A stretch of DNA of 62,526 nucleotides, from IMG/VR virus record IMGVR_UViG_3300031972_001459, positions 1 through 62,526 of that record; one strand, given 5' to 3'. Positions 1 to 62,526 of the stretch are shown here, one piece after another (the stretch's first letter is position 1; each line of letters opens with the position of its first letter). The notes below the pieces were generated by a model. It had not been told where the DNA came from. It saw only the letters and a program-made list of their open reading frames with translations, and searched no databases. The DNA comes from a virus. The translations under genes and the position numbers were made by a program.

Positions 1-11
1 TGACTGATGAA

Positions 12-248
12 ATGTGCGAAGTGATCGCCACCGAAAAACAATGGGCTGACAACATTGGCGTTGTCCTCTTCCGCCATAGCGACATGCGTGCCGCTGCTGA
101 TTGGCAATTGGAGCAGGTTATTGAATGGATTAAGGAATGTCCAGACTGTTATGACCTTGATTTTCATTCCGAATCTCGAAGGATGATCGCAGACCTCAAA
201 CAAGCGATGCGCCCACAACAACAACATCAACAACTGGAGAACAACTGA
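12..248 (+). CDS. Small cyanophage protein, function unknown
   Basis: A 78-residue soluble protein that I cannot assign to a family. It has a helical middle (MRAAADWQLEQVIEWIKE) and a polar Gln/Asn-rich tail, QQQHQQLENN. That tail is the translation of the ribosome binding site of the next gene, whose ATG overlaps this stop codon (TGATG). The start at 12 gives the longest frame; a start further upstream cannot be excluded because the window begins here. It is the first visible member of a string of short genes that are spaced by the same binding-site sequence and probably transcribed together. The MRAA motif recurs in the protein at 9295-9561. Confidence 0.55.
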   Translation: MCEVIATEKQWADNIGVVLFRHSDMRAAADWQLEQVIEWIKECPDCYDLDFHSESRRMIADLKQAMRPQQQHQQLENN

Positions 249-547
249 TGCCTGAAAAAATCACACTTGAGCAAGTGCTTGAACTTGTCAGCTTCATGCA
301 GGCCCACAAAGGTGGCTGGAAGGTTCTGACTGTCCATGGTAATGTCTTTGGTGATGTCCATGGTGATGTCCATGGTGATGTCTTTGGTTATGTCCATGGT
401 GATGTCCATGGTACTGTCAGGGGTACTATCAATGGCCACAGGTGGGGGTCCGTTGAGACTCCCCAAGAGAATCTTGAGCGTTTAATCCTGAAGTCTGGAG
501 ATCAAGAACTAATTGAAGCATTTAATCAACTACAGGAGAACAATTAA
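248..547 (+). CDS. Small protein with G-D-V-H tetrapeptide repeats
   Basis: A 99-residue protein in three parts. Residues 1-28 are probably helical. Residues 29-65 are a run of about nine tandem tetrapeptides of the form G-(D/N/T/Y)-V-(H/F), broken only by conservative changes. A polar helical tail ends in QLQENN. The strict four-residue period with alternating Gly and Val suggests a stacked beta structure, but I do not recognise a named family. The start codon overlaps the previous stop (TGATG), so translation is probably coupled. The repeat is also visible in the DNA as 12-base units. Confidence 0.6.
   Translation: MPEKITLEQVLELVSFMQAHKGGWKVLTVHGNVFGDVHGDVHGDVFGYVHGDVHGTVRGTINGHRWGSVETPQENLERLILKSGDQELIEAFNQLQENN
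341..424 (+). repeat. Tandem 12-base repeat inside the GDVH gene
   Basis: About seven near-identical 12-base units based on GGTGATGTCCAT lie head to tail and encode the G-D-V-H repeats. Variation is mostly in the unit's second residue and in CAT versus TTT. The near identity at DNA level suggests recent expansion by slippage or unequal recombination. Confidence 0.8.
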
Positions 548-810
548 TGACTGAAACTTGGTATCTTTTGTACGGTGGCGATTCAGTAGACGGACGCGGA
601 CCGGGCGAATACGAAGGCCGAACCTGTAATGTCTTTGCTGCGGCCAAGCATTACATAAAAATCACCGATAACCCTTACTCAACAGGCTATGTCAAGGTGA
701 TTACTGACAAAGAAGTCGTTCAGTATTCCAGCATTCTTGGCTATAGCCCTGCTACCTCAGAACTAAAAGAAGCGATTAAACAACAACAACAGGAGAACAA
801 CAATGGTTGA
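547..810 (+). CDS. Small cyanophage protein, function unknown
   Basis: An 87-residue protein rich in Tyr and Gly near the N-terminus (TWYLLYGGDSVDGRGPGEYEG), consistent with a small compact beta-rich fold. The C-terminal helix ends in KQQQQENNNG, again the read-through of the next gene's binding site. The start is preceded by ACAGGAGAACAATTA, a good Shine-Dalgarno site at normal spacing. The end overlaps the next start by eight bases in another frame. No recognised domain. Confidence 0.6.
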   Translation: MTETWYLLYGGDSVDGRGPGEYEGRTCNVFAAAKHYIKITDNPYSTGYVKVITDKEVVQYSSILGYSPATSELKEAIKQQQQENNNG

Positions 811-1006
811 CCCACAACACCCGCTCACACCACCGAAAGAGCTAATCAACGCATGGCGAGCCGAAGGCTACCATCAGGATTACTGTGAGGCTGACGACTA
901 TCTTTATCACAAAATTGCCGAATGGGGATGGCAACAACGTAACGCCACTGTTCCTCAAGAACTGCGGGAATCCGCTGATCAAGAGCTGGAGGCGAAGCTA
1001 CGTTAA
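803..1006 (+). CDS. Small protein, probably shortened by a frameshift
   Basis: A 67-residue open frame starting from an ATG inside the end of the previous gene, with AGGAGAACAACA as binding site. It ends abruptly with EAKLR. In another frame, the bases from about 990 to 1053 encode a tail (LIEDFKETMRPQQQENN) that closely matches the tail of the protein at 12-248 (MIADLKQAMRPQQQ...ENN). That tail would join this protein after a one- or two-base change near 990-1000. I infer that this gene has suffered a recent frameshift and that its original product was about 82 residues. Function is unknown. Confidence 0.5.
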   Translation: MVDPQHPLTPPKELINAWRAEGYHQDYCEADDYLYHKIAEWGWQQRNATVPQELRESADQELEAKLR

Positions 1007-1056
1007 TTGAAGATTTCAAGGAAACAATGCGCCCACAACAACAGGAGAACAACTAA
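1007..1056 (+). other. Displaced C-terminal coding tail of the 803 gene
   Basis: Read in frame with the stop at 1054-1056, this stretch encodes an acidic helix followed by MRPQQQENN, the type of tail seen at the end of the protein at 12-248. It has no start codon of its own that would make a sensible gene. It also holds the AGGAGAACAAC binding site of the next gene at 1056. Confidence 0.5.
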
Positions 1057-1241
1057 TGAAACCCATGATTAATTTCCTCCGAGCATTCGACGAACTAGAC
1101 GAGGGAACCCAGTGCTGCTTTTTCTTTGTATTTATGTTCTGGTCGCTTTTCCTGCCTATTATCATATCCGCAGGTGTGGTCCATTTTAGTGACAAACTGA
1201 TCATCCAGAATCAACCAACCTGTGAAGAGATGGCACAATGA
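1056..1241 (+). CDS. Small single-pass membrane protein
   Basis: A 61-residue protein with one strongly hydrophobic segment at about residues 19-42 (CCFFFVFMFWSLFLPIIISA), flanked by charged residues, so a single-pass inner-membrane protein is likely. Family and function are not recognised. The start is preceded by CAACAACAGGAGAACAACTA, a full-length copy of the repeated binding site of this block, which strongly supports the chosen ATG. Small membrane proteins in phage early regions often act on the host envelope or on superinfection, but nothing here proves that. Confidence 0.6.
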   Translation: MKPMINFLRAFDELDEGTQCCFFFVFMFWSLFLPIIISAGVVHFSDKLIIQNQPTCEEMAQ

Positions 1242-1269
1242 CAGATAAAGAACAACAGGAGGACAACTA

Positions 1270-1539
1270 ATGACCTGGACTAACTACATTTTCAAACACC
1301 TCATTCCGGCCTGGTTTTATTCGTTTAAATGTAACTTCTATATGTGGAGTGATTTAATGGCCGGTGATTATGAAGGTTACGCTATATTGCCTGGTGATGA
1401 TCCTTACACTGAGTGTTATGAGTGGTTTTGGGCATCTCTCAGTATGGATGAAACCTATCCTAAGGAGTTCTTGGATGAACTCCAAGAGATAGTAGACATG
1501 ATTGATCAAAGCAAAATGACAAGAGAACAGCTCATCTAA
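1270..1539 (+). CDS. Small acidic protein, function unknown
   Basis: An 89-residue acidic, aromatic-rich protein (many Trp, Tyr and Phe near the N-terminus) ending in a helical stretch, DELQEIVDMIDQSKMTREQLI. The binding site GAACAACAGGAGGACAACTA directly precedes the ATG and is the fifth copy of the binding-site repeat. No family recognised. It is the last gene of the block that uses this signal; a sixth copy of the signal follows at about 1549 without a gene, just before the first promoter cassette. Confidence 0.6.
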   Translation: MTWTNYIFKHLIPAWFYSFKCNFYMWSDLMAGDYEGYAILPGDDPYTECYEWFWASLSMDETYPKEFLDELQEIVDMIDQSKMTREQLI

Positions 1540-1574
1540 GCAGTCAACCAACTGGAGGACAATTGAAGATTAAA

Positions 1575-1611
1575 GTTACTCACCTCCAATTGACCACTGT
1601 AGTGTAACCAC
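1575..1611 (+). promoter_or_regulatory. Early-type promoter cassette, copy 1
   Basis: First of 14 copies of the cassette GTTACTCACCTCC, about 16 bases, TATAGT-like box, GTAACCAC. Here the -10-like box is TGTAGT at 1598-1603. The start codon of the next gene is at 1623, so a transcript would have a leader of only about 12 bases, and no Shine-Dalgarno site is present. Confidence 0.65.
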
Positions 1612-1622
1612 GCAATCAACTC

Positions 1623-1964
1623 ATGACAATCACACAAACCAAGGCAGAGTTTCTAACAGAATCATTGATCGAAGTTCTTAACAATGACTGGAAAGTCTTG
1701 GCTGTTGAGAATGGACGTAACTTTCATTCTTATCTAACAATGGAAGTTGGTCGTAAGTACATCAAAGTGTGGCAATCAAAATGTTATGATGGTGTTGTCA
1801 GAGATGGTCGTAGTTGTTTTATGTTTGTAGATAAAGAGTCTGGTGCATGTTACAAACCAGCCAGTTATAAGGCACCAGCCAAAGGCATTCGTTTCTATAT
1901 CGATTTTCTGACTGATCACCCTGAAGTTATTGACCAATACGGCTCATTCCTTTATCTTCGTTGA
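1623..1964 (+). CDS. Conserved-type cyanophage early protein
   Basis: A 113-residue protein with an N-terminal helix followed by what looks like a beta-rich domain (aromatic and basic residues, YIKVWQSKCYDGVVRDGRSC) and a C-terminal helical part, IRFYIDFLTDHPEVIDQYG. The look is that of a small nucleic-acid or protein-binding phage protein, but I cannot name the family. It is driven by promoter cassette copy 1 with no Shine-Dalgarno site; the ATG at 1623 is the first one after the cassette. Its stop overlaps the next tiny gene (ATGA). Confidence 0.6.
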   Translation: MTITQTKAEFLTESLIEVLNNDWKVLAVENGRNFHSYLTMEVGRKYIKVWQSKCYDGVVRDGRSCFMFVDKESGACYKPASYKAPAKGIRFYIDFLTDHPEVIDQYGSFLYLR

Positions 1965-2038
1965 TGTTTATGTTCCGCTTCTTTTATTACATTGCCGTCG
2001 GGGCATTCTTTGTAACCATTATCAAACACTTTTCTTAA
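1964..2038 (+). CDS. 24-residue membrane peptide
   Basis: A very short open frame whose ATG overlaps the stop of the upstream gene (TGATG), encoding MFMFRFFYYIAVGAFFVTII and KHFS. Nearly the whole peptide is one hydrophobic helix with a basic end, as in other minimal phage membrane peptides. The coupled start and the clean transmembrane profile support it; its tiny size is the argument against. Confidence 0.35.
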   Translation: MFMFRFFYYIAVGAFFVTIIKHFS

Positions 2039-2043
2039 TTATC

Positions 2044-2247
2044 ATGGCACTTTCCGCAGTCACTGTATCACGTATTGCTGATGCACTCAAAGATGACATT
2101 ATCGAACACATTTACGCAAACGAGAAATATAACGAGGTTATGCGTCATTGTGTTCAAGAAGCATTAGACGCCAAAATGGGTGAGATGGATGAGGATCTAT
2201 ATTTTGACCTTGGTATGTGTTTATTCGAGAGAATTGAACTGAAATAG
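2044..2247 (+). CDS. Small helical protein, function unknown
   Basis: A 67-residue, mostly helical, acidic protein (SRIADALKDDIIEHIYANEK, then MRHCVQEALDAKMGEMDEDL). The ATG at 2044 is chosen because upstream in-frame codons would encode the membrane peptide's region in another reading frame and give an unlikely hydrophobic extension. It follows the 24-residue peptide by five bases and probably shares its transcript. No family recognised. Confidence 0.55.
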   Translation: MALSAVTVSRIADALKDDIIEHIYANEKYNEVMRHCVQEALDAKMGEMDEDLYFDLGMCLFERIELK

Positions 2248-2285
2248 AATTACTCACCTCCAAATGTCCCCTATAGTGTAACCAC
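2247..2285 (+). promoter_or_regulatory. Early-type promoter cassette, copy 2
   Basis: ATTACTCACCTCC, then TATAGT at 2272-2277 and GTAACCAC. It begins directly at the stop codon of the upstream gene. The next start codon is at 2299. Confidence 0.7.
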
Positions 2286-2298
2286 GCAATCAATTCAA

Positions 2299-2481
2299 AT
2301 GGAGTTTAGGATCATTGTTCCATCCGCTCGATATGAAGATGTAACCACAAATGATTTAGATCAAGCATGGCGTATTTGTTGTGATCTATCTGAAGAGTTT
2401 GGATATGCAGAAGTTAAACGTAATCTTTGTGGCCCTGAACCAATTCTAGGCTCTTTCACTAATGGTAAATCAGACAAATGA
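2299..2481 (+). CDS. Small cyanophage protein, function unknown
   Basis: A 60-residue soluble protein with a beta-strand-like start (MEFRIIVPSARYEDV) and a helix, LDQAWRICCDLSEEFGY. It starts 21 bases after the -10-like box of promoter cassette copy 2, again without a Shine-Dalgarno site. Its stop overlaps the start of the next small gene (ATGA). Confidence 0.55.
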   Translation: MEFRIIVPSARYEDVTTNDLDQAWRICCDLSEEFGYAEVKRNLCGPEPILGSFTNGKSDK

Positions 2482-2585
2482 TCTACAACATTGCATCAGA
2501 CATCAAGACCCACAAGATTGTGTGGATTGATTCAACAACACAGAAGGTAATGACTGCGGTTCAAGTATCAGCATCAACTCGCTAA
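2478..2585 (+). CDS. 35-residue protein, function unknown
   Basis: A short frame whose ATG overlaps the previous stop. It encodes MIYNIASDIKTHKIVWIDST followed by a short strand-like end. It has balanced composition and no membrane segment. The four-base overlap supports real, coupled translation. No family recognised. Confidence 0.4.
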   Translation: MIYNIASDIKTHKIVWIDSTTQKVMTAVQVSASTR

Positions 2586-2587
2586 TC

Positions 2588-2646
2588 TATGGGCATTTGT
2601 AATACAATTTCTGTGGTGGTTACAGTATTACAATGTAAGGCCCATA
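2588..2646 (+). other. Strong bipartite hairpin between genes
   Basis: An inverted repeat with two perfect stems: TATGGGC (2588-2594) pairs with GCCCATA (2640-2646), and inside it TTGTAATAC (2597-2605) pairs with GTATTACAA (2625-2633), with a 19-base loop. There is no T-run after it, so it is not a typical intrinsic terminator. It lies just before promoter cassette copy 3. It could be a structured small RNA or a processing or mRNA-stability element. A 28-codon frame from 2589 overlaps it, but the stem explains the sequence better. Confidence 0.55.
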
Positions 2647-2660
2647 TGGCGGACGACAAA

Positions 2661-2697
2661 GTTACTCACCTCTAAATGACCACTATAGTGTAACCCG
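2661..2697 (+). promoter_or_regulatory. Early-type promoter cassette, copy 3
   Basis: GTTACTCACCTCT with TATAGT at 2684-2689 and GTAACCCG. The start codon follows at 2707, only 17 bases after the -10-like box, so the leader is about 10 bases. Confidence 0.7.
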
Positions 2698-2706
2698 CCA
2701 ATCATT

Positions 2707-2868
2707 ATGACACTCACTGAAAGGAATCAACAACAATACGATCTCCGCCAGGAGATGTATCTAGCCCAACAAAAGGCAGAATTCTGTAAAGAACAGATTG
2801 CACGACTAAATATGGAATATCAAGCACAGTTTGAAACTCCTCTGTTTGAAGAAATGTTTGGCGGTTAA
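2707..2868 (+). CDS. Small helical protein, function unknown
   Basis: A 53-residue protein that looks like one long polar helix (QQQYDLRQEMYLAQQKAEFC) with a Phe-rich end, FETPLFEEMFGG. Coiled-coil or helical-hairpin character is likely. It starts directly downstream of promoter cassette copy 3. The next gene starts one base after its stop (TAATATG), so the two are probably co-translated. Confidence 0.5.
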   Translation: MTLTERNQQQYDLRQEMYLAQQKAEFCKEQIARLNMEYQAQFETPLFEEMFGG

Positions 2869-2869
2869 T

Positions 2870-3100
2870 ATGAAATTAGTTACTCTATTTCCACTGGTAA
2901 TCCTCCTCTCCTTTCCTGGAGCATTACCAGTTCAGGCATATCCTGAAACTGAACAGATTCTAGACCTAATCGAGAGATTGGGTTCTGTTTGTGATAAAAT
3001 ACCACTAGATGAACCATTCAAATATGACAACTGCGTTGATGAACAATTAGAACAAAAATTGGGACGCAATTTGTTTGAACTAGAATCCACTCCTAACTAA
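2870..3100 (+). CDS. Small exported protein with signal peptide
   Basis: A 76-residue protein with a textbook Sec signal peptide: MK, hydrophobic core LVTLFPLVILLSF, then a likely cleavage site after VQA at residue 23. The mature part of about 53 residues is acidic with two Cys (SVCDK and DNCVD) that could form a disulfide in the periplasm. The ATG at 2870 is preferred over an upstream in-frame start at 2831 because it gives the signal peptide at the true N-terminus and sits one base after the previous stop. Function is unknown; a role at the host envelope is an inference from export. Confidence 0.6.
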   Translation: MKLVTLFPLVILLSFPGALPVQAYPETEQILDLIERLGSVCDKIPLDEPFKYDNCVDEQLEQKLGRNLFELESTPN

Positions 3101-3120
3101 ATCAATTCTTCTTTTTTATT

Positions 3121-3330
3121 ATGGCACAAATCACTTACACCTTCCGAGTTCCTTACACTGTACCGACAGAAGCTGGAACTCGTTATATGAATGTCGAAGC
3201 AATGTATAATGATGAGGCAATGAGACTTGTTGAAGGTATGATACCAAACTCAAGTGCAACTTGGCCAACAATTGTAAGAGAACACAACAGTGATAATGAT
3301 AGAAAAGGGTTCTTATCTTGGCTTTTCTAG
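3121..3330 (+). CDS. Small protein, function unknown
   Basis: A 69-residue protein with strand-like N-terminus (AQITYTFRVPYTVPTEAGTR) and an aromatic C-terminus, KGFLSWLF. The start is preceded by an A/T-rich stretch and has no Shine-Dalgarno site. There is no own promoter cassette, so it is probably transcribed with the two genes before it from cassette copy 3. No family recognised. Confidence 0.5.
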   Translation: MAQITYTFRVPYTVPTEAGTRYMNVEAMYNDEAMRLVEGMIPNSSATWPTIVREHNSDNDRKGFLSWLF

Positions 3331-3368
3331 AATTACTCACCTCCAAATGTCCCCTATAGTGTAACCAC
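3331..3368 (+). promoter_or_regulatory. Early-type promoter cassette, copy 4
   Basis: ATTACTCACCTCC with TATAGT at 3355-3360 and GTAACCAC, starting directly at the stop of the previous gene. The next ATG is at 3380. Confidence 0.7.
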
Positions 3369-3379
3369 GCTTTTTGATT

Positions 3380-3688
3380 ATGTTTGTTTCTGAAATGACC
3401 TTCGCCACTATGAACCCTGAATTCAATGGTGCATATCTTGCAGTCGCAGGTGGTGATATGTCAACATCGAAACTATTTGATGGTAAGGCTGAAATGTATG
3501 CTTGGATCAATGACATGATTGAGTATCAGGGCTATCCTTATGTTGAAACAACTGTTCTTGATAACAGTGGTGTTGTAGATGGTAAATTGATCAGTAAAGT
3601 TGCAACATATATGTCATCAGAAGATTGTTATAAAGGTGGCATTATTGAGCCAGTATGTGGTAATTCAATCTACGCAACTTATCAGTGA
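3380..3688 (+). CDS. Small soluble protein, function unknown
   Basis: A 102-residue mixed alpha/beta protein (GAYLAVAGGDMSTSKLFDGK, then YAWINDMIEYQGYPYVETTV). The start ATG at 3380 is preferred over a TTG six bases upstream because of its position after cassette copy 4. It has no Shine-Dalgarno site. It is followed directly by cassette copy 5, so it is a single-gene transcription unit. No family recognised. Confidence 0.6.
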   Translation: MFVSEMTFATMNPEFNGAYLAVAGGDMSTSKLFDGKAEMYAWINDMIEYQGYPYVETTVLDNSGVVDGKLISKVATYMSSEDCYKGGIIEPVCGNSIYATYQ

Positions 3689-3692
3689 CAAA

Positions 3693-3729
3693 GTTACTCA
3701 CCTCCAAATGACCCCTATAGTGTAACCAC
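3693..3729 (+). promoter_or_regulatory. Early-type promoter cassette, copy 5
   Basis: GTTACTCACCTCC with TATAGT at 3716-3721 and GTAACCAC. The ATG at 3741 gives a leader of about 13 bases. This is one of the best-preserved copies. Confidence 0.75.
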
Positions 3730-3740
3730 ACAATCAACTC

Positions 3741-4025
3741 ATGACTTCAACCTATCAGACCACAATCGAAGATACAACTTACAATGGATGGAGTACCTGG
3801 GAAACTTGGAACGCAAGTCTTTGGATTGGTAATAGTGAGTTTTTGTATAATACTGCCAAGGCATGTGTCAAGTTCTGTACCGTTGATGATACCCCATATG
3901 ATGCATTTGTTCGTTGTATGAATAACAGTGAAAGATTTGCTACAGGTGATGGAGTTAAGTGGAATGATCCTCTAATCAACTATGATGAGATGAATGAAAT
4001 GATGAACGAACTCGCAGGAGATTGA
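3741..4025 (+). CDS. Small protein with NGW-x-TWETWN motif
   Basis: A 94-residue protein with the motif NGWSTWETWNASLWIGN near residues 15-31. A related motif, with NGW/TWETWN and a following W-I-N, recurs in small proteins of many phages and plasmids whose role is not known to me. The rest is helical with an acidic, Met- and Glu-rich end. It is a single-gene unit between cassette copies 5 and 6, with a start lacking a Shine-Dalgarno site. Confidence 0.6.
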   Translation: MTSTYQTTIEDTTYNGWSTWETWNASLWIGNSEFLYNTAKACVKFCTVDDTPYDAFVRCMNNSERFATGDGVKWNDPLINYDEMNEMMNELAGD

Positions 4026-4034
4026 TTCTACAGA

Positions 4035-4071
4035 GTTACTCACCTCCAAATGTCCCCTATAGTGTAACCAC
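4035..4071 (+). promoter_or_regulatory. Early-type promoter cassette, copy 6
   Basis: GTTACTCACCTCC with TATAGT at 4058-4063 and GTAACCAC; the next ATG is at 4083. Confidence 0.75.
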
Positions 4072-4082
4072 GTTTCTAAATC

Positions 4083-4340
4083 ATGTCTATCACCATCAAA
4101 TACGATTTTTTCTCTGATCATTCACTTACTGCAGTAGCAGAAGTATGTGAGATTGCAAATGTAACACCACTATCTGTCACATTCAATTCTACAATGCATG
4201 ACAATGTGGCAGTTGAGTTCAAGTCACATAGTGACGCAATCCTTTTCAGTGAGGTATATCTTGGATCAACAGATCCTTCTGATATTCGTGAGTATGTTGG
4301 TTCTGATACTCCTCTTGGAGAGGAAGTATATGGTGGTTAA
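4083..4340 (+). CDS. Small protein, paralogue of the 9896 gene
   Basis: An 85-residue protein with an N-terminal strand and helix, then VTPLSVTF, a variable loop, VEFKSHSDAILFSEVYLG and DPSDIREYVG. The protein at 9896-10126 has the same order of blocks (ITPLSI, ITFQSFDDIMTFCRGYYG, DEEIKEIYG), so the two are diverged paralogues, each behind its own promoter cassette. The fold looks like a small alpha/beta domain. Function is unknown. Confidence 0.6.
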   Translation: MSITIKYDFFSDHSLTAVAEVCEIANVTPLSVTFNSTMHDNVAVEFKSHSDAILFSEVYLGSTDPSDIREYVGSDTPLGEEVYGG

Positions 4341-4344
4341 TAAA

Positions 4345-4380
4345 GTTAGTAACCTCTAAAGTGTTTCTATAGTATAAGGT
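4345..4380 (+). promoter_or_regulatory. Degenerate promoter cassette, copy 7
   Basis: GTTAGTAACCTCTAAAG, with TATAGT at 4368-4373 followed by ATAAGG instead of GTAACC. It keeps the overall spacing and the -10-like box but has lost the TCACCTCC core and the GTAACCAC end. The next ATG is at 4393. Confidence 0.5.
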
Positions 4381-4392
4381 TCAGACAAACAA

Positions 4393-4656
4393 ATGACTTA
4401 TTCAAACCTCTCAAAAATCAAACCAAAGTTTCGTACTGAAGGTCAAATTACTGGTAATTGGGGAAAGAGTAAAGTGCGCACCAATGGTAACAGTGAATTA
4501 GGATATAGTACAAAGGAAAGTATCTCCACACCAGTTACAAAGAGTGAATATATTCAGAGAATGTATGAGGTATTAGATACAACGAGTGACCCTAAGATAC
4601 AGAGGTTTGCATATAATGAGATACGGAACTATTTGATACAAACTAATCAGTGGTGA
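4393..4656 (+). CDS. Small basic protein, function unknown
   Basis: An 87-residue protein with a polar, Gly/Ser/Lys-rich and probably disordered N-terminal half (QITGNWGKSKVRTNGNSELG) and a helical C-terminal half, KSEYIQRMYEVLDTTSDPKI. The basic disordered arm would suit nucleic-acid binding, but this is only an inference. It follows the degenerate cassette copy 7. Confidence 0.55.
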   Translation: MTYSNLSKIKPKFRTEGQITGNWGKSKVRTNGNSELGYSTKESISTPVTKSEYIQRMYEVLDTTSDPKIQRFAYNEIRNYLIQTNQW

Positions 4657-4660
4657 CAGA

Positions 4661-4697
4661 GTTACTCACCTCCAAATGTCCCCTATAGTGTAACCAC
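4661..4697 (+). promoter_or_regulatory. Early-type promoter cassette, copy 8
   Basis: GTTACTCACCTCC with TATAGT at 4684-4689 and GTAACCAC; the next ATG is at 4707. Confidence 0.75.
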
Positions 4698-4706
4698 TGA
4701 ATTATT

Positions 4707-4868
4707 ATGAAAGAATCTAAGTTTCTGATCTACGGTGAACATCATCGTACTAATGGTTGGACAATGAGAGATTGTCTCGCTTACATTGCTTCTAGTAAAG
4801 AGGAAGCAATTGCGACTTGTAATCGAATTCAACCACAATTTGTAATCCAATCTGTTATTGAAGAATGA
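4707..4868 (+). CDS. 53-residue alpha/beta protein, function unknown
   Basis: A short protein, strand-helix-strand in look (KFLIYGEHHRTNGWTM, AYIASSKEEAIATCNRIQ, FVIQSVIEE). It lies 17 bases after the -10-like box of cassette copy 8. Its stop overlaps the next start (ATGA), which supports the frame. Confidence 0.5.
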   Translation: MKESKFLIYGEHHRTNGWTMRDCLAYIASSKEEAIATCNRIQPQFVIQSVIEE

Positions 4869-5071
4869 ACTACAACAATTTTTGGGATAATGTGTTAAAA
4901 CAAGAGGAATGGAATGATGATCTGAAACGGTGGGAAAATGCTCATCCTGAGTATGAACCATTCAAGGAAGATTCTGATTCACAACGTCAACAAAATCTCT
5001 TAATTAGTCTAACACAGAATTACTCACCTTCAAATGTCTCCTATAGTGTAACCAACCAATCAACATCATGA
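4865..5071 (+). CDS. Small acidic protein running through a promoter
   Basis: A 68-residue frame coupled to the previous gene by an ATGA overlap. The first about 48 residues are charged and helical (Trp-, Glu- and Asp-rich). The last 20 residues (TQNYSPSNVSYSVTNQSTS) are simply the translation of promoter cassette copy 9, and the stop overlaps the next start codon. Either the real functional part is the first two thirds, or the cassette was inserted into, or evolved within, its end. Family unknown. Confidence 0.5.
   Translation: MNYNNFWDNVLKQEEWNDDLKRWENAHPEYEPFKEDSDSQRQQNLLISLTQNYSPSNVSYSVTNQSTS
5019..5055 (+). promoter_or_regulatory. Early-type promoter cassette, copy 9 (inside a coding end)
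   Basis: ATTACTCACCTTC with TATAGT at 5042-5047 and GTAACCAA. Unlike the other copies it lies inside the reading frame of the preceding gene. It drives the gene starting at 5068. Confidence 0.7.
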
Positions 5072-5409
5072 GAAAGATCGAAACCCAAATGAACACTGCC
5101 ATTCACAACCGTCAAGATTGGCAGTCAGGTAACACTATGGTGATACATTCTCACTGTAATGTATCAGGTAAGGTATCTCATGTGTTTCTTCACGGCAACA
5201 AGATTGCCGAGGTTGGTAATACTTTCGTGAGACTTATGGATGGCGGTTGGCAAAATGTTACCACTAAATCACGTCTAAATGCCATCCTAAGTGAGCATGG
5301 AGAATCAGGTGATTGTGTGTTTCAGAAAGATTTTCAGTGGTTCGTTCGTATGAACACTGTGGAAGGTTTAACGACCGTTCCTTTCTTTAACTCGATGAGG
5401 CTTGGTTGA
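5068..5409 (+). CDS. MRKIETQM family protein, first tandem copy
   Basis: A 113-residue protein that starts MRKIETQM and contains V-x-L-H-G-N-x-I-A, a D-G-G-(W/Y) turn, TTKSRLNA and FQKDFQWFV. The next gene encodes a diverged copy with the same blocks in the same order, so the two are a tandem duplication. Proteins with this opening are common in cyanophages, but their role is unknown. The duplicated unit includes the promoter cassette and the first eight codons, which are nearly identical at DNA level. Confidence 0.7.
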   Translation: MRKIETQMNTAIHNRQDWQSGNTMVIHSHCNVSGKVSHVFLHGNKIAEVGNTFVRLMDGGWQNVTTKSRLNAILSEHGESGDCVFQKDFQWFVRMNTVEGLTTVPFFNSMRLG

Positions 5410-5453
5410 TATTTGTCCTTTATTGTTTCTATATTATAATCAATGGTATTAAA

Positions 5454-5490
5454 GTTACTCACCTCCAAATGTCTCCTATAGTGTAACCAC
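5454..5490 (+). promoter_or_regulatory. Early-type promoter cassette, copy 10
   Basis: GTTACTCACCTCC with TATAGT at 5477-5482 and GTAACCAC. Just upstream, around 5435, a TATATTATAAT stretch could act as a second -10 region. The next ATG is at 5503. Confidence 0.75.
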
Positions 5491-5502
5491 ACAATCAACA
5501 TC

Positions 5503-5820
5503 ATGAGAAAGATCGAAACCCAAATGTGTTCCGCAGTTCACAACAACGCTAATTGGCAGTCTGCTAATACATCAGTTGTGACTGAAGATTCTACTTCTAA
5601 AGTATATCTTCATGGTAATCACATCGCTACTGTAGGTGATGACTATGTTGAAATCTTTGATGGTGGTTATCGATCAAATACTACTAAATCAAGACTCAAT
5701 GCACTCATCAACGAGTTCTGCGATGCAGTTACTGATGGTATCTTTCAAAAGGATTACACCTGGTATGTAAAAGATAACAACATCACCAAAAAGTTTACTA
5801 ACGGTTATATCTTCTCATGA
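5503..5820 (+). CDS. MRKIETQM family protein, second tandem copy
   Basis: A 105-residue paralogue of the preceding protein: identical first eight residues, then NWQSANTSVV, VYLHGNHIATVGDDYVEIF, DGGYRSNTTKSRLNALI and FQKDYTWYVKDN. The C-terminus is shorter and differs. It is behind its own promoter cassette (copy 10). Its stop overlaps the start of a small membrane peptide gene (ATGA). Confidence 0.7.
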   Translation: MRKIETQMCSAVHNNANWQSANTSVVTEDSTSKVYLHGNHIATVGDDYVEIFDGGYRSNTTKSRLNALINEFCDAVTDGIFQKDYTWYVKDNNITKKFTNGYIFS

Positions 5821-5936
5821 TTAAGTATATCCTAGGAGCTATAGTTGCTCCTACCATGATACTCACACCATGGTTATTTGTTCTCTATTGTTTCTATCTA
5901 CAACTCACTGAAAATGACAACAACCAAACAGTTTGA
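5817..5936 (+). CDS. 39-residue membrane peptide
   Basis: A short frame beginning at an ATGA overlap with the previous stop. It encodes MIKYILGAIVAPTMILTPWL followed by FVLYCFYLQ and a polar tail, so one or two short transmembrane segments with a polar C-terminus. It overlaps the start of the next gene by 23 bases in another frame. The coupled start and membrane profile support it. Confidence 0.45.
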   Translation: MIKYILGAIVAPTMILTPWLFVLYCFYLQLTENDNNQTV

Positions 5937-6258
5937 TAAAGGTGAATTCTACACTATTGAAGCCTTTTACTTTACAGAAGAAGATGGTATCATTTATGGA
6001 GAGGATCGCAATGAAGAGGTTGATACTTATTGGCATATCAAACTTGACATTAACCTGATGGATTATGTGCTAGAACAATGTCAAACCAAACTCACTGAGC
6101 CATCGATTGTTGATGTCCTACCACGTAAATGGGCAGACTTCAATGATAAATATGAACTCGAAGATTGTGGCGATACATGTTATGGTATTGAACGCTATAT
6201 CTGGACAGGTAAGAAGTTAGTTACAGAGGAAGAGTACACTGAACTGGTGACTGTATGA
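5914..6258 (+). CDS. Acidic protein, function unknown
   Basis: A 114-residue acidic protein with several Trp and Tyr (FYTIEAFYFTEEDGIIYGED, then DTYWHIKLD and YIWTGKKLVTEEEYTELV), consistent with a small beta-rich fold. The ATG at 5914 is preferred over a TTG at 5878, which would lie inside the membrane peptide. The end overlaps the next start (TATGA). Family unknown. Confidence 0.55.
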   Translation: MTTTKQFDKGEFYTIEAFYFTEEDGIIYGEDRNEEVDTYWHIKLDINLMDYVLEQCQTKLTEPSIVDVLPRKWADFNDKYELEDCGDTCYGIERYIWTGKKLVTEEEYTELVTV

Positions 6259-6482
6259 ACTACGACATCTATCACCTACGCAATACACGGATGGATGATA
6301 AACTAACCTATCAACTAAGTGGTATCATAGCAGCTTATAAACCCCACTCTGAACCACCCTCAATAGATGAGATGGATACAGATAGGGTTGACAATTCCTA
6401 TGTTTCAATGATAGACTTATGTCAACAGATAGGTGTTGATTACCGTGAAGTTCAGAGACAGAACAGGACAAAAGATAGGTAA
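6255..6482 (+). CDS. Small protein, possibly cut by an HNH gene
   Basis: A 75-residue frame coupled to the previous gene by overlap. The main part is soluble and helical (DKLTYQLSGIIAAYKPHSEP, SYVSMIDLCQQIGVDYREVQ). The last about 12 residues (QRQNRTKDR) are the other-frame reading of the beginning of the HNH endonuclease gene, so the natural C-terminus may have been replaced when that gene arrived. Family unknown. Confidence 0.5.
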   Translation: MNYDIYHLRNTRMDDKLTYQLSGIIAAYKPHSEPPSIDEMDTDRVDNSYVSMIDLCQQIGVDYREVQRQNRTKDR

Positions 6483-7047
6483 GTTGACTGTTATTCAAAG
6501 AGTGTTATATCCGTCAAAAGATGTATACTGGGAATGTGAATGTGAGTGTGGTAATAGAACAATAGTAAGAGCAAACAAACTCAATGGGAGGACAACAAGT
6601 TGCGGATGTAATCAACATAACCCACAACACCATATAACACACGGTATGCAAAAGACACAAATTTATAAAGTATGGGCAGGGATGATTGCAAGGTGTAAAC
6701 ATAAACAATCTTACATAAGAAAGAATATACAAGTGTGTGAAGAGTGGAAAACATTTACACTTTTTTATCGTGATATGGGTGACATACCAGAGGGAATGAC
6801 GCTAGAGAGAGTTGATAATAGTAAGGGATATATGCCATCAAATGTTATATGGGCTGATAGGGTAATACAAGCAAACAACAGAGAAACTAATGTGTTTGTT
6901 GAATACCAAGGAAAGAGGCAAACTATCATACAGTGGAGTAGGGAGTTAGATATAGAACCGTCAACTATTAGAAGGAGAATTATATCTAACTTACCAACAG
7001 AACTTGTCTTATATCAAGGTGATTTACGGGGTAAGACTAACACATAG
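6445..7047 (+). CDS. HNH-type homing endonuclease with zinc finger
   Basis: A 200-residue protein from a GTG start. The N-terminus TGQKIGKLTVIQR, followed by a Cys cluster (ECECECG near residue 30 and SCGC near 53), is the zinc-binding start common to many phage free-standing HNH and AP2-like endonucleases. The middle (IYKVWAGMIARC, VCEEW, MTLERVDNSKGYMPSNVIWA) is the HNH-like part ending in QANNRETN. The C-terminus QWSRELDIEPSTIRRRI looks like a DNA-binding helix-turn-helix. The GTG at 6445 is chosen for the family start and the AGGTG about 9 bases upstream; GTG 6433 is an alternative. The gene overlaps the end of the previous gene by 38 bases, so it is a likely invader of that locus. Confidence 0.75.
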   Translation: MKFRDRTGQKIGKLTVIQRVLYPSKDVYWECECECGNRTIVRANKLNGRTTSCGCNQHNPQHHITHGMQKTQIYKVWAGMIARCKHKQSYIRKNIQVCEEWKTFTLFYRDMGDIPEGMTLERVDNSKGYMPSNVIWADRVIQANNRETNVFVEYQGKRQTIIQWSRELDIEPSTIRRRIISNLPTELVLYQGDLRGKTNT

Positions 7048-7061
7048 TAGTTGCAGTCCTT

Positions 7062-7889
7062 TTACCCCATTATCATAGAGAGTGGTCTTCTCCCCTTTCT
7101 ACCACACTTTGTTCCTTGTAATTTTGCTGCTTCCTTTGCACTTTCAGATCCAAATCTATGTGGTGTTGATGGTGTAAAATCAGATGGTATTTCACCTCTC
7201 CATAGATACCAACCTTTACATTCAGATTTGTTATTATTAGGGGATTTAATTGATTTGCATATGTTGCCATTACCCTTTCTGTTTCCTTCTATATCTTCGG
7301 CACAATCTGCTTGACTATTCCAACACATAGTATCACCATCTTCACGAATACCATATATCTTACCTCTCGTATTCACTCTCGCTTTCTTGTCAACTAATTC
7401 ATCACCTTTCCAACTCCACCTATATCCACCAGATTGAAATGTAGTTCCTTTTATACAAGCAGTGAGACAAGCTTTGCTTATTCCTAACTCCTTTAATACT
7501 ATTCCCCTACTATCATAATCACGAATATGTTCTCCCTCTAATGTATAACAACTGACAGGTTTAATTCTATCATCATTCAGTCGATATATGTCCCTTGTGC
7601 AACCACTACCTCCAATCGTTGAGTTATATCCATTGTTGTAGGTGTCAAACTTTTTTATCCAATACTTTTCTCTTTCATTAATAATATCTTCATCACAGGT
7701 TTCTATTACATAGAAGGTAAATGCATCTACTCCTTCTTCCCTTATTGCATTACAGATAGTCATATTCTCATAAGGTAATCTAGACCTGTAGATATGTTCT
7801 TTCCATCGATAATGAGGGTCTTTCTTTCTTGTGCAACCAACATACTTTCTGGTAGTTTCTTTATTCTGGATGATGTAGATTGAAGCCAT
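7062..7889 (-). CDS. GIY-YIG homing endonuclease
   Basis: A 275-residue protein and the only clear gene on the minus strand. The N-terminal GIY-YIG nuclease domain shows IYIIQNK...YVG (residues 4-18), an HYRWKEH block near 26-32 and NEREKYWI near 71-78, where the catalytic Glu is expected. Several short NUMOD-like DNA-binding modules follow (VSCYTLEGEHIRDYDS, GYRWSWKGD, CKGWYLWRGE). The start at 7889 is preferred over 7910 because a minus-strand late promoter (7912-7919) would start transcription near 7906. A hairpin around that promoter covers the initiation region. It converges with the HNH gene ending at 7047, only 14 bases away. Confidence 0.85.
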   Translation of the reverse strand: MASIYIIQNKETTRKYVGCTRKKDPHYRWKEHIYRSRLPYENMTICNAIREEGVDAFTFYVIETCDEDIINEREKYWIKKFDTYNNGYNSTIGGSGCTRDIYRLNDDRIKPVSCYTLEGEHIRDYDSRGIVLKELGISKACLTACIKGTTFQSGGYRWSWKGDELVDKKARVNTRGKIYGIREDGDTMCWNSQADCAEDIEGNRKGNGNICKSIKSPNNNKSECKGWYLWRGEIPSDFTPSTPHRFGSESAKEAAKLQGTKCGRKGRRPLSMIMG

Positions 7890-7894
7890 GATAA

Positions 7895-7933
7895 TAACAC
7901 TTGGATACATTTATTTATATAGTGTAAGTGTTA
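7895..7933 (-). promoter_or_regulatory. Hairpin enclosing the late promoter of the GIY-YIG gene
   Basis: On the minus strand, TAACACTT (7933-7926) and AAGTGTTA (7902-7895) form a perfect 8-bp inverted repeat, with the late promoter in the loop. The 3' arm ends five bases before the ATG. A read-through transcript would hide the initiation region; a transcript from the inner late promoter would lack the 5' arm and be translated. This is the arrangement known for T4 gene 49, e, soc and I-TevI. Confidence 0.65.
7912..7919 (-). promoter_or_regulatory. Late promoter TATAAATA (minus strand)
   Basis: A perfect match to the T4 late promoter on the minus strand. Expected transcription start is near 7906, 17 bases before the start codon of the GIY-YIG gene. 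Confidence 0.7.
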
Positions 7934-8199
7934 AAAATCACCCCCCTAAATGACGATATAAATATAATGTTCTGTTGTAGAGTTCTCCACAATGGCTGTG
8001 GAATAGTAAGGTAAAATGTGTGAATAAGTGTTGTAATCTGTGGAAAAGGTGTTAGTAAATGGCTTCAGCAGTAGTGTTATTGACCTTATAAAGGCCAGAG
8101 CTTATTGTTATCTAAGGCCGTATTCTATCAGGCCTTCCCAATAATGTCAACCCCCTCCCCCAAAATACTCTGAGACCCTCAAAGTTCACACCCCACAAA
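7934..8199. other. Non-coding stretch between GIY-YIG and pentapeptide genes
   Basis: No credible gene on either strand. It contains a plus-strand TATAAATA (7957-7964), a small hairpin with stems CCACA and TGTGG (7987-7991 with 7997-8001), several GGCC/AGGCC segments around 8090-8140 that could form alternative stems, and a C-rich run (about 8148-8163). The phrase AATGTCAACCCCCT recurs near 9231, before cassette copy 12. A short late untranslated RNA is possible but not shown. Confidence 0.4.
7957..7964 (+). promoter_or_regulatory. Possible late promoter without a gene
   Basis: TATAAATA on the plus strand, divergent to the late promoter of the GIY-YIG gene 38 bases away. Only tiny frames lie downstream for about 280 bases, so if active it would make a non-coding RNA or read into the pentapeptide gene. 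Confidence 0.35.
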
Positions 8200-8236
8200 G
8201 TTACTCACCTTCAAATGACCCCTATAGTGTAACCAC
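8200..8236 (+). promoter_or_regulatory. Early-type promoter cassette, copy 11
   Basis: GTTACTCACCTTC with TATAGT at 8223-8228 and GTAACCAC. The next ATG is at 8249. This is the first copy after the two endonuclease genes, so the early block continues behind them. Confidence 0.75.
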
Positions 8237-8248
8237 ACAATCTACATC

Positions 8249-8611
8249 ATGATCATCAACGGCTACGAAATCAAACCAGGTGCTGATCTTGAAGGCGCTA
8301 ACCTTAAGGATGCTGTCCTTGAGGGTGCTAACCTTGAGTGGGTCGACCTTCGGGGTGCTAAACTTGAAGGTGCTAACCTTAAGGACGCTGACCTTAGTGG
8401 CGCTGACCTTAGTGGTGCTGACCTTAGTGGTGCTGACCTTAAAGGTACTGACCTTACGGGTGCTTACCTTGAGTGTGCTGACTTAAGGGGTGCTAACCTT
8501 AGTGGTGCTAAACTTGAGGGTGCTGACCTTTGGCATGCCAAACTTGAGCGTGCTGACCTTGTGGGTGCTGACCTTACGGGTGCTAACGTAAAAGGAACTA
8601 TTCTTGCATGA
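8249..8611 (+). CDS. Pentapeptide-repeat protein
   Basis: A 120-residue protein. After a short start ([11 protein letters not shown]) it consists almost wholly of about 20 tandem A-(D/N)-L-x-x pentapeptides ([15 protein letters not shown] and so on), which predicts a right-handed quadrilateral beta-helix. Known members act by binding proteins, for example as DNA mimics on gyrase, but most have no known target; this one is shorter than the gyrase-protecting type. At DNA level 15-base units such as GGTGCTGACCTTAGT are nearly identical. It is driven by cassette copy 11 and overlaps the next gene (ATGA). Confidence 0.9.
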
Positions 8612-8727
8612 ATTCAACACAACAACTGCTACAGACCATTGACACTCTTAAGGCTCATGGTCACTACAAAGTAACAGTGACTGTGCTGCCCTCACAGATT
8701 AAGCGCAAACGCAAATCAGCGCTTTGA
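8608..8727 (+). CDS. 39-residue basic protein, function unknown
   Basis: A short frame coupled to the pentapeptide gene by overlap. It encodes a helical start (STQQLLQTIDTLKAHG), a strand-like YKVTVTVLP and a basic end, QIKRKRKSAL. The Lys/Arg-rich tail could contact nucleic acid. No family recognised. Confidence 0.45.
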   Translation: MNSTQQLLQTIDTLKAHGHYKVTVTVLPSQIKRKRKSAL

Positions 8728-9033
8728 TTCACATGCTCACTCTATTTTTATGTGTTACATATACGCACTAAAAAATAGAGTAAAGGCCTATCTCTCTAAA
8801 AACCTTTTGTATACTATTGTCTGCTGATGTGTCTCTCCTATGTGTTACTTACTGGTTGTGCTTAGTTGATACTGACTCTTGACCCCGTAGGAGAGTTCAG
8901 TTGTAATAACTAAAGCGCCGATAAGTGAACTCGTGGAACACATAACAGTATTATTTAGTATTAGCGCTAACTAACAGTCCGTAATGACTCTAAACTATCA
9001 CTAACTCACACACCACTAAGTAACACTTTTATT
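8728..9033. other. Non-coding stretch with a terminator-like hairpin
   Basis: About 300 bases without a credible gene. At its start it has a perfect 11-bp inverted repeat, ACTCTATTTTT (8739-8749) with AAAAATAGAGT (8771-8781), with a 21-base loop, which may end transcription of the pentapeptide unit or protect its 3' end. TATGTGTTAC occurs twice (about 8749 and 8839). The rest is AT-rich. No tRNA-like cloverleaf was seen. Confidence 0.45.
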
Positions 9034-9183
9034 ATGACCAAATCTGTAATGATCTCACTGCTCCGTAAGGGTAACACTGGTTCACAGATTCTTGAAATTC
9101 TTGAGAGTATCTCCGAAGGCGCTAATGAACAACAAGTAGCACAAGTCGCTAATGAGCCAACACTTATGGAATTGGAGTTCTGA
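9034..9183 (+). CDS. Small helical protein, function unknown
   Basis: A 49-residue protein starting MTKSVMISLLRKGNTGSQIL and continuing as a helix, then an acidic Asn/Gln-rich tail. Similar short proteins with an L-L-(R/K)-x-G-(N/Q)-T-G motif occur in many cyanophages; their function is unknown to me. It has no copy of the promoter cassette directly upstream, and its start is preceded by GTAACACTTTTATT. Confidence 0.55.
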   Translation: MTKSVMISLLRKGNTGSQILEILESISEGANEQQVAQVANEPTLMELEF

Positions 9184-9243
9184 TTACTAACTAAAGAAGT
9201 TCTCTAGAGGGCCATCATCAACTGGGCCCTAATGTCAACCCCC

Positions 9244-9285
9244 TTATAATACCTCACCTCCAAATGACCACTATAGTGTAACCCG
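9244..9285 (+). promoter_or_regulatory. Promoter cassette, copy 12 (variant upstream half)
   Basis: Here the upstream part reads TTATAATACCTCACCTCC instead of AAGTTACTCACCTCC; TATAGT is at 9272-9277 and the end is GTAACCCG. The variant upstream half, preceded by a C-run, is shared with copy 13 and contains its own TATAAT (9245-9250). The next ATG is at 9295. Confidence 0.65.
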
Positions 9286-9294
9286 CCAATCATT

Positions 9295-9561
9295 ATGACT
9301 CACCCACTAACTGATAAACTTTGTGATCAAATCGTATCCTCAACCCCTCCATTGCCTCGCGACCAACAGGACCGAATCCTCAGTTATGACGGCCGGATCC
9401 TCGATGGCATGTTTGAGGAATTTTTTGAAGAACAGAAGCATCAAATGCGTGCCGCTTATGACCTAGGCTGCGCTGAAGGTCGTGATGATATTTTGAGTAG
9501 AGTAACTGAATTGTTGATGAACTTTGTGAAGCAATGCGACCAAACTAACACCCCCTTATAA
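9295..9561 (+). CDS. Small acidic protein, function unknown
   Basis: An 88-residue protein, mostly helical, with FEEFFEEQKHQMRAAYDLGC in the middle and a helical DDILSRVTELLMNFVKQC. The MRAA block resembles one in the protein at 12-248. The last residues (TNTPL) read into the C-rich start of promoter cassette copy 13. Family unknown. Confidence 0.55.
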   Translation: MTHPLTDKLCDQIVSSTPPLPRDQQDRILSYDGRILDGMFEEFFEEQKHQMRAAYDLGCAEGRDDILSRVTELLMNFVKQCDQTNTPL

Positions 9562-9597
9562 TACCTCACCTCCAATTGTCCTCTCTAGTGTAACACC
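9556..9597 (+). promoter_or_regulatory. Promoter cassette, copy 13 (variant)
   Basis: TTATAATACCTCACCTCC as in copy 12, then TCTAGT (9584-9589) in place of TATAGT and GTAACACC. It begins inside the end of the upstream gene. The next ATG is at 9611. Confidence 0.55.
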
Positions 9598-9610
9598 AAC
9601 CACACCACAC

Positions 9611-9841
9611 ATGTTATTCAAAAGAACACCGATTGCAGGGTCTTATAACACTATGACTGCTCTAGTATTTCATGAGTGTGATAATGACAGAAAGCTTAGT
9701 TATGACCGAGCTCGTAATGTTTCAATTGGATTTAACTTAGAGCGCTCTTTTGTTTTATCACATCAACCGCAAGAACGTGTTGATGCATGTGAACTATTAG
9801 AGTGGATTGATTGTCAAATACATAAGAAGATTTACGGTTGA
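9611..9841 (+). CDS. Small protein, function unknown
   Basis: A 76-residue mixed alpha/beta protein (KRTPIAGSYNTMTALVFHEC, then ARNVSIGFNLERSFVLSHQ and a helix VDACELLEWIDCQIHKK). It is a single-gene unit between cassette copies 13 and 14. No family recognised. Confidence 0.55.
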   Translation: MLFKRTPIAGSYNTMTALVFHECDNDRKLSYDRARNVSIGFNLERSFVLSHQPQERVDACELLEWIDCQIHKKIYG

Positions 9842-9845
9842 CAGA

Positions 9846-9883
9846 GTTACTCACCTCCAATTGTCTCCTATAGTGTAACCACA
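9846..9883 (+). promoter_or_regulatory. Early-type promoter cassette, copy 14
   Basis: GTTACTCACCTCC with TATAGT at 9869-9874 and GTAACCAC; the next ATG is at 9896. This is the last copy; none occurs in the remaining 52 kb. Confidence 0.75.
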
Positions 9884-9895
9884 CAATCAACTCTT

Positions 9896-10126
9896 ATGAA
9901 CAACACTTTCACTGATACATTCGATTGGTTGAATGAGGGTAATGTCACAGTATTTGACTACCTAAATGATATCAACATCACTCCACTAAGTATCACTGAA
10001 GAGGAAGGAAATAACTTCCCAGGATATAAGATAACCTTTCAATCTTTCGATGATATTATGACATTTTGTCGGGGTTATTATGGAGACCATAGTGATGAAG
10101 AAATCAAAGAGATTTATGGTTGGTAA
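9896..10126 (+). CDS. Small acidic protein, paralogue of the 4083 gene
   Basis: A 76-residue protein whose middle and end (INITPLSI, ITFQSFDDIMTFCRGYYG, SDEEIKEIYGW) match block by block the protein at 4083-4340. Both are directly behind a promoter cassette. A small alpha/beta fold is likely; function is unknown. It is the last gene of the cassette block and is followed by an intrinsic terminator. Confidence 0.6.
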   Translation: MNNTFTDTFDWLNEGNVTVFDYLNDINITPLSITEEEGNNFPGYKITFQSFDDIMTFCRGYYGDHSDEEIKEIYGW

Positions 10127-10158
10127 GTAACACATAGTCGTAGACAGAGTGTAACGAT

Positions 10159-10185
10159 AGGGGGACACATTGTCCCTCTTTTTTT
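10159..10185 (+). terminator. Intrinsic terminator ending the early block
   Basis: A 9-bp stem (10159-10167 with 10171-10179, core GGGGGACA/TGTCCCTC) with a 3-base loop, followed by a T-run to 10185. It separates the early cassette block from the strong promoter that follows. Confidence 0.85.
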
Positions 10186-10196
10186 ATATCGAGGGG

Positions 10197-10225
10197 TTGA
10201 CATATTACAGTCCTTATGTTATAAT
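10197..10225 (+). promoter_or_regulatory. Perfect-consensus sigma70 promoter
   Basis: TTGACA (10197-10202), a 17-base spacer and TATAAT (10220-10225), an exact match to the bacterial vegetative consensus. Transcription should begin near 10231 and run into the mini-gene at 10242 and the HNH gene. Confidence 0.85.
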
Positions 10226-10241
10226 TAGTGAGGAACAGTTA

Positions 10242-10310
10242 ATGTTACGAAACGACAGTATATTGGGGTTTTCGATGTTATCGCCGATGCGGCGTAGCGG
10301 TTGCCCTTAA
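10242..10310 (+). CDS. 22-residue mini-gene or leader peptide
   Basis: A short frame just behind the perfect promoter, with GAGGA eight bases before its ATG. It encodes MLRNDSILGFSMLSPMRRSG plus CP. Its last third lies in an unusually GC-rich stretch that can fold (CGCC with GGCG, and GCCGAT with ATCGGC near 10347). It could be a leader peptide controlling the HNH gene, a stand-alone peptide, or chance. The strong promoter and good binding site argue for translation. Confidence 0.4.
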   Translation: MLRNDSILGFSMLSPMRRSGCP

Positions 10311-10377
10311 AGAAAATGCGTGCTCGATAGGCTACAACGACACTCGATCGGCCTTGTTATATTTTGCGAATAAAAAA
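10311..10377 (+). other. GC-rich structured leader before the HNH gene
   Basis: The leader between the mini-gene and the HNH start is richer in G and C than its surroundings. It contains CTCGAT twice (10323 and 10343) and an ATCGGC that can pair with GCCGAT at about 10283. I tested it for a group I intron core and for a tRNA or tmRNA-like end and saw neither clearly. Confidence 0.35.
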
Positions 10378-10770
10378 ATGTCAGCTGAAAAATTATATCC
10401 CACAGAGTTTCTTGGTTATTATGTCACTAAAACCGGCCGTGTATTTCGAGATGGTGTAAAAAAATCCGAGGAAAAATTTATGGAGATAAAACCATTTCTC
10501 CGAGGTGGTGCCGGAGTATCTAATAAGCAATATCCCTCTGTAAATATCTCGATAAAGAACTCCGAGGGTAAGACATTATATCAGAGGAAGGAGTATGTGC
10601 ATAGGATGGTCGCTGAGGCCCTGGTAGATAACCCTCACAGGTATACAGAGGTAGATCACATAGATAGAGACAAGCTCAATAATTGTGTAGACAATCTGAG
10701 GTGGTGTGATAGGAATACCAATCTCAGAGATAAACCTAGAGACATTAACGGGAGGTATTGTAAGGTATGA
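10378..10770 (+). CDS. HNH homing endonuclease (NUMOD4/HNH type)
   Basis: A 130-residue protein. The N-terminal part (EFLGYYVTKTGRVFRDGVKK) is like the NUMOD4 module of free-standing and intron-coded endonucleases. The nuclease part is YVHRMVAEALVDNP (73-86), EVDHIDRDKLNNCVDNLRWC (91-110) and NTNLRDK, a standard HNH_3 signature with the His and Asn residues in place. The ATG at 10378 is preferred over an upstream TTG because it gives the usual short start. It is transcribed from the perfect sigma70 promoter at 10197 and overlaps the next gene by four bases (ATGA). No T4-type late promoter is visible, unlike the other endonuclease genes. Confidence 0.85.
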   Translation: MSAEKLYPTEFLGYYVTKTGRVFRDGVKKSEEKFMEIKPFLRGGAGVSNKQYPSVNISIKNSEGKTLYQRKEYVHRMVAEALVDNPHRYTEVDHIDRDKLNNCVDNLRWCDRNTNLRDKPRDINGRYCKV

Positions 10771-10961
10771 GTAGTTCAGAAGTTTATCACATTTATCTAA
10801 AGGATAGTTGTATACTTCCGTGTTTAACGAAGGAGAAATTTACAACTAGTTGGGAGTGTCTCAATTTGATGGTAGGGTTGATGAAGACAGATTACGTGGT
10901 GGAAGACCTGTCGTATGAAGTAGTAAGACCACTACAATCAAATGAGGAACAATCCTATTGA
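10767..10961 (+). CDS. Small cyanophage protein, function unknown
   Basis: A 64-residue protein with VYHIYLKDSCILPCLTKEKF and a helix WECLNLMVGLMKTDY. Short proteins with this YHIYLKD opening are typical of T4-like cyanophages, often near genes 25 and 5, but the role is unknown. It is coupled to the HNH gene by an ATGA overlap, so the HNH gene may have been inserted directly in front of it and taken over its promoter. Its stop overlaps the -35 box of the next promoter. Confidence 0.6.
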   Translation: MSSSEVYHIYLKDSCILPCLTKEKFTTSWECLNLMVGLMKTDYVVEDLSYEVVRPLQSNEEQSY

Positions 10962-10986
10962 CAAGTTCTAAATATCGAAGTATAAT
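10958..10986 (+). promoter_or_regulatory. Second perfect-consensus sigma70 promoter
   Basis: TTGACA (10958-10963), 17-base spacer, TATAAT (10981-10986). The spacer contains TCTAAATA (10967-10974), a late-promoter-like variant also seen before genes 8 and 67, so the site may serve both early and late transcription. It drives the glycosyltransferase gene. Confidence 0.8.
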
Positions 10987-11015
10987 GAAAGTTGAAATGG
11001 AGTGATTTCTAACTC

Positions 11016-11798
11016 ATGGCTAAAGGATTTACAGTCAAGGCATCAACACCAAAGAAGAAAGAAGAAGGGCCTGCACCGTGGGACTATGATGCAATCAAAG
11101 AAAGAATGAGAGGAAAGGCAATTGTATTTTGTCTACCTGGAAGGGGATGTAGTTATGCATTCATGAAGAACTTTGTACAGTTATGTTTTGATCTTGTACA
11201 AAACCAGATGAGTATTCAGATTAGTCAGGATTACTCGTCTATGGTGAATTTCGCACGATGTAAGTGTCTCGGCGCCAATGTATTGAGAGGGCCTGACCAA
11301 ATTCCATGGGATGGTAAGTTACAGTATGATTATCAGTTATGGATTGACTCTGATATTATTTTTAATACTGAGAAGTTCTGGCAATTATGTGATGTGGCAT
11401 TAGATGCTGATGGAACGGAGCGTCCTATCAGCGCCGGGTGGTATTCGACTGAAGACGGTCGGACAACCTCTGTAGCACACTGGTTGGAAGAAGATGACTT
11501 CCGCAATAATGGTGGAGTAATGAATCATGAGATGGTAGATGGTATTAGTAAGCGTAAGAAGCCTTTTACTGTTGACTATACTGGTTTTGGATGGGTCATG
11601 ATTCAGAAGGGTGTCTTTGAGAATGAGGGTATGAAGTATCCATGGTTTGCTCCTAAGATGCAAGTCTTTGAAAGTGGTGCTGTTCAAGATATGTGTGGAG
11701 AGGATGTTTCGTTCTGTCTTGATGCAATTGAATCAGGATATGAGATTTGGTGTGATCCACGTATTCGTGTTGGTCATGAGAAAACCCGAGTTATCTAA
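11016..11798 (+). CDS. Putative glycosyltransferase
   Basis: A 260-residue protein with the look of a nucleotide-sugar glycosyltransferase of the GT-A type: an N-terminal strand-turn (GKAIVFCLPGRGCSYAFMKN, about 33-52), a helix, and the metal-binding DSD at 111-113 in YQLWIDSDIIF, followed by a long C-terminal part with FTVDYTGFGWVMIQKGVFE and GEDVSFCLDAIESGYEIWCD (a GED block where the catalytic base is often found). Related proteins are common in T4-like cyanophages. The acceptor could be DNA, a virion protein or a host surface sugar. The first 20 residues are basic and probably flexible. Binding site TGGAGTG precedes the ATG. Confidence 0.7.
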   Translation: MAKGFTVKASTPKKKEEGPAPWDYDAIKERMRGKAIVFCLPGRGCSYAFMKNFVQLCFDLVQNQMSIQISQDYSSMVNFARCKCLGANVLRGPDQIPWDGKLQYDYQLWIDSDIIFNTEKFWQLCDVALDADGTERPISAGWYSTEDGRTTSVAHWLEEDDFRNNGGVMNHEMVDGISKRKKPFTVDYTGFGWVMIQKGVFENEGMKYPWFAPKMQVFESGAVQDMCGEDVSFCLDAIESGYEIWCDPRIRVGHEKTRVI

Positions 11799-11804
11799 AC
11801 ACTA

Positions 11805-11960
11805 ATGGCAAATCAATTTAACGTTGATAGATCTGTAGAATTTGCTTCAAAGATGACACTTATCACTGAAACCAATAGTGATAAGTATTTGGAGCAATAT
11901 CGACAGAGTTTAAAGAACCGAGAACAATTAGAATCACTGTACAATCAAGAGAGTAATTAA
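11805..11960 (+). CDS. 51-residue helical protein, function unknown
   Basis: A short protein six bases after the previous stop: MANQFNVDRSVEFASKMTLI, then a charged helix LEQYRQSLKNREQLESLYNQ. It is probably a helical hairpin or coiled coil. It shares the transcript of the glycosyltransferase gene. No family recognised. Confidence 0.5.
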   Translation: MANQFNVDRSVEFASKMTLITETNSDKYLEQYRQSLKNREQLESLYNQESN

Positions 11961-11963
11961 ATT

Positions 11964-12113
11964 ATGGCAAAACTTAGAAAGTCCCTATTGGGACAAACAA
12001 TGATTGAATCTCAACCAAAGAAGACACGACAAGGTTGTGGTGCACATACCAAGTACGCTGCAAGTAGTCGTAATAACAAAAGGAAACGTTATCGTGGTCA
12101 AGGACGAGGATAG
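11964..12113 (+). CDS. Small very basic protein
   Basis: A 49-residue protein of high positive charge (MAKLRKSLLGQTMIESQPKK, then NNKRKRYRGQGRG), almost certainly able to bind nucleic acid and probably disordered alone. Short basic proteins of this kind are found in T4-like cyanophages near the baseplate genes, with unknown function. The last 20 bases overlap the start of the next gene in another frame. Confidence 0.55.
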   Translation: MAKLRKSLLGQTMIESQPKKTRQGCGAHTKYAASSRNNKRKRYRGQGRG

Positions 12114-12693
12114 ATATAGCACAGAATATGAATGGGTATCAACTCATTCGTATGATCTGTGGGTCTATAATAAGTTACAAGTGAGTCGGGTATTAGGATA
12201 TGAGTGTGGACCAGCTGGTCTCGCCGTACCTAAACCCGATTTTTATATTGTTCGACCATGTATTAATTTCATGGGTATGAGTCGTCATGCTCGTATTGAA
12301 TATCTTGAAGGTGATACTGAACATCTACATCCAGCTGAGTTTTGGTGTGAAGTATTTGAAGGAGAACATATATCAGTTGATTATTATAAAGGACAACAAG
12401 AACTAACTGTAAAGGGTGTGAGAGACCCCCAGGACCCTCTATACAAGTGGAAGAAGTGGTATAAGGTAGATAGAGTAATACCATTACCCAAAGTGTTTGA
12501 GGAAGTTAGTCAGAGGTATGATTGGTTAAATTGTGAATATATTGATGGTAAGTTAATTGAGATACATTTAAGAGGTAATCCTAATTTTAATTATGGTGGC
12601 GACTCAATTACTCCAGTATGGGAAGGAGATGATGTGTCAGACTACATAGAACAAAGTAACTACAAGAGATTGGGGTTTATTATAGATGGATAA
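12094..12693 (+). CDS. Conserved-type protein, weakly ATP-grasp-like
   Basis: A 199-residue protein. I choose the GTG at 12094 (AAGGA about nine bases upstream) over a longer frame from 12004, which would be read entirely in the shadow of the small basic protein gene. Blocks such as DFYIVRPCINFMGMSRHARI, FWCEVFEGEHISVDYYKG and LIEIHLRGNPNF recall the nucleotide- and metal-binding blocks of ATP-grasp enzymes, but the match is weak and the protein is short. The function is therefore open. It follows the glycosyltransferase unit and overlaps the next gene by eight bases. Confidence 0.6.
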   Translation: MVKDEDRYSTEYEWVSTHSYDLWVYNKLQVSRVLGYECGPAGLAVPKPDFYIVRPCINFMGMSRHARIEYLEGDTEHLHPAEFWCEVFEGEHISVDYYKGQQELTVKGVRDPQDPLYKWKKWYKVDRVIPLPKVFEEVSQRYDWLNCEYIDGKLIEIHLRGNPNFNYGGDSITPVWEGDDVSDYIEQSNYKRLGFIIDG

Positions 12694-12838
12694 GAATTTT
12701 CTAAGAGAGATTAATAACGATCAGAAGACACCAAAGAATACCAAGAAGGTACGTGAGGATGGATTCTATGAAGCATCTGAAGCTGATTGGAAAGACTTCT
12801 GGGAAAATGATGATAACAAGCAAACATTGATTGATTAA
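12686..12838 (+). CDS. 50-residue charged protein, function unknown
   Basis: A short protein coupled to the previous gene by overlap: MDKNFLREINNDQKTPKNTK, then DGFYEASEADWKDFWENDDN. It is highly charged with an acidic aromatic end and probably partly disordered. No family recognised. Confidence 0.45.
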   Translation: MDKNFLREINNDQKTPKNTKKVREDGFYEASEADWKDFWENDDNKQTLID

Positions 12839-12855
12839 AACATTGGGTTTAGTGT

Positions 12856-12863
12856 AATAAATA
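12856..12863 (+). promoter_or_regulatory. Late promoter (AATAAATA) before gene 25
   Basis: A close variant of the T4 late box TATAAATA, 27 bases before the gene 25 start. It marks the beginning of the virion gene block. Confidence 0.6.
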
Positions 12864-12889
12864 ACTCATAATTGTTGTAGAAAAATTAC

Positions 12890-13291
12890 GTGCCTGTCCA
12901 AAGAGTCAGTCAAGGTTTTAAAGATGTGAGTGCATCATTCAAAGTCAACCCGTTAAATCTTGATTTAATTACGTTGAGGAATGAGAATGCTATTGCACGA
13001 TCCATTCGTAACTTAATTTTTACCATACCTGGTGAGAAACCATTTCAACCTACTGTTGGTTGTAATGTCACTAAACTATTATTTGAGAATTTAGATAGAC
13101 TTACAGCTAGTTCAATTGAATCGGAAATTAGGAACACAGTTAATAACTTTGAACCGAGAGTCCGTTTGACAACTGTTATCGTCAATCCAAATTTCGATGA
13201 TAATATCTTTGAGGTAACTCTTAAGTATGACATTGTAGGTATAGATCTTCCTAGACAACAATTATCATTTGCATTACAGCCCACTAGGTAA
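12890..13291 (+). CDS. gp25: Baseplate wedge subunit gp25
   Basis: A 133-residue protein of the T4 gp25 family, which has a lysozyme-related fold without lytic activity and forms the core of each baseplate wedge, where the sheath attaches. Visible marks are KDVSASFKVNPLNLDLITLR near the N-terminus, ENAIARSIRNLIFTIPGEKP with the conserved E and GE-K-F turn, and QPTVGCNVTKLLFE. The length is close to T4 gp25 (132). The start is a GTG. It is directly followed by gene 6, as in T4-like cyanophages. Confidence 0.93.
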   Translation: MPVQRVSQGFKDVSASFKVNPLNLDLITLRNENAIARSIRNLIFTIPGEKPFQPTVGCNVTKLLFENLDRLTASSIESEIRNTVNNFEPRVRLTTVIVNPNFDDNIFEVTLKYDIVGIDLPRQQLSFALQPTR

Positions 13292-15349
13292 ATGCCCTTA
13301 GTCAATTTTAGCAACTTAGATTTTGATCAGATAAAGACATCCATTAAGGATTATCTCCGTGCGAATTCAAACTTCACGGACTATGACTTTGAGGGTTCTA
13401 ATCTATCAACTATTCTAGATACGTTAGCTTACAATACGTATATAACCTCATACAATGCCAATATGGTATCTAATGAGGTATTCATTGATAGTGCCACATT
13501 AAGAGAGAATGTGGTGTCTCTCGCACGTAACATAGGGTATGTTCCTCGTTCAAAGAAAGCTTCTGTTGCCAAAGTTTCTTTTACAGTAAACGTTTCAAAC
13601 ACCACAGCTGTAGCAGTGACACTTAAGGCTGGTGCTGTAATGGCATCTAGATCAGTTGGTGTGAATAGTACTAAGAACTTTATATTCTCAATTCCAAACG
13701 ATATTACAGTTCCAGTTAACTCTTCTGGGTTTGCAGACTTCTATAATATCGACGTATACGAAGGAACATATATTACACAAACATTTACTGTTGATAGTAG
13801 TAACGTTAATCAGAAATTTGTACTACCTAACTCTGGTATTGACACTGATCTATTATCTGTTGTCGTAAGAGATACCCAAGAATCAACTGTAACTAGAAAG
13901 TTCGAACTATTCAATAGTTTGTTTGATGTTACTTCATCGACTAGAGCATACTTTATTCAAGAGATTGGACAGGAGAGATACGAACTATTGTTTGGTGATG
14001 GAATATTTGGTGTCAAGTTAGATAATGATAATTTTGTTGAAGCAAGTTATATCATTACTAATGGAGAATCAGCAAACAATATTAACAAATTTGCATTTAT
14101 AGGTAACTTAAAGTCTAGTTCTGGAGATACGATTAGTTCTGGAGTATCTATTGTAACCACAGAGATATCTTCTGGTGGTGGTAAACCAATTGAATCTATT
14201 GACTCTGTTAAGAAGTATGCTCCTCAAATCTATGCATCACAGAATAGAGCAGTAACTGCTGCTGATTATGAAGCATTGATTCCACAAATCTACCCTGAAG
14301 CTGAATCAGTTTCTGCCTTTGGTGGTGAGGATTTGACTCCACCTTCATTTGGTAAGGTATTTGTAAGTATCAAACCATATAACGGTGTCTTCTTATCGAG
14401 TGCAATCAAACAAAACTTACAACAACAGATCAGGAAATACTCTGTTGCTGGTATTTTATCTGAGATTGTCGATCTAAAGTATTTGTATATTGAACCAAAC
14501 AGTAAGGTATACTACGATTCTAACCTTGCACCAACGGTATCATTCGTTCAAAACCTAGTTACAACCAATATCGTCAAGTATTCTGAATCATCTGATGTCA
14601 ATAAGTTTGGTGGAAGATTTAAATATTCACAATTCCAAAAAGTAATTGATCAAAGTCATGAGTCTGTGATGTCAAACATCACAAACATTGATATCAGAAG
14701 AGATATTAATGCCCAACTGAATACTTTTGTAGAGTATGAATTGTGTTATGGTAATCGGTTCTATGTAAAAAACCACGGACATAGTGCAAACTTCAATGGA
14801 AATCTCGTTGGGTATAATATTAAATCATCCGGTTTTACTGTCAGTGGTATTAGTGGAACTGTATACCTCGGTGATAGTTCGGTTGGTAATTTGAGTAAGG
14901 GTACAGTATTCCTATTCAAACTAAATTCTTCATCAGAACCATATATTGTAAGACAGAATGTAGGTACAATTGATTATGTTAAGGGTGAGATTAAACTTAA
15001 TCCCATTAATATTATATCAACACTAGTGAATAGAGGGACTCCTTTGGTCGAAGTTTCTGCAACTCCGTACTCAAATGACGTAATTGGTCTCCAGGATCTC
15101 TATCTACAATTGGATGTAAATAACACAGTAGTTAATGTTGTTACTGACAACATTTCTTCTGGAAATGACGTATCAGGAACCAACTATATTGTTTCTTCTA
15201 GTTACGGATCTAACGCTCTAGTTAGGGGTAACCCCATATTCCAAGTCGAAACAAACTCAGGACCAACAACATCTTCTTCCACAAATGTAACCACATCTGT
15301 TGAAGGTGTATCTACTACAAGTAGAAGAACCAGTTCATCATCTTACTAA
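13292..15349 (+). CDS. gp6: Baseplate wedge subunit gp6
   Basis: A 685-residue protein close in length to T4 gp6 (660). The N-terminus MPLVNFSNLDFDQIKTSIKD...LDTLAYNTYITSYNANMVSN and RENVVSLARNIGYVPRSKK is the typical gp6/baseplate J-like start; QNRAVTAADYEALIPQIYP is the second family block. gp6 dimers join neighbouring wedges into the ring of the baseplate and take part in its change of shape during sheath contraction. The ATG follows the gene 25 stop directly. The C-terminus is Ser/Thr-rich (TSSSSTNVTTSVEGVS) and probably flexible. Confidence 0.95.
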   Translation: MPLVNFSNLDFDQIKTSIKDYLRANSNFTDYDFEGSNLSTILDTLAYNTYITSYNANMVSNEVFIDSATLRENVVSLARNIGYVPRSKKASVAKVSFTVNVSNTTAVAVTLKAGAVMASRSVGVNSTKNFIFSIPNDITVPVNSSGFADFYNIDVYEGTYITQTFTVDSSNVNQKFVLPNSGIDTDLLSVVVRDTQESTVTRKFELFNSLFDVTSSTRAYFIQEIGQERYELLFGDGIFGVKLDNDNFVEASYIITNGESANNINKFAFIGNLKSSSGDTISSGVSIVTTEISSGGGKPIESIDSVKKYAPQIYASQNRAVTAADYEALIPQIYPEAESVSAFGGEDLTPPSFGKVFVSIKPYNGVFLSSAIKQNLQQQIRKYSVAGILSEIVDLKYLYIEPNSKVYYDSNLAPTVSFVQNLVTTNIVKYSESSDVNKFGGRFKYSQFQKVIDQSHESVMSNITNIDIRRDINAQLNTFVEYELCYGNRFYVKNHGHSANFNGNLVGYNIKSSGFTVSGISGTVYLGDSSVGNLSKGTVFLFKLNSSSEPYIVRQNVGTIDYVKGEIKLNPINIISTLVNRGTPLVEVSATPYSNDVIGLQDLYLQLDVNNTVVNVVTDNISSGNDVSGTNYIVSSSYGSNALVRGNPIFQVETNSGPTTSSSTNVTTSVEGVSTTSRRTSSSSY

Positions 15350-15367
15350 TAAGAAGTCAGAATACAA

Positions 15368-18300
15368 ATGACAGTAGATAGAGTTAAATTTCAAGAAATC
15401 GTTGAAAGTCAACTCCCTAGGTACGTTAGGGAAGACTTTCCTCTGTTAAGCGATTTTATAAAACAGTATTATATCTCTCAGGAAATTGAAAGTGGTCCTA
15501 TTGATATTCTTAATAACATTGATCAGTACGTAAAAGTAGATCAATTATGTGATATTGTTGACTCTACTACACTTGTTGATTCATTAGATACTATTGATAC
15601 TACTATTGTTGTAAATTCTACTGAAGGATTTTCAGATAACAATGGTATTATTCAAATTGATAATGAAATTATATACTATGGAACCAAAACTTCAACTACA
15701 TTTGTAGATTGTTCTAGAGGTTTTAGTGGAGTTACAACATATATTACCTCTGGTGCACCAGATGAACTAACATTTTCTTCAACAATCGCAGATTCTCACA
15801 CTACAGGTGCGACTGTTAAGAATTTAAATATACTTTTTCTTAAGCAATTCCTCACTAAACTTAAAAGACAGGTAACACCAGGGTTTACTGATAGGAACTT
15901 TTACACAGGATTGGATAAAAGAAACTTTATAATCAATTCTGACAGTTTTTATAAGTCAAAAGGTACTGAACAATCTTACGAAATACTCTTCCGAGCACTG
16001 TATGGGGAAGATGTTGAACTTATTCGTCCATCAAAGTTCCTTTTAACACCATCTAACGCCGATTACAAGGTCACTAAAGACTTTGTTGTAGAACAACTTC
16101 AGGGTGATCCGTTAAATTTAAAGAATCTTACGATATATCAAGACTTAACTAGTGCAAGAGGGTCTGTTACTAACGTTCAACAGATACCTTATGAGAACTT
16201 TCAGTACTATCAAATCAGTATTGACTCTGGTTTTGCGAGAGATAGTGATGTAAGTGGTTCTATCTACGGACAATTTAAACCAAATCCACTCACAAAAGTC
16301 CTAAATGACGTAAGTATTGGTTCAACTATCATTGATGTTGATTCTACAATTGGATTTCCCGAGACTGGTAGTCTTAGTGTACTGGATATTGACAACAATG
16401 AGTTATCTGTCGCATATAATGGTAAGACTTTAAACCAATTTTTCAATACAAGTGGTGTTAGTGGCAAAATTGTAAAGAAAACTAATATAACTTTAGACAC
16501 ATATTCGTATGCATACGTCGGTATTGACACTACTCAGCAGATAAGAGTCAGATTTACTGCTACAGTGAAGGATTTTATCCCCAATGAACTAAATTATTAC
16601 TATAAACCACATGATACCATAGAACTGAAGTCTCTTGGTTACGAATCTCCCACCAAAAAGGCAAATAATTACGTATTAAACGTAAAAACTAACTGGGATG
16701 TCGTAGAATCTAGTGTTATTGACGCAGATGCCTTTGTTTATCAGTTTGAATTTGCAAAAGAGCACTTTTTTAGAGAAGGTTATACCGTAAGATATGAAAA
16801 TTTAGACGGAACTTACTCTATTTTTGGCACAGTTTCCAGAGTTTTCTCTTCAACGGCCATTAGAGTGACTTTTTCGCAACAAATTAACCTGAAAGGTCAG
16901 TTTGTAATTGAAAATCAGACGTTGAAGGGTGCATCTCAGGCATATCCTTACCTGAATAATTATATTGCAAACGTTCAAAACACATATTCTAAGTATAATG
17001 ACGATGTAATTATTGCATCTAACTCTATTGCAAAGTATGATGACATTGAAACTGATCCATACGACAAAAAAATAACTTTTAGTGCAAATTTAACTTCAAC
17101 AGAAAATCTCACACTACCAGTTAATCCCACGTCAAGACCTGATCATGGTTTTTATACTGGTGATGCAGTATATTTTACCTCTGCAGGAAATGGTTTTGAG
17201 GGTATGCCATCAGCGTCTTACTTTGTTTTCAGAGTTGATGAGGAGACTATTAAACTTTCTAGAAGTAAGGCTGACTTGTCTAGAAAACTTTACATCACAT
17301 TTAATGGTTCTGTAGTTAATGCATCTCTTGCATATCTTGATTTCTACGATAAAGAGATAGAACCTCAGGGTTTGTATAGACAAATTCTAAAACCAATTAA
17401 TGACAATAAGTCTTATATCACTAGAGCTGGTTATACTGGCATATTCGTTAATGGTGTTGAACTATTAAACTACAAAGCACAAAGTAGTGTTTATTATGGA
17501 AAACTTAATAGTTTGTCCATGACAACTGGTGGTGGTGGGTATGACATCATCAATCCTCCAGTATTGTCAATTAAGGATGAAGTTGGTTATGGTGCTACTG
17601 GATTCTGTAACGTAAAGGGGTCACTCATAAGACTCGATGTTACAGATTCTGGTCTTGGTTATTATGAACCTCCCACAATCTCTATTAGTGGTGGTAATGG
17701 ATCTGGGGCTAAGGCAGAACCAAGAATGGTTTCTATTAAACATGAAAATTCATTCTTTGCAGATTTCCCGAGTCAAGTTGATCTAATCAATAACACAATT
17801 ATCTTCCCAAGTGATCATAAATTTTTGGATGGTGAAGAGATAATTTACGAACCAAGAGGAACAGAAGTCGTTTCTGGTCTTACAACAGGTGGTTCATACT
17901 ATGTTAGAGTTACTGGTCAAAAAAGTATGAAACTTCATACTAATAAAGGTGATGCCTTTGTTGGTATTAATACAGTCAATATTACAAAGTATGGATCTGG
18001 TACACAATACTTTGTTGCATCAGATCTAAAACTGGTTGTATCTTCGGTTGTAGTGACTGATCCGGGACAAAACTACGAGAACAAGAGAAGAACAATTCCT
18101 GCTATAGGTGTCAACACAGTATCTGATCAGGTAGAGATTGCAAATCATGGATATGAATCAAAAGAAATTGTAAGATATACGAAACCAGATGTTGGAGATA
18201 GTATTCAGGGACTATCTGAAAATACTGATTATTATGTTGTCAAGGTTAATGATAATGCATTCTCGTTGACAAATGTTGGAATTGATTCAGTTGCAACAGA

Positions 18301-21300
18301 TCATTATTATGATAATGGTATTATTATTAATTTCTCCAATGAAGGTTTGGGTTCTTTCAATTATCCACCGATTGTTGTAACCGTTGAAGGAGCTGCAGCA
18401 TCTTATGATAAGACATTTGTTGAAAATTTCCAGGAACTATTCATAATTGAATCACCAATTGAAGAAAATATTACAACTCCCGTGTTTGTTCTTGCATGGA
18501 CTGGTCCTGACGGTGGTCTAGCAGAAATTACACGTAATGGGACACAAACAGAAGAATTTTATGTTGAAGTAAATGAGGGTACTAACTGGTTGATTAGTGA
18601 TAATCCGTTTATTGGTAACATTCTTCTTTATGATGCCAAACTTCAACCGATCTTTAGAGGTTCTATTGAGACTATTGATTTAACTTCAACTGGTGTTGGT
18701 TATGGTTCCTCAGATATTGTCGATTTCGTAAGACAACCAGAAGTTACATTTGAAGCTGGTGTTAATGCAAAATTGACGCCTATCATCAATAATGGTGAAA
18801 TTGCAGAAGTTGTTATCAATACCCCAGGTAATGGTTATAATTCTCCACCAGATTTACAGATTGTAAGTGAAACTGGCAACTATGCGGTTCTGATTCCTAT
18901 TATTGAAAATGGTTCTATCAAAAATATAATCGTATCGAAAGGTGGTGCTGGTTATGTTACAGGAAAGACTAGTGTTAATGTAATACCGTCTGGCGGTGGT
19001 GCTAGAGTAAATGCGAATATTCAGGCTTGGAATATAAACTTGTTTGAGAAAAACTTCAATAATATACTCGATGATGATGGTGTTATTGAAGAGAATCTTT
19101 CTAATAAATCACTAGAGTATTGTGCAACATATCTACCCAGACCTCTTCGTAGGACTTTGAATGTAGTTAATGGTTTTGATAAGGATAATGAACTGTATGG
19201 TACTTTTGACCTAAGTTTTGATCAACAGACTGGTGAAGAAATTAATAGTATTTACCACTCACCCATTGTTGGATGGGCTTATGATGGTAATCCGATTTAT
19301 GGTCCATATGGATTTAAAAATATTGATGGTACCGGTGACATTTCTCGAATGGTATCTGGTTATAAATTGGCTAGAGTTCAAAAAGGTAGACCTTCTTATA
19401 ATTCATTTCCAAATGGTTTCTTTGCCAATGACTATATCTTTACTGGAGATGGTGATTTAGATGTTCATAATGGAAGATTCTGTGTAACACCCGATTACCC
19501 AAATGGGGTATACGCATATTTCTGTACTATCTCTGAAGGAATTGACACTGATGGTCCATTCACTAATTACAGAAGACCAGTATTTCCATATGCGATTGGT
19601 GACACATATAAGTCAACACCCATTGCGTTTAACTTCTTAGCAAGATCTAACCAGACTGATTATGATATTGAAGGTAAGGGTTGGTTTAGAAATACCAAGT
19701 ATTACTATACGAATGATGGACAGAGTGGATATGATTATATCTTTAACTCCAACACAGTAAGAAAGCAGACTATTGATGTTACTGCAACATCTGCAGGATC
19801 TGTTGATGACATTTCAATCTTTGATTCTGGTACTGATTACCGAGTCAATGATAGAGTGATATTTAATAATACTGGAACCAAAGGTAGTAATCTAAATATC
19901 AAGGTTTCTCAAGTTGGTGGTAAAAAAGTAAATAATGTGAGTCTTGCGACGACAGTCATCAATGATGTTGAATTTTATTCGAATAGTGTTTCTAGTCAAT
20001 TCGTTGGTTTAACTTCAGCACCACACAATTTTCTTCCTGGCAATATTATTTTTATTGATGGTATTTCTGAGTCATACAAGAATTTGCAAGGTTCTTATAG
20101 TGTTGGTGTAAGTAGTGACAGATGGTACACATCTTTGGGTATTAATACAGGACCAGTAACTGGTATTGTGACTTATGTGTATGTTTCTGGTTCACTTGAT
20201 GAATCTATCATTGCACCAGATGATATTTTAAGAATTGAATTTGAAAAACTTAAAGTTCTAAACATTGATAAAAAATCAAGTAGAATTAGAGTTTTGAGAG
20301 GTTACGATAATACTTTTGCTGTTACTCATAGTGCCGGTACATTAGTTAGAAATGATCCTAGAAAACTAGCATTTACTGCTACAGGTATTGTTACCACAAA
20401 ACAACTTGTAACAAACAGACAACTTTATTTTGAACCAAACGAGGCAATAGGTCTTGGTACTCAAACTGTTGGTACAGCAACCACATTAGTTTTTGCTAAT
20501 CCAGGTGTAGGTCAAACCCAGTTGAGAGTTGATCAACAACAAATCTATATCCCAGACCATAGATTGGGATTGAATACCCCTATAACCTATTATACTAATG
20601 GAGGAACATCAATTAGTGCATGGAGTGGTATTACTAGTTCTAATATATTCCAATTAGAGTCTACCAGAAATCTTTTTGCAGTTCCCATCAATAAGGACAT
20701 ACTTGGTATTGCAACTGTTCGTGTTGGTATTGATAGTATTTCTGGTGAATATGTTGGAGTTACTAGTGGAACCGGTGCACTTCTCTACTTCACAACATCT
20801 GCAGGTCTTGGTAGTTATCATAGTTTTAAAACTAATCTTCCGTCAGTATTGAGTGGTAGAGTTTCTAAAAATGTTGTTACTGTTTCTACTGCAAGTACTC
20901 ATGGCATAAAACCTGGTGATAGAGTTGAGATTGATGTAAATCCAACTACAACTACAGAAATAACTGTCGTCTATGATGATTATAATAGGAGAATGGTATT
21001 TGATCCCGATACTATCGAACCTAGTGGAATCAACACTGCATTTAATACATTTACTGTACCCAACAATAAGTATCAAGTTGGTGACAAGATTATCTATAGT
21101 TCAGTAATACCTGATCCTAGTCTTTCCAACAAAGGTCTATATTATGTTTATGTCTTTAAGAATGATCAAATCAAATTGGTCGAGTATGCTTCAGAATTAG
21201 GAAAAGAGAACCCAACATTTGTCAATATTGGAACTGCACATACTACAACAATCTCTAGAATTAATCCTGCAATTAAGGTTCAAAAGAATCAGAATTTAAG

Positions 21301-24300
21301 ATTCAATCTTTCTGATAACTCTCTGTCATTCACTAATGCTGGTGCAACATTTCCAGCATTTGATATGTTTATCTTAAGTGATTCATCATATACAAACAAA
21401 TTCTGGATTTCGCAAAATTCCGATTCATTCGAAGTTACGAAATCTGGTATTATTGGTGTTGACACCAGTGCAAACCTGACTCTTAAGGTTACTGAGGACA
21501 TTCCTACTAATTTGTGGTATAACTTTGAAGTTGATAATGTAGATATTAATCTTCCGGTGAAGACAAGAAAGTATACTGATACTTCAGTTTATAATAATAA
21601 TCAAATTAATGTTGTTGGTAATAAATTTGATGGTGCTTACAGTGTTGTAGGTATAACATCTATGACTTTTGATTATAACATACCTTACAACAGAGATACT
21701 ACGAATCTATACGATTCGACTAATGCAGTTATTAGTTACAATACAAACTCTTCTGGTACAGTTGGTCCGATTTCGAGATTAAGTATCCTGAATGGTGGTA
21801 GAGGTTACAGATCTCTTCCTGGATTTACCTCGGTAAGAAGTTTGACAGGTTCTGGTGCACTATTACAACCAACCAGTACTTCTATTGGTAATATCATATC
21901 AACAAAAGTTAACTATATTGGTTTTGGTTACCCTTCAGATACAACTCTCAATGCTGCTGGTAACTTACCTGAGATTTTGAGAATTGAACCTTTGGCTTCA
22001 TTCGATTATATTGGTATTAGTTCTGCTGGTTTGAATTACTACGAGGTTCCTGAACTTGTCGTAGTTGATGGAGTATCAAAACTACAAATAACTGATGTAA
22101 AATTAGATTATGAGTTGGATGATACTGAAGTTACAATTATTCAGAACACAATTTCTTTGAATAATGTTACTCCATCGATTATTCCGATCAATAACTCGAA
22201 TGGATTTAGTATTAGTTCTATTACTTACAATTCCGTATCAAAAATTGTAAGACTTTCTCTATCTAAACAGTTTAGTGACCCTCAGGAGTGGCCATTTAAA
22301 GTTGGTGAGACAGTAATTGTTGAAAATATTGCCATTGGTTTTAATACCACTGGAAAAGGTTATAATTCAGAGAATTATGAATATGCATTATTCAGTTTGA
22401 CTGCGACTGACAGTAATTTAGGTGGTTCTGGTTCATATATCGAGTATGATCTTTCAGATTATCTTGGTGACGGAGAATTTCCAGGTCAAATAACATCTTT
22501 TGCGGCAGCAAAAGTAACACCAAAGACATATTTCCCAATTTTTGACATTAAACTCAAAATTTCCAATTTCTTTGATGGAGAAAAAGTAATAAATGATGAT
22601 GCTGTAGGTATTGTAGAAAGATGGGATCCTGTTAGTGAGTATCTGTTTGTTTCTACTAATTCTGATTTCGAAGTCGGTAGTATTATTGAGTCTGAAACCT
22701 CTCAAATTAAGTCTAGAGTCAAATCTAAGATTGATTTTAACTCAACTATCAGTATTGGTGCAGGAACAACATTTATTGATGGTTGGCAATCCAACTCTGG
22801 TATGTTGAATGACAATCTTCAAGTCATTCCCAATAATGAGTACTACCAGAACTTCTCATATTCACTCAAGTCGAGAGTTCCTTACAAGACTTGGGATGAC
22901 CCAGTAAGTTCCCTCAATCATACTGCTGGTTTTGATAAATTTGCAGATTTGGTTATCGATAACAATGCTGCTGGTATTGCATCAGCAAAAGAAGTAACTA
23001 TCGATACAGTGGTTGATCTTATCGGTGAGGGTGATCTATATTGTTTCCCTGATTTTGACGGTGCAACAGAAACCACGATTGATGTCATTAATGGTAAGAC
23101 TGTATCTGACCAAATTATATTCGAAAATCGAATTTTACTAGATTACTTTGAATCTAGAGGAAATAGAGTATTAGAACTGGATGATCTTAGTGGTCAATTT
23201 AATAGTAATCCAAGAGATACAAGATATTCTATTGTAGACTTCTTTGACAACAAATTCTACTTCAATAAGTTCTTTACCTTGGTTCAGGACAGTGAAGTTA
23301 GAAACAGAAAACAATCTAGTATTGTTTCTGTAGTACAAGATGGAACTAGAGGTTTTGTTAACCAATATGGTACTTTAGATACTGCAATGCCTTTGGGTTA
23401 TTTTGATTACATTGGTGCAGGAACTAGTTCATGGGGTCTAACATTCTATCCAACTCTGTTCAAGTATAATAACTACGACATATCTTACTTCACCTTTAGT
23501 GGATTGAATGATGTAACTGGAATTGCGACTCAACAACTTGGTGATGTAGTTAGAATTTCTACTGCGAGTACTAATGTATCTGTTGGAACCACTACTAATC
23601 TGGTATCAATTTCTTCTACCTATAGATCTGCAAAACTTCTTATTCAAATGGAAGATGCAGAAAATAACTATTACGGTAATGAACTAAACATACTTCACGA
23701 TGGAACAAATGTAACCACTCTTCAATATGGTGCAAATGACAACAAAGTTGGTCTTGCAGGTCTACCAAGTTCTGGATTTGGAACCTACAATGCATACATC
23801 TCTGGTGGATTAGTAAAAGTTGACATTATTCCAACTGTAGGGACTGCGGTTACTGCAAATGTGAGTATTGTTTCTATTGCAGACAATAGTGCTTCTGGAG
23901 TTTCTACATCAAATCTTGTAGTTACAAATCTATCATCCTATTCTAAATCTATTGTATCTTCAGGTTCTCCTGTTGAAAATATTGTTGCTTCTTACACATC
24001 TCCATTCAATTCTGAATACTTTATTGTATCAGTAGAAGATACTACAAACAATGAGTATGAGATGTTTGAGGTAAATGTCCTTGATAATGATGGGGTAAAC
24101 AGAATCGTCAAATATGGTGATATTAGAACCTACGTAGGTCTTGGAACAGTTGGGGTTACGAATGATAGTACCGAAACTCATCTTGTATACACACCAAATC
24201 CAAATATCAATGTTCAAATAAGAGCGTTTGGTATTTCTCTTAAGAATTTCGACAATATTGTTGGTATTTCTTCGATTGATCTTAATAACAACATTCTATT

Positions 24301-27300
24301 CTCGGAATATGGTACTTACACAGGTACAGAATTCGATAAGAAAACTTCATTCAGATTGAAATCAAATAATCTGGACGTATTTGAGAGGAGTTTTGTAGGA
24401 AACAGTACTTCTGTAGTTAATACTACTACCAACCAAGTTACTTTAAAAGATCACTATTTTGTAACTGGTGAGAAGGTTACTTATAGTTACGAGAACTCTA
24501 TTCTATCAACTGCAAACGCTATTGGGATTGGAACTACAAATATTGCCGGTGTATCTACCGACAAACTTCCATCTACTCTTTATATCGTCAAGTATAATGA
24601 AAAATCTGTAGGTTTTGCAAAAAGTGCAGCTGATGCATTGAACGTAGTTCCTACCGTACTTGATATTACTTCAATTGGTATCGGCACATTCCACAAAATT
24701 ACAGCAACCAACCAAAATGCTAGAGCATTGTTGGCAGTTGATAATATGATTCAGTCACCGGTAACCGAAGTGAATATTGAAACAAGTTTGAGTGAAAATA
24801 TCGTATTTGATGTAGACTTTGATGTTGCAGGAATTGCATCATTCAGGGCAAATGATTTACTTAAGATTGATGATGAAATTATGCTAGTCCAGAACACTGG
24901 AGTTTCTTCTGAGAATAGTCTCAGAGTTTTGAGAGCACAATTGGGAACAGAAGTTGCATCACATAATATAGGAACCTCAGTTAATCTACTTGGTGGCAAC
25001 TATAATATTGTTGATAATACGGTCCACTTTGCTTCTGCCCCGTTTGGAGCAACTCCAATTGGAACAACTACAGCAGGTCCTGATAATGTAGATTGGGTTG
25101 GTGTTACCACATACTCAAGTTTCCAAGGTAGAACGTTTATGAGAAGTGGTATTCTCAATGATGATAGAGATACTTATAGTACAAACTACACCTTTGACAA
25201 TATTCAAAGTGGATTTAATGGTCAGAGAAGGATCTTTACTTTGACTCAGAACGGTGAGAACTTAGTTGGATTTGCAACCAATCAGGCAATCATATTAAAT
25301 TCAAACATTCTTCAAGAACCACTGGGTGGTCAGATAACATCTGGAGACTATAGTTTCCTTGAAGTTGCTGGTGTTACAAGTATCACATATCTTGGTGATA
25401 GTGTTTCATCTGAAGAAGATCCCAATAAAGCATCAATTCCTAGAGGAGGAACACTTATTTCTGTTGGTTCTACTCCAGGATTTGGTTTCCAACCATTAGT
25501 TGGTGCTGGTGCTTCAGTATTCGTCAACTCTGGTGGTACAATCAACTCGATTAGTATTGGTAATAGTGGTTCTGGTTATAGAACTGGTATTCAAACTAAT
25601 GTAGGTGTTGGTATTATTACATCTTCTACTGGAGATGTAAAGGTTATTGGTATTGGTACTGCAAATATTGTTGATGGTTATGTAGATAGTATTGATCTTT
25701 ATAATCTTGGCTCTAACCTCGACTCCAATAATCCACCTGTTGTTGTAATAGACAAACCTCTTGGTTATTCAAATATTCCTTTGGTCTACAGTTCTGATTC
25801 TGCACCTGGTGTTGGAACTGGTGCAAGAGTTGATATTGTTGTTGGACAAGGTTCTAGTGTTATCAATTTTGATATTGTAAGTGGTGGTTTTGGATATAAT
25901 ATTGGTGATAAACTCAATATTGCCATTGGTGGTACAACAGGTGTTAAGACTGACTCAAGTCTTCCATTCATTCCGTTTGAATTGAATGTCATTGATGTAT
26001 ATCGTGATACCTTCAACGGTTTTACTGTTGGTGAACTTGAAGCATTTGATAGTGTTAACGAACTGTTTGATGGTTTATCTACTAAATTCCCTCTTACGAT
26101 TTCCCAACAACAGTTTGCGATAGAATCTAAGAAAGGTTCTAACATTAGCCTATCTCAAGCATTGATTATAACGATCAATGATGTCCTACAAGTTCCCGAA
26201 ATTGCGTATACCTTCACTGGTGGTGGTTATGTAGAATTTGCAGAACCTCCGAAAAAAGGCGATACTTGCAAAATTATCTTTTATAAGGGTACTCCAGATG
26301 TTGATGTTGTCTTTGTCGATATTCTTGAGACCGTTAAAATTGGTGATACATTACAACTGAAGAACGATATTTCAAAAGGTCAAACTTTCGGTTTATATCA
26401 AGACCCAAGAGTAGTAACTGGTATTACTACACTCGATACTGCAACAACTCTTGCTTATAATGGTCCTGGTGTTACTACGAATACTGCTCTCGTAAGACCT
26501 GTTACTTGGTGTAAACAGACTGATGATATTACCATTAATGGTGATTTTGTAACTAAGGATAGAATTGACCAAGAACCTTATATTTACCCTGCAGCATATC
26601 TAACATCTTATGTTGGGTTTACCAGTGTATATGGTTATGTTGATAGTATTAGACCATTGTTTAATTCTAGTCGTGAAACAAATCTTCTGGATTATCAGGA
26701 TAAGGTTGTAATTATTGATCAGGGAGCCATTGATGTTGCAACTGCTACTGCATCTACGGGTTCTGGTGGAATAATCACATCATTTACCGTAAGTAATGTT
26801 GGTGCCGGTTATTCTTATCTAACAACTCCTTCAGTATCAGTATCTTTGCCAGATGATATTAATGGAACCCGAGCAACAGGTATTGCATCAGTAACTGGTG
26901 ATGGAGTGGTATCTATTTCTGTCTCTAATGCAGGAACAGGATACACTCAGGCACCTAGTGTTCTTATTCAACAACCTTCCGTTAGAAGAGAACAGATTGG
27001 TGTTACATCATACTTTGGTGACTATGGTAATATCGTTGGTTATGCACATTCTGGTATCAATACTGCGTTTATTGAACTTTATATCCCAGAAGATTCTTAC
27101 ATGAGAGATGACACTATTTCTGGTGTTGCTGTTACAGTCAGTCAATTGATTCCAGGTGACTTCTTCGTAGTTAATGATTCAAATGTAGGTATATTTACTG
27201 GCAATAACTTTGACGGAATTTATTATGTTAAGAACGCAGAAAATGTTACCAAGAATCTTTCAAGTATTGGTCTTGGTGTCACTGTTGTTAGAAGAATTGA

Positions 27301-27505
27301 ATTTACAAGTCAAGGATATTCTTCTGGTTCTGGTACATTCGATAACTCACGTATTTTCGGTGAGTATACATGGGGTAAAGTACAGTTCATAAACAGAGTT
27401 CCTGCAACTGCGTTACAGTTCTTCCCTGAAGGTTATACTGGATTGTCGTCATCCCCTCTCGTACAGAGATTGGAACCTTTGAAATTCAATAATTATAATG
27501 TTTAG
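15368..27505 (+). CDS. Giant baseplate protein in gene 7 position, with YHYH domain
   Basis: A 4045-residue virion protein and the largest gene of the window. By order (6, this, 8) it takes the place of T4 gp7 (1032 residues), and the first about 400 residues (VRFKEIVESQLPRYVREDF-like start with FLKQFLTKLKRQVTPGFTDR and KGTEQSYEILFRALYGEDVE) fit the gp7-type wedge start of cyanophages. Near residues 1290-1420 it has a YHYH-type domain: HSPIVGWAYDGNPIYGPYGF, then GVYAYFCTI. At least ten G-x-G-Y / P-x-V-x-I repeats are spread over about 720-1200, 2140, 3400-3510 and 3810-3860. The rest is beta-rich with many VGI and GIGT turns. It is probably an elongated, fibre-like extension of the wedge that contacts the host. 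Confidence 0.85.
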   Translation: MTVDRVKFQEIVESQLPRYVREDFPLLSDFIKQYYISQEIESGPIDILNNIDQYVKVDQLCDIVDSTTLVDSLDTIDTTIVVNSTEGFSDNNGIIQIDNEIIYYGTKTSTTFVDCSRGFSGVTTYITSGAPDELTFSSTIADSHTTGATVKNLNILFLKQFLTKLKRQVTPGFTDRNFYTGLDKRNFIINSDSFYKSKGTEQSYEILFRALYGEDVELIRPSKFLLTPSNADYKVTKDFVVEQLQGDPLNLKNLTIYQDLTSARGSVTNVQQIPYENFQYYQISIDSGFARDSDVSGSIYGQFKPNPLTKVLNDVSIGSTIIDVDSTIGFPETGSLSVLDIDNNELSVAYNGKTLNQFFNTSGVSGKIVKKTNITLDTYSYAYVGIDTTQQIRVRFTATVKDFIPNELNYYYKPHDTIELKSLGYESPTKKANNYVLNVKTNWDVVESSVIDADAFVYQFEFAKEHFFREGYTVRYENLDGTYSIFGTVSRVFSSTAIRVTFSQQINLKGQFVIENQTLKGASQAYPYLNNYIANVQNTYSKYNDDVIIASNSIAKYDDIETDPYDKKITFSANLTSTENLTLPVNPTSRPDHGFYTGDAVYFTSAGNGFEGMPSASYFVFRVDEETIKLSRSKADLSRKLYITFNGSVVNASLAYLDFYDKEIEPQGLYRQILKPINDNKSYITRAGYTGIFVNGVELLNYKAQSSVYYGKLNSLSMTTGGGGYDIINPPVLSIKDEVGYGATGFCNVKGSLIRLDVTDSGLGYYEPPTISISGGNGSGAKAEPRMVSIKHENSFFADFPSQVDLINNTIIFPSDHKFLDGEEIIYEPRGTEVVSGLTTGGSYYVRVTGQKSMKLHTNKGDAFVGINTVNITKYGSGTQYFVASDLKLVVSSVVVTDPGQNYENKRRTIPAIGVNTVSDQVEIANHGYESKEIVRYTKPDVGDSIQGLSENTDYYVVKVNDNAFSLTNVGIDSVATDHYYDNGIIINFSNEGLGSFNYPPIVVTVEGAAASYDKTFVENFQELFIIESPIEENITTPVFVLAWTGPDGGLAEITRNGTQTEEFYVEVNEGTNWLISDNPFIGNILLYDAKLQPIFRGSIETIDLTSTGVGYGSSDIVDFVRQPEVTFEAGVNAKLTPIINNGEIAEVVINTPGNGYNSPPDLQIVSETGNYAVLIPIIENGSIKNIIVSKGGAGYVTGKTSVNVIPSGGGARVNANIQAWNINLFEKNFNNILDDDGVIEENLSNKSLEYCATYLPRPLRRTLNVVNGFDKDNELYGTFDLSFDQQTGEEINSIYHSPIVGWAYDGNPIYGPYGFKNIDGTGDISRMVSGYKLARVQKGRPSYNSFPNGFFANDYIFTGDGDLDVHNGRFCVTPDYPNGVYAYFCTISEGIDTDGPFTNYRRPVFPYAIGDTYKSTPIAFNFLARSNQTDYDIEGKGWFRNTKYYYTNDGQSGYDYIFNSNTVRKQTIDVTATSAGSVDDISIFDSGTDYRVNDRVIFNNTGTKGSNLNIKVSQVGGKKVNNVSLATTVINDVEFYSNSVSSQFVGLTSAPHNFLPGNIIFIDGISESYKNLQGSYSVGVSSDRWYTSLGINTGPVTGIVTYVYVSGSLDESIIAPDDILRIEFEKLKVLNIDKKSSRIRVLRGYDNTFAVTHSAGTLVRNDPRKLAFTATGIVTTKQLVTNRQLYFEPNEAIGLGTQTVGTATTLVFANPGVGQTQLRVDQQQIYIPDHRLGLNTPITYYTNGGTSISAWSGITSSNIFQLESTRNLFAVPINKDILGIATVRVGIDSISGEYVGVTSGTGALLYFTTSAGLGSYHSFKTNLPSVLSGRVSKNVVTVSTASTHGIKPGDRVEIDVNPTTTTEITVVYDDYNRRMVFDPDTIEPSGINTAFNTFTVPNNKYQVGDKIIYSSVIPDPSLSNKGLYYVYVFKNDQIKLVEYASELGKENPTFVNIGTAHTTTISRINPAIKVQKNQNLRFNLSDNSLSFTNAGATFPAFDMFILSDSSYTNKFWISQNSDSFEVTKSGIIGVDTSANLTLKVTEDIPTNLWYNFEVDNVDINLPVKTRKYTDTSVYNNNQINVVGNKFDGAYSVVGITSMTFDYNIPYNRDTTNLYDSTNAVISYNTNSSGTVGPISRLSILNGGRGYRSLPGFTSVRSLTGSGALLQPTSTSIGNIISTKVNYIGFGYPSDTTLNAAGNLPEILRIEPLASFDYIGISSAGLNYYEVPELVVVDGVSKLQITDVKLDYELDDTEVTIIQNTISLNNVTPSIIPINNSNGFSISSITYNSVSKIVRLSLSKQFSDPQEWPFKVGETVIVENIAIGFNTTGKGYNSENYEYALFSLTATDSNLGGSGSYIEYDLSDYLGDGEFPGQITSFAAAKVTPKTYFPIFDIKLKISNFFDGEKVINDDAVGIVERWDPVSEYLFVSTNSDFEVGSIIESETSQIKSRVKSKIDFNSTISIGAGTTFIDGWQSNSGMLNDNLQVIPNNEYYQNFSYSLKSRVPYKTWDDPVSSLNHTAGFDKFADLVIDNNAAGIASAKEVTIDTVVDLIGEGDLYCFPDFDGATETTIDVINGKTVSDQIIFENRILLDYFESRGNRVLELDDLSGQFNSNPRDTRYSIVDFFDNKFYFNKFFTLVQDSEVRNRKQSSIVSVVQDGTRGFVNQYGTLDTAMPLGYFDYIGAGTSSWGLTFYPTLFKYNNYDISYFTFSGLNDVTGIATQQLGDVVRISTASTNVSVGTTTNLVSISSTYRSAKLLIQMEDAENNYYGNELNILHDGTNVTTLQYGANDNKVGLAGLPSSGFGTYNAYISGGLVKVDIIPTVGTAVTANVSIVSIADNSASGVSTSNLVVTNLSSYSKSIVSSGSPVENIVASYTSPFNSEYFIVSVEDTTNNEYEMFEVNVLDNDGVNRIVKYGDIRTYVGLGTVGVTNDSTETHLVYTPNPNINVQIRAFGISLKNFDNIVGISSIDLNNNILFSEYGTYTGTEFDKKTSFRLKSNNLDVFERSFVGNSTSVVNTTTNQVTLKDHYFVTGEKVTYSYENSILSTANAIGIGTTNIAGVSTDKLPSTLYIVKYNEKSVGFAKSAADALNVVPTVLDITSIGIGTFHKITATNQNARALLAVDNMIQSPVTEVNIETSLSENIVFDVDFDVAGIASFRANDLLKIDDEIMLVQNTGVSSENSLRVLRAQLGTEVASHNIGTSVNLLGGNYNIVDNTVHFASAPFGATPIGTTTAGPDNVDWVGVTTYSSFQGRTFMRSGILNDDRDTYSTNYTFDNIQSGFNGQRRIFTLTQNGENLVGFATNQAIILNSNILQEPLGGQITSGDYSFLEVAGVTSITYLGDSVSSEEDPNKASIPRGGTLISVGSTPGFGFQPLVGAGASVFVNSGGTINSISIGNSGSGYRTGIQTNVGVGIITSSTGDVKVIGIGTANIVDGYVDSIDLYNLGSNLDSNNPPVVVIDKPLGYSNIPLVYSSDSAPGVGTGARVDIVVGQGSSVINFDIVSGGFGYNIGDKLNIAIGGTTGVKTDSSLPFIPFELNVIDVYRDTFNGFTVGELEAFDSVNELFDGLSTKFPLTISQQQFAIESKKGSNISLSQALIITINDVLQVPEIAYTFTGGGYVEFAEPPKKGDTCKIIFYKGTPDVDVVFVDILETVKIGDTLQLKNDISKGQTFGLYQDPRVVTGITTLDTATTLAYNGPGVTTNTALVRPVTWCKQTDDITINGDFVTKDRIDQEPYIYPAAYLTSYVGFTSVYGYVDSIRPLFNSSRETNLLDYQDKVVIIDQGAIDVATATASTGSGGIITSFTVSNVGAGYSYLTTPSVSVSLPDDINGTRATGIASVTGDGVVSISVSNAGTGYTQAPSVLIQQPSVRREQIGVTSYFGDYGNIVGYAHSGINTAFIELYIPEDSYMRDDTISGVAVTVSQLIPGDFFVVNDSNVGIFTGNNFDGIYYVKNAENVTKNLSSIGLGVTVVRRIEFTSQGYSSGSGTFDNSRIFGEYTWGKVQFINRVPATALQFFPEGYTGLSSSPLVQRLEPLKFNNYNV

Positions 27506-27512
27506 ATAAATA
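27505..27512 (+). promoter_or_regulatory. Late promoter (GATAAATA)
   Basis: A late-box variant at the end of the giant baseplate gene, 29 bases before the next start codon. Confidence 0.6.
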
Positions 27513-27541
27513 CAAACATAGAAAAGGATTCTGTATAAAAG

Positions 27542-28189
27542 ATGGCATACCAAGGTATTAATACGGGTTCATCTCCCAATAGTGGAACAGGTGACTCACT
27601 TATTGAAGGTGCCGAAAAGATTAATAGTAACTTTGTTGAACTTTACAACGTAGTAGGTAATGGAACTACTACCTTTGTTGGGGTTGTAACTCAAATTACT
27701 GCAGGTACTAATGTAAGTATTAGTACCTCATATGGTTCTGTTCAAATATCTGCACCTACACCATCACAGATAACCATCACAAACTTGAATGTAAGTGGTG
27801 TCTCTACTCTCGGTGTTGTGACCAGTGCAACATATTATGGTGATGCATCCAATATCACTTCAGGTAAATGGAATCTTGGGGCAGATGGTAGTACCCACTA
27901 TCAATTCACTGGTCCTGGTGGTTTAAATGCTACGGCTGATCCGGTAATATACCTTGCAAGAGGTCAATCATATGAGTTTGTAAATAACATGGGTGCACAT
28001 CCATTTGAGATTCGTTCATCGAATGGTGGTTCTGCATTCTCGACAGGTGTTACCAATAATGCGGTTTCAAATGGAACACTTAGATTTGATGTCCCATTTG
28101 ATGCACCAAACTCATTGTACTATCAATGCACTTCTCATGCGGGTATGGGTGGAACTGTTGTGATATATCCCGACCTGTTTACAGTCTAA
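27542..28189 (+). CDS. Virion protein with cupredoxin-like C-terminal domain
   Basis: A 215-residue protein. Residues 1-100 (GINTGSSPNSGTGDSLIEGA, KINSNFVELYNVVG, then strand-rich VGVVTQITAGTNVSI) are a module found at the start of many cyanophage tail proteins. Residues about 110-212 look like a cupredoxin: YQFTGPGG, LARGQSYEFVNNMGAHPFEI, LRFDVPFDAP, and SLYYQCTSHAGMGGTVVIYP. The type 1 copper ligands are all present: His153, Cys196, His199, Met202 (C-x2-H-x2-M). The place between the gene 7-position protein and gene 8, and a late promoter, point to a tail or baseplate part. Copper binding is inferred only. Confidence 0.75.
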   Translation: MAYQGINTGSSPNSGTGDSLIEGAEKINSNFVELYNVVGNGTTTFVGVVTQITAGTNVSISTSYGSVQISAPTPSQITITNLNVSGVSTLGVVTSATYYGDASNITSGKWNLGADGSTHYQFTGPGGLNATADPVIYLARGQSYEFVNNMGAHPFEIRSSNGGSAFSTGVTNNAVSNGTLRFDVPFDAPNSLYYQCTSHAGMGGTVVIYPDLFTV

Positions 28190-28192
28190 ATA
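28185..28192 (+). promoter_or_regulatory. Late promoter variant (TCTAAATA) before gene 8
   Basis: It overlaps the stop of the cupredoxin-like gene and is 20 bases before the gene 8 start. The same variant TCTAAATA occurs before the 67-like gene and in the glycosyltransferase promoter. Confidence 0.5.
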
Positions 28193-28211
28193 AAAAAAAA
28201 GTCCGGTAAAA

Positions 28212-29771
28212 ATGGCTGCGATAATTACAGATCAATTACGTATTCTGAATGCGAAGAATTTTGTGGATGATGTCCAGAATTCTTCTAATTCTTATTACGC
28301 ATGGATTGGTTTACCAGACCCTGCGGACTTCCAAAGTGACTGGGATTCAAACCCCCCAGCACCTAAGGATAGTTTAGACCAATCTAATGATTATTGGGAT
28401 ACGATGTTGGCTCTTAAGAGAATCAACTCTACTGATGTAAGCCAGGTTGTTAGAAAAATCATATGGCAATCTGGAACCACATATGACATGTGGAGAAATG
28501 ATATTACAAGGGACAACCCATCTCTTCCTTCTAATTCATACGACATTTATGACTCAAATTTCTATGTAATGAATAGTGAGTATAAAGTTTATATTTGTCT
28601 GTTCAATAATGCAAATCCAGAGAATAGTTACAGAGGTGGTCCATCACTGGATGAGCCAAACTTCACTGACCTAGAGCCTAGAGAGGCTGGTAGTAGTGGT
28701 GATGGTTATATCTGGAAGTATCTTTATACCATCAAACCAAATCAAATTATCAAATTTGATTCTACAAGTTATATAGCAGTACCAACTGATTGGAATACTA
28801 ATGCATCTTATGCTCCGGTAAAGGAGAATGCTACAAACAGTGGTCAAATCAAGATTGTAACGATTAGAAATCGTGGTGTTGGTATTGGAACTGCAAATGT
28901 TACTTACACCAGAGTACCTATTCTAGGTAATGGTAGAGGAGCAGAAGCCACGGTTGTTATTAACAATGACGCAAAGGTAGAATCTGTCACCGTTTCTAGG
29001 GGTGGTCATGGTTATACTTTTGGTACATTAGACCTGAAGAGTGGTGGTGTACCAAATGGAACAATTGCACCGATTTTTGATGTAATCATTCCTCCTCCCG
29101 GAGGTCATGGTGCTGATATTTACTCTGAACTGGGTGCATATAATGTTCTATCTTATGCAAGATTTGAAAATGATACTCAAAACCCTGACTTTATTACTGG
29201 AAACCAATTTGCCCGAGTAGGGATTGTAAAAAATCCAACAAACCACAGTTCTTCATCAAATCTTACCAAAGATAAAGCAAGTGCACTATATGCACTTAAA
29301 TTGGTAGGTACTGGTTATAGTGAAGCAGTATTCACTGCAGACTCCTTCGTAACTCAAACTGTTGGTCTTGGCTCTACTGCGGTTGGAAAAGTTGTTTCTT
29401 ATGACAATCAAACTGGTGTTCTAAAGTACTGGCAAGATAGAAGAACTGCTGGTTTTAATACTGATGGAACAAAAAACACTGTTCCAGTCTATGGATTTAA
29501 TCAATTAGAATTTACTGCGTCTCCAACCAATGGTGGTAGTATCAGTATTATTCCTACTTCAGGTAATACATTAAATATTGATACCGACTTTACTGGCGTT
29601 TCTACGGCAATAAATAGTAGGACATACTACTTGGGTCAGGAATTCACGAAAGGAGTATCGAACCCAGAATCACAAAAATATTCTGGCGATATCATCTATG
29701 TTGATAATAGACCTTCTGTTACCCGATCCTCTTCTCAGAAAGAAGATGTTAAAGTTATCTTGCAATTCTAA
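28212..29771 (+). CDS. gp8: Baseplate wedge subunit gp8
   Basis: A 519-residue protein of the T4 gp8 family (334 in T4), a dimeric wedge component that binds gp7 and gp10. The N-terminus MAAIITDQLRILNAKNFVDD, YYAWIGLPDP, MLALKRINSTDVSQVVRKII and the IWKYLYTIKPNQIIKFDSTS block with IAVPTDW are typical. The extra length comes from a central insert that includes one G-x-G-Y repeat (GHGYTFGTLDL, near residue 270), and a C-terminus KYSGDIIYVDNRPSVTRSSS-QKEDVKVILQF as in T4. It lies five bases before the DUF4815 gene. Confidence 0.93.
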   Translation: MAAIITDQLRILNAKNFVDDVQNSSNSYYAWIGLPDPADFQSDWDSNPPAPKDSLDQSNDYWDTMLALKRINSTDVSQVVRKIIWQSGTTYDMWRNDITRDNPSLPSNSYDIYDSNFYVMNSEYKVYICLFNNANPENSYRGGPSLDEPNFTDLEPREAGSSGDGYIWKYLYTIKPNQIIKFDSTSYIAVPTDWNTNASYAPVKENATNSGQIKIVTIRNRGVGIGTANVTYTRVPILGNGRGAEATVVINNDAKVESVTVSRGGHGYTFGTLDLKSGGVPNGTIAPIFDVIIPPPGGHGADIYSELGAYNVLSYARFENDTQNPDFITGNQFARVGIVKNPTNHSSSSNLTKDKASALYALKLVGTGYSEAVFTADSFVTQTVGLGSTAVGKVVSYDNQTGVLKYWQDRRTAGFNTDGTKNTVPVYGFNQLEFTASPTNGGSISIIPTSGNTLNIDTDFTGVSTAINSRTYYLGQEFTKGVSNPESQKYSGDIIYVDNRPSVTRSSSQKEDVKVILQF

Positions 29772-29776
29772 GAGAT

Positions 29777-32700
29777 ATGCCACAGGAAACTAATCTAAAC
29801 GTCGCTCCTTATTTTGACGACTTTGATCCTAAACAAAATTATTATAAGATTCTTTTTAAACCTGGCTATCCAGTTCAGGCTAGAGAACTAACTGGTCTGC
29901 AGTCAATTCTTCAGAATCAAGTTGAAGATATGGGTAACCATTTCTTCAAAGAAGGTGCTAAGGTTATTCCTGGTGACTTGACTTATGTCAAAAACTTTTA
30001 TGGAATTCAGATTGAGCCCGAGTTTCTTGGTATACCTGTAGGTATATATCTAGAACAACTGGTTGGGACGATTATCACTGGACAATCGTCGAATGTAACT
30101 GCACGTGTTGTAACTTATATTACGGATGACGAATCGGATAGAGGAACTTATACACTATACGTTAACTATGAGAACTCATCTTCTGAAGAAGATGTAAGTA
30201 CTTTTATAAGTGGTGAAGTTTTAACCACGAGTACAAATATTAATTATGCATCAACTTTCATTGTATCTGGTGAAGGATTTTGTTCCACAATTCCTCAAAA
30301 CGCTCCTGTCATTGGTTCGTCTTTCAATCTTTCGCAAGGAATTTATTTCTTGAGAGGTTATTTTGTTGATGTTGCAACTCAGACTCTAATTCTTGACCAG
30401 TATAGTAATACTCCATCTTACAGAGTTGGTCTTGATATTATTGAAGAGATTATTTCTTCTGATGTTGACCCATCGTTGAATGATAATGCACAAGGATTTA
30501 ATAATTATACGGCACCAGGTGCAGATAGACTTAAGATAACCCCAGTATTAGCTAAAAAACCTCTCGACAATTTTGATGAAAGTAACTTTGTTCAACTTTC
30601 AGAAGTTAGTAATGGTATTCTGAGAGTAATCAATAGAAATACTGAATACAACTTTATAGGTGACGAGTTCGCAAGAAGAACTTTTGACGAATCTGGTCAT
30701 TATTATGTGAAAGAATTTGTTACTACTGTAAAAAACAGTCTGAACAACGAAGAAGGAAACAGAGGAATATACAATCCTGGACAAACCACTCAGTCTGGAA
30801 ATACCCCCGACGATAATATCGGAGTCTATAAGATTTCTCCGGGTAAAGCATATGTCAGGGGTTACGAAGTAGAAACTATAGTACCCTCATTAATTGACTT
30901 TGTAAAACCAAGAGCAACTAAGCAATTAAAAAATCAAGGTATTAATTTTGGTTTTGGTCCGACCATAGCACTCAACAGAGTCTATGGATCTCCATCTATT
31001 GGTATCAATACTACAAATACTTTGAGTCTTAGAAGTCTAAGAGTTGGTTCAAATCAAGAAACTGCACCAGGTAAAGAAATTGGTATTGCAAGAATCTACG
31101 ACTTTGCACTTGAGTCTGGTTCTTATGATACAAACTTCCCAAACCTAAATGTTTGGGACCTGTCTCTATTTGATGTTCAAACATATACAGACATTACTGT
31201 TAACGAACCAGTAACACTTAACACCTCCGCATATATTAAAGGAGAATCAAGTGGTGCAACAGGTTTCCTTAAGTATTCTGTAAGTGCAGGAACTGCAATC
31301 ACTGCATATAGTGTTGAGGGTGATTTCTTCAAAGGTGAGAGACTCCTATTCAATGGAACACTTGATGATGCAAGATTCGTTACTGAGTCAACTAATTTCT
31401 CACTCTCAGATACTAAGTCAGTATTTGGTATTGTAGGAACTGGCAACACATTTACTGCAGATATTATTCAAACTCCGGTTTATGATATTGGTAACGCAAC
31501 TTGTTCACCTCAGATTGCAAATTCTTCAAGAATTTCAATTCCAGTAGATCCCGGTTTCTCTTTCGTTGGTATTGTCACTGTCGGTAACCTTGTAAGGTTC
31601 TCTAGAACTAATCTTGATACTGCAACATTTGCAAGAGTAACAGGAGTTGGTAGAACCAATATTACAGTTAGTGGTGTAACAACAGTTACGGGTATCTGTG
31701 ATGGTGGTCTTCCTTCAGGAACTGAAACAGTTTCAAATGTACAAATAATCAGTACCAGAGCTCAACGTAATACTGGTTCTGGTAATATTACTGATAATGA
31801 ATCACTATACAGTGCATTCCCAAAAACTAATGTTGCATCTGTAGATCTGATTGATTCTGAGATTGTTATTAGAAGACAGTATAATACAAATATTACGACT
31901 AACTCTACTCCTGTAATTAATGCGGGAGATAATGAGTCATTCTTACCTTTCGATGAGGAAAGATATACTCTAATCAGATCAAATGGTCAGACTGAAGTAC
32001 TTACTGAAGATAGGTTTGTATTTACCAATTCTTTCAAGTCTGTTCAAATTACTGGTCTAGGTGCTGATGATGTTAACACCAAACTCATAACTACGATTCA
32101 GAAGAATAACGTCACATCTAAAACTAAACTGAATTCTGTTTCTAATAGTATTATTATTGACAAGTCAAGTTCATCTGCTTCTGGTATTGGTTCTACAACT
32201 CTACAAGATGGACTAGTTTCTGGAAATTACCCCTTTGGTACAAGAGTACAAGACGAAGTTATTTGTCTGAATACTCCTGATGTAACTAAAATTTATGGTG
32301 TATTCCAATCTGACGATGTAGGAGAACCTACTGCACCATATATGACACTATCTCAGATGGATGGTGTTAGTGGGACAACTAACGATTTGATTGTTGGTGA
32401 GACACTCTCTGGTCAAACTAGTGGTGCCAAGGCAATATACATTGAGAAGTTTACAGATACTAAAGTATATTTCATCTACTTAAATAGTTCGACTTTCCAA
32501 AACGGTGAAATTGTATCTGGAAGTCTATCATCAACTAATGGTATTGTCAATAGTGCAAAACTCGGTTCTAAAAATATCACCAGAGATTTCAAGTTCTCCA
32601 ATGGACAGAAAGGTGGATATTACGACTATTCAAGAATTATTAGAAAAGGTTCTGCAGGAATCCCATCCAGACAACTGAAAGTTTATTATCAGACTGCAAA

Positions 32701-35700
32701 TTATGATCCTGCCGACCAGGGTGATATCACCACAGCAAATTCTTACAATAATTTTGATTATGCAAAACTATCTACTGTAAATGGACATAGAAATTCTGAT
32801 ATCATTGATGCAAGACCTAGGGTAAGTGATTATATTGTTGCTGCTGGTTCAAGGTCACCATTAGAATTTGATGGTAGAAATTTTGCAGACGGTGTTGATG
32901 GTAATCAACATAGTTCTAAGCACATTATTGCTTCCGATGAAGTAATGACTCTTGGTTATGAGTACTATCTTCCAAGAGCAGATAGAATTTATATTGATAA
33001 AATAGGTTCTATAAGTGTAATTCAAGGTACTCCTCAGGATCAACCAAGACTTCCTGATAGTATCAGTGGAGCAATGAATATTGCTAATGTATTTTTACCT
33101 GCATACCTATACAAGACATCTGATGCAAAAATTAACTTTGTAGAGCACAAGAGATATCAGATGACTGATATTGCTAAACTCGAACAAAGAATTAAAAATC
33201 TTGAGTATTATACTTCATTGAGTCAAATTGAGACAAATACTCTTAATTTGTTTGTAGAAGATGCAAACGGTAATAATAAGTTCAAGTCTGGTATTTTTGT
33301 AGATAACTTCTCTTCTCTTGAACCCCAAGATTCTACAATCGGTATTAAGAATAGTGTCGATACTAGAAAAGGTATCCTGAGACCTTCTCACTACACTACT
33401 GCACTTAATCTTCAACTAGGAACAACTGCAATTACTGGAATTGGTGCAACTTCTGATGCAAACCAAGACTCACAATTTGCCGATATTGTTGGTAACAATA
33501 TCAAACAGACAGGAAGAGTTATTACTCTTGACTATACTGATCAATCTTGGCTGACACAACCATATGCAACAAGAATTGAAAGTGTCACTCCTTTCCTGAT
33601 TCAGTTCTGGCAAGGTACAATCAAATTGACACCAGATGTTGATGTTTGGATTGATGTCAATAGACTTGAAATCAATAACGTAATGATGGAGGGTTCGTTC
33701 CAAGGTATTGCAGAATCTCTTGGTGCGGAAGTAACAACCAATGCAGATGGTTCAAGAACTGGTGTAAGTCCTGTTCTGTGGAATTCGTGGGAAACTGTTG
33801 GTGTCAACTTGGATATGTCATTGTCAAATGTCCAACAATTCCTTCAAGGTGCATCTGATGTAGTATCAAATGGTCTTGTAGATAATCTTCTTCGTGGAAG
33901 AGATGTTGGTGTCGATCGAATTGTTGATGCAAGTGATGCAATTGTCAATAACATTTCTGCAGGTGGTGGAATTACATTAGATCAACAAAGATCTGGAACA
34001 CAATCAACAGTCAATGAAGTAATTGAGACCGAATCTCTTGGAGATAGAGTTGTAAGAAGAGATATCATTCACTTTATGAGATCTCGTAACATTGATGTTA
34101 CTGCAACAAAATTCAGGCCATTTACAAGACTTTATTCATTCTTTGATCAAGTAGATGTCAACAAATTTATTGTACCTAAGTTGATTGAAATTGAAATGAT
34201 CCATGGGTCATTCTCTATTGGTGAGACAGTCTTTGGTAGATTGAATAATGGTGGTTCTCAACAAAACAATTCGAGTTCTGTTCCACGTATAGACTTTAGA
34301 GTTGCAACATCTAATCATAAGTATGGTCCATACAACAACCCAACAGACATTTATGATGAAAGTCCATATGACAGAAACGTTTTTGTCAATTCGGCCTATT
34401 CAGAATCTTCTAATACTGTAAACATTGATACATTCAGTCTTTCGTCTGAAGATTTCCCACAGTTTAGTGGATACATCTCAAGTGGGATGATTTTGACCGG
34501 TAGAACTAGTGGTGCTCAAGCAAAAGTTACTAATGTAAGACTCATTAGTGATAAGAATGGTACTTTACAGGCATCATTCAGAGTACCTGATGGTGCGAAT
34601 AATGCCAACCCAACGTTTGAAACTGGTAGATCAAGATTTAGACTCACCAGTAGTAAAATTAATAGTCAAATTGAAGGTGCTGTCTCGACTGCAGGAGAAG
34701 GGACATTCTATTCACAAGGTGATGTAGATACAACTCAAGAAGCAACACTTTCTTTGAGAAATGCTGTAGTTGGCATTGAGGACCTTAGTCAACAAAGAAA
34801 TATTAATATTAATGATAACTTCACAACTAATACTATTGCGGTTGAAAGTGGATTTGATGTTATAACTACAATCGAACAAGATATTACAAATATAACGAAT
34901 ATAACTAATGTTGTACAACCACGACGACCAACACCACCACCTCGTCCTCGGCCGCAGGGAGGAGACCCTCTCGCACAAACATTCCGAGTTGATGATGAGA
35001 CTGGAATCTTTGTTACTAAGATCAATGTATTCTTCCAAGCAAAAGATGACACCGTTCCCGCAACTTTCCAGTTGAGAGAATGTAAACTTGGAACACCTAC
35101 AGAAACAGTTCTTCCTTTCTCGGAAATTGATATCAATCCTGCGGATGTAACACTCAGTAATGATGGTTCTGTTCCATATACCATTACATTGGATTCTCCA
35201 GTGTATCTAAATGGTGGAACCGAATATGCTATGGTTCTGTTGTCACATTCCGTTGAGTGGAAAGTATGGATTAGTAGACTGGGTGAGGCTGATGTAAGAA
35301 CTATAGATCAAGAGGCTGGTCAGATTCTTGTAACAGAACAACCACTCCTTGGTTCTTTGTTTAAATCTCAAAATGCTTCAGTATGGACTCCAAGTCAGTA
35401 TGAAGATCTTAAGTTTGAGATGTTTAGATCCTCGTTCAGACCATCTGGTAACGTACAATTCTTTAATCCAAATCTACCATCTTCTCTTTCACAGATCGAT
35501 CCAACTGGTCTTTCTATGAATTCTAGAGAGATTAGAGTTGGTCTTGGTACTACTGTTCAAGATAGTGATTTGGTATTGGGTAACACTGTCAAACAACTCA
35601 ATATTGGTGCAACAGGAACACTAGTTGCCTTTGCTGGATCTGCAACATCAAATCTTTCTATTACTAATAGTGGTAGTGGATATGTACCTGCAAGTGGTAG

Positions 35701-37441
35701 TCAATCTTATACTGGAGTTGCCCTAACATCAATTACTGGTAAAGGACTAGATGCTACTGCAAATATTACCATCACTAACGGTTCTGCTACAGCAGCAACT
35801 ATAAACAATGGTGGTGTTGGTTACGTAGTCGGTGATGTTCTGACACCTGTCAATCTAGGTGGTGTCAATCTTGGTTCTGGGATGCAACTTTCTGTTGAAT
35901 CTATTCTTGGAAATAACACTCTTGTATTGGAAAATGTTCAGGGTAACTTTGTTTCCAATTCTAGTTATCCATTATATTTTGATAATAATAGTGGTATTAC
36001 AACAGAACTCAACAGCACTGTAGGTGGAGATGTAATTCCCCTATCACCCATAACTACGGTTACTAATGGTGACTACATCAAAGTATTCCAAAGAAATCAC
36101 GGTCTATATTCTAATGTAGATAGACTCAATATTGATGGAGTATCGAGTGATGGGGCACCAACTACTTTGACTCAAGAATATCCATTCAATTCTACATCAT
36201 TCATCATTCTTGAGGGTGTTATAACTGATTTCGCAACATTTGAGAATATTGGAGTTGGTGCTACTAACCCTGGATATATCAAGGTTGGAGAAGAAATTAT
36301 TAGTTACACTGGAACTAATGGTAGAACATTGACCGGTATTGTAAGAGGAGTTGATAATACAACATTAGCAACTCACGATTTGGGTGAAATCGTTACTAAG
36401 TACGAACTGAATGGTGTTTCGTTGAGAAGAATTAATAGACAACACCTACTATCAAATGTTAATGCAAGTGATTTGGTAGAAGCTCCGATTGGATTGGATT
36501 ACTACTACATTAAAGTTCAAATGAATATTGGTGGTGTCAATAGAGCACCTGGTAATGCAGATGGTTTCCCACCACTATACTTCAATGAAAGAACTGTCGG
36601 TGGTGGTCCAAATGTAACAGGTACTTACAACCTACCATTCTCATTGATTACACCCAAGGTAACCACAATTACACCAACTGCGACTAATCTTATTACTCAG
36701 GTAAGAACAATTTCGGCATCAAGTATTTCTGGAAATCAACAGTCATACCTTGATGAGGGTTATGAGCAGGTCAATTTGTTTAGTAAAAATTACTTTGATT
36801 CTCAAAGAATGATTCCATCACCACTCAATGAGTCTCTATATTTGAATAGTGACCAATTCCCTGGTCAAAAGTCATTCTCTATGTTGTTCAGTATGTTTAC
36901 TACTGATGAAAGATTGAGTCCTGCAATTGACTTGGATAACGCATCTGTAGTCTTTACTTCAAATAGAATAGATAGACCTGTTACTAATTATGCATCTGAC
37001 TTTAGAGTCAATGGCACTGAGAACGATCCAAATTCGTTTGTATATGTTTCCAAGAATATTATTCTTGAAAATCCTGCAACATCTCTCCAAGTCATATTGG
37101 ATGCATACATTTCTAATAACAATGATATTAGATTGTTCTATGCATTGAATCAAGATACTAAACCAGAAGAGACTGTTTTTGTACCATTCCCTGGATATTC
37201 AAATATCGCGAGTAACGGTTCTATTATTGATATCTCAAACAATAATGGTACATCTGATGTAAGAGTACCCTCTATTGATTCCTATCAACCAGAACCGTCT
37301 GTGAACCTCTACAAGGAGTATAAATTCACAATTGATGAGTTGATACCATTTACATCTTTCCGTATCAAGATCGTTGGTACATCGATCGATCAGTCCAATG
37401 CTCCACTGATAAGAAACCTTCGTGCAATTTCGTTCGCTTGA
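29777..37441 (+). CDS. Very large DUF4815 baseplate/fibre protein
   Basis: A 2554-residue virion protein. The first about 570 residues (ETNLNVAPYFDDFDPKQNYY, KILFKPGYPVQARELTGLQS, KEGAKVIPGDLTYVKNFY) are the DUF4815 domain known from many marine T4-like phages. A Pro/Arg-rich linker (RRPTPPPRPRP) near residue 1712 separates it from a C-terminal part beginning GGDPLAQTFRVDDETGIFVT, which looks like a carbohydrate-binding-type beta-sandwich. Two G-x-G-Y repeats (GSGYVPASG, GVGYVVGDVL) lie near 1965-2015. By place (after 8, before 13) it stands where T4 has genes 9-12, so it is probably a fibre or spike attached to the baseplate. Exact T4 equivalence is not established. Confidence 0.88.
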   Translation: MPQETNLNVAPYFDDFDPKQNYYKILFKPGYPVQARELTGLQSILQNQVEDMGNHFFKEGAKVIPGDLTYVKNFYGIQIEPEFLGIPVGIYLEQLVGTIITGQSSNVTARVVTYITDDESDRGTYTLYVNYENSSSEEDVSTFISGEVLTTSTNINYASTFIVSGEGFCSTIPQNAPVIGSSFNLSQGIYFLRGYFVDVATQTLILDQYSNTPSYRVGLDIIEEIISSDVDPSLNDNAQGFNNYTAPGADRLKITPVLAKKPLDNFDESNFVQLSEVSNGILRVINRNTEYNFIGDEFARRTFDESGHYYVKEFVTTVKNSLNNEEGNRGIYNPGQTTQSGNTPDDNIGVYKISPGKAYVRGYEVETIVPSLIDFVKPRATKQLKNQGINFGFGPTIALNRVYGSPSIGINTTNTLSLRSLRVGSNQETAPGKEIGIARIYDFALESGSYDTNFPNLNVWDLSLFDVQTYTDITVNEPVTLNTSAYIKGESSGATGFLKYSVSAGTAITAYSVEGDFFKGERLLFNGTLDDARFVTESTNFSLSDTKSVFGIVGTGNTFTADIIQTPVYDIGNATCSPQIANSSRISIPVDPGFSFVGIVTVGNLVRFSRTNLDTATFARVTGVGRTNITVSGVTTVTGICDGGLPSGTETVSNVQIISTRAQRNTGSGNITDNESLYSAFPKTNVASVDLIDSEIVIRRQYNTNITTNSTPVINAGDNESFLPFDEERYTLIRSNGQTEVLTEDRFVFTNSFKSVQITGLGADDVNTKLITTIQKNNVTSKTKLNSVSNSIIIDKSSSSASGIGSTTLQDGLVSGNYPFGTRVQDEVICLNTPDVTKIYGVFQSDDVGEPTAPYMTLSQMDGVSGTTNDLIVGETLSGQTSGAKAIYIEKFTDTKVYFIYLNSSTFQNGEIVSGSLSSTNGIVNSAKLGSKNITRDFKFSNGQKGGYYDYSRIIRKGSAGIPSRQLKVYYQTANYDPADQGDITTANSYNNFDYAKLSTVNGHRNSDIIDARPRVSDYIVAAGSRSPLEFDGRNFADGVDGNQHSSKHIIASDEVMTLGYEYYLPRADRIYIDKIGSISVIQGTPQDQPRLPDSISGAMNIANVFLPAYLYKTSDAKINFVEHKRYQMTDIAKLEQRIKNLEYYTSLSQIETNTLNLFVEDANGNNKFKSGIFVDNFSSLEPQDSTIGIKNSVDTRKGILRPSHYTTALNLQLGTTAITGIGATSDANQDSQFADIVGNNIKQTGRVITLDYTDQSWLTQPYATRIESVTPFLIQFWQGTIKLTPDVDVWIDVNRLEINNVMMEGSFQGIAESLGAEVTTNADGSRTGVSPVLWNSWETVGVNLDMSLSNVQQFLQGASDVVSNGLVDNLLRGRDVGVDRIVDASDAIVNNISAGGGITLDQQRSGTQSTVNEVIETESLGDRVVRRDIIHFMRSRNIDVTATKFRPFTRLYSFFDQVDVNKFIVPKLIEIEMIHGSFSIGETVFGRLNNGGSQQNNSSSVPRIDFRVATSNHKYGPYNNPTDIYDESPYDRNVFVNSAYSESSNTVNIDTFSLSSEDFPQFSGYISSGMILTGRTSGAQAKVTNVRLISDKNGTLQASFRVPDGANNANPTFETGRSRFRLTSSKINSQIEGAVSTAGEGTFYSQGDVDTTQEATLSLRNAVVGIEDLSQQRNININDNFTTNTIAVESGFDVITTIEQDITNITNITNVVQPRRPTPPPRPRPQGGDPLAQTFRVDDETGIFVTKINVFFQAKDDTVPATFQLRECKLGTPTETVLPFSEIDINPADVTLSNDGSVPYTITLDSPVYLNGGTEYAMVLLSHSVEWKVWISRLGEADVRTIDQEAGQILVTEQPLLGSLFKSQNASVWTPSQYEDLKFEMFRSSFRPSGNVQFFNPNLPSSLSQIDPTGLSMNSREIRVGLGTTVQDSDLVLGNTVKQLNIGATGTLVAFAGSATSNLSITNSGSGYVPASGSQSYTGVALTSITGKGLDATANITITNGSATAATINNGGVGYVVGDVLTPVNLGGVNLGSGMQLSVESILGNNTLVLENVQGNFVSNSSYPLYFDNNSGITTELNSTVGGDVIPLSPITTVTNGDYIKVFQRNHGLYSNVDRLNIDGVSSDGAPTTLTQEYPFNSTSFIILEGVITDFATFENIGVGATNPGYIKVGEEIISYTGTNGRTLTGIVRGVDNTTLATHDLGEIVTKYELNGVSLRRINRQHLLSNVNASDLVEAPIGLDYYYIKVQMNIGGVNRAPGNADGFPPLYFNERTVGGGPNVTGTYNLPFSLITPKVTTITPTATNLITQVRTISASSISGNQQSYLDEGYEQVNLFSKNYFDSQRMIPSPLNESLYLNSDQFPGQKSFSMLFSMFTTDERLSPAIDLDNASVVFTSNRIDRPVTNYASDFRVNGTENDPNSFVYVSKNIILENPATSLQVILDAYISNNNDIRLFYALNQDTKPEETVFVPFPGYSNIASNGSIIDISNNNGTSDVRVPSIDSYQPEPSVNLYKEYKFTIDELIPFTSFRIKIVGTSIDQSNAPLIRNLRAISFA

Positions 37442-37442
37442 T

Positions 37443-37685
37443 ATGAAACATTTAATACCAGTAGAAGGAATGGATGGTTATTTTAGAGACTCCTCAACCG
37501 GGGCCATTGTCAACAAAAATAACCTTGAGTTCCAAGCCTATGTAAAGAATAGGGAAAAAATGAATGAAGAGAGAGAAAGACTTAATTCTCTCCAAACAGA
37601 AGTTTCATCTCTAAAGGATGATATGAGTGATATTAAGAGTTTACTTTCAAACATTACATCGATGTTGAAACCGAACTATAAATAG
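37443..37685 (+). CDS. Small coiled-coil protein between tail and neck genes
   Basis: An 80-residue protein: a short N-terminal motif HLIPVEGMDGYFRDSSTGAI, then a long charged heptad-type coiled coil (NREKMNEERERLNSLQTEVS, SLKDDMSDIKSLLSN). A protein with this V-E-G-x-D-G-x-x-R-D opening is commonly found at this point in cyanophage genomes, between the DUF4815 protein and gene 13. It may be a virion or assembly factor. The ATG at 37443 directly follows the previous stop and is preferred to one 21 bases upstream. Confidence 0.7.
   Translation: MKHLIPVEGMDGYFRDSSTGAIVNKNNLEFQAYVKNREKMNEERERLNSLQTEVSSLKDDMSDIKSLLSNITSMLKPNYK
37677..37684 (+). promoter_or_regulatory. Late promoter TATAAATA before gene 13
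   Basis: A perfect T4 late box overlapping the end of the coiled-coil gene, 24 bases before the gene 13 start. Confidence 0.8.
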
Positions 37686-37708
37686 TCAATATAGAAGTTC
37701 TTATATAA

Positions 37709-38581
37709 ATGGCTCAGCCTACCACCAGACAAGAATTCACTGATTATGTTTTGAGACAACTTGGTGCTCCTATTTTGGAGGTCAATGTTGCTGACGAACA
37801 GGTTCAGGATTTGATTGATGATGCCATTCAATATTTTAACGAGAGACACTTTGATGGTGTTACACAGGTATACTTAAAGTATCAGGTAACTCAAGAAGAT
37901 ATTAATAGAGGTAGAGCAAGACCACCTGGTGCTCCTCAAAATCAGAATGGGACTGTTGGTATGGCATCAACATCCGCTACCGCAAGTATTGTAGGGACTG
38001 CCACTACATTTACATACTATCAGAATAGCAATTATATACAAATTCCACCTTCAATTATTGGAGTGAATAAAGCATTCCAGTTTGGTGGCGGAATGGGGCA
38101 AGGTATGTTCAATGTCAGATATCAAATGATGTTGAATGACTTTATTGGTCTTAATGGATGGGGTGCATCTGGATATGATTTGACATCGTATTCGATGACG
38201 ATGAGTTATTTGGAGACAGTTAACTTTATTCTGAATACTCACAAACAGATTAGATTTAATCAGAGAACTGATAGGTTGTATTTGGATATTGACTGGAGTG
38301 AGTTGCAGGTTGGTGAGTTTCTTGTTATTGATTGTTGGGCTGCAAATGATCCCAACGAGTATTCAAGAATTTGGAACGATTCGTTCCTGAAACCATATGT
38401 AACTGCTCTTGTTAAAAAGCAGTGGGGTCAGAATTTGATTAAGTTCCAGGGTGTGAAACTTCCAGGTGGTATTGAATTTAATGGGAGACAAATATATGAA
38501 GACGGTCAAGCAGATCTTGATAAGATCCAAGAAAAGATGATGAGTACATATGAACTTCCACCTTTAGATCTTATTGGCTAA
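37709..38581 (+). CDS. gp13: Neck protein gp13
   Basis: A 290-residue protein of the T4 gp13 family (309 in T4). gp13 and gp14 form the neck ring that closes the filled head and receives the tail. Marks are the N-terminal TTRQEFTDYVLRQLGAPILE, VNVADEQVQDLIDDAIQYFN, the ERHFDGV block, and the C-terminal KKQWGQNLIKFQGVKLPGGI and EFNGRQIYEDGQADLDKI. The gene is seven bases before gene 14 and is driven by a perfect late promoter. Confidence 0.95.
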   Translation: MAQPTTRQEFTDYVLRQLGAPILEVNVADEQVQDLIDDAIQYFNERHFDGVTQVYLKYQVTQEDINRGRARPPGAPQNQNGTVGMASTSATASIVGTATTFTYYQNSNYIQIPPSIIGVNKAFQFGGGMGQGMFNVRYQMMLNDFIGLNGWGASGYDLTSYSMTMSYLETVNFILNTHKQIRFNQRTDRLYLDIDWSELQVGEFLVIDCWAANDPNEYSRIWNDSFLKPYVTALVKKQWGQNLIKFQGVKLPGGIEFNGRQIYEDGQADLDKIQEKMMSTYELPPLDLIG

Positions 38582-38587
38582 TACATT

Positions 38588-40057
38588 ATGCTCAACCCAT
38601 TTTTCCTGAACGGTAGTCAAACTGAGCAGAGTCTAGTCCAGAGTCTTATCAACGAACAGTTGAGGATGTATGGAATAGAAGTTTATTACTTACCCAGAAG
38701 GTATGTTACAACTAATACAGTTATAAAAGAAGTCATTCAGTCTGACTTTACTAATGCATATCCAATTGAGGCATATGTAGATAACTACGATGGATATACT
38801 GGTCAAGGAAGTATTCTATCGAAGTTTGGTATTGAAAATAGAGATGACTTACAACTCATAATTTCAAAAGAAAGATATGAAAATTATATTACACCACTGA
38901 TTAAAGATATTCCTGATATTGAACTTTCAACAAGACCAAAAGAAGGTGATTTGATTTACTTCCCTCTTGGGGATAGGTTATTTGAAATTAAGTTTGTAGA
39001 ACATGAACAACCTTTCTATCAACTCAAGAAGACATATGTCTATGAGTTAAGATGTGAACTCTTCCGTTATGAAGATGAAGTTATTGATACTGGTATTGAA
39101 GATATTGATGATGAGATTGCACAGATTGGTTATATTCAGACACTGGCACTAATTGGTGCTGGTAGGTCTGCAACAGCAACCGCACAGGTATGTCCCGCAG
39201 GTGCAGTTAGTCAGGTGACCATTACCAATATGGGTAAAGATTATGTGACACAACCTCAAGTCGGTTTCTCTTCAGCACCTCCAGGAGGAATTACTGCCAC
39301 AGGTATTGCATCACTATCTTATGACTATCCAAATTGTAATGGTGTAGGTGGTAGAATTTCCGCCATTCATATGACAGATGCTGGTTGCGGATATGTAGTT
39401 CCCCCTTGGGTATCAATAACTGGTGATACTGGTGTTGGTGCAGCTGCTACTACTGGTATTTCTACAGACGGTTCTGTTCGTAAAATTACAGTTACCGATG
39501 GTGGTTCTGGATATATTAAACCGCCCAAGGTTTCTATTGGTTTAACTGCAGGAACTTATCCACTATTCAGTGATACTAATTACTATTGGGATTCTTCTAC
39601 TACTACCTTTGACTCATTCTACCCATCACCATCTAGATATGCTGTTGGTCTTGCAACAATTAGTGCAGGTATTGTTACTGCAATTTATGTTATAGATGGT
39701 GGTTCTGGATATGATACTAACCCAGTTGTAGTTATTGACCCACCGTTTGTTGATAACCCCAACATTAGTGTCGGTGGAATGTTTGTGTTCAATGAAATTG
39801 TGACTGGTTCTGTATCTGGAACAACTGCAAGAGTTAAGGAATGGAATGGTACTACAAACATTATTGAAATCAGTATTGTAAGCGGTAGTTTTGTTCCACA
39901 AGAATATCTAACCGGTAGTACATCTGGAGCCAGGTATGTAATTGGTTCTGTAAATACTGACGATTTAGTAACTCCTTTCGCAGATAATGATAACATTGAA
40001 TCAGAAGCAAAAACAATTTTGGATTTCTCAACATCCAATCCGTTTGGTATGCCCTGA
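38588..40057 (+). CDS. gp14: Neck protein gp14
   Basis: A 489-residue protein, much longer than T4 gp14 (256). Residues 1-190 (NPFFLNGSQTEQSLVQSLIN, RMYGIEVYYLPRRYV, FGIENRDDLQLIISKERYEN, YVYELRCELFRYEDE) match the family. The extra part, about 195-480, holds four G-x-G-Y / P-x-V repeats (CGYVVPPWVSI, SGYIKPPKVSI, SGYDTNPVVVI and a KDYVTQPQV variant) of the same type as in the giant baseplate protein. It works with gp13 in closing the head. The cause of the insert is unknown; it may project from the neck as decoration. Confidence 0.93.
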   Translation: MLNPFFLNGSQTEQSLVQSLINEQLRMYGIEVYYLPRRYVTTNTVIKEVIQSDFTNAYPIEAYVDNYDGYTGQGSILSKFGIENRDDLQLIISKERYENYITPLIKDIPDIELSTRPKEGDLIYFPLGDRLFEIKFVEHEQPFYQLKKTYVYELRCELFRYEDEVIDTGIEDIDDEIAQIGYIQTLALIGAGRSATATAQVCPAGAVSQVTITNMGKDYVTQPQVGFSSAPPGGITATGIASLSYDYPNCNGVGGRISAIHMTDAGCGYVVPPWVSITGDTGVGAAATTGISTDGSVRKITVTDGGSGYIKPPKVSIGLTAGTYPLFSDTNYYWDSSTTTFDSFYPSPSRYAVGLATISAGIVTAIYVIDGGSGYDTNPVVVIDPPFVDNPNISVGGMFVFNEIVTGSVSGTTARVKEWNGTTNIIEISIVSGSFVPQEYLTGSTSGARYVIGSVNTDDLVTPFADNDNIESEAKTILDFSTSNPFGMP

Positions 40058-40063
40058 TAAATA
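40056..40063 (+). promoter_or_regulatory. Late promoter (GATAAATA) before gene 15
   Basis: A late-box variant overlapping the gene 14 stop, 21 bases before the gene 15 start. Confidence 0.6.
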
Positions 40064-40084
40064 GAAGTATACGTCTTCAAAGTA

Positions 40085-41086
40085 ATGTTTGAGTATTTTT
40101 ACAATGAGATCTTTAGATCTGTAATTATTGGATTTGGTTCATTGTTCAATGGAATCGAAATTCAACATAAGGACGAGAATGATTCTACTTTTAGTGTCAT
40201 TAAAGTTCCTCTTGCTTACGGACCTACTCAGAAATTTCTTGCAAGACTAAAACAAAACCCGGACTTGAATACACCGGTTCAAATGACACTTCCAAGGATG
40301 TCATTTGAGTTTACGAATCTCGCATATGATTCTTCGAGAAAATCAACTCAAACACAGACTGTAGTTTATACAAATCCTGACGGAACAGAGACGAAGAAAG
40401 GATATCTTCCCGTTCCATATAACATGACAATCACTCTTTCAATTTACACAAAATTGAACGATGATATGCTTCAAATCATCGAACAGATTGTTCCATACTT
40501 TCAACCAGGTTATACACTCCCCATCAAGTTCTTGGGAAATTTGAATGAAGTAATCAATGTTCCTGTTCAACTTGATAACATTGATATGAGTGATGATTAT
40601 GAAGGTAATTTTGATACAAGAAGAGCACTAATTTATACTATAACATTTACTGCAAAGACTTATGTCTTTGGTCCTCTCAAAGATGTTTCTTCCGATATCA
40701 TCAAGAAGGTTACTGTTGGATATGTTGCTGGTTCGACCAGTGGTAATTCTTATCAGAGAGATGTTACTTATCAAGTTACACCAAGAGCAGTCAAAGATTA
40801 TGATGGTGTGGTTGCAACTCTTCTTTCAGAGAATGTGGATATGGTAGAAACTGTAATTGATGTTGATGATGGAACTAAAATTCCAGAGAAATCTTATATT
40901 TACATCGGTCAAGAAGAGATGTATGTAGAGAATGTGACAGGTAATAGGTTATTAGTTAAGAGAGCTCAAGATAAGTCACCACTACAAAATCATTTACTTG
41001 GGGAAAAGGTATATACGATAACCCAAGCAGATAATGCACAAATCGAAGTTGGTGACAATTTCGGTTTTGACGGAAATCTTTTCTGA
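40085..41086 (+). CDS. gp15: Tail sheath stabiliser and completion protein gp15
   Basis: A 333-residue protein of the T4 gp15 family (272 in T4), which forms the terminal hexamer of the tail and joins it to the neck. The family start MFEYFYNEIFRSVI (MFGYFYN in T4), FSVIKVPLAYG, LPRMSFEFTNLAYDSSRK, PYNMTITLSIYTKLNDDMLQ and IIEQIVPYFQPGY are all clear. The C-terminal about 70 residues (VDMVETVIDVDDGTKIPEKS, IYIGQEEMYVENV) are an extension of a type also seen in the baseplate proteins here. Confidence 0.94.
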   Translation: MFEYFYNEIFRSVIIGFGSLFNGIEIQHKDENDSTFSVIKVPLAYGPTQKFLARLKQNPDLNTPVQMTLPRMSFEFTNLAYDSSRKSTQTQTVVYTNPDGTETKKGYLPVPYNMTITLSIYTKLNDDMLQIIEQIVPYFQPGYTLPIKFLGNLNEVINVPVQLDNIDMSDDYEGNFDTRRALIYTITFTAKTYVFGPLKDVSSDIIKKVTVGYVAGSTSGNSYQRDVTYQVTPRAVKDYDGVVATLLSENVDMVETVIDVDDGTKIPEKSYIYIGQEEMYVENVTGNRLLVKRAQDKSPLQNHLLGEKVYTITQADNAQIEVGDNFGFDGNLF

Positions 41087-41094
41087 GGTAAATC

Positions 41095-41520
41095 ATGGAT
41101 AAGTATGAAAAGCTCAATGAAACTTTTGATGTTGAACCAATAGAAGTAATACCAGAAAAAAATGCTATCGAAAAAAAGATAGAGCATTATAAAAATTCTA
41201 AAGAAGATATTCGTAAAGACTACGAATATACCAGAGGTAATTTGTATTCGATTATCGAAAAAGGACAAGAAGCAATTAATGGTATTCTTGAACTTGCACA
41301 AGAAAGTGAGATGCCTCGTGCATATGAAGTTGCAGGACAATTGATTAAGAGTGTCTCTGATGCAACTGATAAATTGATGGACCTTCAGAAAAAACTGAAG
41401 GATGTTAACAAGGAAGAGGAATCGAAAGGACCAACTACTGTCAATAATGCACTTTTTGTAGGTTCAACAGCAGACCTTCAAAAGATGTTAAAGAATGCTG
41501 GTAAAGACATAAATACCTAA
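41095..41520 (+). CDS. gp16: Small terminase subunit gp16
   Basis: A 141-residue helical protein of the T4 gp16 family (164 in T4). The small terminase forms a ring that recognises concatemeric DNA and stimulates gp17. Visible: the DYEYTRGNLYSIIEKGQEAI central helix pair, AQESEMPRAYEVAGQLIKSV, a coiled coil TDKLMDLQKKLKDV, and the C-terminal TVNNALFVGSTADLQKML, which matches the FVGS/FMGS-type block of T4. It lies between genes 15 and 17, as expected, though several virion genes separate it from 17 here. Confidence 0.85.
   Translation: MDKYEKLNETFDVEPIEVIPEKNAIEKKIEHYKNSKEDIRKDYEYTRGNLYSIIEKGQEAINGILELAQESEMPRAYEVAGQLIKSVSDATDKLMDLQKKLKDVNKEEESKGPTTVNNALFVGSTADLQKMLKNAGKDINT
41508..41515 (+). 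promoter_or_regulatory. Late promoter (CATAAATA)
   Basis: A late-box variant inside the end of gene 16, 15 bases before the next start codon. Confidence 0.55.
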
Positions 41521-41530
41521 AAAGATTGAA

Positions 41531-41866
41531 ATGGCTGTCGAATCTATTAATATACAAATTGATAAGGGAACAGATTTTTCACAAAATTTTGTGATGAAGA
41601 ACCCTGACCAGACCATTATCGATTTGACTGGATATACAGGGGTATCTAAAGTAAGAAAGTATCCTGAAGATTCTAGTAACGTTCAAAGTTTTGCTGTAGG
41701 TATTGCATCAACTACTGGAACAATTACGTTATCAATGGGTACTACAGTTACATCGAATTTGACAGTAGGTAGAAACTACTATGACATCCTTGTAACATCA
41801 GGTTCTAGTGTAGTTTCTAAGGTATTTGAGGGTTCTGTTATGGTAAATGCTACTATATCTGTGTAA
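41531..41866 (+). CDS. Small beta-rich virion protein
   Basis: A 111-residue protein with regular strand pattern (INIQIDKGTDFSQNFVMKNP, TIIDLTGYTGVSKVRKYPED, TGTITLSMGTTVTSNLTVGR, NYYDILVTSGSSVVSKVFEG). This is the organisation of small beta-sandwich domains found in phage baseplate and fibre-associated proteins that begin 'D-x-G-x-x-F'. It is likely a virion component; no T4 equivalent is recognised. It has its own late promoter and lies two bases before the next gene. Confidence 0.65.
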   Translation: MAVESINIQIDKGTDFSQNFVMKNPDQTIIDLTGYTGVSKVRKYPEDSSNVQSFAVGIASTTGTITLSMGTTVTSNLTVGRNYYDILVTSGSSVVSKVFEGSVMVNATISV

Positions 41867-41868
41867 AA

Positions 41869-42471
41869 ATGGACAACTTAGGAGATTTCTTTTCTCTTAT
41901 TGGTGAAGAGAAGAAAAAAGACAAAGAAAAGACTAAAGAAATACTTGGAGAGGTATCCCTTGGAGACCTTTTCTCAAGTTTGAGTGAAGAAAAAAAGAAG
42001 GTTAAAGAAAAAAATTTAAAAAAAGAAAAAGAATTAGAAAAAATTAAAAAAGACGCAAAGATTTTTGAAACGTTTTTGTTTAATGAGACCCCGAGAGTAG
42101 AACAAAGTGCGATAAATGCAGTAAAGGTTCTAGAAACTGAACTGCTAAATCTTAAAAGTACATCTCATAAGTCAATTGATAGACTTATGAGAGGGATTAG
42201 TGCAGAGTATAATATTACACCAACCAAATTACATAATCAATTTAAAGAAAAACATAATCTTATACCTGATGATTGGGTAAAACAACAGAAGGAAGAAGTA
42301 GATACTAGTAACTGGAAGGATGATTATAAACCTCTTGAGATAGAAACTGAAGATATTATCAAACCAGAGCCTCTTAAACCATCAAAACCTATCGTAGATA
42401 TTAAAGAACTTGGGGAGGGTATAGAAGAATTGGAGACTCTTGCAAAAATAAGAGATGATGTTGATGTATAG
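41869..42471 (+). CDS. Charged coiled-coil protein, first half of a split gene
   Basis: A 200-residue protein with a repeated start, DFFSLIGEEKKKDKEK and DLFSSLSEEKKKVKEKN, a strongly charged helix, a middle helical part and an acidic Pro-containing linker, KPEPLKPSKPIVDI. It ends in a single TAG (42469-42471). The same frame continues without another stop to 42948. Related cyanophage proteins, as far as I know the type, run from a FSLIGEEKKK-type start through a coiled coil into a Gly-rich and beta-rich end in one chain. The TAG is therefore either a recent nonsense change or a read-through site. Confidence 0.7.
   Translation: MDNLGDFFSLIGEEKKKDKEKTKEILGEVSLGDLFSSLSEEKKKVKEKNLKKEKELEKIKKDAKIFETFLFNETPRVEQSAINAVKVLETELLNLKSTSHKSIDRLMRGISAEYNITPTKLHNQFKEKHNLIPDDWVKQQKEEVDTSNWKDDYKPLEIETEDIIKPEPLKPSKPIVDIKELGEGIEELETLAKIRDDVDV
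42469..42471 (+). other. In-frame TAG dividing a virion gene
   Basis: The single TAG between the frames 41869-42471 and 42490-42948, which are in the same phase. The next in-frame ATG is 18 bases downstream and has no good Shine-Dalgarno site. Joined, the reading gives one protein of 359 codons. Confidence 0.75.
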
Positions 42472-42489
42472 GTTGATAATTCTACTAAT

Positions 42490-42948
42490 ATGTTGAAGAG
42501 TATTGAGATTCTGGATAAGTTGACTCCAGATGAAGAGATTGATAGTGATGGAAAGGATAGTGAATTTAATAGACTGAGAAGAGAAATAGACCAACTGCGT
42601 AAGATGGTCTATGAAAGTGTCAGACATACCTCTACTATTGGAGGTGGTGGTGCTGGATTCATCAAGGATCTTGATGATGTTAATATTGCTGGTCTTCAGA
42701 ATGGTTACATACTGTCATATAATTCCACTACTCAAAAGTGGGACGTAATTGAAAATCAAAGTACTGGTGGGGTAACAAATGGTATTAGAGTTCTTACTAC
42801 TGTAGAGAGAGATGCGTTAACACCAGTAGCAGGAGCTTTGATTTACAATTCTACTACTGATGTTGTTCAAGTTTATACTGGAACTGCCTGGGTAGGTGTT
42901 GCTCCTGATGAAGATGCAATTATTGATGGTTCTGTTACTATTACATAG
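42490..42948 (+). CDS. Virion protein, second half of a split gene
   Basis: A 152-residue frame in phase with the preceding gene, beginning with a charged coiled coil (FNRLRREIDQLRKMVYES), a Gly-rich turn (TIGGGGAGF), then strand-rich LDDVNIAGLQNGYILSYNST and TQKWDVIENQ, of a type common in marine phage fibre-like proteins, and TVERDALTPVAGALIYNSTT with YTGTAWVGV, a short module often found in phage tail fibres. It lacks a clear ribosome binding site of its own, so it is probably made by read-through or restart, or it is a pseudogene half. Confidence 0.65.
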   Translation: MLKSIEILDKLTPDEEIDSDGKDSEFNRLRREIDQLRKMVYESVRHTSTIGGGGAGFIKDLDDVNIAGLQNGYILSYNSTTQKWDVIENQSTGGVTNGIRVLTTVERDALTPVAGALIYNSTTDVVQVYTGTAWVGVAPDEDAIIDGSVTIT

Positions 42949-42949
42949 T

Positions 42950-42957
42950 AATAAATA
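42950..42957 (+). promoter_or_regulatory. Late promoter (AATAAATA)
   Basis: A late-box variant following the previous stop, 25 bases before the next start codon. Confidence 0.6.
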
Positions 42958-42982
42958 ATAAAACAGAACTCTTTCTATTGAT

Positions 42983-44362
42983 ATGCAGGAAGGTAATCTA
43001 CATAAGTGGTTTAAGGGATCCAAGTCTAAAGACGGTAAGTCTGGTTGGGTCAATGTGGTCACTGGTGGTACATGTGCTAGCGATAAACCAGGTGAAGGAA
43101 CACCCAAGTGTGTATCTTCTTCAAAGAGGGCTAGTATGACTCCTGCCGAAAGAAAGTCTGCACAAAGCAGAAAGAAGAAAGCAGACCCAAACCAACAATC
43201 AAAGTCTGGTGCTGCAAAACCAACTTACGTTTCAACTGACAAACCAAAGAAAAAAATGAAAGAAGAAATGGAAATCAATGAAGCGGACAAGAAGGGTAAA
43301 GGTAGTGGTAAGAAGGATGCATGTTACCATAAGGTAAAGGCATCTGCTTCTGTATGGCCTTCTGCTTATGCTTCTGGTCGTTTGGTTCAGTGCCGTAAGA
43401 AAGGTGCTGCCAATTACGGTAAGTCAAAGAAGAACGAAGAGTTTATGGCTCTTCCAGAGTTGACTGACCTTCAAATCAGGTGTATGGAAGCAGCAGGTAT
43501 TGAAGTAGAAGTTCTTGATGAGAAGTGTTGGGTTGGGTATACCCAGAAGGGTATGAAGAAGAAGGGTAAAAAAGTAGTTCCCAATTGTGTTCCTGTTGGT
43601 GAAGGATATGCTCCTGGTGATGTCGATCAGAAGGTTGGTGCTGTAACTCCTATTCCCAAAGATGAGAGAGAAGCAGCAAAACAAAGATTACTTGCCAAGA
43701 CAAAGGCAAAACGTGAAAAGATGAAGGAAGAAAATAATATTGAAGAGGCTACAAGAATTCCTGCACAGAGTGGTAACTGTTACTTGGTAGGATTTACCTG
43801 GAGAGGTAAATACATGATGATGAAATTATTCTTCCCAGATGTAAAGAGACCTTCTAGAACTGAAGTTCAAGATACACTTGAGAAAGTATATCCAGGTTCT
43901 TATGTTCAAAGGTTTGACCTTACCCAATATAACCCTAACGAACCAATGTTGAATGTTGGTGTTCGTGAAGAACATGATAAATCTAATAAGAGTTGTTCTA
44001 AAGGTGAATACTATTGTAAGGACTCTAAAAAATGTAAGCCAATACCTAAAGGTCATCATGTAATGCCAAATGGTGATTTGATGAAAGATGAGGATCATGA
44101 TGAAGGTGGTGATATGAGTGAAGGTGCTGCTTGGACTCGCAAAGAAGGTCAGAACCCTGAAGGTGGTTTAAATGAGAAAGGAAGAAAGTCTGCGAAAGCA
44201 GATGGACATAACTTAAAACGACCATCTAAAGTGAAGGGTAATAAGAGAAGAGCATCATTCTGTGCTAGAATGAGTGGAATGAAAAAGAAACTCACCTCCA
44301 AGAAAACTGCTAATGATCCTGATTCCAGGATCAACAAATCACTTAGAGCGTGGGACTGCTGA
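42983..44362 (+). CDS. Basic multi-domain protein (DUF5872- and DUF6321-like)
   Basis: A 459-residue, Lys-rich protein built from short Cys-containing modules joined by charged linkers. Residues 5-45 (HKWFKGSKSKDGKSGWVN, CASDKPGEGTPKC) are DUF5872-like. Residues 112-148 contain CYHKVKASASVWPSAYASGR and CRKKGAANYG. Residues 178-206 carry another Cys pair (KCWVGYTQKGMKKKG...NC). Residues 383-459 (AAWTRKEGQNPEGGLNEKGR, ASFCARMSGMKKKLTSKKTA) are DUF6321-like. It lies between the split virion gene and the large terminase gene. The basic modules and linkers suggest a DNA-binding protein carried in the head, perhaps cut by the prohead protease; this is an inference. Confidence 0.75.
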   Translation: MQEGNLHKWFKGSKSKDGKSGWVNVVTGGTCASDKPGEGTPKCVSSSKRASMTPAERKSAQSRKKKADPNQQSKSGAAKPTYVSTDKPKKKMKEEMEINEADKKGKGSGKKDACYHKVKASASVWPSAYASGRLVQCRKKGAANYGKSKKNEEFMALPELTDLQIRCMEAAGIEVEVLDEKCWVGYTQKGMKKKGKKVVPNCVPVGEGYAPGDVDQKVGAVTPIPKDEREAAKQRLLAKTKAKREKMKEENNIEEATRIPAQSGNCYLVGFTWRGKYMMMKLFFPDVKRPSRTEVQDTLEKVYPGSYVQRFDLTQYNPNEPMLNVGVREEHDKSNKSCSKGEYYCKDSKKCKPIPKGHHVMPNGDLMKDEDHDEGGDMSEGAAWTRKEGQNPEGGLNEKGRKSAKADGHNLKRPSKVKGNKRRASFCARMSGMKKKLTSKKTANDPDSRINKSLRAWDC

Positions 44363-44368
44363 TAAATT

Positions 44369-46036
44369 ATGAGTAATGATGTTTATTTAGGAAATCCTTT
44401 GCTCAAAAAGGCGAATACCCCCATTGAGTTTACACAAGAAGATATTGAAGAATATATTAAGTGTAAGCAGGACCCAGTATACTTTGCAAATAATTATGTA
44501 AAGATTGTGACCTTGGACCATGGTTTGCAACCTTTCAAGACTTATGACTTCCAAGATAAGTTAATTAGTAACTTCCATAACAACAGATTTAATATCTGTA
44601 AGATGCCTAGACAGACTGGTAAGTCTACTACTTGTGTATCGTATCTACTTCATTATGCTATCTTCAATGATAGTGTCAACATTGGTATTCTGGCTAACAA
44701 GGCTACAACTGCTAGAGAACTACTTGCAAGACTGGCTACTGCATATGAGAACTTACCCAAGTGGATGCAACAGGGTATTCTTGTATGGAACAAAGGTAAT
44801 ATTGAGTTAGAGAACGGTAGTAAGATACTTGCAGCTTCTACTTCAGCATCAGCTGTTAGAGGTATGTCTTTCAACATCCTCTTCTTGGACGAATTTGCAT
44901 TCGTTCCAAATCATGTTGCTGACGCATTCTTTGCATCTGTTTATCCTACGATTACTTCTGGTAAATCAACGAAGGTAATCATTGTTTCTACGCCTCACGG
45001 CATGAACCACTTCTATCGAATGTGGCATGATGCAGAGAAGGCAAAGAATGAATATATTCCAACCGATGTTCATTGGTCAGAAGTTCCTGGTAGAGATGAG
45101 GTCTGGAAAGAACAGACAATCAAGAACACTTCTGAACAACAGTTCAAGATTGAGTTCGAGTGTGAATTCCTTGGGTCTGTTGATACATTGATTGCACCAA
45201 GTAAACTCAAAACTATGGTGTATGATAATCCAATTCAAACAAGTGCAGGACTAGATGTTCATTTTGCACCAATTCCTGACCACGATTATATCGTAACTGT
45301 TGACGTTGCTAGAGGGGTAGGTAATGACTACTCTGCATTTATTATTACAGATATTACTTCGTTCCCACATAGAGTTGTTGCAAAGTATAGGAACAATGAA
45401 ATCAAACCGATGTTGTTTCCTAACATTATTTTCCAGTTAGCAAAGAAATACAATAATGCATTTGTTCTTTGTGAGGTTAATGATATTGGAGACCAGGTTG
45501 CAAGTATTCTTCAATATGATTTGGAGTATCAGAATGTTCTGATGTGTGCAATGAGGGGTAGGGCAGGACAAGTTGTAGGTCAAGGTTTCTCTGGAACTAA
45601 AACACAACTTGGTGTCAAGATGTCCAAGACAGTCAAGAAGATTGGGTCACTCAATCTCAAGACAATGATTGAAGAAGATAAACTTATCTTCAATGACTAC
45701 GAGATTATTTCAGAATTGACAACCTTTATTTCAAAGAGTAATTCATTCGAGGCAGAAGAAGGTTGTAATGATGACCTTGCAATGTGTCTGGTCATTTATG
45801 CATGGTTGGTTGCACAGGATTACTTCAAAGAACTGACAGACCAAGATGTTCGTAAGAGATTGTATGAAGAACAGAAAAACCAGATTGAACAAGACATGGC
45901 ACCGTTTGGTTTTATGAATGACGGTTTAGATGAAGGAACCTTTGTAGATAGCGAAGGAGATAGATGGTATACCAAGAGTAATGAGTATGATGAGTATGGA
46001 ACAGCCGCTGGTGGTTGGGAACTCTGGAACTACTGA
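44369..46036 (+). CDS. gp17: Large terminase subunit gp17
   Basis: A 555-residue protein of the T4 gp17 family (610 in T4), the packaging motor and headful nuclease. ATPase part: Walker A in MPRQTGKST (79-87), Walker B LFLDE (171-175), coupling motif VSTPHG near 207. Nuclease part with RNase H-like fold: Asp312 in VTVDVARGVGNDYSA, Glu369 in LCEVNDIGDQ and the Asp pair 468-469 in GCNDDLAMCL, matching the three acidic active-site residues of T4 gp17. GATAAATT just before the ATG is a weak late-type box. The stop overlaps the next start (TGATG). Confidence 0.97.
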   Translation: MSNDVYLGNPLLKKANTPIEFTQEDIEEYIKCKQDPVYFANNYVKIVTLDHGLQPFKTYDFQDKLISNFHNNRFNICKMPRQTGKSTTCVSYLLHYAIFNDSVNIGILANKATTARELLARLATAYENLPKWMQQGILVWNKGNIELENGSKILAASTSASAVRGMSFNILFLDEFAFVPNHVADAFFASVYPTITSGKSTKVIIVSTPHGMNHFYRMWHDAEKAKNEYIPTDVHWSEVPGRDEVWKEQTIKNTSEQQFKIEFECEFLGSVDTLIAPSKLKTMVYDNPIQTSAGLDVHFAPIPDHDYIVTVDVARGVGNDYSAFIITDITSFPHRVVAKYRNNEIKPMLFPNIIFQLAKKYNNAFVLCEVNDIGDQVASILQYDLEYQNVLMCAMRGRAGQVVGQGFSGTKTQLGVKMSKTVKKIGSLNLKTMIEEDKLIFNDYEIISELTTFISKSNSFEAEEGCNDDLAMCLVIYAWLVAQDYFKELTDQDVRKRLYEEQKNQIEQDMAPFGFMNDGLDEGTFVDSEGDRWYTKSNEYDEYGTAAGGWELWNY

Positions 46037-46266
46037 TGGACTTTGATGAACAACTAGAACTAGGTCATTTACTCTTAAATGATAGAAAATGTAAAAGTTG
46101 TGGTGAAGTAAAAAATCTTGTAGATGACTTTTACAGAACAAGAAAGGATAGAGGTGCAGTTCCTTCTTCATATTCATATGTCTGTAAAGATTGTTTTATT
46201 GAGTATGTCAAGGAAAATAAAAAGAATAGAAGTCCAAAATCTAGATGGGAATACCCAGATTGGTGA
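46036..46266 (+). CDS. Small zinc-ribbon protein between genes 17 and 18
   Basis: A 76-residue protein with CKSCGEVKNLVDDFYRT and VCKDCF, a C-x2-C ... C-x2-C zinc site like that at the N-terminus of endonuclease VII-type proteins, and a C-terminus SRWEYPDW. Proteins of this kind are regularly seen between genes 17 and 18 in cyanophages. No nuclease part is present, so it is probably a DNA- or protein-binding factor rather than an endonuclease. The ATG at 46036 overlaps the gene 17 stop. Confidence 0.7.
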   Translation: MDFDEQLELGHLLLNDRKCKSCGEVKNLVDDFYRTRKDRGAVPSSYSYVCKDCFIEYVKENKKNRSPKSRWEYPDW

Positions 46267-46303
46267 GTTTTCGTCACGTTTACCCTATCAAAACCGGGAT
46301 ATT

Positions 46304-46311
46304 CATAAATA
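46304..46311 (+). promoter_or_regulatory. Late promoter (CATAAATA) before gene 18
   Basis: A late-box variant 37 bases before the sheath gene, followed by the strong binding site AAAGGAGAGAG, which fits the high output needed for sheath protein. Confidence 0.65.
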
Positions 46312-46347
46312 TTTTTAGTTAAATGAGTAACAAAGGAGAGAGAAAAC

Positions 46348-48768
46348 ATGGCTACTCCTCAACTATCTCCAGGAGTTTTAGTCAGGGAAGTTGACTTAAC
46401 TGTTGGAAGAGCTGAGAATGTTCTTGACAACATTGGCGCAATTGCAGGACCCTTTTCACTGGGACCAGTAAATGAACCAATTACGATTGAGACACAGCAA
46501 CAATTCCTTGATACTTTTGGTAAGCCAATTGGAACTGATAGACAGTATGAGTACTGGATGTCTGGAAATTCATTCCTCTCCTACGGTGGTATTCTAAAAG
46601 TTGTTAGAGTTGGTGGCGACACCCTCAATAATGGTAATGCAGGAACTCAACAAGCTTCAGAAGCTGTTAGAATTGATAACCTAGATGATTACGAACAGAA
46701 TCATACTACGGATTCTAGTTTCTACTGGGCAGCAAGAAACCCTGGTACATGGTCGAACAGTCTGAAAGTTTGCACCATTGATAACAAGTCGGACCAATCT
46801 GTAGGTATTGCTACTACTAACCCTAGTGCACTCGGACTGGTAGTTGGTTATGGTGTTTCTACTGCAAAGAACGCAGTATCTATTCCAGGTAATGGTTCTG
46901 TTAATACCTTCACAGGTAACCTGAAGGGTATCATCACTGGTGTTACCACGGATGCAGTAAACGGAAATAGTTCGATTGAAGTTAAGGTACTTGCAAGAGT
47001 TAACCCGACTACACAATCCACTACAAACATTGGATTTACTACAATAAGTAGTATTGGCGCCGCAGGTACAACAGTACTTTCTGTCAATAGTACATCTGGT
47101 ATTACTACAGGAACGATTTGTGTTACACAAAATAATGGTGGTATTGATGTTGTAAGTTTTGGTTCTTCTACGGTCACATTGTCTGTAGGTATTGCTCAAT
47201 CTGCATTGGTTGGTACAGCTGTTACCTATCAAACACTGACATCGATTGCAGGAACTGAAACTCCGATTACTTATCAGAATTACAATCCAGCAAATTCATT
47301 CTCTGCTGGTGATGTACTCACCATCACTCCAGGAACTGGTGGAACACCAACTACTTCTAGTACTTCTACAGTATCTGACTGGTATGACGAACAGACACTT
47401 GGTCTTACAAACTCTACAGTTTATTGGAGAAACATTGCTCCTAGACCAGTAGCTAACAGATTTGTAACTGAAAGGTCTGGCTCTAACGACGCAATTCACG
47501 TAGTTGTTGTAGACGACACGGGTGATGTTACCGGAGTTCAGGGTAATATTGTTGAGAGATTTGTATCGTTGTCTAAGGCTTCTGATGCTACTGCTGATGG
47601 AGACAATCCCACTAGGACTTACTATAAGGACTTCATTGCAAACAACTCGAAGTTTGCCTTTGCTGGTTTCAACCCATCGAATGCAGAAGATACTTATTGG
47701 AATACGATTCCAACAGCATCTGGTTTCTCAACTTCCTTCACACCTTACACAAACGCTCAAGGCCTTTGGGGTCAAGAAGCACAGGGTATTAGTTTCTCCT
47801 CACTGGGAAATGTAAGTTACACTTTGACTGGTGGTGTTGACTACAGTGCTAATAAGGGTATGGCTGCTGACCTTCCTGGTATTTTGGCTGGTTACAATCT
47901 ATTCGCAAATAGAGATGAGATTGCTGTTGATTATCTAATCATGGGTCCTGGACTCGCTGTAGAAAATCAATCACAAGCAAAGGCAAATCTTCTAATCTCT
48001 ATTGCCGAACAGAGAAAGGATTGTATTGCAACCATCTCTCCACACAGAGCTAACGTTGTAAATGTAACCAACACTACAACACAAACCTCGAATGTCCTAG
48101 GATTCTATTCACCTCTTCAATCATCGTCTTATGCGGTGTTTGATACTGGTTATAAGTACACCTACGATAGATTCAATAACGCATTCCGTTACATCCCAAC
48201 CAATGGTGATACTGCTGGTTTGATGGTAAGAACTGCACTTAATGCATATCCTTGGTTCTCACCTGCTGGTCTCCAGAGAGGTGTTCTGAATAATGCAGTT
48301 AAGATGGCATACAACCCATCCAAGAATCAGAGAGATGAACTCTACGGTTCAAGAATTAACTCCATCATCAACCAAAGAGGTTCTGGTATTGCACTTTACG
48401 GTGACAAGACTGCTCTTGCTTATTCTTCGGCCTTCGATAGAATTAACGTAAGAAGACTGTTCTTGACTGTAGAACAAGCTCTTGAGGGAGCCGCAAACGA
48501 TCAGTTGTTCGAACTCAATGACTCTAACACTAGAGCAAACTTTGTTAACATTGTCGAACCCTACTTGAGAGATGTTCAAGCTAAGAGAGGTATTTACGAT
48601 TTCAGAGTTATTTGTGACGAAACCAATAACACTCCAAATGTCATTGACAACAATGAATTTAGAGCTGATATCTTCCTGAAGCCAACCAAGTCTATCAACT
48701 TCGTCACCTTGACGTTCGTTGCTACCAGAACTGGTGTTGACTTCGAAGAAGTAATTGGTACTGTTTGA
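46348..48768 (+). CDS. gp18: Tail sheath protein gp18
   Basis: An 806-residue contractile sheath subunit (659 in T4). The N-terminus PQLSPGVLVREVDLTVGRAE and AGPFSLGPVNEPITI is typical, as is the C-terminal conserved domain (NRDEIAVDYLIMGPGLA, ISIAEQRKDCIATISPH, APYWFSPAG-like AYPWFSPAGLQRG, RDELYGSRINSIINQRGSGI, FLTVEQALEGAANDQLFELN, and the last strand INFVTLTFVATRTGVDF). The extra residues lie in a Thr/Ser-rich insert, about 140-340, which probably forms an outer domain of the sheath. It is preceded by a very good Shine-Dalgarno site. Confidence 0.97.
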   Translation: MATPQLSPGVLVREVDLTVGRAENVLDNIGAIAGPFSLGPVNEPITIETQQQFLDTFGKPIGTDRQYEYWMSGNSFLSYGGILKVVRVGGDTLNNGNAGTQQASEAVRIDNLDDYEQNHTTDSSFYWAARNPGTWSNSLKVCTIDNKSDQSVGIATTNPSALGLVVGYGVSTAKNAVSIPGNGSVNTFTGNLKGIITGVTTDAVNGNSSIEVKVLARVNPTTQSTTNIGFTTISSIGAAGTTVLSVNSTSGITTGTICVTQNNGGIDVVSFGSSTVTLSVGIAQSALVGTAVTYQTLTSIAGTETPITYQNYNPANSFSAGDVLTITPGTGGTPTTSSTSTVSDWYDEQTLGLTNSTVYWRNIAPRPVANRFVTERSGSNDAIHVVVVDDTGDVTGVQGNIVERFVSLSKASDATADGDNPTRTYYKDFIANNSKFAFAGFNPSNAEDTYWNTIPTASGFSTSFTPYTNAQGLWGQEAQGISFSSLGNVSYTLTGGVDYSANKGMAADLPGILAGYNLFANRDEIAVDYLIMGPGLAVENQSQAKANLLISIAEQRKDCIATISPHRANVVNVTNTTTQTSNVLGFYSPLQSSSYAVFDTGYKYTYDRFNNAFRYIPTNGDTAGLMVRTALNAYPWFSPAGLQRGVLNNAVKMAYNPSKNQRDELYGSRINSIINQRGSGIALYGDKTALAYSSAFDRINVRRLFLTVEQALEGAANDQLFELNDSNTRANFVNIVEPYLRDVQAKRGIYDFRVICDETNNTPNVIDNNEFRADIFLKPTKSINFVTLTFVATRTGVDFEEVIGTV

Positions 48769-48772
48769 TTAT

Positions 48773-48780
48773 ATTAAATA
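48773..48780 (+). promoter_or_regulatory. Late promoter variant (ATTAAATA) before gene 19
   Basis: A weaker late-type box 20 bases before the gene 19 start, followed by the strong binding site CTAGGAGGATC. Confidence 0.45.
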
Positions 48781-48800
48781 ACTACTAGGAGGATCAAAAA

Positions 48801-49433
48801 ATGGCAGAGACCAAATCACTATCACAATTCAAATCTAGATTAGCGGGCGGTGGCGCCCGCCCCAATCTATTTGAAGTTTCAATTCCATCATTCCCATCAG
48901 CAATTTCTGATGCCTGGGGTAGTGGAGACCAGTCTGAGAATGGAACATTTAAGTTCCTTTGTAAGGCTGCAGCCCTTCCAGCTTCAAACACACCTTCATT
49001 CAATGTACCTTTTAGGGGTAGACAATTGAAGGTTGCTGGAGACAGAACGTTCGATCCATGGGAAGTTACAATCATCAATGATGAGGACTTCCAACTTAGA
49101 ACAGCGTTCGAGAGATGGGCAAACACTATCAGTAAGCTCGATGATGCAACTGGTGTTACCAACCCATCATCGTATATGACTGACGCATATGTTCAACAAC
49201 TCGGTAGAGGTGCTGAAAGATTTGCAACCACCAATGAAGGTGGTCAGTCCGCGGTTCTGAGGACGTATAAGTTCTTCGATATTTTCCCAACAAATATCAG
49301 TCAAATCGCACTGTCATACGATAGTGGAGATGCGTTAGAAGAATTTACGGTATCATTCGATGTTCAATATTATACTATCGGCAACTCACTGGAGTCTTCT
49401 GGTAGTAATAATGGTGAAGTTTTGATTGAATGA
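48801..49433 (+). CDS. gp19: Tail tube protein gp19
   Basis: A 210-residue protein of the T4 gp19 family (163 in T4), stacked hexamers of which make the inner tube. Marks are the opening SLSQFKSRLAGGGARPNLFE, CKAAALPASNTPSFNVPFRG with RQLKVAGDRTFDPWEVTIIN, then LRTAFERWANTISKLDDATG and the end YDSGDALEEFTVSFDVQYY. The TCACTATCACAATT-type start is read from a strong AGGAGG site. Confidence 0.96.
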   Translation: MAETKSLSQFKSRLAGGGARPNLFEVSIPSFPSAISDAWGSGDQSENGTFKFLCKAAALPASNTPSFNVPFRGRQLKVAGDRTFDPWEVTIINDEDFQLRTAFERWANTISKLDDATGVTNPSSYMTDAYVQQLGRGAERFATTNEGGQSAVLRTYKFFDIFPTNISQIALSYDSGDALEEFTVSFDVQYYTIGNSLESSGSNNGEVLIE

Positions 49434-49439
49434 TAAATA
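49432..49439 (+). promoter_or_regulatory. Late promoter (GATAAATA) before gene 20
   Basis: A late-box variant overlapping the gene 19 stop, 33 bases before the gene 20 start. Confidence 0.6.
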
Positions 49440-49472
49440 ACTAGGAGATACACTTCTAGTAAATATATTGCA

Positions 49473-51149
49473 ATGGCGAGACTATTTGGTTACTCAATTG
49501 AAGATAGCGAAAAGACACCGCCTAGCGTAGTATCTCCGGTTCCACCCAATAATCAGGATGGATCGGAGAACTATGTTAGTAGCGGTTTTTTTGGTAGCTA
49601 CGTAGATATTGAAGGGGTATATAAAAACGAGACCGATCTCATCAGACGGTATCGTCAGATGGCACTCTATCCAGAATGTGATAGTGCAATCGAAGATATT
49701 GTAAACGAAGCAATTGTTTCAGACACAAATGATACTCCGGTATCAATCGAACTGTCTAATCTAAGTGCAAGTGATAACATCAAGAAAAAGGTAAGAGAAG
49801 AGTTTAGATACATTCTCGAACTTCTTGACTTTGATAAGAAGGCACACGAAATCTTTAGGAATTGGTATATTGACGGAAGACTTTACTACAATAAAGTCAT
49901 TGACCAAAAGAAACCACAAGATGGTATTCAAGAGCTGAGGTATATTGACTCAGCCAAAATGCGTTATGTTCGTAAGTTGAAGAAGAAGGGTCCTGATAGT
50001 GTTCAGACCGCACAAACCGCATTTACGAATAACAATGAAACTGCATACGATTTTCCAGAGATAGAAGAGTTCTTCATCTATACTCCAGATGCTCGTACTG
50101 GTACTGGGTACGGTGGTAATCCACAGAAGGGAGTCAAGATGACTCGTGATTCTGTTACCTATTGTACGTCTGGTCTGGTAGATAGGAACAAAGGACTTAC
50201 ATTGTCCTGGATGCATAAGGCAATCAAACCACTCAATCAGTTGATGATGATTGAGGATAGTTTGGTTATCTACAGACTATCAAGAGCACCAGAACGTAGA
50301 ATCTTCTACATTGACGTTGGCAATCTTCCTAAGCAGAAGGCAGAACAGTATCTGCGTGATGTCATGATGCGTTATAGAAACAAACTTGTATATGATGCAA
50401 ACACTGGTGAACTTCGTGATGATAAGAAGTTCATGTCTATGATGGAAGACTTCTGGTTGCCTAGAAGAGAAGGTGGTCGTGGTACTGAAATTACAACACT
50501 TCCTGGTGGTCAGAACCTTGGTGAAATTACTGACATCAACTACTTTCAGAGAAAACTTTATAGAGCTCTGAATGTTCCTGAAACCAGAATTGAAGGTGAA
50601 GGTTCTGGTATGTCATTGGGTCGTTCTTCTGAAATCTTGAGAGATGAAGTTAAGTTCTCCAAGTTTGTCGGAAGAATGAGAAAGAGATTCTCTGATATGT
50701 TTAACGACATGTTGAGAACTCAACTACTTCTGAAGAATATTGTGACTCCCGAAGATTGGGAGTACATGGCAGACCATATTCAATATGACTTCCTGTATGA
50801 CAATCACTTTGCAGAACTCAAAGATGCAGAGTTGATGACAGAGAGAATCAATCTTGCAACAATGATGGAACCATATATCGGTAAATATTACTCTTCTGAG
50901 TATGTAAGAAGAAATATCTTCCGTCAGACTGATGATGAAATCATTGAACAAGATAAACTGATTGAAAAAGAAATTGAAAATGGTGTAATTCCTGACCCCA
51001 ATGCAATTGCAATGGACCCTGAAATGGGTGGTGCTCCAGGAATGGGTGGTGCAATTCCACCTGATACTGGTGGTGGTGATGCAATTCAATCACCAGAAGT
51101 ACCTAAAGATCCTGCAGGACAAAAGAATCCAGCGGGTGGCATAATCTAA
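49473..51149 (+). CDS. gp20: Portal protein gp20
   Basis: A 558-residue protein of the T4 gp20 family (524 in T4). The portal dodecamer starts head assembly, holds the packaging motor and later the neck. Clear marks are YVDIEGVYKNETDLIRRYRQ, MALYPECDSAIEDIVNEAIV, ELLDFDKKAHEIFRNWYIDG, IYRLSRAPERRIFYIDVGNL, FWLPRREGGRGTEITTLPGG and NLGEITDINYFQRKLYRALN. The C-terminus is Gly/Pro-rich and probably flexible. Gene 20 of this group is the usual marker for marine cyanomyoviruses. Confidence 0.97.
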   Translation: MARLFGYSIEDSEKTPPSVVSPVPPNNQDGSENYVSSGFFGSYVDIEGVYKNETDLIRRYRQMALYPECDSAIEDIVNEAIVSDTNDTPVSIELSNLSASDNIKKKVREEFRYILELLDFDKKAHEIFRNWYIDGRLYYNKVIDQKKPQDGIQELRYIDSAKMRYVRKLKKKGPDSVQTAQTAFTNNNETAYDFPEIEEFFIYTPDARTGTGYGGNPQKGVKMTRDSVTYCTSGLVDRNKGLTLSWMHKAIKPLNQLMMIEDSLVIYRLSRAPERRIFYIDVGNLPKQKAEQYLRDVMMRYRNKLVYDANTGELRDDKKFMSMMEDFWLPRREGGRGTEITTLPGGQNLGEITDINYFQRKLYRALNVPETRIEGEGSGMSLGRSSEILRDEVKFSKFVGRMRKRFSDMFNDMLRTQLLLKNIVTPEDWEYMADHIQYDFLYDNHFAELKDAELMTERINLATMMEPYIGKYYSSEYVRRNIFRQTDDEIIEQDKLIEKEIENGVIPDPNAIAMDPEMGGAPGMGGAIPPDTGGGDAIQSPEVPKDPAGQKNPAGGII

Positions 51150-51152
51150 ATA
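51145..51152 (+). promoter_or_regulatory. Late promoter variant (TCTAAATA)
   Basis: It overlaps the gene 20 stop, 25 bases before the next small gene. Confidence 0.5.
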
Positions 51153-51177
51153 AACTTTAAAGTAATCATTAATCAAC

Positions 51178-51357
51178 ATGGATGACCTTATGGACATGCT
51201 CGTCAAAGATGACGAGTCTGCATCACAAATCAGTGATAAAATCAAAGACATTTTGTTTGCAAAGAGTGCAGAACAGATTGAAACTATCAGACCAAACGTT
51301 GCTGCATCAATTTTTGATGAGCCTGTTTCGGATGAGGAAATTGAATCTGAGGTATAA
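51178..51357 (+). CDS. gp67: Prohead core protein, gp67-like
   Basis: A 59-residue acidic protein: MDDLMDMLVKDDESASQISD, then KIKDILFAKSAEQIETIRPN, VAASIFDE and an acidic tail. It lies between portal and prohead protease genes, exactly where T4 has gene 67, and shares with T4 gp67 the short helical start and acidic end. gp67 is a minor part of the scaffold core and is cut by gp21. The assignment rests mainly on place and general character. Confidence 0.6.
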   Translation: MDDLMDMLVKDDESASQISDKIKDILFAKSAEQIETIRPNVAASIFDEPVSDEEIESEV

Positions 51358-51382
51358 GTAGAACCTTCAGAAGAAGAGTAAT

Positions 51383-51390
51383 ACTAAATA
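51383..51390 (+). promoter_or_regulatory. Late promoter variant (ACTAAATA)
   Basis: Thirty bases before the next gene; the same variant occurs before the endonuclease VII gene at 61949. Confidence 0.5.
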
Positions 51391-51420
51391 CCTTTATAAG
51401 TAACTATTGTAATTAAAATA

Positions 51421-51969
51421 ATGGGAGCGACACGACCAGTAGGAGTCAATACTACTTTTGCAACAAGTACTTCTTCTACTCAAACATCAGCAATTCCGCA
51501 ACAATCTGATACTATTAGAGTTGTAGCAGTGGGTGCAGGGGTTCATATTGCATATGGTAATAACCCAACTGCAACTTCTTCAAATTTCTTTGTAGCTACA
51601 ACGGATACTGCAGAGATTTCACTTGGACCTGTAGCATCTCAAAGAGTTGTTGCATATACTAAAGGAACTACTACGACTCTAGATTTTCCAGAAGGAACTG
51701 GATGTCCTTTTGGTCCAGGAGAAGCCGTATCGTTGACTGTTGATGGTCAAGCAGCATTTGATTTTGAACATCAAAACGTTCTATCAGTTAATAACACATC
51801 TGGTCGTGATGGATTTTTTGGTACACGATGTGTCATTGATTATAATTCTTCCTCTGTTGTAGGAACATTTGATCCAAAATATGCGACATTGAGAAGGTCA
51901 ATTAAGGTTGCCGCAGTTACAGCATCTGGAACTGGCACCGTTCACATCCAACAAGTACAAAGATCCTGA
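51421..51969 (+). CDS. Beta-rich head-region virion protein
   Basis: A 182-residue protein that begins with a Thr/Ser-rich arm (TTFATSTSSTQTSAIPQQSD) and continues with regular strands (RVVAVGAGVHIAYGNNPTAT, ISLGPVASQRVVAYTKGTTT), ending in SIKVAAVTASGTGTVHIQQV. Its place between the 67-like gene and gene 21, and its late promoter, make it a likely head protein, perhaps an outer decoration. I know of no T4 equivalent. It is five bases before gene 21. Confidence 0.65.
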   Translation: MGATRPVGVNTTFATSTSSTQTSAIPQQSDTIRVVAVGAGVHIAYGNNPTATSSNFFVATTDTAEISLGPVASQRVVAYTKGTTTTLDFPEGTGCPFGPGEAVSLTVDGQAAFDFEHQNVLSVNNTSGRDGFFGTRCVIDYNSSSVVGTFDPKYATLRRSIKVAAVTASGTGTVHIQQVQRS

Positions 51970-51974
51970 GAACA

Positions 51975-52625
51975 ATGAGACTTATCAGAGAAGAAATCGA
52001 AACAGTTGATTTTATCGTTGAAGAAAAGAACGGTAAAAAGAGTATGTTCATTGAAGGTATCTTCCTTCAAGGAGACATCTGTAATCGTAATGGAAGAATG
52101 TATCAAATGGAGGGCCTGAGAAAGGAAGTCCAACGATACACAGAAAACCATATTGATTGTGGTAGGGCCCTTGGAGAACTAGGCCACCCAGATGGCCCAA
52201 CAGTAAACTTGGATCGTGTCAGTCACAAAATTGTTTCATTAAGAGAAAGTGGGACAAACTTTATTGGTAAGGCCAAAATTCTTTCAACCCCAATGGGTCA
52301 GATTGCACAATCACTTATTGGTGAAGGTGTCAAATTGGGTGTTTCTTCTAGAGGCATCGGATCACTGACCCAAACTAAAGAAGGTATCAACGTTGTTGGT
52401 TCCGACTTTATGTTGGCAACCGCTGCTGACATTGTAGCAGACCCTTCTGCACCTGATGCTTTCGTTGAAGGTATCATGGAAGGTAAAGAATGGATCTGGG
52501 ATGGTGGCATCCTTAGGGAACAACAAGCCGCCAAAACTTACAAGCATATCAATACACTTGTAACAACTAAGCAACTTGACGAGCAAAAGCTCGACCTTTT
52601 CAACAACTTTTTGAACAATCTTTAA
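51975..52625 (+). CDS. gp21: Prohead core protease gp21
   Basis: A 216-residue serine protease of the T4 gp21 family (212 in T4), which cuts scaffold and capsid proteins during prohead maturation. Visible blocks are MFIEGIFLQGDICNRNGRMY, RALGELGHPDGPTVNLDRVS with the likely catalytic His71, and GVKLGVSSRGIGSL with the likely catalytic Ser124 or Ser125, then DFMLATAADIVADPSAPDAF. It lies between the core protein and scaffold genes. Confidence 0.95.
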   Translation: MRLIREEIETVDFIVEEKNGKKSMFIEGIFLQGDICNRNGRMYQMEGLRKEVQRYTENHIDCGRALGELGHPDGPTVNLDRVSHKIVSLRESGTNFIGKAKILSTPMGQIAQSLIGEGVKLGVSSRGIGSLTQTKEGINVVGSDFMLATAADIVADPSAPDAFVEGIMEGKEWIWDGGILREQQAAKTYKHINTLVTTKQLDEQKLDLFNNFLNNL

Positions 52626-52646
52626 AAGGTATTGAAATAAACAAAT

Positions 52647-52654
52647 TATAAATA
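52647..52654 (+). promoter_or_regulatory. Late promoter TATAAATA before gene 22
   Basis: A perfect late box 38 bases before the scaffold gene. It probably drives the abundant head proteins gp22 and gp23. Confidence 0.8.
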
Positions 52655-52691
52655 AATATAGATTAAAAAAGGTTAATCGGAGTACCCTCAA

Positions 52692-53741
52692 ATGTCTCGT
52701 GGAGATTTACAAGAAATGGAGCAATCTAAAACTGCTGTGAACGCCAACGCTAAATCTGCTGAACCAATGCAGAAGCTATCAAATCCCGGCGAAGGTCTTT
52801 CACCTTCTTACGAGGATTTGGGCGGTCCAACACCAGAAAACTACAAAGTTGACGATGATTCGGCAAAGCTCAAAGAGCCTATGATCAAAACAGTTAACGA
52901 TGTAGTTAATTCAAAAGTCGCCAAGGCTGATGCAATGAAAAAAATGGCTAAGGAAGAAATCGAATCTACTGAAGAAGAAGTTCTTGAAGAAGAAGAGATT
53001 GTTTCTGAAGACGAAGGCATCGACATTGAAGAAGATGTAAACGCACTTCTCGGTGGCGAAGAGCTCTCCGAAGAATTCAAAGAAAAGGCTAAGGTCATCT
53101 TTGAAGCCGCACTAACCTCTAAAATCAAAGAAATCCAGGAAACCCTGGAAGTTCAGTTTGAAGCCAAACTGGACGAAGAAAGAGAAGCCCTTAAGGAATC
53201 TCTTACTGAAAGAGTTGACTCTTATCTTGAGTATGTCTGCGAAGAGTGGATGAAAGAGAATGAGTTGGCAATCGAACATGGTCTCAAGACCGAAATGACA
53301 GAATCCTTCCTCTCTGGAATGAAGGGTCTATTTGAAGAGCATTATGTAACAATCCCTGAAGAGAAATATGATGTTCTTGAGAGCATGGTAGACAAACTTG
53401 ATGATATGGAGACAAAACTCAACGAGCAAATCGATAAGAATATCGGCCTGAACAAGCGTCTTGCCGAGTCAGTTTCTGATAATATTCTTGATAACGTTTC
53501 TGAAGGCCTTGCAGCCACACAGAAAGAGAAGCTCGCTTCACTCGCTGAAAGTATTGAGTTTGAAAGTGAAGAAGAATATCGTGAAAAGCTGGAAACACTG
53601 AAGGAGTCTTACTTCTCCAGAACTCCAACTACAAAATCTGACGCTCCCCAAACCCTTTCCGAGGGTGTGGATAGTACCCCTGCTCCTGTTGCAGGAACCA
53701 TGGATGCATATCTCAGAACACTGGGTGCGTTCAAAAACTGA
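52692..53741 (+). CDS. gp22: Prohead scaffold protein gp22
   Basis: A 349-residue acidic, helical and coiled-coil protein (long Glu-rich run around residues 95-125), in the right place between genes 21 and 23. The N-terminal part, AEPMQKLSNPGEGLSPSYED with LGGPTPENYKVDDDSAKLKE, and the C-terminal GTMDAYLRTLGAFKN are of the type seen in T4-like cyanophage scaffolds. gp22 fills the prohead and is broken down by gp21. T4 gp22 is 269 residues, so this one is larger. Confidence 0.93.
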   Translation: MSRGDLQEMEQSKTAVNANAKSAEPMQKLSNPGEGLSPSYEDLGGPTPENYKVDDDSAKLKEPMIKTVNDVVNSKVAKADAMKKMAKEEIESTEEEVLEEEEIVSEDEGIDIEEDVNALLGGEELSEEFKEKAKVIFEAALTSKIKEIQETLEVQFEAKLDEEREALKESLTERVDSYLEYVCEEWMKENELAIEHGLKTEMTESFLSGMKGLFEEHYVTIPEEKYDVLESMVDKLDDMETKLNEQIDKNIGLNKRLAESVSDNILDNVSEGLAATQKEKLASLAESIEFESEEEYREKLETLKESYFSRTPTTKSDAPQTLSEGVDSTPAPVAGTMDAYLRTLGAFKN

Positions 53742-53784
53742 ATTTAACATTCATTCAAACAAAACAAACTATTAGGTAAAGCAA

Positions 53785-55209
53785 ATGTTTCAATCTGAGC
53801 ATCTGCAGGAAAAGTGGAGTCCACTTCTCGACTATGAAGGCCTTGATCCAATCAAGGATTCACACCGTAGAAGCGTAACCGCAGTCCTGCTCGAGAACCA
53901 AGAAAAATTCCTCCGTGAGGAAGCAGCATTCAGTCAGGGTATCAACCTGATGGAATCCCCCACTAACTCTGCAGGTAGTAACCCTACTGGTTTCTCCGCA
54001 AACGCAACCGCAACAGGACCTGTTGCTGGTTTCGACCCCGTTCTGATCTCCTTGATCAGACGTGCAATGCCTAACCTGGTCGCATATGACCTGGCTGGCG
54101 TTCAGCCAATGAACGGTCCTACTGGACTCATCTTCGCGATGCGTTCACGTTACGAGAATCAGTCTGGTACCGAAGCACTGTTCGACGAGGCAAATACAGC
54201 ATTCGCTGGTCAGGATGACGGCTTCAATCTTGAAGGTGGTTTCTCTGACGGTCCTGTTGGTCTTGGTACTACGGCACAGAATGGTCCTAACCCCGCAGTT
54301 CTGAACCCCGTTGGTACTGCAACCACGAACCCCTCACCATATAACGTTGGTGAAGGAATGCAGACCGGTGATGCTGAGAACCTTGGTTCTGCGGCCGGCG
54401 ATCAGTTCAACCAGATGGCCTTCTCGATCGAGAAAGTCACCGTAACCGCCAAGTCTAGAGCTCTGAAAGCAGAGTACAGCTTGGAACTGGCACAAGACCT
54501 TAAGGCCATCCACGGTCTTAACGCTGAAGCCGAACTGGCTAACATCCTCTCTACTGAAATCCTTGCGGAAATCAACAGAGAAGTCATCCGTACCATCTAC
54601 AAAGTTGCTGAGCAAGGCGCTGTTTCTAACACCGCAACTGCTGGTATCTTCGACCTGGACGTTGACTCTAATGGTCGTTGGTCCGTTGAGAAGTTCAAAG
54701 GTCTTCTGTTCCAAATCGAGAGAGACGCTAACGCGATTGCTCAAAGAACTCGTAGAGGAAAGGGCAACATGGTTCTGTGTTCCGCAGACGTTGCTTCCGC
54801 ACTGACCATGGCTGGTATCCTTGATTACACCCCAGCACTGAATGCAAACCTGAATGTCGATGACACGGGTAACACATTCGCTGGTACGATCAACGGTAAG
54901 TTCCGTGTATACATCGACCCCTATTCTGCTAACCTCACCGCTGCTAACGCTGCTGGTGGTAATCAGTACTACGTCGTTGGTTATAAGGGTTCTTCCCCTT
55001 ATGACGCTGGTTTGTTCTATTGTCCTTATGTGCCGCTCCAGATGGTTCGTGCCGTTGGAGAAAATACATTTCAGCCTAAAATTGGTTTCAAGACGCGCTA
55101 TGGTCTTGTTGCTAATCCATTCGCTGAAGGTACTACTCAAGGTCTTGGCAGACTCCGCATCAACTCCAACCGTTACTACAGACGTGTAGCAGTCAAGAAT
55201 TTGATGTAG
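53785..55209 (+). CDS. gp23: Major capsid protein gp23
   Basis: A 474-residue protein of the T4 gp23 family (521 in T4). The opening SEHLQEKWSPLLDYEGLDPI and DSHRRSVTAVLLENQEKF, and FDPVLISLIRRAMPNLVAYD with LAGVQPMNGPTGLIFAMRSR, are standard. FSIEKVTVTAKSRALKAEYS with LELAQDLKAIHGLNAEAELA, and the C-terminal YVPLQMVRAVGENTFQPKIG and GFKTRYGLVANPF complete it. The N-terminal about 60 residues are probably removed by gp21. Codon use is visibly richer in G and C than in neighbouring genes, which fits very high expression. A terminator follows. Confidence 0.98.
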   Translation: MFQSEHLQEKWSPLLDYEGLDPIKDSHRRSVTAVLLENQEKFLREEAAFSQGINLMESPTNSAGSNPTGFSANATATGPVAGFDPVLISLIRRAMPNLVAYDLAGVQPMNGPTGLIFAMRSRYENQSGTEALFDEANTAFAGQDDGFNLEGGFSDGPVGLGTTAQNGPNPAVLNPVGTATTNPSPYNVGEGMQTGDAENLGSAAGDQFNQMAFSIEKVTVTAKSRALKAEYSLELAQDLKAIHGLNAEAELANILSTEILAEINREVIRTIYKVAEQGAVSNTATAGIFDLDVDSNGRWSVEKFKGLLFQIERDANAIAQRTRRGKGNMVLCSADVASALTMAGILDYTPALNANLNVDDTGNTFAGTINGKFRVYIDPYSANLTAANAAGGNQYYVVGYKGSSPYDAGLFYCPYVPLQMVRAVGENTFQPKIGFKTRYGLVANPFAEGTTQGLGRLRINSNRYYRRVAVKNLM

Positions 55210-55232
55210 GCTCTAGCCTCATTGATTATCTG

Positions 55233-55256
55233 GAGACCCGAAAGGGTCTCTTTTTT
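55233..55256 (+). terminator. Intrinsic terminator after gene 23
   Basis: GAGACCC (55233-55239), GAAA loop, GGGTCTC (55244-55250), then six T. A perfect 7-bp stem with a stable tetraloop. It closes the capsid transcript and separates it from the GIY-YIG gene. Confidence 0.92.
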
Positions 55257-55267
55257 ATGCATACTCT

Positions 55268-55275
55268 TATAAATA
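55268..55275 (+). promoter_or_regulatory. Late promoter TATAAATA of the GIY-YIG gene
   Basis: A perfect late box 12 bases after the terminator. Expected start near 55281 gives a 17-base leader. No strong hairpin surrounds this box, in contrast with three other endonuclease genes; the terminator may do the job of blocking read-through. Confidence 0.75.
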
Positions 55276-55297
55276 AGTTAAGAAGCTAAAAATAATC

Positions 55298-55789
55298 ATG
55301 GCATATATTTACCAGGCCGTTAATAAAAAGAATGGTAAATCCTATATTGGTCGCACCACTTATAAACGTTTGAGGCAGAGAGAAAGCACACACTGGTGGT
55401 ATGCAAATAATAAAGGATATAACCACCCTTTCCCTAATGCACTTATCAAGTATGGTAGAGATATGTTTGAGTGGAGTATATTAGAGGAGTGTAGTAAAGA
55501 AGACCAGGGTACTAGGGAGGTATATTGGATTGATAAAATTAAACCAGAGTATAACGCAACCCTTGGTGGAGACGGTGGTAGTTATGGTATCCCCTGTTCG
55601 GAAGAGAAGAAAAAAATCCTATCAAAAGCTGTGGCCAAATCAGTAATAAACCTTGATACCGAAGAAGTATTTGATAGTTTGCAGGATGCCGCAAATTTTG
55701 CGGGTGTGTCTGTCAGTATGATAAGTATGGCATGTAGTGGTAAAAGGAAGACAGCTGGTAGTTATAGATGGAAACTGATTGATAAATAG
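55298..55789 (+). CDS. GIY-YIG homing endonuclease
   Basis: A 163-residue protein. The nuclease part has AYIYQAVNKKNGKSYIG (2-18, the GIY and YIG halves), a conserved Arg/His stretch (RQRESTHWW), KYGRDMFEWSILEE and GTREVYWIDKIKPEYNATLG with the catalytic Glu near residue 74. A C-terminal NUMOD1-like helix-turn-helix follows (SLQDAANFAGVSVSMISMAC) and SYRWKLID. It is a free-standing homing endonuclease between gene 23 and the following small gene, with its own late promoter. Confidence 0.88.
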   Translation: MAYIYQAVNKKNGKSYIGRTTYKRLRQRESTHWWYANNKGYNHPFPNALIKYGRDMFEWSILEECSKEDQGTREVYWIDKIKPEYNATLGGDGGSYGIPCSEEKKKILSKAVAKSVINLDTEEVFDSLQDAANFAGVSVSMISMACSGKRKTAGSYRWKLIDK

Positions 55790-55811
55790 TAAAAAGTATC
55801 TTTGATTGACT

Positions 55812-55819
55812 AATAAATA
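55812..55819 (+). promoter_or_regulatory. Late promoter (AATAAATA)
   Basis: A late-box variant 21 bases before the small gene at 55841, after the end of the GIY-YIG gene. Confidence 0.6.
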
Positions 55820-55840
55820 ATACATCACTGCCTTAAAGTA

Positions 55841-55999
55841 ATGGCATCTTATATTAAAAAAATCGTTTGTAACAAAGAAGTTTATTATAAAGGTAACGAT
55901 CAGTGGACAGAAACGTTTGTTGAAAGAAAACGATTCAATAATGAAGGAGATGCCAATGAGGAACATCACAGATATTCTGGAGTTGTAATTAACGAATAA
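55841..55999 (+). CDS. 52-residue protein between genes 23 and 3
   Basis: A short protein, MASYIKKIVCNKEVYYKGND followed by QWTETFVERKRFNNEG and a polar end with GVVINE. Its strand-turn-strand look suggests a small beta fold. The stop overlaps the gene 3 start by one base (TAATG). Its conserved-type context (late promoter, between 23 and 3) suggests a virion or assembly factor; function unknown. Confidence 0.55.
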   Translation: MASYIKKIVCNKEVYYKGNDQWTETFVERKRFNNEGDANEEHHRYSGVVINE

Positions 56000-56547
56000 T
56001 GACAAACTCATTCGCAGGACAAGTTACCGATAGAAACTTCTTACAGGCAACTGGATTTAGATTTTCGGTAGCAAAAGCTGATAAGGTTGGTTTTTTCGGT
56101 AACGCAATTAACGTTCCTGGATTTACACTCGGTTCTCCAGACCAACCTAGTTATCTCAAGATGATACCTAGAGTTGGTGATATCTTAGATTATAATGATT
56201 TAAGAATAAGATTTTTGATTGATCAAAATCTTGAAAACTATATGCAAATCCAAAACTGGATGAGGGGTATTGGATTTCCAGATAGTCTAGATGAGATTTA
56301 TAAATTTCAAAACTCTTGGGATGTACCTAAAGAAGAACGAAGTGAGATTAACTTAACTTCTGATGGAACTCTGACAATACTTAGTTCAATAAATACCCCA
56401 TTGTTTGCAGTCAAATTCTTAGACATGTTTCCTACGAGTCTTTCTGACATTAACTTTGACTCAACATTAACCGATGTGGAATACTTGACAGCTGAGGTTA
56501 GTTTCAAGTATCTTAACTATACGATAGAACCATTTGATTGTTGTTAA
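55999..56547 (+). CDS. gp3: Tail completion / proximal sheath stabiliser, gp3-like
   Basis: A 182-residue protein (T4 gp3 is 176). It resembles a tail tube protein in plan: RNFLQATGFRFSVAKADKVG, NAINVPGFTLGSPDQPSYLK, DYNDLRIRFLIDQNLENYMQ, IQNWMRGIGFPDSLDE and the end DVEYLTAEVSFKYLNYTIEP. Proteins of this type after gene 23 in cyanophages are called the T4-like proximal tail sheath stabiliser (gp3). The relation to gp19-like and gp54-like proteins cannot be excluded. It is directly followed by uvsY. Confidence 0.8.
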   Translation: MTNSFAGQVTDRNFLQATGFRFSVAKADKVGFFGNAINVPGFTLGSPDQPSYLKMIPRVGDILDYNDLRIRFLIDQNLENYMQIQNWMRGIGFPDSLDEIYKFQNSWDVPKEERSEINLTSDGTLTILSSINTPLFAVKFLDMFPTSLSDINFDSTLTDVEYLTAEVSFKYLNYTIEPFDCC

Positions 56548-56982
56548 ATGATTGACTTGACCGGAATCCAAGAGATGTGGGAAAAGGATTCTAAAATTGA
56601 TATTGATAACTTACATACAGAATCTATAAACATTCCCGTTCTACATGCAAAATATTATGACATTTATAATAACCTTATGTTGTTGAGGAAGAAAGCAGAA
56701 CAACAAAAGAAAAACATTCGTCACGAAAGATATGAGTTTTATTCAGGTAAAGCAGATCCCGATGTTTATATCGAAACTCCGTTTCCCAAAAAGATCCGAG
56801 ATAAAGACACTCTTCAAAAATATCTTGACGCAGATGAGAAACTCTCAGGAGTTTCGTTAAAAATAGACTACTACGAAGTGATGCTCAAATACATTGAAGA
56901 GATTTTAAAACAGATAACACAAAGAAATTACCAAATTAAAAACACCATAGATTTTATGAGGTTTACATCTGGAGCAGGTTAA
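56548..56982 (+). CDS. uvsY: Recombination mediator UvsY
   Basis: A 144-residue helical protein of the T4 UvsY family (137 in T4), which loads the UvsX recombinase onto single-stranded DNA covered by gp32. Matching blocks are IQEMWEKDSKIDIDNLHTES, the ERYEFYSGKADPDVY block (YYSGRGD in T4), and the end RNYQIKNTIDFMRFTSGAG. The ATG directly follows the gene 3 stop. Confidence 0.92.
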   Translation: MIDLTGIQEMWEKDSKIDIDNLHTESINIPVLHAKYYDIYNNLMLLRKKAEQQKKNIRHERYEFYSGKADPDVYIETPFPKKIRDKDTLQKYLDADEKLSGVSLKIDYYEVMLKYIEEILKQITQRNYQIKNTIDFMRFTSGAG

Positions 56983-57164
56983 TGGATGAAGAGGGTTATT
57001 ACCATATAGAATTACCCATTGAAGGTATTCGTCTTATTCATACAGGTCTATCTCAGGCAGTACAGAGATGGCCTGGAGGAGATGCTGAAGAACAGGAAAG
57101 TCTTATTATGATGAGAGATAATTTTTATAGAATTATATTAGAACATCAGTTTGACAGTATGTAA
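56982..57164 (+). CDS. Small protein between uvsY and uvsW
   Basis: A 60-residue protein, YYHIELPIEGIRLIHTGLSQ with AVQRWPGGDAEEQESLIMMR and a helix ending in QFDSM. Its start overlaps the uvsY stop by one base (TTAATGG). This short protein is typical of the place between uvsY and uvsW in T4-like cyanophages, but its function is unknown. Confidence 0.65.
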   Translation: MDEEGYYHIELPIEGIRLIHTGLSQAVQRWPGGDAEEQESLIMMRDNFYRIILEHQFDSM

Positions 57165-57170
57165 TAAATA
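57163..57170 (+). promoter_or_regulatory. Late promoter (AATAAATA) before uvsW
   Basis: A late-box variant 22 bases before the uvsW start. T4 uvsW is also transcribed late. Confidence 0.65.
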
Positions 57171-57192
57171 ATAGTAACTAAAAAGTTACATT

Positions 57193-58659
57193 ATGTCTCA
57201 TTTGACAATTGAGAAGGTAAATGAAGTATATCTAAAAATAACAACTGAACCGCATGTTGAGCATGAGTTGCGGGACAAATTCACCTTCGAGGTCGAGAAC
57301 AAAAAGTTTATGCCGCAATACCGTAATAAGTATTGGGATGGTTATGTGCATCTTTATAATATGAAGACCAAGAGAATATATGTTGGTCTATTAGATAAAA
57401 TTATAGCATTTTGCGAGACTGCAGGTTATACATATAAATTTGAAAATAACAAATATTATGGGCCGCCCTTTGAAGTAAATGACTTTGTAAGTCGAGGTGG
57501 TGTAAAAGATTATATGAAAAGTATTGCGCCGGATATATCACCTAGAGATTATCAGATAGATGCGGTATATGAGGCTCTACGATACAATAGAAAGTTATTG
57601 ATATCACCTACGGCATCTGGTAAGTCATTTATGATTTACTCTGTTGTGCGATACCATGTGGCACGCGGTAATAAAATCTTACTGGTTGTGCCCACTACCT
57701 CGCTCGTTGAGCAAATGTATAAAGATTTTGAGAGTTACTCTTGGGATGCTTCAAACCACTGTCACCGTATCTACGCAGGACGTGAGAGAGTCAATACAAA
57801 CTCTGTAACTATAACTACTTGGCAGTCTGTTTATCAGTTAGATAGGAAGTTCTTTGAGGACTATGATGTCATCATTGGTGATGAGGCACACTTGTTTAAG
57901 AGTAAGTCTCTTGTAGGGATTATGGACAAGTTACATCATGCAAAGTATAGATATGGGTTCACAGGAACATTAGACGGGACACAGACCCATAAGTGGGTGT
58001 TAGAGGGACTGTTTGGTCCATCATATAAAGTTACAGGAACAAAGAAACTCATTGATGAAGGTCATCTTGCAACACTTGATATTCAGTGTCTTGTATTGAA
58101 GTATAAACCAAAGAAGTTTGATACATACGAAGATGAGATTCAGTATCTTATTTCTCACGAAATAAGAAATAAATTTATTACTAATCTTTCTTGTACTATG
58201 AAAGGTAACACACTTGTATTATTCAGTCGTGTTGAATCTCATGGTGCAATTTTATATGAGATGATAAATAATAAGGTAAGTGAAGGAAGAAGAGTATTCT
58301 TTATTCACGGTGGTGTTGGTGCAGAAGATAGGGAACAGGTCAGACTTATTACTGAATCACAACAAGACGCTATCATTGTTGCATCATACGGAACATTTAG
58401 TACCGGCATTAATATTAAAAATCTACACAATGTAATATTTGCCTCTCCATCCAAATCTCGTATTCGGAACTTACAGAGTATTGGTAGAGTCCTACGTAAA
58501 GGCAAAGATAAAGTGAGTGCAAAACTTTATGATATTGCTGATGACTTTACAATTGGTTCAAGAAAAAACTATACACTGAATCATTTTATTGAGCGGATTA
58601 AAATTTATGTTTCTGAACAATTCAATTACGATATTTTAACTATTGATATAAAAGATTAA
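57193..58659 (+). CDS. uvsW: Recombination helicase UvsW
   Basis: A 488-residue superfamily 2 helicase of the T4 UvsW family (502 in T4), which moves branched DNA and removes R-loops at origins, switching replication to the recombination mode. The N-terminal part has RNKYWDGYVHLYNMKTKRIY. Helicase motifs: Q-motif-like SPRDYQIDAV, Walker A ISPTASGKS (137-145), Ia VVPTTSLVEQM, DEAH (230-233), GFTGTLDG, then the second domain with VLFSRVESHGAIL, ASYGTFSTGINIKNLHNVIF and QSIGRVLRKG. Confidence 0.96.
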   Translation: MSHLTIEKVNEVYLKITTEPHVEHELRDKFTFEVENKKFMPQYRNKYWDGYVHLYNMKTKRIYVGLLDKIIAFCETAGYTYKFENNKYYGPPFEVNDFVSRGGVKDYMKSIAPDISPRDYQIDAVYEALRYNRKLLISPTASGKSFMIYSVVRYHVARGNKILLVVPTTSLVEQMYKDFESYSWDASNHCHRIYAGRERVNTNSVTITTWQSVYQLDRKFFEDYDVIIGDEAHLFKSKSLVGIMDKLHHAKYRYGFTGTLDGTQTHKWVLEGLFGPSYKVTGTKKLIDEGHLATLDIQCLVLKYKPKKFDTYEDEIQYLISHEIRNKFITNLSCTMKGNTLVLFSRVESHGAILYEMINNKVSEGRRVFFIHGGVGAEDREQVRLITESQQDAIIVASYGTFSTGINIKNLHNVIFASPSKSRIRNLQSIGRVLRKGKDKVSAKLYDIADDFTIGSRKNYTLNHFIERIKIYVSEQFNYDILTIDIKD

Positions 58660-58672
58660 ACAAGGAGAGTAT

Positions 58673-59056
58673 ATGATAGAAGATGACTTTTTCGCCACCA
58701 TAAAACTTAAATGTGGTGATGAGATATTTGCTAAGGTAGCAGCATCTGATGAAGATGATAGAACGATGTTACTACTATCAAATCCTATTATGATAGAACC
58801 TGTGAAGAGTAGAGGTTCTATTACTGGATATAAGTTTGAACCTTGGTTAAAGACTTCTCATGAAGATTTGTTTGTAATCAATCTAGATGATGTTCTTACG
58901 ATGTCTGAATCAGAGAATCTTGAGATGATTATGAACTATCAAGAGTACATAAGAAAATCTACTAAAACTAACTTTCAGAAGTTAGATAGAAAGATGGGAT
59001 ACATTTCTAGTGTCCATGATGCTAAAGAAGTTCTAGAGAAACTCTATAATCTCTAA
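58673..59056 (+). CDS. Sm-like small protein, function unknown
   Basis: A 127-residue protein starting 13 bases after uvsW with the binding site AAGGAGAG. The first half, FFATIKLKCGDEIFAKVAAS then TMLLLSNPIMIEPV, looks like an Sm/LSm-type beta-barrel of the kind found in many T4-like marine phages; the C-terminal half is helical (MNYQEYIRKSTKTNFQKLDR). RNA binding would be the obvious guess but is not shown. It is regularly seen between uvsW and gene 55 in cyanophages. Confidence 0.65.
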   Translation: MIEDDFFATIKLKCGDEIFAKVAASDEDDRTMLLLSNPIMIEPVKSRGSITGYKFEPWLKTSHEDLFVINLDDVLTMSESENLEMIMNYQEYIRKSTKTNFQKLDRKMGYISSVHDAKEVLEKLYNL

Positions 59057-59123
59057 GAACCTATAACTTATCTATCAAACGGGACAAGCCTAGTCTATGT
59101 GGCATTTGTATTCTTGTCAACAC

Positions 59124-59152
59124 TTGTCGAACTGATAAGATCATGTTATAAT
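59124..59152 (+). promoter_or_regulatory. Host-type promoter of gene 55
   Basis: TTGTCG (59124-59129), 17-base spacer and TATAAT (59147-59152). It should start transcription near 59158, before the gene 55 ATG at 59193. A host-sigma promoter for the late sigma factor is what is needed to make gp55 before late transcription. Confidence 0.75.
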
Positions 59153-59192
59153 AAGTACAACACATTATTCGGGTTAAAGACTTGAAACCATT

Positions 59193-59672
59193 ATGCCAAA
59201 ACCAAGAAGTACAGAACACTATGTAAACAACAAGGAATTTCTGAATGCTCTTGAGAATTACTTTGCACAGGTTGCAACAGCAAAACTTAATGACCAACCC
59301 AAACCAGTTATTCCTAGGTATATTGGTGAATGTTTCCTGAAGATTGCAAACCATCTATCATACAAACCTAACTTCGTGAACTACATGTTCAAGGATGATA
59401 TGATTTGTGATGGTATTGAAAATTGTGTAAGATATATTCATAACTTTAATCCAGAGAAGTCAAAGAATCCTTTTGCATACTTCACTCAGATTATCTACTA
59501 TGCATTCCTGAGACGTATCTCTCAAGAGAAGAAGCAACTAGAAATTAAAAATAAGATTCTTGATAAGAGTGACTTCGATGAAGTCTTTGACTCCAATGAA
59601 CTTGACAGTGGTAACTACTCTGACTATAACTCGATAAAAGATGCAGTGCACCAGAAACTGAGAGGTGGTTGA
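59193..59672 (+). CDS. gp55: Late transcription sigma factor gp55
   Basis: A 159-residue protein of the T4 gp55 family (185 in T4), which replaces the host sigma factor and directs RNA polymerase to TATAAATA promoters. Family marks are YVNNKEFLNALENYFA at the start, YIGECFLKIANHLSYKPNFV, MICDGIENCVRYIHNFNPEK and the sigma region 2-like NPFAYFTQIIYYAFLRRISQ EKKQ. The acidic end and KLRGG follow. The stop lies inside the direct repeat that flanks the endonuclease VII gene. Confidence 0.95.
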   Translation: MPKPRSTEHYVNNKEFLNALENYFAQVATAKLNDQPKPVIPRYIGECFLKIANHLSYKPNFVNYMFKDDMICDGIENCVRYIHNFNPEKSKNPFAYFTQIIYYAFLRRISQEKKQLEIKNKILDKSDFDEVFDSNELDSGNYSDYNSIKDAVHQKLRGG

Positions 59673-59678
59673 CTATTA
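59662..59678 (+). repeat. Left junction repeat of endonuclease insertion at gene 55
   Basis: GAGGTGGTTGACTATTA. It matches GAGGTGGTTGATTATGA at 60198-60214 in 15 of 17 bases, with the first 11 identical. It contains the gene 55 stop. Confidence 0.8.
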
Positions 59679-59722
59679 CTATAATACTTGACATTATAAA
59701 TAAATAATGGTATTATAATAAT
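59675..59722 (+). promoter_or_regulatory. Hairpin enclosing the late promoter of endonuclease gene 1
   Basis: ATTACTATAATAC (59675-59687) pairs with GTATTATAATAAT (59710-59722) in 12 of 13 positions. The 22-base loop contains TATAAATA. The 3' arm ends three bases before the ATG. Read-through RNA from gene 55 would hide the start; RNA begun at the late promoter (about 59708) lacks the 5' arm. Confidence 0.75.
59695..59702 (+). promoter_or_regulatory. Late promoter TATAAATA of endonuclease gene 1
   Basis: A perfect late box in the loop of the hairpin described at 59675-59722, with an expected leader of about 18 bases. A TTGACA (59688-59693) followed at 17 bases by TATTAT also lies here, but it would give almost no leader. 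Confidence 0.75.
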
Positions 59723-59725
59723 AAA

Positions 59726-60208
59726 ATGACTAAAACATTTATTGGTAAACCTTGTAGAAGTTGCGGTGGGACTGAAAGATATCTTAGTGGTAACAAAGGA
59801 TGTGTTGCTTGTGCTAAGGAGAACTCTAAACGCCGTGTTACTGCATCAGCTGAATGGAAGAGAGAAAATAAAGATAGGGTAAATAAAAACAATAGGCTTA
59901 GATATAACAGTCTAAGCCCAGAAGAAAAGAAAGAAAGAATGAGGCGTCAACAAATGGCCCTCTATGGATTGACCTTAGAAGATTACGACAAGATGTTACA
60001 GGAGCAAGGTGGTGTTTGTGCCTGTTGTGGAAAGCCTGAACTAAAAGAAGGTCGCACAAATCTATGCGTTGACCACAATCACGAAACAGGGAAAGTTCGA
60101 GCGTTACTGTGCGATTATTGCAACAGGGGTATCGGATATTTTACTGACAATATTGACAAGCTACGCAATTGTGTGTTATACTTAGAGAAATACGATGGAG
60201 GTGGTTGA
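59726..60208 (+). CDS. Endonuclease VII-type homing nuclease at gene 55
   Basis: A 160-residue protein. It has an N-terminal zinc site (CRSCG, CVACA), a basic helical middle and a C-terminal HNH/endonuclease VII domain: CACCGKP (zinc Cys near 98-101), NLCVDHNHETGKVRALLCDY (113-132) and CNRGIGYFTDNIDKLRNCVL. It is not the T4 gene 49 itself by place; free-standing copies of this domain spread by homing. It lies exactly at the gene 55 / next gene junction, flanked by the repeats at 59662 and 60198. Its last codons (GGG, stop) are read from the right repeat, which also holds the binding site of the next gene. Confidence 0.85.
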   Translation: MTKTFIGKPCRSCGGTERYLSGNKGCVACAKENSKRRVTASAEWKRENKDRVNKNNRLRYNSLSPEEKKERMRRQQMALYGLTLEDYDKMLQEQGGVCACCGKPELKEGRTNLCVDHNHETGKVRALLCDYCNRGIGYFTDNIDKLRNCVLYLEKYDGGG

Positions 60209-60214
60209 TTATGA
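60198..60214 (+). repeat. Right junction repeat of endonuclease insertion at gene 55
   Basis: GAGGTGGTTGATTATGA, the right copy of the repeat at 59662-59678. It provides the endonuclease stop, a GGAGGT Shine-Dalgarno site and the ATG of the next gene. Confidence 0.8.
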
Positions 60215-60585
60215 ATGGGAGTCTTGACCCAGAAGAGCGTATCCTAGATGAACCAACTATCAATGAACTAGTTGCTGGTTATGTTGAAAAACTTGGTTGG
60301 TCTGTGGATGATGAAATCACGGTAGAACTTGGTGGTACTCAGGTCTCAGGTATTGATGTTGGTGAGGAGTATAACAAGAAGTGGCAGTCACCTATTGGTA
60401 CTCGTAAGTACAATAAAGATTGTTTCATCGTTATCAAAAACCAATCACGTAGAGATTTGACTGGATCTCTACCTATGGATAGGGAACACAAACCACGTCA
60501 TCCATGTACACCTGTTGAACCAAAAGATATTGTTGTCAACATGGATGGTGGTGTTGGAGGGTCTTGGGAAGTTAAAGAAGAATGA
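60211..60585 (+). CDS. Acidic protein between genes 55 and 47
   Basis: A 124-residue protein, acidic at the start (DPEERILDEPTINELVAGYV), then DEITVELGGTQVSGIDVGEE, CFIVIKNQSRRDLTGSLPMD and a Gly-rich end. Family unknown; a protein of this kind is usual upstream of gene 47 in cyanophages. The ATG at 60211 has the perfect binding site GGAGGT eight bases upstream, which makes an in-frame start at 60169 unlikely. The end overlaps gene 47 by four bases. Confidence 0.65.
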   Translation: MNGSLDPEERILDEPTINELVAGYVEKLGWSVDDEITVELGGTQVSGIDVGEEYNKKWQSPIGTRKYNKDCFIVIKNQSRRDLTGSLPMDREHKPRHPCTPVEPKDIVVNMDGGVGGSWEVKEE

Positions 60586-61622
60586 AGATTGGTATCATAA
60601 CTGACACCCACTACGGTGCTCGTAAAAACTCTAAACTCTTTCATGATTACTTTGAAAAGTTTTATCGAGATGTCTTCTTTCCTACTCTGGAAAAGGAAGG
60701 TATCGACACCGTAGTGCATATGGGTGATGCATTTGATAGTCGTAAGGGTATCGAATTCAAAGCACTTAAGTGGTCCAAGAGAGTTGTGTTTGACCCTCTT
60801 AAGGAACGTGGTATCAAGATGCATCTTATGGTTGGTAATCATGATGCATACTACAAGAACACAAACGAAGTTAACGCAGTAGACCTTCTACTGAAAGAAT
60901 ATGATAATGTTGAGGTTTATTCTTCTCCTACAGAGGTGTCTTTGGGTAATCTCAAAACTCTCTTCATTCCTTGGATCAATGAAGATAACCAAAAAGAAAC
61001 AAACAAGATCATCAGTAAGACCAAGTGTCCAGTCGCGATGGGACACCTTGAACTCAATGGGTTCAAAGTCAATAACCAAATCGTCATGGACCACGGTCAC
61101 GACAGTAGATCCTTTGATAAGTTCAAAAAAGTATTCTCGGGACATTATCACACTAGATCCGACAATGGGACCGTTTATTATCTCGGTAATCCCTATGAAA
61201 TGTTCTGGAGTGATGTCAAAGATTCCAGAGGTTTCACTATTTTTGATACAGAATCTCTAGAACATACTCCAATCAACAATCCTTATAGATTATTCTATAA
61301 CATCTACTACGAAGATACTGACCATCAAACATTCAATACTACAGAGTATGAGAATAAGATTGTCAAGGTCATCGTAAGAAAGAAAAGTGACATCAAGAAG
61401 TTTGAAAAGTTTATTGACAAACTTTATGCAACTGGTGTTGCAGACCTTAAGATTGTAGAGAACTTTCAACTCGTTGAGAGTGAAGAGTTTGAAGCAGAAG
61501 AGTCGGAAGATACCATGTCTATTTTAAGTCGGTATATTGACGAGTCTGAAACTGAGTTAAATAAACCACTAATCCAATCACTGATTAAAGAAATATATCA
61601 GGAAGCGTGTGAGGTTATTTGA
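60582..61622 (+). CDS. gp47: Recombination nuclease subunit gp47
   Basis: A 346-residue Mre11-type metallophosphoesterase of the T4 gp47 family (339 in T4). With gp46 it trims DNA ends for recombination-dependent replication and host DNA breakdown. Motifs in order: TDTHYG (7-12), HMGDAFDSRKG (46-56), VGNHDAYY (84-91), AMGHLELNG (152-160) and SGHYHTRS (186-193), all metal ligands in place. The start overlaps the previous stop (ATGA). Confidence 0.96.
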   Translation: MKIGIITDTHYGARKNSKLFHDYFEKFYRDVFFPTLEKEGIDTVVHMGDAFDSRKGIEFKALKWSKRVVFDPLKERGIKMHLMVGNHDAYYKNTNEVNAVDLLLKEYDNVEVYSSPTEVSLGNLKTLFIPWINEDNQKETNKIISKTKCPVAMGHLELNGFKVNNQIVMDHGHDSRSFDKFKKVFSGHYHTRSDNGTVYYLGNPYEMFWSDVKDSRGFTIFDTESLEHTPINNPYRLFYNIYYEDTDHQTFNTTEYENKIVKVIVRKKSDIKKFEKFIDKLYATGVADLKIVENFQLVESEEFEAEESEDTMSILSRYIDESETELNKPLIQSLIKEIYQEACEVI

Positions 61623-61894
61623 TGCATATTATCACAGTCGTAGGTAAAGAGAAGGAAGGAGCATATTCTGTTATCGATGAAGATGGAGAACAGGTTCTTT
61701 ATATTTTCATGGAAGAGGATGACGCCACAAGATACTCTATGCAATTAGAAGAACTTGGTTATCCTGAGATGACTGTGTTAGAAGTAGATGATGAAGTGAT
61801 GATAAAAACTTGTGAAATGCACGATCACCGTTATACTGTGATCACCCCCAATGACATTGTAATTCCACCTGACGAAGAATATGATAACCTTTGA
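61622..61894 (+). CDS. DUF3110-like protein between genes 47 and 46
   Basis: A 90-residue protein: HIITVVGKEKEGAYSVIDED, EQVLYIFMEEDDATRYSMQL, EELGYPEMTVLEVDDEVMIK and the end NDIVIPPDEEYDNL. The FxEEDDATRYxxxLE block is the core of DUF3110, a family mainly of cyanobacteria, so an origin in the host lineage is likely. It is probably translated with gp47 (one-base overlap, TGATG). Its last codons and stop (TATGATAACCTTTGA) form the left junction repeat of the next endonuclease gene. Confidence 0.75.
   Translation: MHIITVVGKEKEGAYSVIDEDGEQVLYIFMEEDDATRYSMQLEELGYPEMTVLEVDDEVMIKTCEMHDHRYTVITPNDIVIPPDEEYDNL
61881..61892 (+). repeat. Left junction repeat of endonuclease insertion at gene 46
   Basis: ATGATAACCTTT, identical to 62394-62405. 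In the DUF3110 frame it encodes the last residues DNL; in the right copy the same bases are the first four codons of gene 46. Confidence 0.88.
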
Positions 61895-61908
61895 CGATTG
61901 ACGACTAA

Positions 61909-61951
61909 CATAGTAGAATAACTAAATAGTATTAGTAATCGTCCTACTATG
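61909..61951 (+). promoter_or_regulatory. Hairpin enclosing the late promoter of endonuclease gene 2
   Basis: CATAGTAG (61909-61916) pairs perfectly with CTACTATG (61944-61951), whose last three bases are the start codon. Inside, ACTAA (61921-61925) can pair with TTAGT (61932-61936). The late-type box ACTAAATA (61921-61928) lies in the inner part. A transcript begun near 61934 lacks the 5' arm and frees the ATG. Confidence 0.75.
61921..61928 (+). promoter_or_regulatory. Late promoter variant (ACTAAATA) of endonuclease gene 2
   Basis: The same variant is found before the head-region gene at 51421. Expected leader about 15 bases. Confidence 0.55.
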
Positions 61952-62407
61952 AAAGTCTGTAGAGAATGTGGTGCCAGTAAACCCTTAGAAGAATACCATA
62001 CCTCTAGGAACGGTAAAGGCGGAAAAGTATACAGAAAAAATATCTGTAAGGTATGTCAAAATGAATATGCCAGATCGAAATACCATAATCTGTCTGAGGA
62101 AGTAAAGAAAGAACGGAGAAGGAAAAACCCCTGTAACACCCCCGAATGGCATAAAGAGTATAAGTTACGAACACAGTTCGGGTTGACAACCGAAGAATAT
62201 CGTGGTATGATTACCATACAAAACAATCGGTGCATTACTTGTGGAACAGAGTTTGACGAACAAATAAAACCACAGGTAGACCATTGTCACAACACAGGTA
62301 AGGTAAGGGGGCTCCTTTGCAGACCGTGTAATACTAGTTTAGGTTTACTAAAAGAAAACCCCGAAACATTGAAGAACTTGATTACTTACCTACATGATAA
62401 CCTTTAA
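61949..62407 (+). CDS. Endonuclease VII-type homing nuclease at gene 46
   Basis: A 152-residue protein. It has an N-terminal zinc ribbon (VCRECGASKPLEEYHT, ICKVCQNEY), a basic helical linker (EEVKKERRRK) and a C-terminal endonuclease VII/HNH domain: RCITCGTEF (zinc Cys 95 and 98), QVDHCHNTGKVRGLLCRPCN (109-128) and TSLGLLKENPETLKNLITYL. It separates the DUF3110 gene from gene 46 and is flanked by a perfect 12-bp direct repeat. Its final DNL codons copy the end of the DUF3110 protein and overlap the gene 46 start. Confidence 0.87.
   Translation: MKVCRECGASKPLEEYHTSRNGKGGKVYRKNICKVCQNEYARSKYHNLSEEVKKERRRKNPCNTPEWHKEYKLRTQFGLTTEEYRGMITIQNNRCITCGTEFDEQIKPQVDHCHNTGKVRGLLCRPCNTSLGLLKENPETLKNLITYLHDNL
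62394..62405 (+). repeat. Right junction repeat of endonuclease insertion at gene 46
   Basis: ATGATAACCTTT, the right copy of the repeat at 61881-61892. It holds the gene 46 start codon and the last coding bases of the endonuclease gene. Confidence 0.88.
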
Positions 62408-62526
62408 GAAAATTTCCTGGGCCAATTTTTTGAGCACTGGTAATCAACCAACCGAAGTTATTCTTGACGGGACTGCAACTACCCTAATCATTGGTGCCAA
62501 TGGTGCGGGTAAGTCAACTATTCTTG
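62394..62526 (+). CDS. gp46: Recombination nuclease subunit gp46 (start only)
   Basis: Only the first 44 codons are in the window. They encode MITFKKISWANFLSTGNQP, then EVILDGTATTLIIGANGAGK and STIL, the Rad50/SMC-type N-terminus with Walker A GANGAGKS. gp46 is the ATPase partner of gp47. It overlaps the end of the endonuclease VII gene by 14 bases. The gene continues beyond the window. Confidence 0.93.
   Translation, partial: MITFKKISWANFLSTGNQPTEVILDGTATTLIIGANGAGKSTIL

Follow-up and report, generated by a model that had tools for sequence, protein, structure and literature searches.

Late promoters inside predicted start-masking hairpins at presumed homing endonuclease genes of marine cyanophages

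The endonuclease gene that directly precedes gene 46 in the viral DNA analyzed here (the whole 62,526-nucleotide stretch of IMG/VR record IMGVR_UViG_3300031972_001459, hereafter the window) is very probably a mobile gene of the F-CphI type that was inserted together with a hairpin masking its own start codon, and this masking would be relieved by a late promoter internal to the hairpin. The reading draws on sequence comparison, which shows a hairpin enclosing a late-type box, an insertion that carries its own leader, relatives at the same site, covariation between the hairpin arms, enrichment of the device at endonuclease genes, and swaps of catalytic domains. The features of the two endonuclease VII-like loci of the window described below are all on the plus strand.

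The open reading frame (ORF) at 61949–62407 encodes a protein of 152 aa that matches PF02945 (E=8.5e-24), and the truncated gene 46 ORF that follows it shows the Walker A motif GANGAGKST. The initial annotation had named this an endonuclease VII gene next to gene 46, which is borne out for both domain family and position, but the product resembles F-CphI and not the gp49 resolvase. F-CphI of cyanophage S-PM2 is an experimentally proven homing endonuclease of the DHHRN family (PMC6083498), and it aligns with residues 2–148 of the window protein, nearly its full length, at 34% identity. The catalytic residues (D111, H112, H114, R120, and N128) are retained, zinc cysteines are present at positions 95, 98, 124, and 127 as CX2C pairs, and the DHxH...R...N motif lies in the C-terminal part of the protein (residues 72–149 of 152). 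The alignment with T4 gp49 is limited to residues 79–148 of the window protein and 7–95 of gp49. Orthology to gene 49, and with it an identity as the gp49 Holliday-junction resolvase, was rejected, as the match is in the motif only and this motif is N-terminal in gp49 and C-terminal here. Because F-CphI matches over the full length and gp49 does not, and because of the C-terminal position of the motif, we regard "recombination endonuclease VII" as a misleading label and prefer "presumed homing endonuclease" for this endonuclease VII-like (DHHRN/F-CphI-type) protein.

The start codon of this gene (ATG, 61949–61951) is the end of the 3′ arm of the hairpin. As previously claimed, CATAGTAG at 61909–61916 is the perfect complement of CTACTATG at 61944–61951, and a GACT/AGTC pairing across a 2x2 internal loop lengthens the stem to 14 nt (86% paired), with a 5′ arm of GACT-AA-CATAGTAG at 61903–61916 and a 3′ arm of CTACTATG-AA-AGTC at 61944–61957. 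A late-type box, CTAAATA (61922–61928), is located between the arms and overlaps an inner stem formed by ACTAA (61921–61925) and TTAGT (61932–61936), which also agrees with the initial annotation. In a longer RNA, folding predicts a competing stem between an alternative 5′ arm, GACGATT (61893–61899), and AATCGTC (61937–61943); this stem rules out the main one and leaves the start region masked as well. The predicted cost of opening the start region is 11.6 kcal/mol in the read-through RNA and 3.6 kcal/mol in the late RNA.

Together with the preceding A, the box (A-CTAAATA, 61921–61928) would span positions −13 to −6 in the numbering of T4 late promoters (PMC2988020). Its sequence, ACTAAATA, differs from the late-promoter consensus of S-PM2, NATAAATA (PMC2984593), and matches the Aeh1-type variant of the T4 late box, which has a/gC at −13/−12 (PMC2988020); the same box is found in the same place in the leaders of the relatives L149/L208 and L371. 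Because the T4 numbering is applied to this box, the late transcript is predicted to start at about 61934, downstream of the entire 5′ arm, and would carry a 15-nt leader (61934–61948) with none of that arm and with no clear Shine–Dalgarno sequence. For this candidate late promoter, our literature search found no cyanophage late-transcript map giving start sites. Sigma-70-like sites overlapping the leaders of both endonuclease VII-like genes of the window (61891–61919 and 59688–59716) were discarded, as shuffled sequences contain equally many.

Folding energy alone puts the gene 46-side hairpin little above chance. The 51-nt hairpin has a minimum free energy of −9.7 kcal/mol, with a z-score against shuffles of −2.5 that falls to between −1.0 and −1.4 for wider stretches, and such z-scores were dropped as the only proof of the hairpin because they are too weak. 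Shuffling only the 5′ side of this leader gave p=0.055, in a per-leader test that has low power in AT-rich leaders. These near-shuffled values are what would be expected of a functionless chance product of an AT-rich leader. We nonetheless judge that explanation very improbable, since compensatory changes are found in two sequence-unrelated leader families, masking is enriched relative to other late-box genes, and each of the window's two endonuclease VII genes has the device. ORF starts in the window have 19 perfect arms of at least 7 bp, four of which enclose a late box, two at likely spurious TTG or GTG starts and two at these endonuclease VII genes.

The covariation comes from relatives at the same site. 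Endonuclease VII relatives (L149/L206–L208, L205, and L209–L214) occupy the same junction between the DUF3110 gene and gene 46 wherever flanks were examined and run into gene 46, most of them with a 14-bp overlap; the close relatives L368–L372 were added to this gene 46-type set later. In these leaders the box lies between arms of varying sequence, for example AGTAGAAAAACT/AGTTTTTCTACT in L149 and AGTGGAATAACT/AGTTATTCCACT in L371. Across 11 aligned leaders, 84% of the cells are paired, and six pairs (14 cells) have changed on both sides. The covariation score is 0.287, compared with 0.159 for shuffled alignments (0 of 500 reach the native score) and at most 0.135 for slid versions. When arms were swapped among 12 leaders, the energy went from −11.1 kcal/mol (native) to −7.5 kcal/mol, a mean cost of 3.6 kcal/mol (p=5e-5). 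These data argue for a hairpin structure conserved with compensatory changes, and given this covariation we take the hairpin to be clearly beyond chance.

The variation of the arms also bears on a reading in which the inverted repeat acts at the DNA level: the endonuclease would bind it as an operator and repress its own late promoter in the manner of I-TevI, and RNA pairing would be incidental. The repeat surrounds the box, and I-TevI, and probably I-TevII and I-TevIII, bind operators that overlap their late promoters (PMC2988022). An operator is nevertheless very unlikely here, as the arm sequences vary among relatives while pairing is kept, and the 3′ arm keeps a constant position with respect to the ATG whereas the 5′ arm shifts relative to the box in the HNH leaders described below.

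The relative L138, whose flanks are ~92% identical on both sides, does not have the gene 46-side endonuclease. In L138, positions 17363–17374 correspond to both 61892 and 62394 of the window, a direct junction that represents the empty site. The insertion of 513 bp starts after ATGATAACCTTT (61881–61892), a 12-bp sequence with which the DUF3110 gene ends and which L138 has in a single copy, and it ends with the second copy of this direct repeat (62394–62405), which bears the start codon of gene 46; there, 14 bp are common to gene 46 and the endonuclease ORF. Because the leader is inside the insertion along with the ORF, the promoter, hairpin, and ORF would move together. The junction is spanned in 124 related records, which were collected via genes 47, 55, and the GIY-YIG gene and not via endonuclease VII (a few overlap); 122 are empty, one is filled (L149), and one has a 94-bp spacer. 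The L149 insertion at this junction is independent and has a perfect 18-bp direct repeat, ATGATTCTATTTCAAAAA, at 11776–11793 and 12296–12313. This presence and absence at one site in close relatives indicates that the gene is mobile.

The same records weigh on the view that the late promoter mainly serves late expression of gene 46, in which case the endonuclease would simply be passed through and the hairpin would affect RNA processing or stability. A late promoter is indeed newly placed 5′ of gene 46, whose start lies within the endonuclease gene. Such a role is still distinctly unlikely, in that 122 of the 124 relatives do without the promoter-bearing insertion and the hairpin sits on the endonuclease start and not on that of gene 46.

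Under the masking reading that we favor, a free-standing homing endonuclease gene of the F-CphI (DHHRN) type would have been inserted with its leader between the overlapping DUF3110 and gp46 genes. RNA reading through from upstream promoters would carry both arms, so that the start codon would be paired and the endonuclease would not be made early. Upon gp55-dependent late transcription, the promoter in the loop would start RNA at about 61934, 3′ of the 5′ arm; this late RNA could not form the hairpin, and the endonuclease would be translated from the short leader. Early read-through into gene 46 would stay uninterrupted, unlike with a terminator. DNA cleavage and homing by the gene 46-side endonuclease, like its early repression and its late start and translation, are what we infer from these features.

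A second device is found at the gene 55|gene 47 junction of the window, where TATAATAC/GTATTATA around TATAAATAAATA (59680–59717) makes up the leader of a second endonuclease VII-like ORF (59726–60208, 160 aa; PF02945, 2.1e-22), with a predicted difference in opening cost of 6.4 kcal/mol. This gene is likewise an insertion missing from L138, and the repeat GAGGTGGTTGA is present at its borders. Gene 55|gene 47 junctions also harbor an HNH endonuclease (phrog_1035/phrog_333; weak PF01844), whose leaders first surfaced in an unbiased ranking of late-box genes. In leaders of this type, such as TGCTCCGTAGTGT-ATAAATA-n-ACACTACGGAGCA-ATATG, a GGAG is buried in the 3′ arm and its CTCC partner is in the 5′ arm, upstream of the box. 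Swapping arms across all HNH classes changed the energy from −19.0 kcal/mol (native) to −15.5 kcal/mol (p=5e-5), a stronger test than the class I alignment alone, in which covariation is weak because most rows have one arm pair in common. An excess of G-U over A-C (35 vs 17 in HNH leaders) has the direction expected of RNA pairing and was set aside as proof, being biased by the folding model.

Several genes (L353:3001, L357:2421, L362:3001, L363:3001, and L365:3001) are chimeras that join the leader and N-terminal 76 residues of the HNH type to an endonuclease VII catalytic domain, a swap of catalytic domains under one common leader at gene 55|47. We give slightly less than an even chance to the broader idea that, in cyanophages, the masking leader and the N-terminal zinc-finger-like domain form one exchangeable unit of control and targeting to which HNH and endonuclease VII catalytic domains are attached interchangeably; if true, the mobile element would be defined by its leader no less than by its nuclease. 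The initial annotation had offered convergent selection or a portable control module. Portability fits the gene 55|47 junction, where the leader and N-terminal domain are common to HNH genes and chimeras, and the gene 46 version, being sequence-unrelated, would be convergent or very old.

That annotation had also asked whether such hairpins are just as frequent at other late promoters. We surveyed 353 non-redundant late-box leaders and defined masking as a predicted opening cost at least 4 kcal/mol higher in the read-through RNA than in the late RNA. Masking was found in 13 of 21 endonuclease VII-like leaders (Fisher p=3e-7) and 18 of 20 HNH leaders (p=1e-13), p-values that overstate independence because homology searches supplied the HNH leaders and many of the endonuclease VII ones, which are kin to each other. 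Pooled, these amount to 31 of 41 masked leaders vs 21 of 197 other late-box leaders (uvsW excluded), so equal frequency does not hold for these two families; GIY-YIG leaders, at 2 of 17, show no enrichment over background. The predicted change was small (0.4–1.7 kcal/mol) in 5 of the 21 endonuclease VII leaders (L211, L213, L019, L369, and F-CphI). An earlier, smaller survey of 12 endonuclease VII leaders gave enrichment at p=0.003–0.014 over 247 others, a few of which later turned out to be HNH endonuclease genes. Because uvsW leaders are masked in 51 of 98 cases, the device is not endonuclease-specific. Within this group (L338:452, L076:710, L300:459, and ~95 further uvsW leaders), many have a late box whose 3′ flank pairs with the start region, a layout that recalls the T4 gene 49 leader. 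Portal protein genes (L154:924, L141:4119, and L201:713) show strong predicted masking via a stem beside the late box in 6 of 11 leaders. At 42929–42969 of the window, GTTCTGTT and AACAGAAC form a hairpin whose loop contains AATAAATA, 14 nt 5′ of ORF 42983–44362 (459 aa, DUF6321); this may be an instance of the device at a gene that is not a nuclease.

One device at three unrelated or only distantly related nuclease loci had been proposed for the window. Two of the loci, the endonuclease VII genes, do have it, and they are homologous (33% identity); the sharing of the device by endonuclease VII-like and HNH genes upholds the wider claim. The GIY-YIG gene (55298–55789) was rejected as the third locus, since the stem in its leader is short and imperfect, this leader and those of its homologs L139–L141 are little masked, and an intrinsic terminator (55232–55251, GGAGACCCGAAAGGGTCTCT-TTTTT) lies just 5′ of its TATAAATA box. 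Just after this gene, at window 55806–55810, L138 has ~1.3 kb more (10509–11828). F-CphI of S-PM2 (L285:2974) has the same terminator-then-late-box layout. Strong masking is seen in 5 of 43 terminator-flagged leaders vs 100 of 310 unflagged ones. From these few cases we hypothesize that read-through is stopped by nuclease genes located at the borders of operons, whereas nuclease genes inside essential operons hide their start, because a terminator there would keep transcription from reaching gene 46 or 47.

Our analysis would add mobile endonucleases of marine cyanophages to the genes under a control mechanism worked out in T4, on comparative evidence from two-site covariation, exact empty sites, and domain swaps. 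It suggests a simple rule, that selfish genes within essential operons conceal the start codon instead of ending the transcript, and it provides a clean set of cases for testing how mobile elements of this kind remain silent until late infection. No earlier report of the masking-hairpin device in cyanophages was found in the literature searched, which omits most subscription journals.

By its sequence features, the window case is a T4-type late-promoter/start-masking hairpin and not a new principle. RNA structures sequester the start or ribosome-binding site (RBS) of T4 e, soc, 49, and I-TevI, and in e and I-TevI, a late promoter yields RNA without the 5′ part of the structure; the late-promoter/hairpin device has been demonstrated in Aeh1 mobE, with segB, I-TevII, and I-TevIII as further implicated cases (PMC3014915; PMC2988022). 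T4 I-TevI, I-TevII, I-TevIII, and segB and Aeh1 mobE resemble the window case in being homing genes in an early or middle unit, with a read-through hairpin that hides the RBS and a late promoter in the hairpin that gives late RNA without the 5′ arm. In the T4 I-TevII leader, CCTCGTATAAATATGAATACGAGG, the late box lies between CCTCGTAT and ATACGAGG, the same position as in the window. Unlike this group, the genes in cyanophages stand free at gene 46/47 junctions and are of the endonuclease VII or HNH type, and the window case masks the AUG without a clear Shine–Dalgarno sequence. T4 e and soc also have a start-masking hairpin, removed in e by an internal late promoter, but those genes are not mobile. 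T4 gene 49 has a related catalytic motif and a start-site hairpin that is inhibitory (PMC3014915), with the late box ATAAATA within the 5′ arm of its leader; gp49, however, is a resolvase with an N-terminal motif, and the loci are not syntenic. F-CphI shares the domain order and catalytic residues of the window protein, yet its gene adjoins psbA and has its late box after an intrinsic terminator, without a start-masking hairpin.
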